Below are positions 1-64,000 of a stretch of 64,000 nt of DNA, piece by piece. The notes beneath the pieces are model-generated. The model did not search any database. It was not told the origin of the DNA and saw nothing but the letters and a program-made list of their open reading frames with translations. The stretch spans positions 68,690,984-68,754,983 of the forward strand of contig NC_057919.1 of assembly GCF_018873765.1 (NCBI RefSeq). Direction: 5' to 3'. A program made the translations under genes and the position numbers. Positions within the stretch are counted from its first letter, which is position 1, and every line of letters begins with the position of its first letter. The DNA is from Telopea speciosissima. Its lineage: Eukaryota; Streptophyta; Magnoliopsida; Proteales; Proteaceae.

Positions 1-440
1 TGGTGCTTAGGATCGATCTGATTGTTGGATCGGTGGCTAATCAAAGGGGGGTGCAACCATTGGTTCAACGTTGAGCCCAATGGTTGCAGCCCACACGTAC
101 AGCCATGAAAGCCCAGCCCAATAGTCATGACCTGTCAGATCAAGCCACATGAGCCAATGGGTGTGACCCATCCGAACAGGCCTTGTGGGCCTATAAATGG
201 GCCACGAATTCTCTCAGTCCAAGATATAAAAAAATCTTTGATAGCTTCAGTGGTTACTGTCTCTGCAACCAGTAACAAGACCAACTTGATTTATCTTGGG
301 AGGTAGGTTTGCTGCAACCCTTTGCAAGAATAGGAGGGTGCAAATATTGTCTTAAGGACAGAACGACCTCGTTCGACTCAGGCTATAATTCTGTCCTCTT
401 CTTTTGATCCTATTTTTCCTATCAGTTTGTTTATGATGTG
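1..440. other. non-coding repeat-like DNA, no gene seen
   Basis: No convincing coding sequence. A TATA-like TATAAATG lies near 193 inside a GC-richer stretch, followed by a pyrimidine-rich tail. This could be part of a promoter-bearing repeat, but no matching second copy or terminus is visible in the window. Confidence 0.3.
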
Positions 441-775
441 AGAGTACTGCCCTGTTCCCTCTTAGGTCCAAGGCTAAGCAATTATGCCCTTTGGTGCAGC
501 GCATTAAATCTCGACTGTGTTCTTGGAAGTCTAATATGTTATCTTATGCTGGTCGTTCTGTGTTAATTAAATTAGTTTTATGCTCTCTTCCTGCTTATCT
601 CATGAGTTGTTTCTATTTTCCTTCTTCTGTGTGCAGGGCAATTGACTCAGTTAGTTATAACTTTTGGTGTGGTGGTACTGACTCTTGCAGAAAATCTAAT
701 CTGATTCCTTGGAAGTCCATGTGCACTCCTTGTCACATGGGGGGCTTGGGTTTTCGCTCAGCTAGACTTTCTTGG
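441..775 (+). mobile_element. LINE (L1-type) reverse transcriptase fragment
   Basis: The frame starting near 441 and the ORF from 491 read as the C-terminal end of a plant L1-type reverse transcriptase. Landmarks are LVQRIKSRLCSWKSNMLSYAG, IKLVLCSLPAYLMSCF and the block MGGLGFRSARL. These match the conserved 'SWKAxxLSxAGRxxLIKSVL...GGLGxR' region that follows the RT core. Only about 110 codons remain, with neither the RT core nor the zf-RVT/RNase H tail, so it is a dead internal fragment. The unrelated downstream sequence suggests later rearrangement. Confidence 0.75.
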
Positions 776-903
776 AGGCAGGGGTCATTATGCCCCACCC
801 TGTGTCTAGGTATGTCTTTTCACCAAAAAAAAAAAGAAAAAGTCTAGGTATGTCTAGGCGTAGGCGCTCTGCTCCCAAACAGAATTCTTTTTCCCATAAA
901 TTA

Positions 904-1161
904 TAGGGGTGTAAATGAATAGCCGAAATCCGTTTCCGTATCCGTTTAGCACCATCTGAATCCTTCCGAAAGCTAAACGGATGCGGATACGGATAGGCTA
1001 TAGCTATCCGAAAAGCTATATTTACATGTAAATGGATAAAATATTCGATCCGTATCCATGTCTGAATCCGTTTAGCACTATCCGAATCCGTCCGAAAGCT
1101 AATCAGATGCGGATACAGATATAGCACTATCCGAGCCGAATCCGATCCGTTTACATCCCTA
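904..1161. mobile_element. hAT-type MITE (258 bp) with perfect 8-bp TSD
   Basis: Terminal inverted repeats TAGGGGTGTAAATG and CGTTTACATCCCTA bound a 258-bp non-coding element. It is flanked by the direct repeat ATAAATTA at 896-903 and 1162-1169. An 8-bp target duplication with TAGGG termini is typical of hAT elements. The interior is built of degenerate copies of a CCGTATCCGTTTAGCA-like motif in both orientations, so it would fold into a long hairpin. Confidence 0.85.
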
Positions 1162-1212
1162 ATAAATTATACATAAAAGTCATAAAACACAACTTCTTTT
1201 GTATTGTTTAGA

Positions 1213-1289
1213 AATTTATCCTCTCATGTAGTGGCATTGTCCAGTACACCTTTAAAGTGCATCGTCTCTTGAGAGGATAAAAATCCGAG
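1213..1289. mobile_element. short foldback MITE, TTATCCTCTC family
   Basis: A 77-bp segment begins AATTTATCCTCTC and ends GAGAGGATAAAAATCCGAG. It is flanked by GTTTAGA at 1206-1212 and 1290-1296. The ends match those of the better preserved elements at 15262-15439 and 27908-28065, so it is probably a short member of the same Mutator-like family. Confidence 0.5.
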
Positions 1290-1296
1290 GTTTAGA

Positions 1297-3059
1297 GGTT
1301 CTTAATCCAATTTTCATGGATCCGATCTGATCCTTGATCGATCTAACTGTTTTTTTGTTGTTGGATTTTTTACATTATCTTGACCGATATCAACCAATAT
1401 TGACCAATTTGATCCCGAGCTCACAACACCCACCAACTCTGGTCGATACATGATCCAATCCATAAAAAAACGATTTTAGGGGTTTTTTGACTGATCTTGA
1501 CTGATTTATACCAATCTAATCCCAATATGGAAAGGTTTCGGCCATGCCCAATACCGAGTCCGATACTTGGATTTTAAGCCTTGGGTTATAGTGTGTAGAT
1601 TTCTTCTTACACTGCCCTTATAGAAAACACTCCTCCTGGTCTACTTATCTAACAATTAATGCTCCATGAGATTGTGAGTACAACTATTATTGAGTGAAGT
1701 TGAAAAGTGAGAGGGAAGGGCAAGGGGAAGAGGAAAGGGAAAGGTGCCTTAAAAAATAAGATGAAGATAGGAAGTTGAACTCGTGATCTGTTAGAAGCAT
1801 GCACGCTACGACAAGTCACTAACCAACCCCGTTAGCAGTTGTCTTCATTTAGAAATGATTTGGAGCATGAAGGCTTGGTTGGATTGCAAATAAGACGAAG
1901 GGAAGAGAAATGATTGAATTAAAAAGAAGGGAGAAGGGTCCCCACGACACAAGTGAGAAGAATCTCTCATCAACCCATGCTGTACCAATCACGACATGAG
2001 AAATCGTGTCATCGATAAGAGTCCACATGGTCAAGAATTAGAGAGTATCAATGTGGATCCCACATATGGCTAGGATGAAAAAGGGTGTGACAAAATATCC
2101 CACACCGTTGGTATGTGAGGATTTGGTTGGATGAAAAAAGTTTACTATTAATACAAGAAAACTTCTTAGTTCGCCATTTTGATTACAATAAGATTAATCA
2201 TAAATTACAAAACCATGTAAAAATTTCAATTTATTGGCCGAATTAACATAAATTGCTTACGACAACATTTTTTCTGGATTCCAAGTTTTCTAGCCAAATT
2301 ATTTGAGTGTCTCAAAAGATCATGAACTTTTCCAATATTTTCAAATGAATCCGGATTTTGGCTTAATTTTGCTTAGAGGTACAATGGTACATTGGTTCAC
2401 TATTAATGGGCCCATGGGTTAGGGCATCGAAGGATCTATTTGGCCCCTTGTAGGTCCTAAATGTAAGGGTATCAAAATGGAACCGAAACTGAATATTGGA
2501 ACTGGAACCGGAACCAACCGCTTATGATCGAATCGAATCGCACTGCAAAAAAATGATTCAGTTTTGGTTTTATAAGTTCTCTTTCTGGTTCGATTTTGAT
2601 TTGCATCACAAAACTGTGGTTCTAAACTGAATAGGAACCAGAAAAACAGAAAAGAAACTAGTACCTCTTAGGGCGCATTTGGTAACGGTCTAAACAAAGA
2701 ACACCGTTCTTGACTAGAAACGTTCTTTTGCGTTTCTAGTCTGGAACGGCGTTCTAAGACTGAAAATGACCGTTTGGTAACGGTCTCAAGAACGCCGTTC
2801 AGAACAAAAATGGTGTTTGGTAAAACCTGTTCTTCCTTATTTGATGTTAATTACAATAATGCCATTTCTTTGTCAATTATACCAAAAAAAGACTTGTAAA
2901 ATCCTTTTCTCTTACCAACCTTAGCATAAAATTAAAATATCTCATTAACATAACTAAAATAAGTATAAAAATATGTCAAATTTCAAAGATACCATTAAAA
3001 TTGGGTTCTTGTGTGGATTAGTGGCATAACTGACTATGCTATGAACAGTTGAATAAAGA
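1297..3059. other. intergenic DNA with MITE remnants
   Basis: No gene is supported. A one-ended hAT-like remnant begins at about 2470 (TAAGGGTATCAAAATGG followed by AACCGAAAC-type filler). A second MITE-like stretch with inverted GGTAACGGTC/AACGCCGTTC motifs lies at about 2680-2830. The remainder is AT-rich. Confidence 0.4.
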
Positions 3060-3139
3060 GGGCCTTGGTGGACTCGAACCACCATCCTCTTGGAACATGC
3101 CCATGTTCCAAGTGCTCTACCAATTTGAGCTAAAGACCC
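3060..3139 (-). tRNA. tRNA-like gene with an enlarged anticodon arm
   Basis: On the minus strand an 80-nt cloverleaf can be drawn. The acceptor stem is GGGTCTT/AAGGCCC (7 pairs, one G-U), the D arm is GCTC..GAGC, and the T arm is GGTGG-TTCGAGT-CCACC. The B box GGTTCGAGTCC is perfect, and the A-box region TAGCTCAAATTGG is close to consensus. The anticodon stem CTTGG/CCAAG encloses a 14-nt loop instead of 7, and the loop self-pairs to extend the stem to 10 bp. No standard anticodon with a preceding U33 can be assigned. It is either a tRNA with a 7-nt insertion (intron-like) or a tRNA-derived pseudogene. Confidence 0.6.
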
Positions 3140-3521
3140 ATCAAGTTGTCAATGAATTAACACAACAGATTAAACCAAATTATATTCTCCATTCTTTTTT
3201 GAATTAATTTGCAATGAATGAATTTTAACGGCCCAAGAAGCACAAAAGAAATCACTCAACGAAGCTGTGGAAAGGGAAAGCGTTTTTACCCTATATGTGT
3301 GGCCTGTAATCTCCAATTTATACAATCTTTGTCTTCAATTCTAAGCAAATCCTAGATTTGCATTTTGCTAAAGCCTTCCTGAATTTTCCTTTGTTACAGT
3401 AAACTTCCAGCATCTCCTAACAACAAAATTAACAATTAAAAATGGAACCGAATATATTTTGCTAGTCTGGTTCTTAGGAGGTCCTTTGATCATTAATACT
3501 AAAATGGTACATGTCATGCAG

Positions 3522-3690
3522 GTTTAACTTCCTAGGTGAAAGCCTGGAAGTCGTCGTTTTCTCCTCTAAAAAGCTTACAGATCTTGGATTTGAGTTCAAG
3601 TACAGCTTAGAAGAGATGTACAAGGGAGTCATAAAAACAGCTAAGGAGAAGGGTTTGCTTCCCCTTTCTAATCCAAACCCAACTCAATAA
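3522..3690 (+). pseudogene. last-exon fragment of a DFR/ANR-like NAD(P)H reductase
   Basis: After a splice-acceptor-like ATGCAG (ends 3521), the frame reads to a TAA at 3688-3690 through VVFSSKKLTDLGFEFKYSL, then EEMYKGVIKTAKEKGLLPL. This resembles the C-terminus of plant dihydroflavonol 4-reductase-like short-chain reductases, which carry 'SSKKLxDLGFxFKYSLEDM...KGLLPL'. I see no upstream exons carrying the NADP-binding GxxGxxA motif or the catalytic YxxxK in the preceding kilobases. The exon therefore appears isolated. It may be a gene remnant or a captured fragment, and it is unlikely to make a functional enzyme. Confidence 0.6.
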
Positions 3691-4502
3691 CACTAGCTGG
3701 AATGCTAAACCAATATCAAAGGAAGTTGGAAAAAAAAAAAAAACACAAACAATGAAAGCCAAGAGGATATAAAAGGAGGGAGGGGGCAGAAGAAGAGGAA
3801 TTAGGCACAGCATCATAATGCAAAATCTCTTCGATTCTCTCTACTTTAACCTGAAGCTCCAAACTTTAATTCCCAATTACTAACTAGACTGTTCTGTGTT
3901 GTGCAATTGAAAAAAAAAAAAATAAGGAAACACATTCATAATGATCCTCATGCTTCTGTAGGAACATCTCATCATGATCATCTCATAGAGAACTAGTTCT
4001 ACAAATTCAAAAGTGAATGTGCTAGAGATAGATGTATCTTTAAGGGAGTCTATGCATCAAGGACACCATATTTCTATGTTGCTTTACCTTTTATTGTATA
4101 GAGCAATATCTGGTTTGTCGTCCCACTTAGTGGGGTTTCTTTGTCTTCTTAATTGAAGTGCTTATTCATTTAGAAAGGGGGAGGTGGGGGGGAAGAGATT
4201 GAAGTACAACCAAATCCTCAGAAAGAATTATTCCTTTAGTTAGAGACCTGACTACCATGCCAAGCCTTCCAATCTAAGCTGGCATCTTACAGAACATAGT
4301 CCATCAATCACATAATATCAGTCCATATAAAGAAACCAGTTGATTAACACCTGAGCTCAACCAATCAACAATATTTAATACTGAAAACAAAATAAATCAA
4401 TGTTGAGCAAACCATACATGTTTGTTCTAGATCAAATCATCAGGCATAATTTGAGAACCAACCAAATTCAAATTAAAAATCCCCCATTTTCAATCGAATT
4501 AC
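3691..4502. other. non-coding interval
   Basis: Poly-A/T tracts and AT-rich sequence downstream of the reductase exon. I see no coding region, RNA gene or bounded repeat. Confidence 0.4.
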
Positions 4503-4621
4503 CTCACGAAGCTGATGTGAACACCCAGGCTTCGGTGAACAGCAGAGCAATCAATGCAAAGAAAAATCCCATACGTGACGAACGCTTATGTCGGATTCTT
4601 CGCATTGCAATCGAAACACAT
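4503..4621 (-). pseudogene. ARF-GAP domain exon fragment with an internal stop
   Basis: Read on the minus strand after an acceptor-like TTATGCAG, the exon gives MCFDCNAKNPT, a stop, then AFVTYGIFLCIDCSAVHRSL and GVHISFVR. It ends at a donor-like AG|GTAATT. This is the zinc-finger core (CxxC..CxxC) of an ARF GTPase-activating protein of the plant AGD8/9/10 kind, in which 'NPTWASVTYG' is expected. The invariant Trp codon is replaced by TAA and the following Ser by Phe. No neighbouring ARF-GAP exons were found. It is a broken host-gene fragment, possibly moved by a transposon, although no terminal repeats were identified around it. Confidence 0.7.
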
Positions 4622-4770
4622 CTGCATAAAAAAACCGAAACAAATGAACAGTGAGAACCGAAAATGAATCCGTACAGATCTGCAACTCTTAAACCAGATC
4701 TCAAAATAAAAAAACCAATAAAATTGAGATAAAAAGAGGAGGGAAAAACAAAAACATGAACCTTGTCACA

Positions 4771-4866
4771 GGTCATACAAAATTCCCAAATCACACCAAA
4801 AAAATCCCTAAAATTACAGATCATACAAAATTCCCAAATCATACCAAAAAAATTTCTGAAATCCCA
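4771..4866. repeat. 48-bp tandem repeat, two copies
   Basis: Two adjacent copies of a unit starting TCATACAAAATTCCCAAATC begin at 4773 and 4821. The copies differ at a few positions. They lie between the ARF-GAP fragment and a GA-rich stretch and have no evident function. Confidence 0.7.
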
Positions 4867-4869
4867 TAC

Positions 4870-7615
4870 CTTTTCGGCTGAATCCTTCGAAGTATAGGGT
4901 TGGTGACCCAATTCGAAGACAGAGAGAGTGAGAAGGAGAGAGCCAGAGAGAGAGAGACATGAGATCATGGTTTGGCCATATTTGCAGGTACCTTCTCTTC
5001 CTCTGCTCCTTCTATTTCCTTCTCTTCCCCTACTTCTATTTCCTTCTCTTTCCCAGATCTATCGCAAGGAGGCAACGAGCATATTGGCTTCTTTCTCAAA
5101 ATCACGGGTTTTCACGATATCGCAATGTAATTGCCGTTCTTGTTCTTTTGGTGCTCAAGACCTCTGGTTCGTTCTAAAAGAACGAATAAACAAATCATAA
5201 AGCCAAACACTTTTTCATGTTTTTTTTGTTCTTTTTTAAAAGGTATGGGATTTCAGACTCTCGCCCTTCACGGCTTCACCCCTACCCTAATTGCTGCATC
5301 TGCCGCCCCTTCTTCTTCTCGGCTGTAGATTTTCGTTTGTTTGTTCATGGCAAAATTGGAGTTGAGGCGGATCCAGATGTAACGGCAAAGGCGTTTTCTT
5401 TTGATCCTCCGTTTCTTTTCTTCTCGATTTCTTTTTGTTTCTCTTGAAGTCTCTCTTCTCTAAGAATGATCCTCTCTCTGATTTTTCTCACTCTCTCTCC
5501 CTGATTTTTCTCTTCTGAAATCCCTCCCCCGAAATCTCTCTTTCTGTTCTGTTTCAATCCATCGAATTGAGATGGCAATTGGGTTAATTTCATCATTCAG
5601 GTCAACCAAGCCAAAAAAAACAAATCTTGATTTTACTGTTTAAAGTTTTAGACTTTAAAGATTCAATTTTGGTTCCTGTTCTGTTTGATGGGGATGGATT
5701 GTAGATTAGATTATAGAATGGCCTAGTTCAAATTTTAGAAAACAGAGTAAGAGCCTTTGTTCACTGATCTTATAGAACTACTACTACTACTGTTCACTCA
5801 GATCAGTTGCAGAGATTGTTTTATAAATTGGATTTGTTCCACTATTTAGTAAAAAAAAAAAAAAAAAAAAAAAAGACTCCTTTCTTGTTCTGAATTCAAA
5901 TGGGTCATTTGAATCTGTGAAAACAATTCAAAGAAGAAGAAGACACAAAGATCCAAACGTACAACAAAACTGACAGTTTTCTAAAAAATCTTACTTCTTC
6001 AAAAGAAGGGCCTTGAAACCTCAGTTCTGCAAAAGTAAGAAGCCCTTTAATTAGGTTTGAGGTGCAACTATAATATTTAGAAAAGAAAAAAAAAAAAAAG
6101 TGGAACAACTGTTGAAGAACAGTGGAAAAGCTGTGATAGATTTAAATAAATCAAGCAAGCAAAACTAAGGATTTTGCTATGAGGCGGAAGGAAGAGGAGA
6201 TGAGAGAGAAGGCCTTGAACTCATACACTATTTGGAACATGACTTGTAGAGGTGGGGATTGAATCAGGGTAGTTCAAACCCTAACTCCATTCGGTTTAAC
6301 AATTTGGGGAAGAAGGAGAGGAAATATTCCCTCTTCGATTTCTTATTTTAATTAAGAAAAAAAAAAGAGTACGCGTTGGGTTGTAAGATCTAAGGGTAAA
6401 ATAATAATTATACTTTTCTCAAGAGTAGTTTAGGGTTTTCAAAAAATTTAACTAGCTGACTTCATCAGTTAACTAACGGTAGGGTCTAATTTGAGTTTAT
6501 GGCTCTTATGCAGGGGGTGATCTGAGTATTTTCAAATATGAGAGAATGATTTGAGTATCGATCCATTTTTAAGGGGTGTTTGTAAATTTCCCTTTAAAAA
6601 AAGAGAATGTCAAAATGACAACTCTATCGATGTATTTAGATCTCGACACCTTCATTTAATTATCCATCCCTTCTCTTATTCTAAAAAAAAAATGATGCAA
6701 TTATTTCAATGAGGGTAAATCTATCATTTCATTTTAAATGGCATTCATCTTTTCTGAAAATCCCATTTTACCTTCCATTAAATATTGCATTAGTTAACTT
6801 TTGAGAATAAAACAAGAGGAAAAAAGTAAAGTTACAATTCTATTGACACTCCCCCCCCCCCCTCCAAATGATTACAAAATCCTTGTAACGGCCATTGGGA
6901 CAAAATACCTTTTTTTAGCATACTTATTCATGCCATATGAAGATGTAATATGATCATACAACTATAGGATAGAGAGAATATATTATAGATTAGCCATGTG
7001 TCAAATTCCATAACCAAATTCAATCAAATACCTTGCTATGGATTAACATGCATCAAAGAATGTGTCAATGCATGTCTACTAGAACTTACAGGAAAATCGC
7101 ATTAAATCGAACGTTTTGAAAATAATTCACCTAAAAAAAAAACTGATTTCTGCACATAAATGTGATCAGTGGTTGCATGCATCCGAGTCTATTTGTGTTC
7201 TGCCTTACTTGGATTTTGACCTAATCTATAACCTTATTCAATTGCCACCAACATTAACGCGAATGTCTGACCTTAAAAAAGTTTATTAAATCTTTCAAAA
7301 AGCAATTATACATAAACCATAAACCGACCTAACCAAATTTTTTTTTTTTGGGTGGGTAAGGCAGATAAAATTTAAACAATCTGACCGCATAAGCTCTAAT
7401 TTCTTACTCTTAAAATTTATTCCCTGGGCCCCAGGTGTCGTTAGTTGTGTTCCTCCTTGTCCATATCCATTATAATGATCTGAGAAAAAGTCAATATTCT
7501 TTTCTTAAATCTTTTTTTTGAGTAAACATGCAAGTCAAATACTAATGTCTAATGGTGCCCAAAACCGAAAGTTATGAGCTCAAAGATGAGTTAGAAACCA
7601 TAATAATTAAATATT
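4870..7615. other. non-coding, low-complexity interval
   Basis: The interval holds pyrimidine-rich and purine-rich stretches (4920-5600), long A runs (5850-5873 and others) and AT-rich DNA. A short plus-strand frame at 5245-5328 looks faintly like an N-terminal targeting sequence but ends at once, and I do not call it. No gene is supported. Confidence 0.4.
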
Positions 7616-7800
7616 TTGTATTACTTGTCATTATTCTCTAGTGGATGGAGTAGGATTACCTTAATTAAGATTACTTTTAGTATATTACTTGGAACTATTG
7701 TCAGTCTTTTTCATTACCCACTCTCTCTTGATTGGGTTTTTTCTAAAGCATTTGAGGATTTAGTGGAGGGTTTTAGTTATTTTTTCATGGTATTGGCATC
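7616..7800 (+). mobile_element. LINE reverse-transcriptase relic
   Basis: The short frame LFSSGWSRITLIKITFSIL resembles the 'LSxGGRxTLIKSVLSSxP' block downstream of the RT core in plant LINEs. It belongs to a different subfamily from the fragment at 441. Only about 60 codons remain. Part of the adjacent sequence (7770-7840) recurs imperfectly at 8130-8205. Confidence 0.5.
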
Positions 7801-8388
7801 TGAGTTAGGTCTACAGAGATAGGAGGCAAGGAAAGACTATTAGAATAATCTTGGGTTTTCATGAAACCCTAAACAAGTTTCATACATTAAACTAGAACAC
7901 TATTGAATAATAAAATACGAGAGAAACGATATGTATTTCTCATTAGTACCTCTCAAATTCTTGATGAGAAGAACAAAATATGAGATTAAGAAATTATAAA
8001 GACCCTAACCATGTATTTATAATACAAAACTCTAATTCTTGTCTATCTCACAATAGAAAATACTAAAATATCACCATTAAGCTTAAAGTGATCTCAAACT
8101 GGATTTATAGCCATGGACCCACACAAATAGCTTAGTTATTTTTTCATGGCATTGGCATCTGGTTTCGGTGTACTGAGATGGTACTATGGTAGCCAAAGAA
8201 AGACTTCTGGCTTTTAGCTTTCCACTGAGATCTCTTAATTTGACGATAATAAATTTGAGGGATTACAGCTCGATCGGCTCTTCTTTTATTGATAAATTGA
8301 TAGAAGACTTGACGAACTCAAGATCGAATGATTGATTGAGATCGACGTGCTCTGTGGAATTTTTTTTGAGAAATCATCCCTTTTTCTC

Positions 8389-8396
8389 TATAAATA
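8389..8396 (+). promoter_or_regulatory. TATA box of PME-1
   Basis: TATAAATA inside CTCTATAAATACG lies 59 bp upstream of the PME-1 start codon. This predicts a transcription start near 8420 and a short leader of roughly 30 nt. Confidence 0.7.
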
Positions 8397-8447
8397 CGTA
8401 TTCTAAGTTCCTAGAGTTGGAAACCAAACCCACTTCGCCTGAAAGCC

Positions 8448-10875
8448 ATGGCTTCTATTTCTAGACCATTCTCATCTCTTCCTGTCTTTCTCCTCCTCGT
8501 CATCTTCTTCTTCTCCTCCTCTCCGCCGTCTACGGCGGAGGTAACCACTTCAACAACTATTCAATCCGACTCTATCTGCAAATCCACCCCTCATCCTTCA
8601 TTCTGCACATCCGTACTCCTAAATAATCATTCGGGGGGTAACATCTATGATTACGGCAAGATCTCAGTTCGTCGATCATTATCAGCAGCATCTAAGTTTC
8701 TGGGTTTGGTGAATTGGTATCTTGGACGCCAATCCTCTTTATCCTTATCTGCCATTAGAGCACTTGAAGATTGTAAGCTCTTAGCAGAACTCAACATTGA
8801 TTTCTTGTCAAGCTCAGCTAAAACCGTCAATACTTCAACAACAACTACACTCCCAAAATCAGAAACAGAGGATGTTCATGCCCTGCTTAGTGCAATACTG
8901 ACAAACCAGCAAACTTGCTTAGATGGCCTTCAATCTACTGCCTCAGCTTGGAATGTGAAGAATGGTCTCTACACTCCTCTTACCAATGGAACCAAACTTT
9001 ACAGTCTTTCTCTTGCACTCTTCACCCGTGGATGGGTTCATCATCAAAAGGAGAAACCCAATCACAAAACAGAGAAAAAACAGAGGAGGAAGCTCTTATT
9101 CTCTAGCATGAGAATGTCAAGGAGAAACCAGGAGATCTATGAGAATGTGAGTGGAAGGAGACTTCTACAGACGAGTATGGGGGGTGATGCAGTGGTGGTG
9201 AGAGACATGGTTGTGGTGGCTAAGGATGGAAGTGGGAATTTTACTACCATTAATGATGCAGTGGCTGCAGCTCCAAACAATACTAATATCAACGATGGTT
9301 ATTTCCTTATTTATGTGGTTGCTGGGGTCTATGAGGAGTATGTGTCTATAGACAAAAACAAGTTGAATATTTTGATGATTGGAGATGGTATTAACCATAC
9401 CATTATCACTGGCAACAGAAGTGTTGCTGATGGCTGGACTACTTTCAATTCTGCAACCTTTGGTGAGTTCAATTAAACCATCAATCTTTTAATATTTATA
9501 TAGTTGTGTTATGTGTTTAATGGGGTTCACTCTAGCGTATGGACGCTAGATTGAGAATTCAGATCCTCTCCAATAACATTTAACCATCAGAGTCGATCTC
9601 CCACCATCCTTGGGGTGTGATCTCCAAACTCCATGGGTTGAGCGATAGATGTAGTATATACATTATAAACTTTAAATGTCACCCACATTTTGTTATGTAA
9701 TATATTATATATGAAGATAATAAGTGATATAAACATTTTATTATAGTGTTATTTTAAGTAAAATTGATAATTTTCTCCCCGACCCAGTGCAACCCATGCA
9801 TCTCCCTTCCTCCTCTCCATGATCAGGGCCAATCAGGGTCAGCCCGACCCGACCCTGACTGTGAGTCAGGGTTGGATCGAGCTTGGGCCCAGCTAAGGAG
9901 ACTTAGGGTTGGACTAGGGTTTTATAAAGCCCGGCCCAACCCGACCCAGTTGCACCCCTAATGTCAAGCATAAATGTACATATAAATGATCAAGGCTCAT
10001 ATAGTTGAGTCTGAATCCCCTCCTCAACAGGGAACCACCTTAACTCATCTTACATCGTCCATGGGATGTGGGGATCACACCTCATGGATGGTATGAGATG
10101 GGTTGGAGTGGTTACGTGCACGGGAGAGGAACCTGATTCCATTTGATTTGGGCTAATCAACTTTTGATTTGATGAAATGACAGCCGTGGTTGGACAAGGA
10201 TTCATCGGAGTAAATATGACTATTCGCAACACCGCTGGAGCGATTAAGTACCAAGCAGTGGCACTTCGAAACGGCGCGGATTTATCGACATTCTATAGTT
10301 GTAGCTTCGAAGGTTACCAAGATACATTATACACCCATTCCCTCAGGCAATTCTATAGAGAATGCAACATATATGGCACAGTTGATTTCATATTTGGTAA
10401 TGCTGCAGTGGTCTTTCAAAAATGCAATTTATATGCAAGGCAACCCATTCAAGGCCAATTCAATGCCCTCACAGCCCAAGGTAGAACAGATCCGAACCAG
10501 AACACTGGCACTTCAATTCAAGGTTGCAATATTCTGGCCGCACCAGATTTGATTTCTAGCAATTTTTGTACCAAAACATACTTGGGAAGACCTTGGAAGG
10601 CTTATTCAAGAACTGTTTATATGCAATCATTCATGGATAGCTTGATAGATCCTTCTGGTTGGGCACAATGGAATGGTAGCTTTGCTTTAAGTACTTTGTA
10701 TTATGCTGAGTTCAATAATACAGGGCCAGGATCTAATACTACTAATAGAGTTACATGGTCCGGATACCATGTGATCAATTCTACAGTTGCAGCTAATTTC
10801 ACTGTCTCCAACTTCATATTGGGGGATAATTGGCTACCCCCAACTGAGGTTCCTCACACTGGTGCCTTACTGTAG
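8448..10875 (+). CDS. PME-1: secreted pectinesterase/pectinesterase inhibitor, 2 exons
   Basis: Exons 8448-9462 and 10184-10875 join in phase 1 across a GT-AG intron to give 568 aa. Residues 1-30 form a hydrophobic signal peptide. Residues 35-192 are a PMEI-type pro-region with four cysteines (44, 53, 109, 157). RKLL (214-217) and RRLL (237-240) are subtilase-type processing sites. The pectinesterase domain (about 255-568) keeps GVYEEY, QAVALR, GYQDTLY, DFIFGNA and LGRPWK. Alignment to carrot PME puts the catalytic set at Gln362, Gln384, Asp385, Asp406 (nucleophile), Arg474 and Trp476. It would demethylesterify homogalacturonan in the cell wall, releasing methanol. It is clearly diverged from PME-2 to PME-5 and lacks their cytosolic Lys-rich anchor. 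It looks intact. Confidence 0.93.
9770..9961. repeat. hAT-type MITE remnant in the PME-1 intron
   Basis: The segment ends GTTGCACCCCTA and contains the same GATCAGGGCCAATCAGGGTC block as the complete element at 49958-50346. Only one terminus is recognisable, so it is a truncated copy. It explains much of the unusual length of this 721-bp intron, compared with 122-131 bp in PME-2, PME-3 and PME-5. Confidence 0.65.
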
Positions 10876-11310
10876 AAAGTCTAGATTGGGTTTTTTTTTC
10901 TTCTTACTATTCCTTGTAAGTAAAAGGAATGGAAGGGAAGTGAAATTGAATTAGGACAAAAAAAATAAAAGGTTCTTTGAACCGCTGGAGTAGGGGATAC
11001 AAGCATTTCTCTGTTTATTCTCCTTTTTTTTTCTTTGCATATAAAATGACTTTGTTGGCCTCCGATGTATGATATTGTTTTGTGCACTACTGTATGTTGT
11101 TTGTTCGAAGAACCATCGATTTTTAATATAATAATTATATTTTTTTTCCATGTAATCTTTGTTTTCTTTTTCAAATCCAAGGAGGAATTTGATTGTAAAT
11201 TTTATAGTACTTGTAAAAGTTCCCTATTTGTATTGATTTAATTTCTGTTTCCTTCTCCTTGTTTTCTTTGCAACTAAATGAGCTTTCGATCATCTTCAAT
11301 ATTTATTTTA

Positions 11311-11735
11311 GGGAAAATTACATGATTAGCTACTTTTGGGTTTTCATTTACAAAACTGTCCACCCTATGTTTGAGTTAACAAAAATAGACAAAAAAAAGT
11401 TTAGTTTTAAAAAGCTAGACAAAACAGTGACACTCCTTCCTTCCTTGGCAGTTTCCCTTTGAAAAACATCTCTTTTTTTTTTCCTCTGTTACTTGGGGTA
11501 GCAAAGAATGGCGGTGGCTAGGACAAGGGTAGGGTTGTAGGGAACAGAGAGGATGCTTGGGTAAGAAGGCAATGACAGGGGTAAAAATATCTAAAAAAAT
11601 ATGTGTGGGAGGGAGAGACACTATTTTGTCTAGTTTTGTAAACCTTAACTTGTTTTTGTCTATTTTTATTAACTCAAACATAGGGTGGACAGTTTTGTAA
11701 ATGAAAACCCAAAAATAGCTAATCATGTAATTTAC
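11311..11735. mobile_element. non-autonomous inverted-repeat element (~425 bp)
   Basis: The left arm (GGGAAAATTACATGATTAGC...) recurs inverted at the right (...GCTAATCATGTAATTTAC). The arms share more than 100 bp, including TTTGAGTTAACAAAAATAGAC, around a short unique centre. The structure fits a foldback or Mutator-like MITE. The target duplication is unclear. It lies between PME-1 and PME-2. Confidence 0.6.
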
Positions 11736-12411
11736 TTGTTCTATTATAAGAAAATCATGAAACAAATTGGACTATGTTTAGATTTTGTAAACTACAAAAA
11801 AAAAAACCCTAAAAAAAATGGACTATTTACCAAAAAAAGGCAAAAATAGGTTGGGTCCAAACTTATAGGTTCCCATGAAATAAAAAAAAGGGGCACCTCA
11901 CTGGTCTATTTGGGTCAATAAAAAAGAGCTTAGTCAAAACTGGTCAAGAACCGGGCAAATTAGTTCGAATTACAGAACCCTTTTGGTTTTCCTTAATTAA
12001 TAATTTTAAAATATCCACTTTCAACAAATTTGTTTTGGAAAAAAGACTGAAAATAGGTCGGTTTTGGTTCCTTATTAGGCTTAGTCGCTTAGGATCTATT
12101 TTAGATATTTGAGGCAACTTTTTACTATCTTCATTAAAAAAAAATTTTATTTGTCAGGGTCATAATCCATCAAGTTTTTTTAAAATATTAAAAAGAAATA
12201 GAATGTATCATCTAAATTATTGAAAATTTGAAATATAAAAAATATATCCGGTACCTTATTTTGTTTGAAAATAAGTAGTTCGGTTCAATTCAACAGTTTT
12301 AGTCATGAAACAAAAAAAATCAAACTAAGAAAAGATTCCAATTTTTGAAACCAAAATTGAATCATTTTATTTCAATTCAGTTTGGTTTTAAACTAGACCC
12401 TAATGGCAGGA

Positions 12412-12531
12412 TCCTACTGTCCAGACACAGCAAGGTAGAGAATGACCATCTTACCCTTGCCCAAGCATTTTGCCCGAATGAAAGTAAGACGATCATTTGC
12501 CGCCTTGTTGTGTATTGACAATAGAATCCTA
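12412..12531. mobile_element. small MITE upstream of PME-2
   Basis: The ends AGGATCCTACTGTC and GACAATAGAATCCTA are inverted repeats extending about 30 bp with mismatches. The interior is non-coding. It sits about 380 bp upstream of the PME-2 TATA box. No clear target duplication was found. Confidence 0.45.
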
Positions 12532-12793
12532 CCGGACAGCTCAACAGTAGAAGATACCAATTGCCCAAAAACTAGGAGAGAAGTTATAAGAGACTTTGTC
12601 CAAAAACAACACATTGGGGGTGAGTGAGCGACAGCCCGTAAGAGTAGTTGATAGAGAGCTAGAGGAGAGAGGGAAAAAAACCTACACCAACCAACTTCTA
12701 TTTTGTCGTGACTTGACTTTCCCTCCTTCCTTGGTCTTGGGTTTAGTAACAGAAATAACTACTTCTCTAACTATTTTTGGGTCTCCTTCCTCA

Positions 12794-12799
12794 TATAAG
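12794..12799 (+). promoter_or_regulatory. TATA box of PME-2
   Basis: TATAAG in the context CATATAAGTAGGGC, 177 bp upstream of the start codon. The surrounding 160 bp, from ACCAACTTCTATTTTGTCG to GCATAAGCAG, are conserved upstream of PME-3 and PME-5. This marks the shared core promoter and leader of the duplicated group. Confidence 0.7.
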
Positions 12800-12970
12800 T
12801 AGGGCTTCTCTGCAAGCAACCAAAATCAGAGCTGAGGGAGCATAAGCAGTTCGTCTCCCTTCAATTTAATCTTGGCTCTGCTCCGTTCTCTCTCTGATCA
12901 ACCCTCTTTATAGAAAAAAAACAAAAAAAAAAGAAAAAAAAGAAAAGAAATAGCAAACTACTTAAGTTCA

Positions 12971-14859
12971 ATGGCTAGGGGTTACGGGCAAATGTCCGAC
13001 GAGAATGGAGGAGATGATGGAGGTAAAAAGAAGAGAGTCACGATAATTGCCGTGTCTTCATTGGTTCTGGTGGCCATGGTAGTCGGTGTTGCCGTCGGCG
13101 TAAATAACTACAGCTCCTCGCCGAACGAAACCCCGGCAGCTCCAACCACTGAGATAAGCAGCTCCATGAAATCAATCAAAGCTATATGTGAGCCCACAGA
13201 TTTCAAGGAGAATTGTGTGGAGAGTCTATCGTCGGCGGCCGGTAACACTACCGACCCAAAAGAGCTTGTGAAGGTTGCATTCAAGGTGGCTATTAAGAAC
13301 ATCAAACAAGCCCTCAACAAATCAGAAGTGCTCCATGAGCTTGAAAAGGACAATTTTACTGCCCAAGCTTTGGAGGATTGCAAGGAATTGATGGACTACG
13401 CCATTGACGACCTCAAGCATTCTTTTGATGAAGTGAGCGCGTTAGACATGAGCAAGTTGGACGATCTTCTCGTCAACCTCAAGATCTGGCTCAGCGCTGC
13501 TATTACTTACCAGGAGACATGTCTCGATGGCTTTAAGAACACCACTGGGAATGCCGCTGAGTCGATGAGGAAAGCATTAAAATCCTCAAGTGAACTCACC
13601 CGTAACGGTCTTGCCATTGTCGGTGAGATCGCCTCGGTGCTTACCTCCTTACAAATCCCATTCAGCCGTCGTCTTCTCTCCAAGGAACAAGAAAACTTCC
13701 CCCAGCGAACCGAAGACGGTTTCCCAGTTTGGGTCTCTGCCTCTAGACGTAGACTTCTTGCAGTCCCTAAGAGCCAGCTACAGCCCAATGTGATTGTGGC
13801 TCAGGATGGCAGCGGCAAGTACAAGACAATCAATGAGGCTCTCAAAGATGCTATTAGACCCAAGACCGATAAAACTAACACCACCTTCGTCATCTATGTC
13901 AAGGCCGGAGTCTACAAGGAGACCGTCCATTTCCTAAAATCGATGTCTTATGTCATGTTGGTTGGAGATGGACCCCTTAAGACAAAGATCACCGGAAATA
14001 GGAACTTCATCGATGGCACTCCCACCTTCAAGACTGCTACCGTTGGTAAATACTAATTATAATTACTCGATCAGTAGAACTCATCCTTAAAAGTTAGCCG
14101 CCGGTTAAGTCTTTACATTGGGCTACTCACTTATATTTTTATTTTTTTTTTATTTTTGATGAAACAGCCGTGATGGGAGATGGTTTCATTGCCAAGGACA
14201 TCGGATTTGAGAACTCAGCCGGAGCGGCAAAGCATCAAGCTGTGGCACTAAGGGTATCGTCTGATATGTCAATGTTCCAGAACTGTCAAATAGATGGCTA
14301 CCAAGACACCCTTTACGCCCACGCTCACCGTCAATTCTACACTGGATGCACCATTTCTGGAACCATCGATTTCATCTTCGGCGACGCAGCTGTTGTCTTC
14401 CAAAGCTGTAAGATGGTGGTAAGGAAGCCATTGGATAACCAACAGAACATTGTGACAGCTCAAGGAAGGAAGGACCAACGTGAACCCACCGGAATTGTCC
14501 TTCAAGATTGCACCATCACCGCTGACCCATTGTTGGTTCCCTTCATGGCGAAGAACCCATCTTTCCTTGGTCGCCCATGGAAGGAGTTCTCAAGAACCAT
14601 TATCATGAATACCCAGATTGAGAACGTGATCCAACCAGAAGGGTGGCTCCCATGGATGGGCGATTTCGCACTCAACACTTTGTACTATGCTGAGTTCAAC
14701 AACAAAGGCCCCGGAGCTGCTCTCACAAAGAGAGTCAAATGGACTGGCATTAAGACTCCACTTACCACTCAACAAGCTCTGGAATACACTCCTAGTCGGT
14801 TCCTTCAAGGTGATCAATGGATCAAACCCACCGGAGTGCCCTACAAATCCGGCCTCTAG
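12971..14859 (+). CDS. PME-2: membrane-anchored pectinesterase/pectinesterase inhibitor, 2 exons
   Basis: Exons 12971-14045 and 14168-14859 (GT-AG intron of 122 bp, phase 1) encode 588 aa. A short cytosolic tail with KKKR (19-22) precedes one membrane segment (23-44), a type II signal anchor. The PMEI-like pro-domain spans about 66-228 with Cys 73, 82, 137 and 184. Two RRLL processing sites follow (233-236, 260-263). The catalytic domain runs from about 271, with GVYKET, QAVALR, GYQDTLY, DFIFGDA and LGRPWK. By fixed offset to carrot PME the active-site residues are Gln382, Gln404, Asp405, Asp426, Arg494 and Trp496, all present. The expected product is a Golgi-processed wall enzyme that removes pectin methyl esters. 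All signals look intact. Confidence 0.94.
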
Positions 14860-15038
14860 GATTTTTAAATTAAACTCGTATTATTATGTATAATTTGTCT
14901 GAGAAGCAGTAGTGAAGGAGGATTTCCATATACTAGTTTTATTCTTTTTTCTTTTTTTGGGGGGGGGGGGGGGAGGGTGTCTTCCCTTGGTTTCTTCTCG
15001 TTCCTGTGGTTGTGGTTTTCATCAACAGTTCAAAACTT

Positions 15039-15055
15039 AATAAACTTTGAATAAA
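15039..15055 (+). terminator. polyadenylation signals of PME-2
   Basis: Two AATAAA hexamers (15039 and 15050) lie about 180 bp after the stop codon, within a 3' UTR block conserved downstream of all four anchored-type PME copies (PME-2 to PME-5). Confidence 0.6.
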
Positions 15056-15261
15056 GGGATTAAAAAAAAAAAAAGAAGCTAAAAGGAATTGTGTTGAGGG
15101 TTGCACGGTCCTGCCGGGCAGCTCGACAGTAGAGGATCTGGATTGCACTTTCTTTTATCTAGAGGAATTCGCCGCCTTCGCTGTTGGTTACAGACAAAGT
15201 AAACTCGCCTTCGTTGGAGGATGGAGAGAGCAAGGAGTCCCACCGAAGGTTGCAGTGAGAG

Positions 15262-15439
15262 GAATTTTTATCCTCTCAATTACACTGCCAGTACTTGGCC
15301 GTCAAGTACATCTAATAGAGGGAGGTGGACCCCACCTCGGGTAGTGTGTTCGGGCAGGGGGTAGGATAGTCATTTCTGCCTCCTCTGTTAGATGTACTTG
15401 AGTCAAGTACGAGCAGTGTAATTGAGAGGATAAAGATCC
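15262..15439. mobile_element. Mutator-like MITE (178 bp) with perfect 9-bp TSD
   Basis: The inverted ends GAATTTTTATCCTCTC and GAGAGGATAAAGATCC are flanked by CAGTGAGAG at 15253-15261 and 15440-15448. The homologous duplicated flank at about 27,677 has a single CAGTGAGAG and no element, which proves the insertion. Extended pairing (AATTACACTGC/GCAGTGTAATT) makes it a foldback. It belongs to the same family as 27908-28065. Confidence 0.85.
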
Positions 15440-15504
15440 CAGTGAGAGACGATGTAGCCTTCATCGTTTCGGGAGGAGTGAAGATTGGAAAGTGGAGACT
15501 GGAG

Positions 15505-15540
<36 letters not shown>

Positions 15541-16264
15541 AGCCAAGGATGTCAATTATGTACCGTTACCGTACCGTTATACTGAAACCGTATCGTTTTT
15601 TGGGGTATATTTGTAAAATCAATTTCTAACTCGTAAGACCCTAAACCTAAATCCCTAATTTCTTAACGGCTTAGCCTCTCGTCCTCTCTCGCTTTCGACT
15701 TTCAGAGTTTGAGACTTTGAGTCTCAATGTCTCACAGTAATGGAGCATTTCACGCTTTCGACTTTCAGAGTTTCAGACTTCAGTCTCACAGTAATGGAGT
15801 AATGGAGTAACCTTAACCTCTTCAAAGTTCAAACACAACTCCTCTCACAAGGGTCGTCTTCTTCAGTTCAGCGAAAACCCTAACAGTGGAGGCGGAGATT
15901 TATCAGGTACACAATGAATCTCTCTCGTTCTTGGTTCCTCTGAGTGTAGTTGTGGTTTTTTTTCAAGTGAGTCATTGGAAAATTTGTGAAAAATTTCAGT
16001 TCGATTTCGTTCTCTGTGATGTGGTTTCTTCTATTTTCTGATTTATTTCCTCAAAGCTGTTGCTGCTGCTCTCTCTTTCTCTCTCTCTCTATGTGGTGTG
16101 TTTAAAGATATGCTGCTGCTACTCTCTCTCGTTCTTGGTTACCTCTGACTGTAGTTGTGTTTTTTTTTTCAAGTGAATCACTGGAAAATTTGTGAAAAAT
16201 TTCAGTTCAATTTCCTTCTCTGTGATGTGGTGTCTTCTATTTTATGATTTATTTCCTCAAAGCT

Positions 16265-16265
<1 letters not shown>

Positions 16266-16322
<57 letters not shown>
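16266..16322. repeat. (CT)n microsatellite
   Basis: Almost perfect CT dinucleotide run of about 57 bp inside the captured intron-like region of the element at 15544-17072. The first copy of the tandem duplication has only a short CT tract here. Confidence 0.9.
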
Positions 16323-16325
<3 letters not shown>

Positions 16326-16431
16326 GTGGTGTGTTTAAAGATATTTCTGGGTTTTTGCTGAGCAAACCGATTTTCTTCTCTCTTTGTTGAACTTGAACCA
16401 GTGTCTTTTGTTTGTTAAACATATTGCGCAG

Positions 16432-16590
16432 GCTGCTGCACTTAGGCTAGAAATTAGAGGTGGGGAATGGAGAAAAGCTTATTTGCAGATGGATGGGGAA
16501 CCATGGAAACAACCAATGGACAGAGAATTCCCAACATTTGTGGAGATAAGAAGGGTGCCTTTTCAATTGCTAATGATAAATGGAGATTGA
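16432..16590 (+). pseudogene. captured last exon of a plant diacylglycerol kinase
   Basis: After an acceptor ATTGCGCAG (ends 16431) the frame reads AAALRLEIRGGEWRKAYLQM, then DGEPWKQPMDREFPTFVEIR and RVPFQLLMINGD, to a TGA at 16588. The QMDGEPWKQP block and a 'VEIKRVPxQSLMINGD'-like tail are typical of the C-terminus of plant diacylglycerol kinases, which phosphorylate diacylglycerol to phosphatidic acid. Only this 52-codon exon and apparently part of the preceding intron are present, with no catalytic domain upstream. It sits within the hAT-like element, so transduplication is the simplest explanation. The exon itself has no stop or frameshift, suggesting recent capture. Confidence 0.72.
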
Positions 16591-17249
16591 TTTTTCTGGC
16601 TTACCATTGATTTAGGGTTTACATATTGAAGTAAGTTCAAAATTAAAATTAATTTTGGACGCCATGTAAAGCTGTTTAAATTCTCATTGGGCTTGTAATC
16701 AATGTTTTGCTGCTTAATGACTAGTTTCTAAAAAAAAAAAAAAAAAATTGGTTCCAATACCGAATAAGCGTCATTTCTAATGCCTATAAAAAAAAATTGA
16801 TTTTCAAACCATTTCATGTCGAATTTATACTGTTTTTATAGTTTTTTTTTATAAAAATAGAATTCATACAGTTTTTGTACCGTTTGCATACTGTTTTTAT
16901 ACCATACCGAAACCGTATCATTGTATACCATTTTATATATCGTTTTCATATCGTACTATGATGGTACGATTGCTGTATTGAAAGTAGGACTTCTAAACGG
17001 TACGGTATCGGTATTGGGTACCTATTTTTGGTACCGTACCGCTTTACAGAAACCGTACCAGTTGACAAGCCTAAAAGAGGAAAACAGAGGAGAGAAGAGA
17101 GAGCGAGTTAATGAATGTGTACGAATTTGCTTTTTCAAACTCAACCATTTGATTAGAATAATCCAAGTGTCGTTCATCGGACTAACGAATCGGACGAACA
17201 GGATGGGATCAGAACAGGAGACGATAAAAATCCAGACAGACACCCTGTG

Positions 17250-18330
17250 TCCCTCGGTCCTTTAATGTAGACTCTTCCCTTCACGTGCTCCTTTGATTTT
17301 ACATAATTACCCTTGTAATTTTACAAAAATCACTAAATCCCTCACGTTGTACGGGTATTGTTCTCTTCCATCCGGGCTTAGTCAGACTTGCATTGCTGAC
17401 CGTTAGATTGATATGAGTCATTAGATCATTTCACGTGAAAATCTCTATAATTATTGGTCCGGTCGGTTTCGATCCATTATCGATATCTTATATGCTCTGT
17501 TTGGTTGCAAGGAGAACTAAAGGGAAGGAAAGGGAAAATTTTCAAACCTAAAAAAGAAACTTTAGTAATCATTACCCCATGTGATTGTATAAACTACTTA
17601 AATATCTTGTCATATTTAGTAATGAAACATTTTACATGTAATTTTTATTTTACATTTTAAACCAAAGGGAATTGACTGCAAAGTAAAATGAGATTTAATA
17701 ACCACATATGGAATGATTTGGAGTTAGTGATATTGTCACATGGGTTAATGAACAAAAGTTTCTTTTTAAAGTATAAAAATTTCACTTCCCTCCCCTTTTA
17801 TTCCCCTTGCAACCAAACGGAGCCATAGGTTCATTATTGATCTATTATTAACCCACTATTGAAATTTCATTTATAAATAAGAAAAATGAATACAAATCTT
17901 GAATTTTGTCAGCTTTTCTTGATTTCTATTGGTCCATGTTTGTTTTGTTTCGTTTTGTGTTTTGTGTGTTTTTTTTTTTTTTTAAAAATATCCAGTGCTA
18001 ATTTACAGTGAGGAGGTCGTTGATTCACATTATTGTGGGGCCGGGCGTATCCTACATACCGAGTCCCACTCCTTGACCCACGCCTTACCCTACCCAAACA
18101 ACGAGAAAATTAAAACTTTGAAATTTGATCTTAAAAGTAAAAAAAATAAAAAACAACTACCAACTTCTATTCTTTACCAAAAAAAAACAACCAACTTCTA
18201 TTTTGTCGTTTACCAAAAAGACAACCAACTTCTATTTTGTCGTGACTTGAATTTCCCTCCTTCCTTTATTGGCCTTGGCTTAGCTACAGAAACAACTGCC
18301 TTTTTTACTATTTTTGGCTCTCCTTCATCA
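17250..18330. other. duplicated upstream flank and promoter of PME-3
   Basis: This stretch is homologous, with few differences, to 28076-28185 plus 30137-30777 upstream of PME-5. The PME-5 copy is interrupted by the hAT element at 28186-30136 and this copy is not. An extra T-rich and AT-rich segment (about 17490-17825) is also present only here. TATAAG at 18331 is the TATA box. No gene lies within. Confidence 0.75.
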
Positions 18331-18336
18331 TATAAG
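18331..18336 (+). promoter_or_regulatory. TATA box of PME-3
   Basis: TATAAG in CATATAAGTAGGGC, 186 bp upstream of the start codon, in the promoter block shared with PME-2 and PME-5. Confidence 0.65.
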
Positions 18337-18508
18337 TAGGGCATCTATGCAAACATCCAAAATCAGAGCTGAGGGAGCATAAGCAGTTCTTCTCCCTTCT
18401 ATCTCATCTTGGCTCTGCTCCCTTGACTTTCTTGAGAGCGATCAGCCCCCTTTTTCAAAAAAAAAAAAAAAGAAAGAAAAGGGAAGCTAAGTTCAAGATC
18501 TTAGGTTT

Positions 18509-18556
18509 ATGGAAAAATGTCGGATGATGGATCTAAAAAGAAGAGAGTCACATTAA
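18509..18556 (+). other. upstream ORF overlapping the PME-3 start
   Basis: A single-base difference creates an ATG 8 bp before the PME-3 start, in another frame. It opens a 15-codon frame that ends at TAA (18554-18556) inside the PME coding region. PME-5 reads ACG at this place, so the uORF is private to PME-3 and would be expected to lower its translation. Confidence 0.6.
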
Positions 18557-20381
18557 TTGCTGTGTCTTCTTTGGTTCTGGTGGCCATGGTGGTCGGTGCT
18601 GCCGTCGGCGTCAATAAATACAACTCTTCGCCGAGCGAAACCCCCACCACTGCAACAACCACTGAGATAAGCAGCAACATGAAATCAATCAAGGCCATAT
18701 GTGAGCCCACTGACTTCAAGAAGACATGTGAGGACAACCTATCTTCGGCAGCCGATAACACTACCGACCCAAAAGAGCTTGTGAAGGTTGCATTCCAGGT
18801 GGCTACTGAGCACATCAAACAAGCCCTCAACAAATCAGAAGTGCTCCATCAGCTTGAAAAGGGCAATTTTACTGCCCAAGCTTTGGAGAATTGCAAGGAA
18901 CTGATGGACTACGCCATTTACGACCTCAACAGGTCTTTTGAGGAATTGGGAGCGTTAGACGTGAGCAAGTTGGATGAACTTCTCGCCAACATCAAGATCT
19001 GGCTCAGCGCTGCTATTACTTACCAGGAGACATGCCTCGATGGCTTCCAGAATGCCACTGTGAAAGCCGCAGAGTCGATGAGGAAAGCATTGAAAACCTC
19101 AGATGAACTCACCCGTAATGGTCTTGCCATCGTCGGCGAGATCGGCTCAGTGCTTACCTCCTTACAAATCCCAGTAAGTCGTCGTCTTCTCTCCAAGGAA
19201 CAAGAAGACTTCCCCCAGCGAACCGAAGACGGTTTTCCAGTTTGGGTCTCCGCCTCTAGACGTAGACTTCTTGCAACCCCTAAGAGCCACCTAAAGCCCA
19301 ATGTGATTGTGGCTCAGGACGGCAGCGGCAAGTACAAGACAATCAATGAGGCTCTCAAAGAAGCTATTAGACCCAAGACCGATAAAACCAACGCCACCTT
19401 CATCATCTATGTCAAGGCCGGAGTCTACAAGGAGACCGTCCATTTCCTTCAGTCGATGTCTTATGTCATGTTGATTGGAGATGGACCCCTTAAGACAAAG
19501 ATCACAGGAAATAGGAACTACGTCGATGGCATTCCCACCTTCAAGACTGCTACCGTCGGTAAATACTAATTATAATTACTCGATAAGTAGAACTCATCCT
19601 TAAAAGCTAGCCGCCCCCGTTAAGTCTTTACATTTACATTGGGCTGCTACTCACTTAATATTTTATTTTTTATTTTTTTGATGAAATAGTCACGATAGGA
19701 GATGGTTTCATTGCCAAGGACATCGGATTTGAGAACTCAGCCGGAGCTGCAAAGCATCAAGCTGTGGCACTAAGGGTATCGTCTGATATGTCAATCTTCC
19801 AGAACTACCAAATGGATGGCTACCAAGACACCCTTTACGCCCACACTCACCGTCAATTCTACACCGGATGCACCATTTCTGGAACCATCGATTTCATCTT
19901 CGGCGACGCAGCTGTTGTCTTCCAGAGCTGTAAGATGGTGGTAAGAAAACCATTGGATAACCAACAGAACATTGTGACAGCTCAAGGAAGGAAGGAGGAG
20001 AATGAACCCACCAGAATTGTCCTTCAAGATTGCACCATCACCGCTGACCCATAGTTGGTTCCCGTCATGGCGAAGAATCCATCTTTCCTTGGTCGCCCAT
20101 GGAAACAGTACTCAAGAACCATTATCATGAATACCTAGATTGAGAACGTGATCCAACCAGAAGGGTGGCTCCCATGGATGGGCAATTTCGCACTCGACAC
20201 TTTGTACTATGCTGAGTTCAACAACAAAGGCCCTGGAGCTGCTCTCACAAAGAGAGTCAAATGGCCTGGCATCAAGACTCCACTTACCACTCAACAAGCT
20301 CTGGCATACACTCCTGATAAATTCCTTGATGGTGATCTTTGGATCAAACGCACCGGAGTGCCCTACAAATCTGGCCTCTAG
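18517..20381 (+). pseudogene. PME-3: membrane-anchored pectinesterase with two nonsense codons
   Basis: The structure matches PME-5: exon 18517-19558, intron to 19689, exon 19690-20381. Exon 1 is fully open and differs from PME-5 at only five residues. Exon 2 carries TAG at 20052-20054 (Leu codon TTG in PME-5) and TAG at 20136-20138 (CAG in PME-5). A Tyr also replaces the Cys before the GYQDT motif. Translation would stop at 468 residues, before LGRPWK, losing the catalytic Arg and Trp and the last turns of the beta-helix. The protein would still contain the anchor, the PMEI-like domain, both RRLL sites and the Asp nucleophile motif DFIFGDA. The damage looks recent because everything else is conserved. 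The mRNA may be a nonsense-mediated-decay target. Confidence 0.9.
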
Positions 20382-20628
20382 GCTTTTTAAATTAAACTCG
20401 AATTATTATGTATAATTTGTCTGAGAAGCATTAATGAAGGAGGATTATTTCCATATACGTACCCACTCATTTTATTCCTCTTTTTTTTTTATGGGTCTTC
20501 CCCTTGTTTCTTCTCCTTCCTGTGGTTGTGGTTTTCATCAACAGTTCAAAACTGAATAAACTTTGAATTAAGGGACTAAAAGAAAAAAGAATTTAAAAGG
20601 AATTGTATTGAGCAAACCACACTTTCTT

Positions 20629-20729
20629 GGGCAAGGCGTTTGGGCAGGGGCAAGGCGGTCGCTGCACTCCTCACTGTGTCTGGGCTGCACAGTCCTGCCG
20701 AGCCGCTCGGCAATAGAGGATCTGGATTG
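20629..20729. mobile_element. MITE remnant in the PME-3 3' flank
   Basis: A 101-bp GC-rich insert ending GAGGATCTGGATTG is flanked by CACTTTCTT at 20620-20628 and 20730-20738. The corresponding place behind PME-4 (about 24,585) has one CACTTTCTT and no insert. A shortened version is present behind PME-2 (about 15,105-15,145), so the insertion predates the PME-2/PME-3 split. Confidence 0.65.
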
Positions 20730-20809
20730 CACTTTCTTCTATCTAGCTTCTTCATGAGACTTTGTGCACTCTTATATATTCTTTTATTTTCTTTTGGGGT
20801 ACTGTTCTA

Positions 20810-22445
20810 TGTTGGCAGTCATGGGATCAATACTTGGTTCACCCAATCCCAATGGGATTGAAAAGATAAAAGTTGAATTTCTTGCCATGGGAAACTAATA
20901 TACCTTAGACTTGAGTTTGGTAAAAATATTTTATACAACTCATCTCTTTTCTTGGCCTATAAAAATTATGGTAAAGAAATAAGAAAAGAAACACATCTCT
21001 TTCCATCTCATGGTAAGAGAAAACCATCTCATACCCGAATGCACAGCGGAAAAAGATCTATTTGGGTATAACAAATCAAATTATTACTAAGGAATCAAAA
21101 GAACTTGTTAACCTGATGAGCCTCAAGTGTTGCTTCTCCAATAGATAGTGGTTTATCCTCCAATGAGCACACCAGGTAAACAATCTTGAATCTCCTTTGG
21201 TACAGCCAAGGTTCTCCAAATCAATCCAAGATTCTCTTAAGATCTTCAAGCACAAATCTGGGTTTCGAAAACCCTAACTCTCAAAAGCTAGAAAGCAAGA
21301 AGAAGGAGAGAGTACAGATCAAGAGAGAGAGAGAACAAATTTCGTCCAAGGGGGAGGGAGCCAAAATTCGCCCAAGGCTGTGATGATATGTAGGGCATCC
21401 CCCCCCCTTTGGTGTGTTTATACTTTAGATAGTGGGGTTTCAAAATCCTACTTGGAAAATCCCAGTGGGAGTCTGACTTTCTCTCTCTTCTTTAACTTGG
21501 TCCTGTTTAAACCTGATGGGCTTCTAATTGGTGAAGAAGCAGAATCTTAAAGGGAATAGTAAATTAAATAATTATTTTATATTTAATGGATAAATATAAT
21601 TAGCACCACATCCGTTAAATTAAATAAACAATTAATTAATTAAAAAATTCCAAATTTACCCCCACATAATAATAAATTATTATATATTAACCCACCATTA
21701 ATCAACATCATCATTATGGAATCTAGGGCATGTACACATGTACTGCCAAAATCTATTCCATAGTATATGTCCATATCAAAGTGTTTGTGTACGTGATCGA
21801 AACCCGCAAAACACGGTCAAACATTTTTAATAAAAATTACATAAAAATCTATCATTTTATGTGAAAATAGGTTTGCAAAAACCATTTCTAAAATGGTACT
21901 GAATCCAGTTTCTAATCTGACCATCCACAGACAATATCTATCTTGATGTTCCCCAATCGGGCAGTGGTGACCATGTTGAGCAACTCTCTTACTCACGAAA
22001 TGTTTGTGCATTCCCAGAACACTGACTTTGATTCTCTTGAATCTCAGTCATTGATGATCCAAAAAATGTGTTCACATTTGGCAGTGACGAGGTCCTCTCA
22101 GGTACAAGGTCTTGGTGACCCATGTCTATCCCATCCTACATCTAGCAGTAATACATAGGGAATCGACAAATTAGATTCTTCGCCAATGCACAACATGATG
22201 TGCACTTGCATTCGTACCCTAACATCAACATGTCTAGGCATACCCAATGCGACGACCATATGATGAGGATGCCCAGCCCAAACCCTAGTCATGACTACCA
22301 TTTTAAGTTAAACTTACGGACACATGATGCCCAAAAAGTTTAATTGCATGTGATAATATTAAACCATAATGTATAAACGGTTTAATACAATGTAAACCTG
22401 ATCAAACCGGAACAAATCGAGTTTGATGGGCTCATAAATCCAACA
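20810..22445. mobile_element. solo LTR, probably copia-type (1636 bp)
   Basis: The element begins TGTTGGCAGT and ends AAATCCAACA (TG...CA ends with inverted TGTTGG/CCAACA). It is bounded by a perfect 5-bp duplication TTCTA at 20805-20809 and 22446-22450. The paralogous flank behind PME-4 (about 24,650-24,670) reads through without it. A TATA-like TTTATACTTTAG lies near 21,417. No internal retrotransposon genes are present, so it is a solo LTR fossil left by recombination. The perfect duplication and clean ends suggest moderate youth. Confidence 0.8.
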
Positions 22446-23134
22446 TTCTATACAAGCACTTATCCTAATTACATCCAAATAAAATTTGTAGTGATAACTC
22501 TTTTAAGTTTCCCTTTAAATTAAGGTATCTACACTGAAAGAAGTTGGAATCTCTCCTAATCCTAATATTTATTTAGTGTCAATCTTTTTTTTTTTTTTGG
22601 GTGAATGGATAATATACTAAAAAGAAAACATAATACAACTCAAAGGCCCCGAAGGCTAGGCAAGGAGAACATCCTAACCAAAGAAAACAAAACAACCATC
22701 AAAAGGGATACATCAAAACCTTCGAGGGTGACAAAACAACAAACCAAATAGGGGAAACAACAAAACAACAGGAGAGGTAAGAAACACAGATCAAAGATGA
22801 TACACCAAAATTATGGGGGAGAAACAAAAGGAAGATCCCAAGCAAAAACGAGATGCTTATTTTTAATAGTATCTGGGCACACAACACATTTATGGAGGAT
22901 TCTATTTCTAATCTCAAAAGTAATAGTGTCCCAATGTTCAATAAAAAGCAAAGAGAAAGTCCATCTCATCAGGTAAACTATCACCAGATATACAAGCTAA
23001 TTCAAACAAAACAAACATCCATACACATTTTTTCAAGAAGGGAGGAATCAGACTGCTTACACTATACCGACTCTAAAATTGTTCAAGCTGGAAACTCAAT
23101 CTCCAAACCACACGCATTTAAACCTCTCATATCT
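22446..23134. repeat. PME 3' flank copy A, with LINE 3' end
   Basis: The sequence 22446-22960 recurs with about 85-90% similarity by eye at 24662-25200. Both follow a PME gene, so this is the downstream flank of PME-3, carried along when the locus duplicated. From about 22582 to 22945 it contains the 3' end of a minus-strand LINE that starts with a T run. The PME-4 relic begins directly after it. Confidence 0.7.
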
Positions 23135-24308
23135 ACCAAATAACGACAAGAAGACTTCCCCCAGCTAACCGAAGACGGTTTCCCAGTTTGGGCCTCCACC
23201 TCTAGACGTAGACTTCTTGCAATCCCTAAGAGCCAGCTCAAGCCCATGGCCAATGTGATTGTGGTTAAGGATGGCAGCGACAAGTACAAGACAATCAATG
23301 AGGCTCTCAAAGATATCCCCGTTAGAGCGAAGACCGATAAAACCAACACCATCTTCGTCATCTAGGTCAAGGCCAAAGTCTATGAGGAGACCATCCATAT
23401 CCTTCATCAAATGTCCTATGTCATGTTGGTTGGAGATGGACCTCCTAAGACAGAGATCACCGAAAATAAGAACTTCATCGATGGCACTCCCACCTTCAAG
23501 ACTGTTACCTTCGGTAAATAAATAATTACTCAGTAGAACTCATCCTTAAAAGCTAGCCGTTAACCCTTTACATCGAGTTACTCACATATATTTTATTTTT
23601 TTGATGAAATAGTCGTGACAAGAGATGGTTTTATTGCCAAGGACATCGGATTTGAGAACACAGCCGGAGCTGCAAAGCATCAACCTGTGGCACTGAGGGT
23701 ACAGTCTGACATGTCAATCTTCCAGAACTGCCAAATAGATGGCTACCAAGACACCGTTTACACTCACACTCACCGTCAATTCTTCACCGGATGCTCCATT
23801 TCTAGAACCATCAATTTCATCTTTGGCAACGCAGCTGTTGTTTTCCAGAGCTGTAAGATGGTGGTAAGGAAGCCATTGGATAACCAACAAAATATTGTGA
23901 CAGCTGAAGGAAGGAAGACAAGCGTGAACCCACCGAAATTGTCCTTCAAGATTCCACCATCACCGCTGACCTGTTGTTGGTTCCCGTCATGGCAAAGAAC
24001 CCATCTTGCATTGGTCTCCCATGGAAGGAGTTCTCAAAAACCATTATCATGAATACCCAGATTGAGAATGTGATCCAACCAGAAGGGTGGCTCCCATGGC
24101 TGGGCGATTTCGCACTCAACACTTTGTACTATGCTGAGTTCAACAACAAAGGCCTTGGAGCTGCTCTCACAAAGAGGGTCAAATGGTCTGGCATCAAGAC
24201 TCCACTCACCACTGAACAAGCTCTGGAATTCATTACTAGTAGCTAGATTCCTTCCAAGGTGATCAATGGATCAAACCCACCGGAGTGCCCTACAAATCCG
24301 GCCTCTAG
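23135..24308 (+). pseudogene. PME-4: 5'-truncated, catalytically dead pectinesterase relic
   Basis: Homology to PME-2/3/5 starts abruptly at about 23135, in the codons just before the second RRLL site. The anchor and whole inhibitor-like domain are missing. Exon 1 remnant 23135-23513, intron to 23612 and exon 2 remnant 23613-24308 keep the family splice sites. Damage is heavy: TAG at 23363-23365, an extra-base region near 23,315, a one-base loss near 23,920 and an insertion near 24,240. The active site is ruined. DFIFG is now NFIFG (nucleophile Asp to Asn), LGRPW is IGLPW (Arg lost), and QAVALR is QPVALR. This is clearly the oldest dead copy in the array. Confidence 0.92.
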
Positions 24309-24799
24309 GCTTTTTAAATTAAACTCAAATTATTATGTATAATTTGTCTGAGAAGCAGTAGTGAAGGAGGATTTCCATATACTCATTTTATTCTCTTTTT
24401 TTTTTCTTTCTTTCTTTTTTTTTTTTTTTTTAGGGGGGGGGGGGGGTGAGGTGGGGGTCTTTCCCCTTGTTTCTTCTCCTTCCTATGGTTGTGGTTTTTA
24501 TTTCAAAACTGAATAAACTTTGAATAAAGGGATACAAAGAAAAAAAAAATTTAAAACGAATTGTGTTGAGCAAACCACACTTTCTTCTATCTAGCTTTTT
24601 CATGTGACTTTGTGCACTCTTATATATTTTTTTATTTTCTTAACTTTGGGTATTGTTAATACTGTACTATACAAAAACTCATCTTAATTACAGCCAAATA
24701 AAATTAATAGTGATAACTCTTTTAAGTTTCTTTTAAATTAAGGTATCTACACCGAAAGAAGTTGGAACTCTCCTAATCCTAATAACCATTTAGTGTCAT

Positions 24800-25200
24800 T
24801 CTTTTCTTTTTCTTTTTTTGGGGAGGGGGGGGGGGGATGAATGGATAATATACTAAAAGGAAAAAAATTTACAACTCAAAGACCTCGAAGGCTAGGCAAG
24901 GAGAACATCCTAACCAAAGAAAACAAAACAACTATCAAAAGGGATACATCAAAACCTTCGGGGGGGGTGACCAAAAAACCAACCAAATAGGGTAGGGAAG
25001 AAACACAGATCAAAGATGATACACCAAAATTGGGGGGGAGAAACAAAAGGAGATGATCCCAAGCATAAATGAGATGCTTATTTCTAATGGTATCTGGGCG
25101 TACAACACATTTATGGAGGATTCTATTTCTAATTTCAAAAGTAGTAGTGTCCCGAATTTGTTCAATAGAACGCGAAGAGAAAGTACATCTTCTTTTATTT
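24800..25200 (-). mobile_element. LINE 3'-end fragment (second copy)
   Basis: Minus-strand reading gives DTTTFEIRNRILHKCVVRPD and TIRNKHLIYAWD, close to the very C-terminus of plant L1-type ORF2. It is followed by a 3' UTR and an A-tail, seen here as the T/G-rich run at about 24808-24835. It is duplicated at 22582-22945 as part of the PME flank, so the LINE insertion predates that duplication. Confidence 0.65.
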
Positions 25201-25291
25201 AATGTCAATCATAGTTCTTCTTCTTTCACTTCAGAGATTAGAATTGACCCTGTATTTCAAAAATAGCCATCTTATATGATCTATCACTGAA

Positions 25292-25454
25292 GAGGGCAGG
25301 CCTTGGTGCAATGGTAATGTTGCTCCATTGTGACCATGGTCACGGGTTCGAGTTTGGAAATAGCCTCTCTAAGAAAGCAGGGGTAAGGCTGCATACATTA
25401 TGACCCTCCCTAGACCCCGCAGTGGCGGAAGCCTCATCCATTGGGTATTCCTTT
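25292..25454 (+). mobile_element. Au-like SINE with ~20-bp target duplication
   Basis: A tRNA-derived head carries an A box (CTTGGTGCAATGG) and a B box close to consensus (GGTTCGAGTTT). The body AAGGCTGCATACATTATGAC, then GACCCCGCAGTGGCGG, and a T-rich 3' end match the Au SINE family of angiosperms. It is flanked by TATGATCTATCACTGAA-containing repeats of about 20 bp (25272-25291 and 25455-25474). The duplicated block at about 38,296-38,315 shows the empty site with one copy of this sequence. Confidence 0.85.
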
Positions 25455-25639
25455 TTATATGATCTATCACTGAAATTTCTTGATTTTCCTTTATTTATTT
25501 ATTTATTTTGAATGAGAAAGAAAATATATATATATAAAACGACAGTTTTACAGTTGTTTTAGATCCTGCCAGGCACTTCTATACATATGAAAAGTTAAAT
25601 TAAAATGTTTCACGTAGCATCAGCTAACCTAAGGAGAGG

Positions 25640-27535
25640 GGTAGTAACGTTTAAGATATAGGGGATTGGGATTGGAAGGTTAGCATATTAAAAATTGTAT
25701 TGTTGGTTAACCATATATCTGTAATCTCTAATCCTACACGGCATCCTTCATGCCAGCCCTCCCAAAAAGCCATCAGTTTCGCCTGCTGTACATCCGTTGT
25801 GTCAGATCTACCTACATCTGTTCGAACACTTTGACCATTCACCAAAATATAATAAGTCCACCGGGCTAATTTAAGATTTGGTTCAAAATTCCTGCGATCA
25901 GCAAGCCAGACGTTTTGAAATGAACAGGTGTTAATAAAAGATCATTAGAAATTAAAGGGGGGAGGAACTGAAATGTTGCGGTTCAGATGGGGTAATCCCC
26001 AAATCCATTCCCTCTGGAAACATTGTTCATGACCATCATAGGGTCAACAGGAGCATTGCACATCAATACTTTGTTTCTTACAACCCAAATAAAATAACAA
26101 GTTATGATAAAAACTGAAAAAAACCAACTAGAGAACCCCTATGCAGGGAGAGAAAGCCATGCAAAGAGATAACTAGATCGATGAAAGAGGAAGCAGAGAA
26201 ATGCTCAGTTCTTAGTCCCAGAGGACCAGAAGCCCACACGTGCTTAGTCCAATCAAAACATAAGAAAAAGTGTCAGATGGATTCAACACAAGAGCCACAG
26301 AGAACATATTGAGACTCAATAGCCATCCAATTCGAAAGAATGCCTCGAGTGGGAATCCTTGCATGTAAGACACGCCAAAAAAAAGATTTTAAATCTAGGG
26401 TGAATTTGCAGTTTCCAAAAAAATTTCCACCATTTGGAAGTAGAATAGTTGGGAGAATTAGAGGTAGTTAAAAAACTAGCAACCTTCTTGGTGGAGAATT
26501 TGCCAGTTTTAGTCAAAGTACACCTCCAAGTATCATCAGCAGGAGAAATATGTATTCCAAGAATTGCATTGAGATTGTTAATGCAAAAACAACCCACCAA
26601 CTTGGAATAATCAAACAAATTACCATTAATTAGGAAATCTGAAACCAAATGAAAATTGGGAGTGGGGTGGATCACCTGGGGAAAAGACGTACCTTGTTCG
26701 TTAGGGATCCAAGGGTCATTCCAGCAGGAAGTTGAGGAACCATTACCAATTTTTTGGAAAGAGATTTTCTTTAGTTCAGGTATTATATTTGCTATACTAT
26801 TCCAAGTCCAAGATCCTCTTTTTTGGGCAAACTTTGGATCAAACAAGAAGGAGTTAGGGAAATATTTGGCTTTTAAAACCCGAGCCCAAACCGAAGTTGG
26901 TTCAGTTAGTAAACGCCAACCCAATTTAAGGATGAGTGCTTTGTTCTGAGTTACAGACTTTCAAAGTCTAAGGCCACCAGCAGATAAGGGTTTACAAATC
27001 CTATCCCAGCTAACTAGGTGGCATTGCTTGCGGTGACCAAAGTCATTATTCCAAAACCGGAGGTAAATGGCATCTAAGACATGACAAATCGTAAGGGGAA
27101 ACAAGAAATGAGACATTTGGTAAGCCGGGGTGGCAGCCAAAACCGATTGGATCAAGACCCGTTGGCCAGCATAAGATAGGAGATTGGCCTTCCATGATGC
27201 GAGTTTGGATCGCACCCTGTCCACCAGGGGCAGGAGGTCTTTGTATTTAGATCTCGAATGGCATAATCTAGTTCCAAGATATAAAGTATTTGCAGGCATT
27301 TCCTTCATTTGAAGGAGTCCACAAAGGTGCCGTCTACGCTGGTGATCAACCTCCTTATTAAAGAAGATATTGCTTTTGGAGTAATTGATTTCCTGACCAG
27401 TGAGATCAAAGAAAAGTTCAAGGACCGATTTAATAGTGGAAAAATCATCATCAGAGGCCCGGCAGAAAATAAAAGTGTCATCACTACGTCTGTGGTTGTG
27501 GATTGCTTACCGCAGATACAAGTGTCATCACTTGG
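25640..27535 (-). mobile_element. 5'-truncated LINE (L1-type, RNase H tail), minus strand
   Basis: Reading right to left, the frames give the late RT region (DDTFIFCRASDDDF, then LASWKANLLSYAGQRVLIQ and ..GGLRL). Next is the zf-RVT region (LGWRLLTEPTSVWARVLKAK, NGSSTSCWNDPWIPNE, WKFFWKLQIHPRFKIFFLAC). Last is an RNase H-like tail (DTTDVQQAKLMAFWEGW). It lacks ORF1, the endonuclease and most of RT. At least two frame interruptions separate the blocks. It lies between PME-4 and the PME-5 upstream block. Confidence 0.85.
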
Positions 27536-27579
27536 AGAGAGAGAGATGGGTTTCGCCTTTGCCTGAAGCTGTAGACCCC

Positions 27580-27900
27580 TAGGACGAGGACTTCACTGCC
27601 TTCGTCGTTGGTTACAGACAAAGTAAACTCATCGTCGTGAAAGGATGGAGAGAGCAAGGAGTCCCGCCGGAGGTTACAGTGAGAGACGATGTAGCCTTCG
27701 TCATTTTTGGGAGGAGTGAAGATTGGAAAGTGGAGACTGGAGAATGGAGAGAGAGAGAGAGAGAGAGAGAGTTAATGAATGTGTACGAATTTGCTTTTTC
27801 AAACTCAACCATTTGATTAGAATAATCTAAGTGTCATTCATCGGACTAAGGAACCAGACGAACAGGATGGTATCAAAACAGGAGACGATAAAAATCCAGA
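27580..27900. repeat. duplicated upstream block of PME-5
   Basis: The stretch matches 15,165-15,261 plus 15,449-15,530 plus 17,100-17,240 upstream of PME-3. The PME-3 copy is split by the MITE at 15262-15439 and by the gene-carrying element at 15544-17072. Here the block is continuous and contains a short GA microsatellite (about 27,750-27,771). Confidence 0.75.
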
Positions 27901-27907
27901 GAGACAC

Positions 27908-28065
27908 GAATCGTTATCCTCTCCCGTTACTGCACGGTGCAGTAAAGTATCGTGCGGTGGCTGCGGAGGCCATGTGCACCATGTGGGGCCGCTGTGCCAC
28001 ATGGCCTCTGCAGCGCTGCACGATGCAGTACTGCACCGTGCAGTAATAGGAGAGGATAAAAATTC
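27908..28065. mobile_element. Mutator-like foldback MITE (158 bp)
   Basis: The left arm GAATCGTTATCCTCTCC continues to TGCACGGTGCAGTA and pairs with the inverted right arm ending GGAGAGGATAAAAATTC, giving TIRs of about 37 bp. Flanks GAGAGACAC (27899-27907) and GAGTGACAC (28066-28074) are a 9-bp duplication with one change. The PME-3 upstream copy (about 17,235) is uninterrupted. Confidence 0.85.
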
Positions 28066-28185
28066 GAGTGACACCCTGTGTCCCTCGGTCCTTTAATGCA
28101 CACTCTTCCCTTCACGTGCTCCTTTGATTTTACATAATAACCCTTGTAATTTTACAAAATCACTAAATCCCTCACGTTGTATGGG

Positions 28186-30136
28186 TAAGGGTGTCAAAAC
28201 CTAGCCCGAACTGTTAGGACCGACCCAAAAAACCCGGACCAAACCGAACCGATCTTTATTAGGTTGGTTTTGGACTGGGGTATGACGGGACCGGCTGAAA
28301 ACCGAATCACACCTAACCGACCTATAACAAATCGAAAACCGAACCGAATGAAACCGATAAGAAAATCATTGAGTATAAGGTTATGAATAGGTTAATTGAT
28401 TATCCATTGATTTCAATATTAGTAAGCAAATTTATGGTTGTAAGGGGAACTTGTTACAAATCAATGAGTATGAGGTTATGAAACAAAGGAAATTGATTTG
28501 TAACCATGCTTCTTCCATTGATCTCCTTGTTTACTATACAAAATTAGTTGGTTATCAAATAAATGATTTGATAGTAGGATTCATTTTGTGATTTCAATAT
28601 TAATTATCTTCTCAATGACCATTCATTGATTTCAATTTTAATTATCTTCCCTTTACAATTAATGATAAATATTTATATCATTTGTAATAATGATTTTGCT
28701 GTAAACTCTATTAATCCATTGATCTAAATATTAATTATCTTTCATTATTCCCCATATAATTTAGGGGAAAGGTTTCGTACACGGTCGTGTAAACCATGTA
28801 CGAAACTTTTCCCTCCTTTACTTTTTTTTTTTTAATGAAAACCCCCCCCGTCCTCTTTCCTCTCCATTTCCTTCTACCATTCTTCTCCGTCACCGGCTCC
28901 CATCCCCCTCCTCCTCCGGCTCCAGCTCCCTCTTCCCTTCCCTCCCTCTCTCTCTCTCTTCCACATACGGCTCCGACCCTCCCGCCCCCTCATCTTCCAC
29001 AACCCTCCATGCCAACATCCCCCATCACCTCCTGCCCTCGGGTAAAGCTGAATAGCAAGAGTGACGGTCATAGACTGTGAATCACACAGAAGAGTCGGAG
29101 AGAGATAGAGTTTTAGAGAAACTGAGCCACCGAAATCCCTAAGAACATAGAGAGGAGAACAATCGAGGTAAGTAAATTTTTAAGTTTCTTTTTCTGGGTT
29201 TTTTTAATCTTCTTCTTTTGTAGTTATCTTTTATAGATTTGTTTCTGGTTTCTCTCTCTCAAGTCTTTTTCATAATTCTGCGAAAAATCGTAAACAACTC
29301 AATACGATCTTTGTCATATTCTGAGTTATGAAATCGTAGCCATTGATTCGTAATCCTCTTCTCTGTTTTTCTTTTATCTTTCTATTCTTTTTGTCTTGTG
29401 GGTTTTCTCTTTTTATACTTGAACTGTTCTTTCTTTCAGGTTCTCTTTCTCAAATCGGAAGAATAAAGGGAGATTTACAGAGAATAGGTAGATTGGAGGA
29501 GTTATGTCGGCTAGTTTTGGTCTGTTGATTGGAAGATGAGGGGGCGGGAGGGTAGGAGCCGTATGTGGAAGAGAGAGAGAGAGAGAGAGGGAGGGAAGCG
29601 AAGAGGGAGCTGGAGCCGGAGGAGGAGGGGGATGGGAGCCGATGACGGAGAAGAATGGTAGAAAGAAACGGAGAGGAACGAGGAGGGGGGGTTTTCATAA
29701 TAAAAAAAAGAAGTAAAGGGGGGAAAAGTTTCGTACACGGTTTACACGACCGTGTACAAAACCTTTCCCCTATAATTTATTCTTCTTTGTTCAAATTATA
29801 ACATCAACATATCAAATCAATTTTCTTATTTTTGGTTGTATACTTGTTTTGACTTGGGAAGGTGAATTGAAGTGTTTTTATCGAATTTTTCCTCACTACA
29901 AATTATGAATTTAAGATTTCATTGTGGCTCAAACTCGAAAACAAACTGATCTAAATCGATATTAATCCGACATTAAAAACCTAAAATAAACTGAAATCGC
30001 ACCGGGCCGAAATCGAAACCGAAACCGAAACCGAAACCGAAGTTTCTTAACGGTTTGGTTTTGGTCTCACCATTCCGGGATCGAAACCAATTCAGCCCAA
30101 CTAAAACCGAACCGAACTGACTATTTGACAACCCTA
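28186..30136. mobile_element. hAT-type element (1951 bp, ~0.94 kb without its nested insert)
   Basis: Ends TAAGGGTGTCAAAA and TTTGACAACCCTA are flanked by TGTATGGG (28178-28185) and TGTACGGA (30137-30144). The uninterrupted sister sequence upstream of PME-3 reads TGTACGGGTATTG near 17,350. The interior is dominated by AACCGAACC/GGTTTGG-type inverted filler, including five GAAACC/CGAAAC-type tandem units near 30,010-30,040, and has no transposase. A Mutator-like element (28764-29770) is nested inside it. Confidence 0.85.
28764..29770. mobile_element. Mutator-like element with ~240-bp TIRs and intron-like insert
   Basis: Terminal repeats run about 28764-29003 and 29532-29770, starting GGGGAAAGGTTTCGTACAC and highly similar when inverted. 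A perfect 9-bp duplication TATAATTTA lies at 28755-28763 and 29771-29779. Between the TIRs is a transcribed-leader-like segment with a GT-AG interval (29168-29439, GTAAGT donor and TTTCTTTCAG acceptor) and no long ORF. This fits a Pack-MULE that captured a 5' leader with its leader intron. The source gene is not recognised. Confidence 0.85.
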
Positions 30137-30777
30137 TGTACGGATATTGATCTTTTCCATCCGGGCTTAGTCAGACTTGCATTGCTGATCGTCAGATTGA
30201 TATGAGTCATTAGATCATTTCACGTGAAAATCTCTATAATTATTGGTTCGGTCTGTTTCGATCCTTTACCGATATCTTATAGGTTTATTATTGATGTATT
30301 ATTAGTCCAGTATTGAAATTTCATTTATAAATAAGAAAAATGTATAAAAATCTTGAATTTTGTCGGCTTTTCTTGATATCTATTGGTCCATGTTTGTTTT
30401 GTTTTGTGTTTTTTTTTATTTTTTTATTTTAAATATCCAGTGTTAATTTACAGTGAGGAGGTCGTTGATTCACATTATTGTGGGGCCGGGCGTATCCTAC
30501 ATACCGAGTCCCACTCCTTGACCCACGCTTTACCCTACCCAAACAACGAGAAAATTAACACTTTGAAATTTGATCTTAAAAATAAAAAAAATAAAAAACA
30601 ACTGCCAACTTCTATTCTTTACCAAAAAAAAACAACCAACTTCTATTTTGTCGTTTACCAAAAAATACAACCAACTTCTATTTTGTTCGTGACTTGACTT
30701 TCCCTCCTTCCTTTCTTGGCCTTGGCTTAGTTACAGAAACAACTGCCTTTCTTACTATTTTTGGCTCTCCTTCATCA

Positions 30778-30783
30778 TATAAG
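30778..30783 (+). promoter_or_regulatory. TATA box of PME-5
   Basis: TATAAG in CATATAAGTAGGGC, 187 bp upstream of the start codon. The hAT element ends about 640 bp upstream of it, so the core promoter is intact but more distal upstream sequence has been displaced by about 2 kb. Confidence 0.65.
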
Positions 30784-30964
30784 TAGGGCATCTATGCAAA
30801 CATCCAAAATCAGAGCTGAGGGAGCATAAGCAGTTCTTCTCCCTTCTATCTCATCTTGGCTCTGCTCCCTTGACTTTCTTGAGAGCGATCAGCCCTCTTT
30901 ATCAAAAAAAAAAAAAATAGAAAGCAAAGGGAAGCTAAGTTCAAGATCTTAGGGTTACGGAAAA

Positions 30965-32829
30965 ATGTCGGACGATGGATCTAAAAAGAAGAGAGTCACG
31001 TTAATTGCTGTGTCTTCTTTGGTTCTGGTGGCCATGGTGGTCGGTGCTGCCGTCGGCGTCAATAAATACAACTCTTCGCCGAGCGAAACCCCCACCACTG
31101 CAACAACCACTGAGATAAGCAGCAACATGAAATCAATCAAGGCCATATGTGAGCCCACTGACTTCAAGAAGACATGTGAGGACAGCCTATCTTCGGCAGC
31201 CGGTAACACTACCGACCCAAAAGAGCTTGTGAAGGTTGCATTCCAGGTGACTACTGAGCACATCAAACAAGCCCTCAACAAATCAGAAGTGCTCCATCAG
31301 CTTGAAAAGGATAATTTTACTGCCCAAGCTTTGGAGAATTGCAAGGAACTGATGGACTACGCCATTTACGACCTCAACAGGTCTTTTGAGGAATTGGGAG
31401 CGTTAGACGTGAGCAAGTTGGACGAACTTCTCGCCAACATCAAGATCTGGCTCAGCGCTGCTATTACTTACCAGGAGACATGCCTCGATGGCTTCCAGAA
31501 TGCCACTGTGAAAGCCGCAGAGTCGATGAGGAAAGCATTGAAAACCTCAGATGAACTCACCCGTAACGGTCTTGCCATCGTCGGCGAGATCGGCTCGGTG
31601 CTTACCTCCTTACAAATCCCAGTAAGTCGTCGTCTTCTCTCCAAGGAACAAGAAGATTTCCCCCAGCGAACCGAAGACGGTTTTCCAGCTTGGGTCTCCG
31701 CCTCTAGACGTAGACTTCTTGCAACCCCTAAGAGCCACCTAAAGCCCAATGTGATTGTGGCTCAGGATGGCAGTGGCAAGTACAAGACAATCAATGAGGC
31801 TCTCAAAGAAGCTATTAGACCCAAGACCGATAAAACCAACGCCACCTTCATCATCTATGTTAAGGCCGGAGTCTACAAGGAGACCGTCCATTTCCTTCAG
31901 TCGATGTCTTATGTCATGTTGATTGGAGATGGACCCCTTAAGACAAAGATCACAGGAAATAGGAACTACGTCGATGGCATTCCCACCTTCAAGACTGCTA
32001 CCGTCGGTAAATACTAATTATAATTACTCGATCAGTAGAACTCATCCTTAAAAGCTAGCCGCCCCCGTTAAGTCTTTACATTTACATTGGGCTGCTACTC
32101 ACTTAATATTTTATTTTTTATTTTTTTGATGAAATAGTCACAATAGGAGATGGTTTCATTGCCAAGGACATCGGATTTGAGAACTCAGCCGGAGCTGCAA
32201 AGCATCAAGCTGTGGCACTAAGGGTATCGTCTGATATGTCAATCTTCCAGAACTGCCAAATGGATGGCTACCAAGACACCCTTTACGCCCACACTCACCG
32301 TCAATTCTACACCGGATGCACCATTTCTGGAACCATCGATTTCATCTTCGGCGACGCAGCTGTTGTCTTCCAGAGCTGTAAGATGGTGGTAAGAAAACCA
32401 TTGGATAACCAACAGAACATTGTGACAGCTCAAGGAAGGAAGGAGGAGAATGAACCCACCGGAATTGTCCTTCAAGATTGCACCATCACCGCTGACCCAT
32501 TGTTGGTTCCCGTCATGGCGAAGAATCCATCTTTCCTTGGTCGCCCATGGAAACAGTACTCAAGAACCATTATCATGAATACCCAGATTGAGAACGTGAT
32601 CCAACCAGAAGGGTGGCTCCCATGGATGGGCAATTTCGCACTCGACACTTTGTACTATGCTGAGTTCAACAACAAAGGCCCTGGAGCTGCTCTCACAAAG
32701 CGAGTCAAATGGCCTGGCATCAAGACTCCACTTACCACTCAACAAGCTCTGGCATACACTCCTGCTAAATTCCTTGATGGTGATCGTTGGATCAAACACA
32801 CCGGAGTGCCCTACAAATCTGGCCTCTAG
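30965..32829 (+). CDS. PME-5: membrane-anchored pectinesterase/pectinesterase inhibitor, 2 exons
   Basis: Exons 30965-32006 and 32138-32829 (intron 131 bp, phase 1) give 577 aa. The start MSDDGSKKKR corresponds to the second methionine of PME-2, because the PME-2 start codon is not conserved here. An anchor segment spans about 11-32, then a PMEI-like pro-domain (about 55-217), RRLL at 222-225 and 249-252, and a catalytic domain from about 260. Gln371, Gln393, Asp394, Asp415, Arg483 and Trp485 correspond to the carrot PME active site. It is the intact twin of PME-3. Its 3' UTR is interrupted 117 bp after the stop by a 1.77-kb Mutator-like element, so the usual AATAAA now lies near 34,799. Confidence 0.94.
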
Positions 32830-32946
32830 GCTTTTTAAATTAAACTCGAATTATTATGTAGAATTTGTCTGAGAAGCATTAATGAAGGAGGATTATTTCC
32901 ATATACGTACCCACTCGTTTTATTCCTCTTTTATTTATTTATTTAT

Positions 32947-34717
32947 GGGAAATTTACACATACCACCCCTGAGGTTTGACGAAAGGATATTTTCACCCCC
33001 CAGTTTTGGAAAATTCTGCGCACCCCCCTGAGGTTTGCAAACAATAACAAATAAGCCCATTCCGTCAGTTCATGACTAACACTATTAAAAATTAGACTTG
33101 AATTGACGGAATTGCACTTCTAAGAAGAACCCAAAAAAAAATAAGATGTGAATGGACAAAATTACCCTTACAAAGGGAAGAAAAAAAAATCCTGCAATTC
33201 ATCTTCCCCAATCGAATTGGGGAAGATGAGTTGCAGGTTTCAAAACCATAAGGGTTTTTCTTTTGTTTCTATAATTATGATTAAGAGAAATAAAAGGAGT
33301 AGGTTTTAAACTGGAAAATCCTAGGCAATTGGGTTTCAAAACACTTTTCAATCGTTTAGAAGTTTAGGGTTTGAAATTGGGGAACAATCCCAAATCCCTT
33401 TTCGGACCTGCAACTTGTCTTCATCCCCAATCATAACAGAAACTGTTCATATGACTCTATTAGTACTCCACATTCTCTCCTCAGAATTCGATTATGCTAT
33501 TGTCGCCATGAAAAAGAGATGCCTCTGCCTCTGAAAGTTTAGTACGAGTTCTCAGGTATAGACATCGTTCAAAATTCTTCTTCTCCTTCTATCATGAAAC
33601 CAAGTCCTTTGCATTTTGATCAGAGTACACCAAAAAAAGAGAGGCCCAGTCCGATGAGAACAAGGGGCAATTTTCCAAATTCTCCACTGATCAGAGGGAG
33701 AATGGTTAAGGATGAAAATTCAAGCATGGTTTTCAGATCTACAGTGGGTGGGCTTTTGTCTAAGATGTCAGATTCAAAGGGAGAAAGCCCTGTCCATGTC
33801 AGGAAGAGCTGTGTTACGCCTTTTTCTGTCTTTAAGGTTGCAAGGAGCAAGAGTGTGTGCAAACCAGAGCCAATGATCCCAAAAAGTCTCTTCAACAATA
33901 CTGTAGGTACATTTTTCCTCTGTACCATTTTTGTAACTTTGCAATATAACTGGACACAATTGTACTTTCTCCCAATTCTTTGGTACTACTCAAAAGAGCT
34001 AGTCCATTCACAAAGAACTGCATAAATTGAAACAGTCCCAGTTAAATAGTTCAGTTTCCTTGAACAAGTTTTGGAGATGAACTAAATTATTATGTCTATT
34101 CTGCTTACTCCAGGAAAAGAAGAGTTCAACTCCCACTCCCAGATTAAGAAATGTAAGAGTAGGAGCCTCTTCCAATCAGGCAGGGGAAGAACAGAAACAG
34201 AACAACTCAAATTCCAATGGAACTTTACAACTGCAATCTCAGTCTGGTAATTCAAAATCCAAGCACGTTGGTAGTCTGTCCATGTCTTTACCTGGAAACC
34301 TTAGTGTGCTTGGAAAGGTAACTTTATAATTTGGGATTGTTAATGCATTTCCAGCGTGAGCTCTTCTTCTTCTTTGTACTATTTGGACGCTATTGCTTTG
34401 TACGGGCATCAAAGGAAAGATAGGGAGTGGTGGTGAACAAATCAGAGTTTAGGGTTAAGGTTTGAGGGTGGAGCAAAGAGTGATGGTGACGATGGTGATG
34501 ATTCAGTTTTGGATATCTGTTTTTTTTTTTTGGGTTCTTCTTAGAAGGTCAATTCCGTTAGTTCAAGTTTAATTTTTAACAGTGTTAGTCATAAACTGAC
34601 GGAATGGGCTTATTTGTTACCATTTGCAAACCTTAGGGGGTACGCAGAATTTTCCAAAACTGGGGGGGTGAAAATATCCTTTCGTCAAACCTCAACAGTG
34701 GTATGTATAAATTTCCC
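32947..34717. mobile_element. Pack-MULE (1771 bp) inserted in the PME-5 3' UTR
   Basis: Long inverted repeats of about 190-200 bp (32947-33140 and 34530-34717) start GGGAAATTTACACATACCAC and contain GAGGTTTGACGAAAGGATAT. A 9-bp duplication TTTATTTAT lies at 32938-32946 and 34718-34726, although the target is itself ATTT-repetitive. The interior holds exon-like coding blocks with splice sites (33594-34317) and no transposase. Outside the element the PME 3' UTR resumes with TCTTCCCCTTGTTTCTTCTC. Confidence 0.87.
33594..34317 (+). pseudogene. captured host-gene exons, Ser/Pro/Lys-rich protein of unknown identity
   Basis: One open block, from the ATG at 33594 to a donor at 33902|GTAGGT, reads [20 protein letters not shown] ... 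[21 protein letters not shown] second block, 34114-34317, lies between an acceptor TTACTCCAG and a donor AAAG|GTAACT. It reads EKKSSTPTPRLRNVRVGASS ... SLSMSLPGNLSVLGK. Both are in phase 0 and uninterrupted, giving 171 codons if spliced. The composition is basic and low-complexity, with no domain I recognise. The open frame may begin slightly upstream (about 33,545). It is a fragment of a longer gene, since no stop follows the second donor in frame. Confidence 0.6.
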
Positions 34718-34798
34718 TTTATTTATTTATTTTTTTGGATCTTCCCCTTGTTTCTTCTCCTTCCTATGGTTGTGGTTTTCATCAACACTTCAAAACTG

Positions 34799-34815
34799 AA
34801 TAAACTTTGAATAAA
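34799..34815 (+). terminator. displaced polyadenylation signals of PME-5
   Basis: AATAAA at 34799 and 34810, in the same sequence context as behind PME-2, now lie about 1.97 kb from the PME-5 stop because of the Pack-MULE. Either the transcript reads through the element or it ends at a new site within it. Confidence 0.55.
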
Positions 34816-34911
34816 GGGATACAAATACTAATCTAGGAATACAAAGGCATCTCCTTCATCATTATGATTTCCTCTCTCTCCTTCTCTATATCCTTTATTA
34901 ATATATAATCT

Positions 34912-37162
34912 TGTTATGTAAGCACTATAGGCTGAAAGACAAAAAGTATAAGCCACGAATTAAAAGAGTCAACCATATAAACGGAAGAAGCGCTCGGCTT
35001 ATCTTTTATTAAATTCGAAACACTTAATACAAATAGTCCATCACTAACATATCATTTGCCTATGAAAACAGCATTCTTCAACAGTACAAGTTTGTCAGAT
35101 TCAAAGGTGAGTTTCATTCCAGCCTTAATAAGAAGTGGTCCCGAAACCAAATTTCACCTGATATCTGGAACGTGAAGCACATCCTTCAACACAAGTGTCT
35201 TCCCCGAAGTGAGTTTTAAGGTGACAGTTCCTTTACCGATAACATTAGAAGATTGGGAGTTACCCATGAACACTTGATCACCAGTATTGATAACAGAGTA
35301 AGTACCAAATGTATTGCAATCTCCACAAATGTGTCGAGTTGCACCCGTATCAAGTATCCAATCTTTTGGTTTGTCAACCAGATTCACTTATGCTATCATA
35401 GAGGTGAAAATATTTTCCTCCAATAAATTCACCTTCATCTTCTCAGACTTCGTGGACTTCTTGTTCCGACAATCTTTCTTAAGATGACCATGCTTGCCAC
35501 ATGCGAAACACTTCACCGTTGATCTCTTGAAATTGTTGCCTTTCTTGACCTGAAGACCCTTTTTGAAATGACCTTGTTTATCTGATTCAACAAGGTTAGC
35601 TTTGAGTCTTGTATACCCAAGAGGCTTTCCACTATTGTCCTTATTCCTATTCCTCTCCTCAATCTTGATTCTGATCACAACCTGTTCAAAGGACCATTCC
35701 TTTCTCTTATGTTTCATATTGTTTTTTAAATCAGTCCAAGAAGGAGGGAGTTTCTCAAGAATGAAACTTGTGACGAAAACATCATGAAGGATAATATTTT
35801 CCTTAGATAACCTTCCCACCAAGATTTGAAACTTATCAATCTGGGAAGATATGCTTTTGTCATCAGTCATTTCAAAATTCAAGAAGTTTGCAACCACATA
35901 CTTCTTGCTTCCTGCATCATCAAGAGTATATTTATTGCATAAGGCGTTCCAGATCATATATGCATACTCATATGAGTTATACACATTGTATAGATCAATG
36001 GAAAGCGCATTCAAAATCCGATTTTTACATTGGAAATCGGCTTGAATCCATGCAATTCATTTGACATCTTCTTCCAGAACCTCACTTTGTTGTGGTTTCG
36101 GATCCGTCAACGCAAAAGCAACCTCTTTTTGGGTTAAAGCAAAGAGAAGCATTTGTTTCCATCTCTTGAAATTCTGTCCATTGAACTGTTCGATCTTGTC
36201 GAACTCTCCAACAATAGTCATCTTCTCCAATGCTGGTTGAAGAGTAGTAACAGCAGGAATCACATTAGTTGGAATCGGATCAACATTAGATGCATCCTTT
36301 TGACCAAGTGTATCTTGTCCAGCAATAGTCTTATATCTGTTTTAACAGTATTGATAAGCACTGTTAGAAACAGTATTAAAGACCTTACGATTAAAGACCT
36401 TAAGATTGTTATGTAAGCACTATAGGCTGAAAGACAAAAAGTATAAGCCACGTTATAAAACAGTAACGCAAATAAATAACACACACTTACTAGTGACCGG
36501 CAGTTCGTTGCAGACAAAGGTTTGGATTGATTCGTATCCAAAGACACTCTCCTTAAGGTCTTTAATCGCCCCTTATTAGTGCAGAACCGGGTTGACTTAC
36601 GATTACACCTCCAAGATAAAACAATCCACTAACCACTTTTAGACAACACTCCGAAGTGATTACAGAAGGGGCCCAAAAGCTACACTCAATGCTCTTATAA
36701 AGAATACGGAAGGAAGGAACAAAAACGAAGAGAAAAGATATGCTCTCTGGTTTAGAACACTTTCTGTCAGAGAAAAACATACTCTCTGGTATGAGCCCAG
36801 AAGCACGTTATAGTTCTTCTGTTTGCTCTATGGTATTTAAAGAGATGTAGGGGTAAGTCTGTACGTATGCAGGCATCCCTATATACATACAGAGGTGATC
36901 GTATGTATACAGGCATCCCTGAATACATATAGATGTGACTGTATCCTTATATCAATACATGTATCCAACTGGTGCCTCTACGTTAAGGTGTATGCCCTTC
37001 GAACTTAAATTCGAAATAAGAGAGACTTCCCATGGAACCCTATGTCCCTTAAGGACTCAAGTAAACTTATATACAAGTTCACCTCTTTCAAGCTAAGCAA
37101 TGTGGGACTAAAAAGTAGTAGATTCCCATATTCCATGCTTGCTTTTAGCTCCAACCATAACA
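34912..37162 (-). mobile_element. copia-type LTR retrotransposon fossil, broken
   Basis: A minus-strand copia relic. The right-hand LTR is about 36410-37162 (ends TGTTATG/CATAACA), and its terminal 47 bp recur at the left end from 34912. Gag-type sequence has a CCHC zinc knuckle (CFACGKHGHLKKDC). The beginning of the aspartic protease has the signature [10 protein letters not shown] and DVLHVPD. The copy is incomplete and carries several breaks. No matching target duplication was found. Sequence decay suggests a moderately old insertion, later than the PME duplications, because it lies in the PME-5 3' flank only. Confidence 0.82.
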
Positions 37163-38227
37163 AGTGTAAATTCAAAATAATGAATAGGAGGGAATAAGAG
37201 GGAAACAAAACTAAATAAAGTGAGGGAAATGAAAAGTTGAAAAAAAAAGGAGGGAAAGCACAAAAGTGATTTTGAATCTTTTGAATTTTAATCCAACAAA
37301 TCTTCCTTTCCCAGGGTCTAAGCTTGAATCTCTCTCGTATTCGCTATCTTCCTCTTTCTGATATCAATTCGTTTCCAAACAAAACAGAATTCCAAATCCC
37401 CTCTCTTTCTTTTTCCCACTCTGGTCGTTGTTAATGGTGGAAACCGTGCGTGTGATTTCATGCATGCTTTTCTCTCACTCTGCGAGGGTAATCACACAAT
37501 TCCCAACTGCACAGTATTCCTCTCCATCTCTCTTTGCTTCAGCCTACTTCGTCCCTCTCTTTGCTGTCTTTGCCTTCTCCTTTGGCTCCTGGAAGCAAGG
37601 TTGGTTGTTCCACCATTTTAAACCCAAGTTTGAAACAGAGTCCTTCCTCTTCCTCCTCTTAATAAAAATGCACATCTTCTCTTCAAATTCATATGTAAGT
37701 TATCTAGATCTTTGCTTCTCTATCATCCATTCAGAGTTCCTAATCCTGCAAATCCCAAAGCCTCACATCTACAGTAATATGATGATCTTAAAGGAATCAT
37801 TGGGCAGAGGAAAGGTATAGTATTTTGAGTTGCAGAGGCATATATAGTCCCCTAATCGTGTTCCAAGTTGGGAGTCAAAACCAATTCAGATCCTCTAGGG
37901 CACGCTTTCTGTAGGCACAGCGCAATGATCGACTTACCCCTGCTCGGGCAGGGTAATGCAGACATTGCGCTGCGCCCTGTGTCTGTACTGCTCAGGCCGC
38001 TATGGACAGCATGCCGTAAAGGATCTGGATCCGAGTCAAAACAAAAGATAAGTAAAACGAGAATGTGGAACAGAATTTTTCCCATCCCGGAGATCGAGGT
38101 TTGTTCTTCATTCCATTCTAGGAATTTGGAACGAGAATATGCACCAAACAGCGTTTCTGAAGTCCCAAAATACATTCTAGACCTAGAATGCGTTCTGAGA
38201 ATGCATACCAAACACTACCTTAGTGAA
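37163..38227. other. non-coding interval with MITE-like segments
   Basis: A 130-codon frame at 37428-37817 has no recognisable similarity and is not called. About 37884-38031 is a MITE-like insert with ends ATTCAGATCCT and AGGATCTGGAT, related to the one at 20629-20729. About 38050-38220 contains inverted GGAACGAGAAT/ATTCTAG motifs typical of short hAT MITEs. Confidence 0.45.
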
Positions 38228-38345
38228 AATCTTAGTTGTTCTTCTTCTTTCACTTCAGAGATTAGAATAGAACATGTATTTCAAAAATGGACGTCTTATA
38301 CGATCTATCACTGAAATTTTTTAATTTTCCTTTATTTATTTTATT
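38228..38345. repeat. PME downstream flank copy lacking the SINE
   Basis: TTCTTCTTTCACTTCAGAG through the ATCTATCACTGAA stretch matches 25,215-25,290 plus 25,475-25,500 behind PME-4. It shows the pre-insertion site of the Au-like SINE and marks the outer end of the PME-5 duplicated block. Confidence 0.8.
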
Positions 38346-38446
38346 ATTTTATGTATTGGCGCCCATGCTGATGATTTCAGTTTTTTTCTCTCTTTTGTTT
38401 TTAATCTAAATCATAGATCAATGGGACTAGATGATTCTTATTTAAC

Positions 38447-38598
38447 TCGTCTCCAGGGAGGCGTGCGCCCAAGGTGCTACCAGGAGGCATCCAGCGGTTG
38501 AGCTGTGTCGCACATATCTCGACGCATGCCTAGTGATGTGTGCAGCACAGCCCAACGGCTAGTGGCACCCTGGGCATTCCCTGCTCCCCTGGAGATGA
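38447..38598. mobile_element. GC-rich foldback MITE (~150 bp)
   Basis: The left arm CGTCTCCAGGGAGGCGTGC pairs with the inverted right arm CTGCTCCCCTGGAGATGA. Internal inverted blocks (CAGCGGTTGAGCTGTG and CAGCCCAACGGCTAG) would complete a long hairpin. It is far more GC-rich than its surroundings. The target duplication is not clear. Confidence 0.55.
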
Positions 38599-39135
38599 TC
38601 CCGATCCCCTTATATCACTATTTTAAGACTTAATTGGATCAAAATTCAATGACTCAGAATCTATGCATATTGAGTTTGACTGATGATCTAGACTCTCATT
38701 TGAAGAAGAAGAGTTGCTAGAAAGGAAGATCATAACGACACATTTTTAAGGCAACCAAAGAGGATTGAGGGTAGGAAAATTCAAGTTGGGATTGTTTTTC
38801 ATTTTGTTTGACTTCCCAATTTAATTTTAGGAAAAGGTTCTCTGAGCCAACGATGGCTATCTCTCTCTATCTTCTCCTTCTCACATGAAATAACCACTCT
38901 TCCCCTATGCATGAATCGATTCAATCTCTTTGACACTTTCAACATAGTAGAGCTTTGGTGCCTAGAAGAGCACTCAATCTAGCATTCCTGTGTTTCTCTT
39001 TGCCATTTGCCCTTTCCATTTGATTCTTGTTGCGTTAGATGGGGTATGCTTTAGATTGCCCATGCATCAAAATTTAAAGGGACCGTCTAAGTCAAATACC
39101 TCTACAAGTGTTCTTAGAACTTGGCATCTTCTTTT

Positions 39136-39331
39136 GGGAAAAAAATCATTTGCAGTGTGGGCCTGATCGAGAGCTCGACACGTGGAAGATGTGACATCCA
39201 ACATTGCTGAGTTCGAGAAGAAAGAAAAGAAAAGAAAAAAAAAACTGTCTTGCATCGAGCTTGCACAGTTGGATGAAGCTTGTTCCACGTGTTGAGCTCT
39301 CAGGCCCGCACTGCAGAGGATTTTAATTCCC
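39136..39331. mobile_element. foldback MITE (196 bp)
   Basis: The left arm GGGAAAAAAATCATTTGCAG and the inverted right arm CTGCAGAGGATTTTAATTCCC, with inner pairs ACACGTGGAAGA/TTCCACGTGT and GAGAGCTCGA/TTGAGCTCTC, form a near-complete hairpin. TTCTTTT flanks both sides (39129-39135, 39332-39338), a likely part of the target duplication. Confidence 0.65.
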
Positions 39332-39589
39332 TTCTTTTAAATGTCTTTTATTTTATATGTGTAAAAATTCTTTAAGTTAGGGGTATAATGGTTTTTCAAA
39401 AAAAAATTGAAAGCAACTTTTGATTATTAAGAGTTGTCATTGTTTTCCATATTATTTGAGTACACTTATGAAACTACAATATTTACTCTTGTTGGGAAAA
39501 AAAAATTGTATTTCGAACTCACTTTTAAAATAATGTTTCTCTCCTCCTCGTGAGTCTCCTCATTGTGAGTGAATCACTATGACCATGGG

Positions 39590-40195
39590 TAGCCATCTAG
39601 ACAAAGATGAAGATGAAGAAAATGACGATGACGATGACAGAGACAAATACAAAAATGGAGATGAAGACGAGATCGTGGTAAGGGATGAATTTGCGGGCAT
39701 CGCTGCAATTGTGGTTTTGACATGGAATGTTTAAGGCGAAGTGAAGATTTTTAAGATGGAAGCAGGTGATGATAGTGTTTGGAATTTCAAATATATTGAT
39801 ATATGGATACAATTTCATGATGTTCCTTGCGAGTTATAATCTCTCAAACTTGCACTTTGTCGAGCACTCAAAGTGGGACTCCCGTACAAGGTGATGTTGG
39901 TGCATGGTTTTCAAGCAGGTACGCAAATGCAATATCTTGGATGTAAGTGTGATCGTCTTGGCCATGAAAACCAAATCCCACCATTATCAGGTAAATATGG
40001 CTCCTTTTTGCTTGGTTTTGTTCTTGATTCTCCCTGTTTAGACAATGCAACTCTTCTGTATGAGAACTCTCGAACTGTAGCCTCGAATGTGGCTGCTATG
40101 CTGCCATCAGCCACAGCTACCGGTGCCGAAAAGGACAGTCATCAACAGGGTGGTTGGCAATCTTTTCTTAAGATTGGTTTTGGCTCTAAAAGCTA
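39590..40195 (+). mobile_element. LINE ORF1-like (DUF4283/zinc-knuckle) relic
   Basis: Plus-strand frames read DSVWNFKYIDIWIQFHDVPC (typical 'xxVWVQFHDLPxE' of DUF4283 proteins). They continue through GLPYKVMLVHGF to MQYLGCKCDRLGHENQIPPL, resembling the degenerate CCHC finger that follows. An acidic DEDEENDDDDDD stretch precedes it. The frame is interrupted at least twice. It is probably a LINE ORF1 remnant without RT nearby. Confidence 0.45.
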
Positions 40196-42473
40196 ATAAT
40201 CATCATCAAGGTTACACATTTAAAGGCCCCTCAACCCCTACATATAGTCAGCACTAATGTCTCCATAATGACTGCAACTCCTTGCATACTAAATGTTTTA
40301 CGAGCTATTTTATCGGTATTTCAAGCGTAAAATTTTCATAGGTATTTTCCAGTAAATATAAAGACCTTGATAAAAATTTTCCTCATGAAAAATTTTCAAG
40401 AAAACAAATTGTGAAAAATCTAATTTTACGGTAAAATTTGTTTTATCGACTATTTTACACCAAAATAAACAGAGCCTATATTTAAATACATTAAAAGTCG
40501 TATAACGAATTTTGATGTTTCCATCCAACCAAATATAGTCTAGGTAGAAAAAGAGGCAATTCCTGTTAAGAAGGAGTTATGTGATTGAGAATAAGGTGAG
40601 GGACGAATAAAGGAAGGTGTCCAGTTTTTTTATGTTTTTTTTATCAAATTGCAAATACACCTATAGAGGTTTTATTTAGAGAGTCTAAAACTTACAAGAG
40701 CATTGTGGTTCGAAACCCAATTTACAATACATTGTTTATTTGAAATAATACTCCTCAAATTTATGTCATATTGTTCAAGATCTAAGCACACGAGGTTTAA
40801 ACAACCGGAATCAGAAAATGGGATCAGCCTGCATTCGAATTGAATTGGGATCGATCAAAATTTGCTGCAAATAGAACCCTAGAAATTGTAATCAGGAAGA
40901 AGTGATATTTTTTTTTGTTCAAATGACTTGTATATCTTTTTGGGAGGTCAGTTTCATTTCAAATACATGGTTGATTCCAAAATAAATTACAAAATTTGAC
41001 ATTAATGAGAATTAAATTCTTAACTCACTATGTTTGCTCTATGATTATTTTCTTTGTTTTAGTATGAGGTTCTCAAAGTTGGACACATGAAATGGTGGTT
41101 CCAAGGAGGGATAAAATGGGTTAGATAAGACCATCGCCTCACCATGGGAAAAAAATTTGGTTGTAACCCATGTTCTTGCTGCCCCCAATAGTAGGCACCA
41201 ACTTTGAATAATTCTTTTTCCCTCTGGGTTCATTATTATGTTTTTATATTTTCCAAAATATCCTTCAGGATTCCCTATGATTGAGGTAGCAGGAACATGG
41301 CTGCAACCCGGGCAACGGGCAACGACCAAGTTTTGTCCCTAACCATGAGCTATGATGGTTCCAATTGTTGCGATGTTGGGATTTCAAAGATATAGTCTCA
41401 CATCGAAACCTTGAATATGGCATTGATATAGCATTGGGTTATCTCTATTTAATAGCTTAAGCTTTTGATTGGACATCGACGAGCCAAACTCAAATTGGAC
41501 TGGAACTTCTATCCTTGACAACTTTGATTGCAAGAGAGATGAGACTTTTATATTTGCAATGTTATTGCTAAGATTGAGACCAATCTCGTTATAACCTTAG
41601 GCCTCCTAACCAATCTTGAGAAGTCAAACTTTGCTAAGATCTTTGAATATACTCATAATATTCTTTTAAACCCAATGAAGATTTACCTTACACATGGATT
41701 TTCTTTTATTGAACGCAAATATAAAATCTGGTGTGTGTGTGTGTGTGTGTGTGTATGCGAATCACTATCCCCTCCAATTCGTTGCTACCTCCAATTCCTT
41801 CAATTCCTCCAATTCCTCATATGGGGGCGGAAATGATCATCCTACCCCCTACCCAAAAACACTGCCCAAGGTGGTTCCACTCCCCCTATTAGAGAAACTG
41901 GAAGAATAAAAGGAGGCAGCGAATTGAAAGTGATAATTATTCATGGGTACGCTAATAAGATAGACAACTGGACCACTTTAAAACATTTAATTGACCCAAA
42001 TGGTATTTTGTGAGTATCCTTATTTTATTTAACTTTAACACCTATTAGGTTAGGCACGGTTTTAAAAATCCGTACCAAATCTTACCAAACAAAAAACAAA
42101 AAAAATTCGTAGCAAATCGGTCGGATCGCCCAATTAATATCGGTATCACCTGATCAAGATAGATTGGTCGGATCGGGTTATAATTAAAACCGGATCCAAT
42201 CCGGGCCCGGATGAACCGCCAGTTCTGTTCTGATTTCCGAGTCTCTGACCCCAAAGGCCATCAGTAGAATTAGGGATCAGAAATATCAAGACGCAGGAAT
42301 TATTACCCTTTGTCCCCTATCCCGCAATCTAATATCTATCGTGTCTCGATTTGGAAGCAAGAAGGGAAGAGAGATTCAGAGTGATTTCATAGTTTTTTCT
42401 TCTTGATTTTATCTTCTTTTTCTTTTTTTAATAGTCAGAGCGGAGCGATCATCAAGAAACTCGGACGCTATTC
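40196..42473. other. AT-rich intergenic interval
   Basis: No gene seen. It contains a GT microsatellite (about 41,730-41,753) and an inverted AATTTTACGG/TTTTACGG-type motif cluster at about 40,320-40,460. About 42,050-42,240 is a MITE-like stretch just upstream of the next gene's leader. Confidence 0.4.
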
Positions 42474-45400
42474 ATGGCTGCTTCGTCCTCTTCTTCATCT
42501 TTATCGTCTTCGCCTGACTCGTCGTCTTCGTCTCATCGGGACCGTCGTCGTAGTCGTCGTCGTCATCGTGGGGACAAAGACGCTCTCAAGATTAGAAAGA
42601 AGAGCCGTTTGAGGTCGAAGCGAAAGCGAAGACATCACACTTCTGACAGTTCTTCTTCTTCCTCTACCGATGGTTACAGGTTTGGTGATCTATTTATTCT
42701 CCTTTTACCCTCTTTCCATTATCAGTCACTTGAATGCGTGGATAACTTCTTTTTATTTTGCTTCTTTCAACCTGAAACAGGAGTTAAAGTTTGAAACTTT
42801 CCCCTGGTGTTGGTTTTTTCTTTCTTTACGAGTTATGTTATCGGACTTACTTAAGATCTCTTCAGGGTTGGAGATTCGTCGTCCGGTTCGGAGTTTGTGC
42901 ATTCAGTTTGATTCGATTTTGTTATTTTTCTTTTTTACCCAACCAGAAAAAGGAACTGGATGAAGAAGCAGTCCTATCCGAATTATGAATTCCAAGTTTT
43001 TATTACATTGTACGTAATTCTAATGATCTTAGTATTCTACAACCGACCTCTTACAGCCTCAGCCTTGCTTCGCTGGCTAAGCCGAGTCCCCCTCCTTGAC
43101 CCACCCTTACTTTGCTTGATTTCAGATGATTGAACTACATGCTTGGGTTGGGAACTCCCCCTCCCAGACCAAACTAGTTACCCCACCCAAACAACGAGAA
43201 AGGAATTTGATTAAACGGGGTGGCATTTCATTTTTTATCTTAGTGGTTAGGCCATCACTGATTGTGCAAGAAATATTAGGTTTAGTATGGGATTTATGTT
43301 GACATCTCAGGGTTCTATTTTGCACTAACGCCATGTTGTATCCAAAATGCCTTCAGTAACCCAGGAACCATTTAGATCTTATATTGTAACTTGTAAGACA
43401 CTGACAATTACCATCAAATAGGCTCGTTAGGAAATGGATCACTAATTAATGAATGGCAAATTCACTCAAAAGGTTGTCTATTATTCTGAATTTTCTTTTA
43501 TTCTAAGAGCTGTTATAGATAGAAGATTGTAATGAATTTGCCCTCTTTTGTATTAGTTCAGTTGAAGTAGGCCCAAAGAGAAGAAGCAACGAAAAGTCAA
43601 TAGTATGCATATCGTCTTTGAAGCTTGTAGGACTAAACAAAGCTATACTTATCAATTAGTACTGAAAAGTTTGATTGGATGTAAGTAATTGATAACAACC
43701 AACTAATAAGAGGTAGAATACTAGATTAAGATACAAAAGATATTTCATTTCATTCACTTAAACATGTCATATGAGGACTGGAATTTGAAGGAACAATTTA
43801 GGGATTTTAATCATTTTATGAAATGGAGGAATTGCATGACTCTTTCCCCCGAAAACAGATTTGGCTGACTGGATTTAAAGACAAAAATTCTAGCTTGAGA
43901 TTCTATTGGTGCCCCCTTTGTCTTCTTTGGGCTGGAACTCCTTGTTGTACCTCCTTCCTCTTCTCTTTTAATGAAAAATCAAAATAGAAATACAGAGAAC
44001 TATTTCTAGAGGGTGCCACGATTGGAGAATTGCCTCTTCAAACTTCATTTAAAAAAATATTGTAATTCTGTTTACACATCAATGAAGGGGAGAATTGATT
44101 GTATTTTAATGTCTCTGGTAGAACGTAGTATAGGAGAGCATAGATTGTATCTTAATGTCTCTGGTAAAAAGGAGTACTGCTGTACGTTAAAGAGTGTAAT
44201 TGCTCTCTTTATTCTTTTGGAAGTCATTTTTTAAATGGTCAAATCCCCAGTAGATAAAGTGGATTCTCTTCTAAAATTGTACTGATAACCTGGTCTGAAG
44301 CACGAACTGCTCCTCCCTTATACTCCATTTGGTTGTGAAAAAGTTAAGATAGAATAAGAAGAGAAAGAAGAGAAATAGAATAAGAAAAGAAACAAGAGGC
44401 TTTTTTTTTTATTTGGTTTTGTAGATAAAGTTTAAGGAGAACGTGGGAGGTTATGTGCTGTGTACTGGTTACCTAAATCATTAGATTAACGGAACTCCAA
44501 GAAATAACCAGAATCATAGTCAAGTAAAGAGCTGGAATTTAGTAAAAATTTAATAACAACCAAACAGGGATTCTGATCTAGCTTAAAGACTGATTCAATG
44601 TGAGTCTAATGGGGAGAATAACTCCTCAAAAAACTGACTGAGAACTAATGGGCAGATCTGAAGTTATACAAATATCCTACTGAAGTTAGGTTTCCAGATT
44701 AAAGGCTTCAGAGCAAGGTATTGATCTTAGATGTGAATGAGATCAAATCAAGGATCGTAAGATGATTAAACAGTAAGCAGATTCAAGGATATTTAACTGA
44801 AAATCAATCTGAACTGAAAACAGTATTTGATCCGGGGTAGATACAAAATGAGAAGTTTGATCTGAAATAGGATTCTTCCAAAACAATTAAACACCGATTC
44901 TGATATTTGAAATCTCAGGTTCTGTTAAATAGAAAATCAGAAATCATACTTGGTGAAGGATTCTCAGAAACAGCACAAAAAATTGGAATTTAGATCAAAA
45001 CAGCAATAGAAATTCGGGCAGAAACTTGATATAATAAATAGTTAATGGAACATTGGAACCTCAGATTTAAACAATCAGGATCAGATAGTATAGCATATGC
45101 ATCAAGAACAGAAATTTCTGTGCTAACCTGATTTCAATGGAAGGAGGAGGATATGAATCAAGATTCTCACTTGATCCTTTACTGGAATCCCACCAGCCTT
45201 ACCTTAGCATCTCACAACAGAATTCTTAATCTCACAGAACATAAGGGCTAAAGCCAAGCTTCGTTCGATAAGTAAAATCATGGGGGGAGGCTCTATGGCC
45301 TTACATGATTATATAGAAACTGAATAGGTTTTATCATACTGGCCTTAGGATATCCAGCAACAATAGGAAGCAAACCTTCACAAAAGAGGAAATTAAAATA

Positions 45401-48400
45401 ACAAAAATAAACTAGGACAAACCCTCCCATCCGCAACTGATCCTGACTAGGACTCTTGTCTCTTACTAATTTAACAGGATCGGAATTAATAATGAAGATT
45501 ATAGCCCTTACAAGGAAACTTACTAAGAATAAAACACTGAAATAAAAATCTTAACTGGTCCTCACGATCTGGTTTTGAGTAAACCTGTAACATCCAAGCC
45601 GCAAGGCTTGGCTTGAACCAGAAACTGGTCCAGTTGAACCAAGGCTGGTTCAAGGTGGAACCACAGGCTCTTTAGACTTGGCCTGGTTCCTGTAATGGTA
45701 ACTTCAAGCAGTACCTCTGATCTGCCTGGTTTTTTGTAATGGTACTTCAAGCATCATATGGCTTTTGTTTTTTGAATTTCCTAGTACCTTCAAATAATGA
45801 AGTTACACAAAAATTCCAGGAGAAAGGATGTAGAGAGAGTTGATCAAGACAGATTGGTGGATGGGGGCCGAAGGGATGGAGTTTCGTTGAGGGTGAGGCA
45901 TCAGGTGGGAACAAGAGAGAGACTAGTTGAGGGATTGAGATTGTTTGGGATTGAGAGATCAATTGAGGCAAGTAGGGCTGGTTGAGAGGGAGAGGGAGAG
46001 GGGATTGGGTCTCTCTCTTTGATTTTCTCCCCTTCTCTCTCTCTCCTCTCTCCCTTTTGGAAAGAAATCTTGGGCACTAAAATAGCAGTGGGCCTTAAAA
46101 CATCTCTTAGAATGTTTTTTGCATTTTAATTTCTTTCTAGAACCAAATTGTGAAGTTGGGAATCCATTTTAATTTCTTTATCCTTCCTGCTAATGGATTG
46201 CTGGTGTATGTCAGAAGCACTTTTTCAGATAAATAACTATGATGCTCTATGACACGTGTTACAAAATCCAGACTATTATGGGGCTCAGAATAAGCACTCT
46301 TCCCCCTTGTTAGTTTTCACTTTAGTGGACAAAAAATTTCTCTGTTACATGTAATTTCCCTTTTAATGCATAACCGGTCATCCTCTTGTTACCATTATAT
46401 ATTTTTGAATGCAGTCTGCAGTTCTGTTGTCTTAATGCTTTTCATGTTTGTTCACATTTGGGAATATTCTCTACTATCCCTTAGCCTAAATGGAAGAATC
46501 TATTAAGGTTCTACTAATGCCCTGCTATCTGATGTTGTGTGATCTGCAGTTGTAGCAACTCTTCTGACGGTGAGCATGAGGTATCCAATCATTCAAGGAA
46601 GCGCAAGCATTCTGACCATCCACGGAAGGTAGTTCTTTTTAACCGGCTTTCATTTTCTTTTGCTTCTTGGAATTGCAAATCTGTTTGATCTTTCCATTTT
46701 TCTTTCTTTGAAGACCAAGGAGAAGGATAGAGGCAAAAATCACCAGCACAAGCGCCATAAGCTTAAAGTTAAAGAGGTAGGCCACTTGTCTCTCTGTAAT
46801 TTTCTTTTTAGATTAAGAACAGGTTTAGATAACTTTACAGTTGTTTTCTCTGTGTTTATGGTTTTCAGTTCTACATAAGAAAATATAATCATGCTATAAT
46901 GATAATAATTGGAAATTAGTTTTATTTAGTTAAAAAACTTGATTGTAAAATTGCGGTTCTACACTTGATTTGGTTTTGAATAGCGCATGGACTGTTTAAC
47001 TAGGTTTCCTTGGCCATGTTTTCCTCCCTCATTTAAATTTAATTACTTGTTAACATATAATATCCAGTAATCATCATTTTTCATGTTCACTCCTGGTTGT
47101 TAAACGAATTACTTCATTTTTTTTTTGGTAATGTATTTGAAAATGATCTCAGATCTAGTTGAAGGAGAACTTTTTAATTGAAGTTGCTGGTTTACTAGTT
47201 GGTTCAAAATGTTTTTGACTCTGAAAAGTCAATATGAAGGGCTTCCTTGCAACATCATCCTATTTGCATGAGGAAGAATGGACTTGAAACCTATCTTTAG
47301 TGTTTTGACATGTCTACGTGTAAACATTCCTTTGTCTTGATATCAAATGACTACTGATCTGGTCATAGATGAGAACACAGAAGCCCCCTTATAATCAACA
47401 TGTTATAAACAATAACTTCCCATATCAACAATATGCCGAGGACCCCAAGTATTTTTTATGCATGTAATTAATAGTTCTTTTACCGCATTAAATAAAAACC
47501 CGTCCGTACAGGCATATATGGCACTAGACATTTTTGTCCAAGCAATATCACCATTGTTTCATCCAGTTGTAGTGAATGTAGATGGTAGTCGAAATATGTA
47601 CAAGGATATAAATTGTCCACGTCTCCCATTCCCCTAATTTACTACAGAAAACTCATTTTACCAAAAATAATCACTTCTTATAAGTGACTTATTAGAAAAA
47701 ATAACCCTCATAAGCTCAAAAGAGGCAATGTCTTCTAATTCATGGGGAAATATTTGATAGAATACCCTGACAGTAACGTCTATTAAAAAAATATATAATA
47801 ATACCAATATCTTCATAATCCCATTAAACTCATACTTTAGAGGTTCATTTTCTCTAGCCTTCAGCCCTTATTGTTGACCCCTTCCCTGGTTTTACCCCTA
47901 GGACTTCCTGCTGAGTTTTGATTTTAAAAATTGCTATTAATTATAGTCTTTAGCTGTAAAATAGCCCCACCGTTTTGCAAGGGTCCTTTGCTTTGAGCAA
48001 GAGCAACATAACAACATACTTCTAACCCATGGCAATTTCCCCTTTGATAATTAAGATAATTTTTGTTTTAGAACATTTTTTTTCTAATTATCATAATTTT
48101 GTTTTGGAGTTGCATTGGTACCCTTCCCTTCCCTTTCTCTGTTTGGCCAGTTAATGGCTGAATTGTCATAGATTATATATCCTATATATGAGGTGCTAAT
48201 AGTACTTGCTGCCTTTTTATGGATTGGCTCTTCAACATTGGAGCTGGGGTCTGTGACCTGGTGACTGGACGCTGGATTGGCTGGTCTTGCTTTTGGTTCT
48301 GGGTCGGGTTTGTCTTGGCTATGGGAGCCATATATAGAAACAGCAGGATGAGGGGAGCAGTAGCCCAGTACAACTTTCCAAGGTTCTCTTTAATGTCACT

Positions 48401-48993
48401 TGAAGCGCTGGCATTTCAGCTTCCTATTTATTTCACTTTCTGCTAACTTGGTTATCCATTCCATTCAGTTCTTAGGGCGTGACAAAGAAAATGGTGTTCG
48501 TCGTAGTGCAGTATCTGGCAAAAAGGTGAGCATTTCTTGGTTTTCCCATTGTCCCATGATTTCCCATAACGTATTAAAAAAATATTTAGTCATTTTAACC
48601 ATGTTTTAGCTCCCCCTCCTACTATCATTAATGATAACCCTACATGGGCCAGAAGGGAACCCTGAGGTACGGACCTGATGATGTTCTGGTTAATTTTTGT
48701 ACATGGTACTGAGAACTAAGTTGTGTACTTGGCTTAGATGCACAAGTAACATAGACTGATCTGAAACTCTGCTAAATCATGCATTTGAATTTCCTTCCAA
48801 GGCTATTTATGGCTCCTCGTCCCCAAAAAAAAAATTCCATGAAGCTAAATTTGATATCGTGTTACTGTCATTGATGATTACCCTTTTGCTCCTTTACTAG
48901 ATTTTGTTGAAGCTTGAGAAATCTAAGGAGGACAAGTTGGCAGAAAACAATCGCAATGAATTGCTGAAGTTTTTGAATGCAAGTTATGATTAA
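42474..48993 (+). CDS. small Ser/Arg/Lys-rich nuclear-type protein, 5 exons
   Basis: Exons 42474-42679, 46550-46628, 46714-46776, 48469-48525 and 48901-48993 all join with GT-AG introns and keep frame, giving 165 aa. The N-terminus is poly-Ser followed by SHRDRRRSRRRHRGDKD and a KSRLRSKRKRRHH basic stretch. The middle (RKRKHSDHPRK, HQHKRHKLKVKE) is Lys/His-rich. The C-terminus ILLKLEKSKEDKLAENNRNE, then LLKFLNASYD, is a predicted amphipathic helix. I believe this tail is conserved in uncharacterised plant proteins. Composition suggests a nuclear or nucleolar RNA-associated protein, but I assign no function. The first intron is 3.87 kb and repeat-laden. Confidence 0.8.
43000..46549. other. repeat-rich first intron of the Lys/Ser-rich gene
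   Basis: No independent gene is supported inside this intron. The part from about 44,570 to 45,800 ('CCCACCAGCCTTACC', 'GGTCCAGTTGAACCAAGGC') resembles by eye repeats at about 60,230-60,780, so both are probably decayed copies of one dispersed repeat. GA/CT-rich stretches occur at 45,980-46,060. Confidence 0.4.
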
Positions 48994-49957
48994 TTATGTT
49001 TCTTTAGACATTCTGGAGCTTCCTGAGGTGGTGACTACTACAGCCTATGAAATTAGTCACCTGCTTCAGATATTTCAATGAGGAAGGTAATGCCTTGGTA
49101 TATATTTATCCCTTGCAGTTGCCATAACATGTCCAGTCTTTCATTCTCTGGTAATGTATATCAGTGCTTCTATCTTGCTTCATATGTTTGGCCTTTTTTG
49201 TTGAGTGTTTGGAATAGAACATGTTACCGATTTGTAAGGTATAACATTAGAGCAAACTGTTCACCTTAAGTTGTACTTATATTTTAACGAGGAAGGGACC
49301 ATTATCCAATCTTTCATCCTGAAGGGAGAACACACACACACACACACACACAGGTAATGACAATTGCTGATTATGGGAAGTAATTCAGGTCGAGTGTGAA
49401 AGTGGGTGATTTGGGCAATGTTTTGCTTTCTACAGTTCTACTGAAAGGCGTGCTTTTATTTGAGAGTACTGAGAACTAGAAAACCAGTGAAAAGTGCACC
49501 GTAAAGTTCAAAGTTTATGAATTCCGGGCTGGTATCGATTTCTTTATCTGGTTATATCGGTTTCAGTCTAGTTTTTAAAGTTTGGTTCAATATCTTTTCT
49601 GTTTGGTGCGGTCCAATTTGGTTTGGTTTTAGTGTCACAAAAATCCAGTTCAAAATATTATCCAATAAACTCATATCGGTTTTGGGTTAATTCGGTTTCA
49701 TCCATTCGGATAGGTTTTGACACCCCTACCTGGACCCAACTGTACATCTGTGAAAGCCAAATAGAAAGTGGTGATAAGTCATAGTGAAATGTTGCTGTGA
49801 AACTGTAGTGACACTTGGAGTAACACACATCATCATTTGCTTTAGGGCTTTTTGTTATCAAGGTTGAGTTTTGGGTCTTGCAAAAATTTTTGCCCATTTG
49901 AAGTGAATAAAATTCCACCCCATGACCCGGAAGGTTGGGTTTTGGGTCTCTTTGTTC

Positions 49958-50346
49958 TAGGGGTGCAAGTTTGGCCCAATCGGCCCGAACCTGCCCTGGC
50001 CCGCCCTGAGCCCGAACAGGGCCTGTGCTAAGATACCTGGCTCTGAGGGCTGGTCAAGGCTGTAAATTTCTTTCCTTGTGTTAAGGTCTGGCCAGGCCAT
50101 GGTTGAGGCCTTAGGCTGAGCCCGGCCCAGCCCAGCCCAACTCAGTCCAGTCCATGCATCTCTCCCTTTCCTCACTCCATGATCAGGGCCAATCAGGGTC
50201 AGCCTGGTCCGACCTTGAGGGCCGATCATTGTTGGATTTTTTAGGCCCTGAGTCAGGGTCGGGTTGGGCCTGGGCCAGCTAAGGGGACACAAGGTTGTGT
50301 TGGGGTTTTAAAAAACCCAGTCCAACCCGATCTTGTTGCAGCCCTA
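49958..50346. mobile_element. hAT-type MITE (389 bp) with perfect flanking repeat
   Basis: Ends TAGGGGTGCAAGTTTGG and TTGTTGCAGCCCTA are flanked by TCTTTGTTC at 49949-49957 and 50347-50355 (8 bp plus one matching base). The body is rich in GGCCCGAACC/GGGCCTGGGCC inverted motifs and is non-coding. The PME-1 intron holds a truncated relative. Confidence 0.8.
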
Positions 50347-50644
50347 TCTTTGTTCCGAGGAGCTCATACTTATTGTACAAACTTTTGTGCCCCTTTGAAA
50401 TGAATCAAACTCATCTCATGAGCAAATAAAATTCCATCCATGAGCGAGTTTGCACCAAAAAAATTCATCCTTCGCTCCTATGATAATTTTCCCCCAAAAT
50501 CATTATAGCGTGTGGCAGATCCAATAATTCATTTTGGTTAAAGATAGGGATGTAAAGAGAAATGGTTTATTAAGCTAGGGGTCATATGATTGAGTTCAGC
50601 TTAAAAATTTTACAATTAATAGATTCTCATGTTAATCAAGTATC

Positions 50645-52335
50645 ATTTTTTTTTTGGTTGTTAAAAAGTCAATTTATTCAGCAAAGCAAGATACACTCTT
50701 GAGATATGGCTGGAAATGCTCAGATAGACAGTGATTGGAAATAGGCCAAGATGTATTTTTCGCAACAGAAAAGGCCCTCCTTGCAAGAGCATCTACTATA
50801 GCTTTAGCAGCTCTTGGAATAAATGGAAAATTACTGGACTCAAAGCGACTAACAAGATATCTAATGTCAGATACAATGGAACAAAGGATAAATGTTGAAT
50901 TGCCAGAGTTGGAATGAAGATACGATATCAATTCTTGATTATCACTCTCCACGATCAAATTGTTGACGTCTTCTGAAATAGCCTCGAAAAGACATTGTCG
51001 CACTACTAGGGCTTGTCCCACCTGACCATTATCAAAAGAACCTGGTTCTGAAAGTACGGTTATACATCTTCCCATATAATCTCTAATAAAAAAACCCAAG
51101 ACCTCCTTGATTCCCCTTTGCAAGGAAAGAAGCATAACAGTTCAACTTCACAAGAGGATGACAAGGAGGATCTCATGTCGTCGTTGCTACAGTTTGAGAG
51201 CCCATCATAACTTGCCCCTAAATCGGTGGAGCACTCAGGAATTTTGATCAAGCTGTCCAGGCCGATTCAAAAATCTCATATGGCCTTGGTGCCAGAAATC
51301 CACAAGAACCAGCAAATAAAATCATAGAGATATGCCATTTTCTTGAAAAAATTCTTCCCATGAATAGAGAGTGAACTCCAATCATCAATCCATTGGAACA
51401 TCGAAAATCCTTTATTTCTTGAACAATATATGAAAGACTGCAACCGAACCATACTGCTTTTGCGAAATGACAGTGAAGGAAGATGTGATCCAGTGTTTCA
51501 AACTCAGCTTCACACTGTTGGCAACCAAGATCCACCATAATTTGCTTTGACGAAGAGCCGCCGATGGAGATTTGTTGCCCGCACAGATTCTCCAAAGTAG
51601 AATTTTAACTTTCGAGGTAGTGTTACAATTCCAAATCCACTTCCATACATGTGAAGGCGCCAAATCCAAAGAGTGAGATCTAGACGTCGATGGTTTTGAC
51701 CTGGATGAGTTCATCCATTCATTACAAAGCAGATGATAAGCGCTTATAACCGAGAAGGCCCCATTCTTTGCAGCGCTCCAACTAAAATAATCGTATCTCT
51801 CAAAAAGGTCGAGAGGGATATGGAGAATACAGTCTTTATCGGTTGGATGGAGATACAAATCAAGTTGTTCCCAATTCCAAACTCTTAGATCTTGATCAAT
51901 AAAGTTCGAAACCCAATTGTATGGACAATCACGAATTGGAGGGAACTGCACTTGGAAGTTTGGCGATGACGGCACCTAGTTATCCTTCCAAACATTGATG
52001 TTAATATCTTTTTCAACATGCCACAAGATACCTTTTTTACGAACTTCCCGACCCTCCAAAATATTCCTCCAAGCCCAAGAAGAGTTAGAACCCAACTTGG
52101 CATCGAGGGAGGAATGGTAAATAGATACACTTCATGACGGTGGCCCATATCAAGTTAGGTTCAGACCAAAACCGCCATGTGACCTTACATAATAAATCCT
52201 TATTCTGAAGAGAGGGGTCTCGAAACCGCAAATCCCCTTTCTCCTATTTGGCACAATCTTTGGAAAAAAATCCAATGCATTTTATCCCAATCCGAATCAT
52301 CACCTCAATGGAACTTGGTGGCGGACTTTCTCAAG
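50645..52335 (-). mobile_element. 5'-truncated LINE (RT end, zf-RVT, RNase H), minus strand
   Basis: The 3' A-tail is seen as a T run at about 50,647-50,656. Moving rightwards, the minus-strand frames give the RNase H domain (LFEAISEDVNNLIVESDNQE ... FIPRAAKAIVDALARRAF) and the zf-RVT block (VWKWIWNCNTTSKVKILLWR ... CEAEFETLDHIFLHCHFAKA). More upstream ORF2 sequence follows to about 52,335. Several frame interruptions are visible. It lacks ORF1, the endonuclease and the RT core. It belongs to the same broad class as 25640-27535 but to a different subfamily. Confidence 0.85.
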
Positions 52336-53118
52336 TGATTGTGATGAGATTTTGACAATTTTAAGTGGGGACACACATAATTTGTTCTCCAATTATCCTA
52401 TTGGTGGAATTTTTACATTAACATTCAATAAATTCTTTTTTTAATTATTATTATAGAAAAATCAATCCTATCAATTTTAGCCTTTTTGGATGAAAATTTT
52501 ACATAAAATATACAATCATCCAATCGCACTTTATTTGACAGTTACAGGAGGAAACTCTACCAAGCATGATGGAAGATGGTGCATGTAGCTGTAAAAGACT
52601 TATCTGTCATTCTTGATGAATTTCTGACATGCGTTACTGAGGAAAAAGGTTGCCATTTGTGGTTTCCAAACATCCCCATCTTATAACCATTTTAATATGA
52701 CCAGGACATATGAAGGAAATGTGACAAACCTGATTGTCAAGTCTGCCACTCCAATGTCTATAGTGGTTCTACCAAGTGTGAAGGATATATTTAATATATC
52801 TGATTCTTTTGTTAGATGGATTCTCAGTTTCATTTTTAAGGATATCAATGGTTGTGTCCATTCCTTAGCACAAAAGGTCTTGTCTGTATGACATGTAAGA
52901 CTCCACTCTTTGGTTTCTAAATTAGGATTTTTTTTTTTTTTTTTTTTTTTTTTGACATATATCTTCTATTTGAATATAATGTCTTTCTATCAGAAGAAAA
53001 AAAACCCTTCAACAACCTATCCATATAAAATAATATATGAACATCCCCATGGCTGTTTACTAGCCTCTGCCTTAGAGAGAAAACTAAAGCACCTACAGCA
53101 ATTCCGTCCACACTTTTA
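52336..53118. other. AT-rich interval
   Basis: Contains a 27-bp T run (about 52,926-52,952) and no supported gene. Confidence 0.4.
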
Positions 53119-54436
53119 GGTCATGTTTGGTTGAAAGTGTCGAACGAGTTAGATCTCGTCGGATCTGGATTCTGTGTTTTTTTTTTTCCTGTTTGATTTC
53201 TTTGAACACAGTTCCTTGTTCAAATCCATAGATCCACGAGAGTCCACATTTTAGGCTATTTTGAGAATCCAAGAGAATTACCCCTTGGGGTAAATTCAGT
53301 AACGAATCCACACGAGTCCACCTTCTCTGTTTTTCTCTCTCGCTCTCTCAATTCTTGTTCTCCATACCGGTCATCTTTCGAATTGGGTTTCTCAATATGG
53401 AAGAACAAGATCTTACTTCACCTTTATCTTCTTCTCCTTCTGTCCACGTCAATAGCGAGCCTTCAGTTTTTGTTCCCTCCTCTTCTTCTTCTTCTTCGTC
53501 GTTGTCTAAGACTGTGCGGGAAGAAGAGAACCATAATGATCAAATTTGGGAAGATGGAACTACGATCGATCTGCAGGAATTTAAACAAAAAGGAAGATTG
53601 AAAAAAAAAAAAGGAAACAAAGTTTCAGAAGAAGAAGAGACTTGGAACTAGGGATAAAAGAAAGGAGATTCAGATTTGGTAATTGGGGATTTCAGTCATT
53701 TTCTTCTTCTTCTTCTTCTTCTTCTTTTTTCTTTGGGACAAGGCCTATAATTATTCTAATTTCTAGTTTTTTTTACCCTGCTTAGATTTGTACTCCTCGA
53801 TCTCAGAATAATGGCACATTCTAATGCTGTAAGGCGTTCCCCCATTCCTTCTAATTCTCATTCTTGACCCTCCACCGACACATGATTTCTTATCTTCCGT
53901 TCTATTTCCCTTCTATTAAGGGATTTTTAATTAAGATATATACACACATTGTATTCTACTCAATATAGAATACTGTTTTTTCTCGTTTTCCTTCTTAACA
54001 AAATGGTATTAAGAGGTTAAAAGAAGAATGGAAAGTTGCAGTAGTGTTTCCTCCTCTGGAGAAATATCTTCTCTTTCAGTATAACATGCTGTGAATTGGG
54101 AATGTACAATGGCTGGTCCATATCTAGTACAAAAATTTTCAATCTTTATTTGGTAGAAACTTACTACTTAGCTATGTTTATTTCTAGTTGTTAATGTTAT
54201 AGAGGACAATGGAGTGTTGTTATTTCACCTTCATATAGATTCAGGATGAATCCAACTGACAGACTCAGAAAACCAAACATTTTTACACATGGATTCAGGA
54301 TGATTCCAACTTACAAACTCTGGGTAACCAAATAGTTTTTTTTTCCCTCAACTACGAAGCCACATGAACCAAATTCGTATGAAGTAGATCCAAAATTAGA
54401 ATCAGACCCATCTGACACCTTCAACCAAATACATCC
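53119..54436. mobile_element. hAT-like non-autonomous element with an internal ORF
   Basis: The left end GGTCATGTTTGGTTGAAAGTG and right end CACCTTCAACCAAATACATCC are inverted repeats of about 21 bp with few changes. The internal regions near both ends share GGATTCAGGAT/TCCACGAG-like motifs in inverted orientation. The interior holds an 84-codon frame from the ATG at 53398 to a stop at 53649-53651: Ser-rich, then acidic, then KQKGRLKKKKGNK. A TTC microsatellite lies at about 53,698-53,725. The ORF may be a captured first exon, and its source is not recognised. The target duplication is unclear. Confidence 0.5.
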
Positions 54437-55295
54437 TTAAGGAGTCACAACCAGACATCCTTGCCCCTTTGAGGCCTTGGAGCACTCTTGTGATTGTGGC
54501 CTCCATCCTATCTCTTGTACCACCAAAGATCATTTCCCAACACTCATTGAGTAGTCTAAGTCAAAATTTTGGCTTTATCTTAATCGTATGATCCACCATT
54601 ATTGAATTTCTTACGTACATTATAATTAATCATATCTGATTCAGAATAATAATAAAACGATTAATGTGATAATTCTATCTGTTGGATAAATAGAGGACAA
54701 TGTCAACCTCTAATGGTATAACAATTTAATTACAAGAGAAGAAAAGAATTAATCTGATAATAGATTTTAGGATCTAGTTTCTCTAACCCATAGTGAAGAG
54801 ATTATATCTCTTCATCTACATCCACACATTGAGAAAGGTATTTTGAACCTTTAACAATAGGGGGTGGATGTTATTGATGACATTCACTCTTCCCGGAGTC
54901 CAATCATAGCATCAAATCCTATGGCGAATAAAAACTAAAATTTATAACAAAATTTAGGGAAAAAGGTCGTATATTGTGTAAAAGTGTACAACCCTCTCAT
55001 AGTCTATACCCTCCTCTCTCTGACACACCCTCTCCTTACTTTCGTGCCCACTATTTGATGAACCGTCTCAAACCCCACAATTGGTGGGGTATGTTGTTGA
55101 TACCACCTCAATTTATCCATCAAATGTGATGCATTGTAGGGTACAATGCTATAAGTTGGGCCAAACAATGCTACAAGTTGGGCCAATGTGGGCAATTAAT
55201 GTTCAAAATTTATCAATTACCCGACTCAGCCCGGTTGCACCTACTAGAAAGTAAATAATGGTACCCTTTTCATAAACACCCTCGGATTTTTTTTT
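54437..55295. other. intergenic interval without features
   Basis: AT-rich DNA. A short internal duplication of ACAATGCTACAAGTTGGGCC lies near 55,145-55,185. No gene seen. Confidence 0.4.
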
Positions 55296-55618
55296 GGGAA
55301 AATTTCACGTACTACCTCTGCTTCTCAAACTAAGCAACAAAAAAAACCAGTCTGTCAACTGATGATAAAAAACGTTAAAATTATATTATAAATGACCAAA
55401 ATATCCTCATCTTCCCCAAATTGCCAAAATCCACTTCAATGGATTTAGATTGAAGCCAAAATGATGAAGCAGCAATCTGACCCCTCTTTTGGTTTCGTCA
55501 AGCTTCGATTAGGTGTTCTACTTTCAAACCAATCGATTTGGGGTTCAAACCGTAAACGATTAAGGTTTATGATCTTAAAAACTCTTTCTATGATGATGAT
55601 GATGGTTCACACACAAGT

Positions 55619-55890
55619 GTGACGAAGGAGGAAATAAGAATGGAAGTGGAGGATTCAATATACCTCATAATTAGAATGCAGGCGGTGGACGGAGAGGCGG
55701 AACCGGTGAGGAGCTTCACGAGAAAATTCAGACTCCCGATTATGATTGACGTTAATGGAATCTCCGCTGGCTATGAAGATGGGGTTTCGAGGGTTACCGC
55801 TCCTAGATCTTTCATCAACAGACGACTTCGTATTGATACTGCAAATCTGCCGGAGTGCTATGAAGTTCTTGCACCAGCGACTCTAAGAAG
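55619..55890 (+). pseudogene. captured alpha-crystallin/Hsp20-like domain fragment
   Basis: The frame from 55619 reads MTKEEIRMEVEDSIYLIIRM, then EAEPVRSFTRKFRLPIMIDV, NGISAGYEDGVSRVTAPRSF and a short tail RIDTANLPECYEVLAPA. The 'F.RKFRLP...DVNGISAGYEDGVLxVTVPR' pattern is the end of an alpha-crystallin domain (small heat-shock-like proteins). The usual hydrophobic residue after GV is Ser here. The frame then runs into a G homopolymer and unrelated sequence. It is a partial domain, unlikely to act as a chaperone. Family assignment is from memory of the pattern and is moderately sure. Confidence 0.6.
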
Positions 55891-55992
55891 GAGGGGGGGG
55901 GGGGGAAGATCTCAATTCTCAAAATTTGTAGAAGAACCCGCTTCCTATTTCATCTTCGTTCTCTTCTTTGCTCGATCTCATTATAGGCATGG

Positions 55993-56440
55993 ATGGAGAA
56001 TCAAGAATGGAAGCCTCAACACTCGGATGCATTGGGGCCGTCTATAGGGTTCACTCTGGGCACGACTCTACTGCTGAATGTCATATTTTGCCTGAGCGGC
56101 TTTTTCTCTTGCTACTACTACTACTACCGGGACAAGATTCGCTCTCTTCGTCGATCTTTCTTCGACGATAACGATTCCGACATCGGTTCAGCCCCCAAAT
56201 CACCTTCCAAATCTAAACCCACCCACATGGTACATCTGTCCTCTATGTTTCTCCGGGACAAGATTCGCTCTCTTCGTCGATTTTTCTCCGTATATCTTTT
56301 TCTTTTGTTCTTCCCTGTTTGTTTTGTTGTTTACAAGTTACAACAAACCTTAAACATTAATTTATGTTTTGTGCTCTCATCACTTATCAGGATTCGAAGT
56401 TAAACAATAGTGACAACTTGCCAGGAGTAATGTCCGACGA
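55993..56440 (+). pseudogene. captured exons of an At5g65660-like membrane protein
   Basis: Exon 55993-56229 encodes MENQEWKPQHSDALGPSIGF, then TLGTTLLLNVIFCLSGFFSC (a membrane segment), a Tyr-rich DKIRSLRRSF stretch and SDIGSAPKSPSKSKPTHM. It ends at a GTACAT donor. After acceptor TTATCAG, the start of exon 2 (56391 on) reads DSKLNNSDNLPGVMSDDRI in the correct phase. Pattern and order match a family of small plant proteins with one N-terminal membrane segment (hydroxyproline-rich glycoprotein-like, At5g65660 type). In that family the tail continues 'LPVLMPGDxxPKF'. Here exon 2 runs into the element's right TIR. A 30-bp piece (GGACAAGATTCGCTCTCTTC...) is repeated in exon 1 and in the intron (about 56,130 and 56,257). 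Confidence 0.65.
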
Positions 56441-56510
56441 TCGGATTCGGCGGAAGATGAGGGCATTTTGGTCAATTAAAATACAATTTTAAAGTCACCA
56501 ATTAAAAGAA

Positions 56511-57744
56511 GGGTTTTTTATCATTACCATCCCAAAAACTTTGATATTTACTATTATCCCTTTAAAAACTTTCAAAAAACTATTACCCTCCCCTGTTGCA
56601 TACTAATAACTAACTGGCCCTCACCGTTATATTTTCGTAACGGAGAGGGTTAGTCATGACAGTGTGCTGTTGTCATGGATTTTTTAGGACCGAAATGCCC
56701 TTTTGGGTGGTAATTGTAAAAAAAAAAAACCCGCCCATCACCGCCCCTTCTCCTTCTTCTTCTTCCTCTACAATCCCAAACCTTGTTTTCTCCACTTGAT
56801 TCTTCTTCTATATAGAATAGATTATCCAAAGCCAGAAAAAAATGTTATTAACTCACTCCCTACAAAAACTAGAACGTAAACAGAGCTGTATACATTAAAG
56901 GATATGGTGATAAATGTTTAAAGAAGAGAAATCCTATGGGAAAGCTAAAATGAAAACATGAAACAAAGTTTCTTCGAATTGAATAAGATGGGGACAAAAT
57001 GTAAAGCAGAAATTTCAATTTTTCTCAGACATAGAATTCAGCAAATTTAGGATAAGAGAAAATCAGATTCAGGGAACGTACCTCCCGATTCATGGCTGGG
57101 AACATCCGCAGTAAGATGGAGACCTTATCTTCAAATCCTAACCCGAAATCAGAAGAACAGATCGAAGAACCAAAAGTCGAACACCAAGCTCTCTTAGCTG
57201 AGGAAGACGGCGTAGAAGATCCGAAGATTTCTTCGAACCCCAGCTGCTTACCGCAAACACCAGCAGACATCGCCACCAAACCCTAGTACCCGAAAAAACC
57301 CTAGGGTTTTGATCGGAACGAAAACGATTAAAATGATAAATTTCAGAGATTTGTAGGGTTTCTGAACCTCTTCTTCTTCTAGAAACCCTAAATCAGTAAA
57401 GCTCAGATGAATTGTAAAACCGATTTATCGGTCTTCGATTCACCAATTCGTACAATAATCTCTCCTAATAATTTTGCACCTTTGAGTTTGAAGGAGGAGG
57501 AGGAGAAGGGACAGTGATGGGGTGGGGTTTTTTTTACAATTACTATCCCAAAATGGGCATTTTGGTCTTAAAAAATCCGTGATAATGGCACACTGTCACG
57601 ACTAATCCTCTCCGTTACGAAAATGTAATGGTGGAAGCCAGTTAGTTATTAGCATGCAACAGGGGAGGGTAATAGTTGTTTGAAAATTTTTAGGGGGATA
57701 ATAATAAATATCAAAGTTTTTGGGAAGATAATTGTAAAAAACCC
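56511..57744. mobile_element. Pack-MULE nested in the right TIR of the outer element
   Basis: TIRs of about 220 bp (56511-56732 and 57525-57744) start GGGTTTTTTATCATTACCAT. A perfect 9-bp duplication TTAAAAGAA lies at 56502-56510 and 57745-57753. The interior holds an exon of a CUE-domain gene on the minus strand. No transposase is present. The TIRs are similar but not identical, with differences and small gaps, so it is not extremely young. Confidence 0.88.
57082..57279 (-). pseudogene. captured first exon of a plant CUE-domain gene
   Basis: The minus-strand frame MVAMSAGVCGKQLGFEEIFG, then SSTPSSSAKRAWCSTFGSSI and DKVSILLRMFPAMNRE, ends at a donor GAG|GTACGT. The natural start is probably the inner MSAGVCGK. 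'MSAxVCGKR..FEE..SPPxSKRxR' followed by 'LxxxFPxMDREL' is the N-terminus and first CUE helix of At5g32440-type ubiquitin-binding CUE proteins. The remaining CUE residues (second exon) are absent. The exon is open, with only missense-type changes relative to what I expect. Confidence 0.62.
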
Positions 57745-58061
57745 TTAAAAGAATGGATTTTTTTGTTACTTTAGTTTTAAAAGTAGTGGAAGTATGTGAA
57801 GTTTTTCAACTTTCATGGGTGAAAGTGTAATTAAGGAAAACCTCGGGGAGGTACATGAAATTTTTTCTTTTTTTCAGTTTCCGTGGCAATTGATTTGAGC
57901 TAGTGAGCGGCGAACTGCGGGTGACGTTCCACTGGCCTACGGACCATCCAACGGTCTATTTCTCACACGCCTGGCGTCCTACGCACTTGAAAAATCGAAG
58001 GAGAAGATAATAAGCGGGAAAGACGAATAGTTGAATATTGGAACTCCTGTACTCACACACA

Positions 58062-58102
58062 CTCTCTCTCTCTCTCTCTCGCTCTCGCTCTCGCTCTCGC
58101 TT
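58062..58102. repeat. CT-rich microsatellite in the CAP-H2 leader region
   Basis: CT repeats merging into CTCTCG units, 200-250 bp upstream of the coding start. Pyrimidine stretches of this kind are common in plant 5' leaders. Confidence 0.8.
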
Positions 58103-58265
58103 CAGCATCGACGTGCGCTTCTTTCTTCTGAACCATTACTCTAGTTTCCCTGTTATCACTTATCAAGCTTCTTCCTGCAACCAAATTTCCCTATTTCTAG
58201 GTTATTATTATTTTTAAAATTCATTCTCTTCCGTCCCAAATTCAAAATCTAGGGTTTCTCTTGGC

Positions 58266-58307
58266 ATGGAGATAGAACAGCATGGGGCGGTCGCTTTGGT
58301 CTTTTGA
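58266..58307 (+). other. uORF in the CAP-H2 leader
   Basis: ATG at 58266 opens a 13-codon frame [13 protein letters not shown] that ends in TGA two bases before the predicted CAP-H2 ATG at 58310. If the leader includes it, it could modulate initiation. Confidence 0.5.
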
Positions 58308-58309
58308 AG

Positions 58310-58739
58310 ATGAAAAGTAGTGAAGATCAGAGCACTGAAGGAAGCAGTGGCAGATTCCACATTTTGCAGCCGCTTCGTGACCTTGAATCCAATTGGGCCG
58401 TTGATCTTGCCAAGAACCTCGAAGAGTATCTTTTGAAGATCTGTTCTGGTGAGATTACTGGCGAAGATGATGGTCAGCTCTCTGTGAACTTCGCTGAAGG
58501 TTCGCTCCCTTGTCCCTTCCTAATTGACAGTCTCCTCCGTTCCTTTGCTTCCCCCCCCCCCCCCCTCTCTTTCTTTTTTACATTTCCCTGCTTTCCCCAC
58601 TCGTTGACAGTATGTTTGTTTGTTTTTCGGTATTTTCAGCTGCTCTGGTGCTTCAAGGTTCTATTCAGGTGTACAGCCGGAAAGTAGAATATCTGTATTC
58701 TTTGGTTTTGCTTGCTTTGAATTTCATTTCTCAGAATAG
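58310..58739 (+). CDS. CAPH2: condensin II complex subunit H2 (CAP-H2), first two coding exons (partial)
   Basis: Exon 58310-58499 gives [20 protein letters not shown], then [20 protein letters not shown] and [20 protein letters not shown]. Exon 58640-58739 continues [20 protein letters not shown] and [17 protein letters not shown]. The splice phases match (phase 1, then phase 2). This is the conserved N-terminus of plant CAP-H2 (Arabidopsis CAP-H2/HEB2), the kleisin subunit of condensin II, which acts in chromosome organisation. I chose the ATG at 58310 because the next in-frame upstream codon is TTG. No third exon ('...FWNVDDIPV...' region) could be found up to 64,000, so the second intron exceeds 5.2 kb or the gene is broken here. 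Confidence 0.85.
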
Positions 58740-58741
58740 GT

Positions 58742-59414
58742 ACGAAGTCGAATTGATTATATTCTTTTTCTATAATGTCAAAGTGGGTTCGAGTTCGAGA
58801 AACATTTGGGGTCCTTTTACAATCCATTTTTACAACATCATGTTTGGGGATAACATTTCCCCAATCCGCTCCTTAGCCCTCCGTCAAACTTTGAGTGATG
58901 AGTATTCTCTTGTTGCTCTACCATTTACCCTTACGGCTCTGAGGTAACAAAGTTCACGTGGGAACCTGTAAATTGGTGTCTATTCCTACGAACTGACCTT
59001 TTAACTAGTTTTCTTGTGCCTGCAAATAAAGCTGATACTTGTTGTTAACAACCTTTTTGGAGCTTCATGGTCTTGCTTTGTCGCGTGTCCTATTTTAACC
59101 TCCTAATGAACTACCAAACTGCACTAATTCTCTACCCATTTCACTGGCCTAGCTCCTGCACCTCTTCATGAATCTGAAAACCCCTAAAACATATTGAAGC
59201 GACCAAGTTTGGTGGCTTTGCCTAGGTCCACCTGTTAACTTTTCAACATGAAGTGATGGGAGATACTATCAAGTTGATGCCATGAATTCTGTGCCATAAT
59301 TTCTCGGCTAGCTTTATATGGTTGCTGCCACTGGTTTGGGAGGGGGGAGGGGAGTCTAGTAATTTCCTAGGCACTCAGCACCCATACCTCCTCCCCCCTC
59401 TAGGGGCAGGGGAT
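58742..59414. other. CAP-H2 intron 2, proximal part
   Basis: No further exons identified. Unique-looking AT-rich DNA. Confidence 0.5.
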
Positions 59415-59668
59415 TAAGGGTGTCAATTTCGAGCCGGAACATAAACAACCACTTAAACTGAACCAAACCAAATTGAAAAAATCGGTTAAGTTTTGGTTTC
59501 GAAAAAATGGAATTTAATTTGGTTTGGTTTGGTTTTGATTCTAGAGTTAAAACCATCAGTTTGAACTGAATCCGAACTACACGTATAAATAAGAACCGAA
59601 CTGGTTCAGTTCGGTTCGTACACAGTGTAGCCTGAACCAAACTGAAACCTAGCTGTTTGACACCCTTA
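59415..59668. mobile_element. hAT-type MITE (254 bp) in CAP-H2 intron 2
   Basis: Ends TAAGGGTGTCAATTTCG and TGTTTGACACCCTTA are flanked by CAGGGGAT (59407-59414) and CAGGGAAT (59669-59676), an 8-bp duplication with one change. The interior has AACCAAACC/GGTTTGGTT inverted filler, like the elements at 28186 and 2470. Confidence 0.85.
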
Positions 59669-59689
59669 CAGGGAATCAGAGTAGAGTCC

Positions 59690-61824
59690 TTAATGTAGTC
59701 CTAGATTGGTAGGAGACCAACTAGGAGCCAGTAAAACAGGATCTGTTATGAACAGGTGAATTGGCTAGGTCAAAATACAATTTTTGGTGAAATTAGGGTT
59801 AGGGTTAGGGTTTGGATCGAATGCTATAGGGGCAGGTGTGGAGAGTTTGAACTAAAAAAGGAGGGATTTTGCTGGCTGGTTTGGTCTGGGCAGAATTTAG
59901 ATTATGGGAATGTTGTTCAATTATGGAGAGATGTTGTGGTTTGAATGGGATAATCGGAAAAAATCTTGGTTTGACTATTCCAATTGGGTAGGAGAATACT
60001 AGATCCAATTACATGAAGGTGTTGTTAGCTGAATGGTTTTTAAGAATTTTGGGAGATGGGTGGGAAAATTAGGGTTTTGGGGTGGTTTGGAGATTAGGAG
60101 AAGAATGGGTATTGATGGGATGATTCAAACTTACTGTTGTTGCAAGGGTGGTTAGAGGATCTTGAATAATTCTTGAGTTTTGATTTTGCAAATTGAAGGA
60201 GATCTTCAAAGAATTTGAAGGAGAGCTTCTCACTGTAAGGTGTCAATCTGATCAAACACCGATCCCACCAGCCTTGATCAAACACAAGACAAAAATCTTC
60301 AACGGAGAAGAAGAGTAGCAAAAGCTTTCATTAATATGAAAATTCGTGTGCCATGTTTGCCCCCTTACAACCTTATATAAAAGACTCAAAAATAGACCCC
60401 TACACTAAAAAGGAAAGGCTAACCTAATCCTTAACCTATTCGGTCACTTAAATTGACTAGGAAACAAAAATAGACTCAAAACAGAGTCTTAATCCAGCCC
60501 AACTTAAATACTTAAAAGAAAACTATTAAAATCATTTAAATTGAACCATTGGTTGAACTGGTTCAATTTATTAACAAAAACACCAAAATAAAACTAAGTA
60601 TAGAACTAAAACAACTAATTCTGTATGCAACCTAATTACCCATAGTTTAGGCCCATAAAAGTGGCCTATTACATTGAAAACCCATGGGATCAAAGGCCCA
60701 ACATGTATACAACCCAACCCTAGACTTATTCCTAATAAAAGAAGTCCAGTTTGGTGATAAATCTGCATCAGTCCTTTACATTTCCTTTGAGTGAAAAAAT
60801 AAGGTTATTTACTCTTGAAAAGTTGTGTGGATTTAGAAAGGTATTAAGTTTTTGAGCTTTTATAAACTCTACATGCTTTGTTTAATTTGTTTGGAAGTTA
60901 TAAACTCTATAAGCTTTATGGTTGAAGAAAATAACTTAACATCATTGTGAAAAATATCCCTTACAAGAGTCCTAAAGGATACACCCTTTAGGACTCTTGT
61001 AAGGGAAACTTTTCACTACGATGTTAAGTCATTTTCTTCAACCATAAAAGAGGATCATTTGATCCTTTGCTCATTTTCCTTAGTTTCTTTCACCATTTGT
61101 ACTTACTAATGTAGTCGTAGATAAATAAGAGTCCACTAGGAGCCAAGTAACCAGGAACTTCCAAACAGCTGACCGATTGGGGCAGAATTGTGGAATTAGG
61201 TCAAAACTAGGGTTAGGCTTAGGTTAATGGGGTTGGATCTTATTTAGTAAAGCTAGGCAGGTTTAGGAGAAGCTAACAGTGAAGGTTTGATGATGTTTAA
61301 GTGAAAATTTAAAAATTAGAAAATTAGGGTTTCGGGTTTTGGGAAAGATGGGAGTAATGGGTTTTAGGGTTTAGAGTGAGAGTTTGGGCTAGGGCTTTAG
61401 GTCGAGTCTTCTAGGGGTTAAGAAGAATATTCGGCCAAGGTTTGATGGTAAACTAATGGCTGGAAGTGATGATCTATAAATTCCAGGGTTTTGGGATTAA
61501 TGAAGGTTCAGAGGATTTTAGGGTTTGATGTAGGAATGGGGCAGAAGCTACAGTCGAGTGGAGGGGTTCCTGGGAGGATGTTATATTTGAAATTGAATGG
61601 ATTTGGATGGTAGAATAAGGTTGGACAGAGTTTAGATGACCTAGGGTTAGGTGCATCGATGGGGGATAACAATAGGGATAGATGGGGTTTAGGTTGGAGG
61701 ATTAGAAGAAGAAGGATGAATGCTGTAACAGTAAACTACTTGAAAACTGATCTTCAATGACAGCAGCTTTGAAGATAGAATTGAAGGTCTCCCGATCTAC
61801 AAGATGCAAGGAGATAAGAAAAAG
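59690..61824. repeat. two diverged copies of a dispersed repeat
   Basis: The sequence near 59,695-59,830 (CTAGGAGCCAGTAAAACAGG, AGGTCAAAATAC, then TTAGGGTTAGGG) recurs in degraded form at 61,115-61,240. The following GGTTTTGGG-rich stretches also resemble each other. A short telomere-like TTAGGGTTAGGGTTAGGG occurs at about 59,799. Around 60,960-61,040 there is an inverted repeat (CTTACAAGAGTCCTAAAGG with its complement). No gene is supported. Confidence 0.5.
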
Positions 61825-62155
61825 CATAGTTCGAGATCTCGCCGAGTTTCTCGGTTTTTGGAAAAGCCAAGACGAGACTGCCTACGAGTCTCAAAAGTGC
61901 AATATCTCGGCGAGATCTCGGATCTCGGTTTCAACCCATTATTTTAACCCACCTACCACTTAAATACCTTACCTAATTGGACAAAACTCGACATATCTCG
62001 GTGAGATCTCGGATCTCGAGTCCAGATCTCGGGTTGACCCAAAATTGAGGCTTCGAGTTGAAAAAAAAAAAAATGCACCAACTCGGCAAGATCTCGACTA
62101 GTTTCGGTTTTTCCAAGAGTCGAGTTGGTACCGAGACCCGAGTTTTATTTTCTTG
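61825..62155. mobile_element. hAT-like MITE (331 bp)
   Basis: Starts CATAGTTCGAGATCTCG and ends GAGTTTTATTTTCTTG. AGAAAAAG lies on both sides (61817-61824 and 62156-62163), fitting an 8-bp duplication. The interior has many palindromic CTCGGCGAGATCTCGG-type motifs. The terminal repeats are weak but related to the element at 63162. Confidence 0.6.
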
Positions 62156-63161
62156 AGAAAAAGATCTTCCCGGTCTACAAGACGCAAGGAGTCATTGGGG
62201 ATCCACCAATCCCTTCACCTTGATAATACTCACAAGGCACACTCTCAAAGGAGCAAAGCAGCAGCAACAATGGCGCAAGCAAACACAAAGTTTATTTTCA
62301 AATCTGAACTGTGAGGGAGCCTCCCACAATTTTATTAATTTATAATATGGCCATAGGCCTAAAACGTATTCACCCTAGGAATTTGAATCCTAGGCTGAAT
62401 CCTAATTACAAACTAAAAAAACACTCCCTCTAAAAATCGTGGAGGGGTGGAATCAAAACACTTAAAGAAAGATTCCCTAACTACCAATAGGAAATAAGCA
62501 CCTAACAACCAATAGGATTAATTCACTTAAATTGAACCATGGTCTGAATCGTATTGGTGGTGTGATTTTAAAAAACGTATCATATTCAAATGAAGATATG
62601 CGAAGATATGCATTAAAATGGTCAAGATATGCATGGAAATACATTTTTGGAGCAAAAAATAGTATAACTAAACAATATATTACATGTATCATGATAAACA
62701 CTAAAATGAAGAACAACGTATAATGAGACAGGTGTATTCAATTGAAATTCTTATCACTCTGTTTGTCCAAAGAACCAATGATGTGGATCATAGGTCCATG
62801 TGTAGCCACAGGAACATGGCCCCAAAACCAGCCCAGTGTAGTTGTGGGATTCAACTGCTGTGGGAGGCAGCCTGGTCTGATGATGTGGCCTGGTTCTTGG
62901 TTGGTTCGATTGACCAGATTTCTAATTTTGAGGAGCATATCATAAGGAATGAGCAAGAACATATCCAGGTTCATCCCCCTATCATCCAGCATATTTTGTG
63001 GAAGATGACCTTCAGATTTAAATAGATTTTGAGCCAGCATTTTTCCAGATTTGAAGAGGATATCATTCAGCATGTCAAGCCAATATTCTACTTACTTTAT
63101 AGGGATCAACCAGCTCTCTTTTTTGGAAGTGATTGGCCATATCGACCAACCTTATTTTAAG
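62156..63161. other. intronic repeat remnants
   Basis: TCTACAAGACGCAAGGAG near 62,176 duplicates TCTACAAGATGCAAGGAG near 61,796. The following part (to about 62,470) resembles by eye the repeats at about 45,200 and 60,330. The short frames present (for example 62,723-63,025) show no recognisable family. Confidence 0.4.
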
Positions 63162-63834
63162 CATAGTACTATATCTCGCGATATATCGGTATCTCGGGCC
63201 TACCGAGATATCCGTTGAAATACTGCATTTTTTCTGCAATATTTCGGGAGTCCATCTCGGTGGGTATTTGGCCATATCTAGGCCTGATACTTCATAGACA
63301 CCCTTATTTAAGCTAAATAAACACATTTAAACCTTCATATTGCAAAAAAAATGAACTCAAAGTGGTGTTTTGGGTTTGCACCCTTGATTGACTGTTTATG
63401 AGTTTATGAGTTTTGACTGTTGTATAAAATAGGTAAATACATATTATTTAAGTACTAAAAGACACAATAAGAAATTTAAACAAAGTAATGAAACAAAAAT
63501 AAAGTCAAATGTAGCCTTTAGTTTACACTTTAAAGTTTAAACTCATAAAGGCATAAGTGTACAAGTCATAACTCATAAACTTCATAATAGTCAATAGTTC
63601 AATACTCAATACACAGTATTTTTACGAAATTTACCGAAATATACTGAAATGAACCGAAATTTATCGAAATATACTGCTCAATACACAGTACTTCTATGAA
63701 ATATACCGAAATATACTGAAATTTCGCCGAAATTTGAACTTTTTTCATTTTGGAAGCCCATCTCGTCTCTGTAGTATTGAAATTACCAAAATTTACCGAA
63801 ATTTCGGCGATATATCGCGAAATTTTGTACCATG
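63162..63834. mobile_element. hAT-type MITE (673 bp) with perfect 8-bp TSD
   Basis: Ends CATAGTACTATATCTCGCG and CGCGAAATTTTGTACCATG are imperfect inverted repeats. ATTTTAAG lies at 63154-63161 and 63835-63842. The subterminal region contains many ACCGAAATATACTGAAAT-like repeats. It is non-coding and without transposase. Confidence 0.8.
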
Positions 63835-64000
63835 ATTTTAAGAGATATTTGTAGAATCAAATTCTGCCGAAGATTAGCCATCGTACAGCCTGTCTAACAG
63901 AAAACATTCTTCAGATTTTGGTGGGTCCATGGCCATTGCGTGGAGAAGCTTTTGGAGGATAATGTCAGCTTGCAATCATCCTATAGTTTAAGGAATTATA

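Follow-up and report, generated by a model that had tools for sequence, protein, structure and literature searches.

We consider it very likely that the interval 55296-57867 of the window (the whole 64-kb stretch of DNA analysed here) is occupied by two Mutator-like elements, both non-autonomous and differing in their ends, which each carry host gene pieces acquired at the DNA level, and that the inner of the two entered the outer at a later time. The anatomy of the locus is that of a Pack-MULE, in nested form. Seen directly in the DNA are the two pairs of ends, the order of their nesting, the duplication flanking the inner element, a partial Hsp20 domain, and GT and AG motifs at the exon borders. 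The inner element and its boundaries are as follows.

56511-57744, no strand assigned: inner Mutator-like element, 1234 bp, delimited by inverted ends and a perfect TSD
56511-56767, plus strand: inner left inverted end, from end-to-end alignment
57488-57744, minus strand: inner right inverted end, from end-to-end alignment
56502-56510, no strand assigned: left copy of the inner TSD, TTAAAAGAA, directly outside the tip
57745-57753, no strand assigned: right copy of the inner TSD, TTAAAAGAA, directly outside the tip

The two ends of this element, with tips GGGTTTTTTA facing outwards, align with 221 of 258 columns identical (86%) and a score of 325; none of 300 dinucleotide shuffles exceeded 32. 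The first-pass annotation of this DNA, made by eye from the letters, had described them as inverted copies of about 220 bp; the inversion stands on alignment, and the length is nearer 257 bp. The perfect duplication it had claimed is present at both tips, 9 of 9 bp. When 81 registers were allowed, 22 of 20,000 random anchor pairs had a perfect 9-bp repeat by chance, and with the register fixed, 3 of 200,000 random position pairs did. Taking long TIRs of more than 75% identity and a TSD of 8-11 bp as the marks of a MULE, the inner element has both the TIR identity and the TSD of one.

The ends of the outer element need to be put together from separated parts, and for their placement we also make use of a further element of the window, at 32947-34717.

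55296-57867, no strand assigned: outer Mutator-like element of the Pack-MULE type, inner element included, placed by its inverted ends, likeness to 32947-34717 and a 7/9 TSD
55296-55415, plus strand: outer left inverted end, with about 61 columns fewer than the right end in the region of the tip
56452-56510, minus strand: outer right inverted end, inner half, containing the left inner TSD copy, from alignment to the left end
57754-57867, minus strand: outer right inverted end, outer half, from alignment to the left end and to 32947-34717
55287-55295, no strand assigned: outer left flank TTTTTTTTT, a possible TSD, 7/9 and of low complexity
57868-57876: right counterpart of the possible outer TSD, TTTTTTTCA, 7/9 against TTTTTTTTT
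32947-34717: Mutator-like element, 1771 bp, ends 183/204 identical, perfect TSD TTTATTTAT, tips GGGAAATTTACACATACC

The outer right end runs from 57867 to 57754 and resumes from 56510 to 56452, with the inner element lying between. The outer left end matches both sides of this interruption, 57805-57750 on the far side (score 55) and 56495-56452 on the near side (score 60), and deleting the inner element together with one TSD copy joins the two halves into a match with a score of 100, compared to at most 32 in 500 shuffles. Because the outer end is continuous only when the inner element and one TSD copy are removed, the inner element must have arrived after the outer one, in agreement with the earlier proposal of a second element in the outer right arm. 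An arrangement of this kind might also be generated by a MULE with tandem TIRs. Extracts of PMC3310237 on MULEs with multiple or tandem TIRs describe an extra set of inverted ends inside the element, as here, where in addition the outer right end repeats a tip-like motif, and they list, among the possible origins of the extra TIRs, a nested insertion that subsequently lost its TSD. At the present locus, in contrast, the inner pair is unlike the outer (the left ends of the two elements, aligned to each other, score 21, no better than shuffled sequence at up to 28) and has its own perfect TSD; we thus reject the tandem-TIR interpretation and read the structure as a nested insertion. The outer and inner right ends do have a 22-nt stretch in common, 82% identical, so the two end families are not wholly without likeness.

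Once rejoined, the outer right end aligns to the left end with 90 of 118 columns identical (76%), over 55299-55415 only, with a score of 98 against at most 33 in 300 shuffles; with scoring that makes long gaps cheap, it scores 103.4, whereas 1000 shuffles give no more than 46.1 and random window pairs no more than 41.1. The inverted outer ends of the first-pass annotation are therefore real on alignment, and over that same stretch, after rejoining, the outer element has long TIRs of more than 75% identity. The pair is missing from a window-wide inverted-repeat scan (E 1e-10, pairs within 6 kb), being split and weaker.

The exact termini require more careful consideration. Of 20 bases compared between the left outer tip (GGGAAAATTTCACGTAC at 55296) and the right outer tip (GAAAAAATTTCATGTAC, read inward starting at 57867), 15 agree, and the best local alignments of the outer ends begin at 55299/57805, not at 57867. 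The tip-like motif of the outer right end is repeated about 60 bp inward, as a 19-bp match. We nevertheless reject a right end at 57805, since 32947-34717 aligns with the outer right end to about 57867. A search of the window using the outer ends as queries found the ends of 32947-34717 at 62-64% identity (E 8e-7 and 3e-4), and this likeness supports the outer right terminus. An end scan (left limits 55255-55304, right limits 57795-57889, no more than two mismatches, 13 or more of 20 tip bases matching) passed five combinations, every one with its right end at 57866-57868. In a four-way alignment, the left outer end is without about 61 columns found at the right end and in 32947-34717, which might mean that about 61 bp were deleted internally or, alternatively, that the original tip was lost. 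The possible outer TSD, TTTTTTTTT against TTTTTTTCA, agrees at 7 of 9 positions within a T run and falls within the two mismatches at most that are allowed for TSDs according to extracts of PMC3903597 and PMC4858842; T-rich as it is, with 1.7% of the 9-mers in the window equally near to nine Ts, it proves little.

The interior of the outer element, 55416-56451, begins with about 140-170 bp (55416-55588) without assigned identity, followed by pieces of two genes.

55589-55888, plus strand: Hsp20/alpha-crystallin domain fragment, from Pfam PF00011 and PDB matches
55640-56047, plus strand: 135-aa open frame that starts in the Hsp20 piece and continues, out of register, into the second piece, from frame analysis
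55993-56229, plus strand: exon 1 of the second piece (MENQEWKP...), 79 codons from the ATG at 55993, then a GT donor, from frame and splice motif
56230-56390, plus strand: presumed intron of the second piece, GT...AG, from splice motifs
56391-56492, plus strand: exon 2 of the second piece, entering the outer right inverted end, stop at 56490-56492

The PF00011 match (E 1.5e-6, 28.6 bits with a cutoff of 20.8) covers profile positions 18-88 of 102, a longer frame over the same piece gives E 5.4e-6, and its PDB matches are plant small heat-shock proteins, the best at E 2.6e-4. Judged by these matches, the outer element carries part of a non-transposon (Hsp20) gene. The antisense frame of the piece gave PF04013 at E 0.013, below the Pfam cutoff. 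A run of 13 G separates the Hsp20 piece from the second piece, which, if spliced, would encode 112 aa. The second piece had no Pfam match above the cutoff, and it is presumably At5g65660-like. At5g65660 itself is a hydroxyproline-rich plasma-membrane glycoprotein, according to an extract of PMC3538058. A 38-bp stretch of the first exon, 56127-56164, recurs in the presumed intron at 56253-56290 with 36 of 38 bases identical, compared to at most 27 in 200 shuffles; it may be the scar of a template switch or may have been present already in the source gene.

The interior of the inner element, 56768-57487, reads on the minus strand as leader-like sequence, an exon, a donor motif and intron-like sequence.

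57082-57270, minus strand: exon-like block, 63 codons from the ATG, MSAGVCGKQLGFEEIF..., with leader-like sequence before and a GTACGT donor motif after

This block, presumably of CUE type, had no Pfam match, and its best PDB match was at E 0.62. At 85 codons, the longest frame of the inner element is unremarkable: 102 of 300 shuffles reach that length. Gene capture by the inner element is thus putative, resting on the exon-like frame, the donor motif and the presumed CUE-type name. For the second and third pieces, together with the pieces in 32947-34717, Pfam gave only below-cutoff hits (DUF7220, E 0.77; DUF4054, E 3.4). A bacterial promoter and terminator scan was also run and is uninformative for plant DNA.

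Three unrelated gene pieces had been named at the first pass, two on the plus strand and one on the minus. The strands are as described, the second and third pieces do have open frames and splice-site motifs, and the Hsp20 piece is upheld by Pfam; the At5g65660-like and CUE names draw no support from the Pfam and PDB tools. Since the inner cargo and two of the three names are putative and the left outer tip may be truncated, we regard that reading as partly supported, its nesting, both TIR pairs, the inner TSD and the Hsp20 piece having held.

How might such a structure have arisen? All of the pieces might have been copied from genes elsewhere through template switching or the synthesis of DNA during repair; in the literature, as given in extracts of PMC8277862 and PMC4858842, capture is modelled as repair synthesis, gap filling or template switching. 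The kept intron and the donor motifs point to capture at the DNA level rather than from a retroposed mRNA. The outer element would have taken up the Hsp20 piece and a second, 5' gene piece and then moved upstream of the CAP-H2 gene. The inner element would have taken up a leader, a first exon and part of an intron, and would later have inserted in the outer right inverted end, making the 9-bp duplication. The second and third pieces would then represent truncated host genes. Transposase was perhaps supplied in trans; no transposase family scored above the Pfam cutoff in any of the eight frames of at least 70 aa inside both elements. In this setting the gene pieces, which may be transcribed, are most likely carried along without a function as protein.

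Several other explanations have to be weighed against this model. The inner and outer elements might constitute one compound transposon that moves as a unit, so that later copies carry all three gene pieces. Outer end sequence does lie outside the insertion on both sides (120 bp on the left and 114 bp on the right, for a total of 2572 bp), as such a unit demands. No second copy of either element occurs within the 64-kb window, however, and part of the left outer tip may be missing; we regard this explanation as improbable. Its extension to a working compound element, in which the outer tips would mobilise the three pieces, the inverted ends would drive chimeric transcripts and capture would grow stepwise by the nesting of Pack-MULEs, appears to us decidedly improbable.

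We find it very improbable that the captured blocks yield a working chimera, be it transcript or protein; candidates for this would be, for instance, the 112-aa frame produced by splicing and the 135-aa frame that includes Hsp20 sequence. An open stretch of 163 codons in the outer interior, equalled in only 4 of 300 shuffles, and the kept splice motifs would fit with this idea. Yet an open frame of this length is expected of a recently captured exon anyway and is no evidence of function, the Hsp20 domain is partial, and beyond the Hsp20 piece the frame does not follow the register of the second piece. That the pieces are remains of local genes broken by transposons, for which the 55416-55588 segment ahead of the Hsp20 match might be cited, is hardly credible and we reject it, because the second piece passes straight into the outer right end, the inner ends enclose the third piece on both sides with their own TSD outside, three different pieces are packed inside 2.6 kb, and the one recognised flanking gene, CAP-H2, is unrelated to the Hsp20 piece.

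That neighbour, the condensin-II CAP-H2 gene, is recognised by Pfam PF06278 on two neighbouring stretches, and the outer element ends about 440 bp upstream of its likely start codon (ATG 58310). The first-pass annotation had asked whether neighbouring genes could be the source of the exons; the only neighbour recognised, CAP-H2, is not the source of the pieces.

A location upstream of a gene is typical of Pack-MULEs. Besides this location, the two nested elements have in common with Pack-MULEs the long inverted ends, the 9-bp TSD (of the inner element), frames without transposase match, gene pieces with intron or splice motifs, and the presence of two adjacent pieces within one element. For Oryza, an extract of PMC4858842 gives about 5-10% as the proportion of MULE-derived putative genes that drew on at least two parental genes. 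What differs here is that one element has inserted into an inverted end of a second element, whose ends are unlike its own. Nesting in MULEs is itself common, judging by the counts in an extract of PMC3903597, with nested transposon insertions in 191 (36%) of maize and 195 (41%) of rice coding-MULEs; the phrase ‘nested Pack-MULE’ was not found in the literature searched. The Pack-TIRs of animals, as described in an extract of PMC8277862, are likewise inverted-repeat DNA transposons with captured non-transposon sequence, for which gap filling or template switching has been proposed; they are animal elements, whereas ours are in a plant. The locus is therefore a clear, well-formed example of a known process and not something new, and it leaves the picture of Pack-MULEs unchanged. 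Its value is that of a tidy, ordered record, in which two gene-carrying elements that retain reading frames and splice motifs occupy one site upstream of a gene, and if the source genes are located, it would offer capture junctions for studying how such elements acquire DNA.

Lastly, we describe the surroundings. The content of the window, with matches to pectinesterase, copia gag, reverse-transcriptase-like RNase H and CAP-H2, marks it as plant DNA. The window is rich in inverted-repeat elements with 9-bp direct repeats: the window-wide scan returned five inverted pairs (at most 6 kb apart, E 1e-10), four of them having matching tips flanked by a perfect 9-bp direct repeat. Besides the inner element, two more Mutator-like elements with perfect 9-bp TSDs emerged from that scan, 32947-34717 and 28764-29770. 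The former holds two exon-like frames (33543 to about 33905, and 34114-34317) with splice-like borders and no Pfam match above the cutoff, and is perhaps a third Pack-MULE. The latter, of about 1 kb, has ends 91.6% identical over 250 columns and a perfect TSD TATAATTTA, and its interior resembles, by eye, a 5' leader and an intron. A 178-bp, MITE-like inverted-repeat element lies at 15262-15439 with a perfect 9-bp direct repeat CAGTGAGAG, and an inverted pair at 11315-11733 (126 bp, 91%) had no perfect flanking duplication of 8-10 bp in the scan. Minus-strand retroelement remains comprise a reverse-transcriptase-like RNase H (PF13456, 50677-51141) and a copia gag (PF14223, 35391-36056). In the region 8415-32850, a pectinesterase at 8415-10872 is confirmed by Pfam, and further pectinesterase-like frames are apparent by eye at 12914-14856, 18505-20051, 23564-24049 and 30953-32826, two of them nearly identical.
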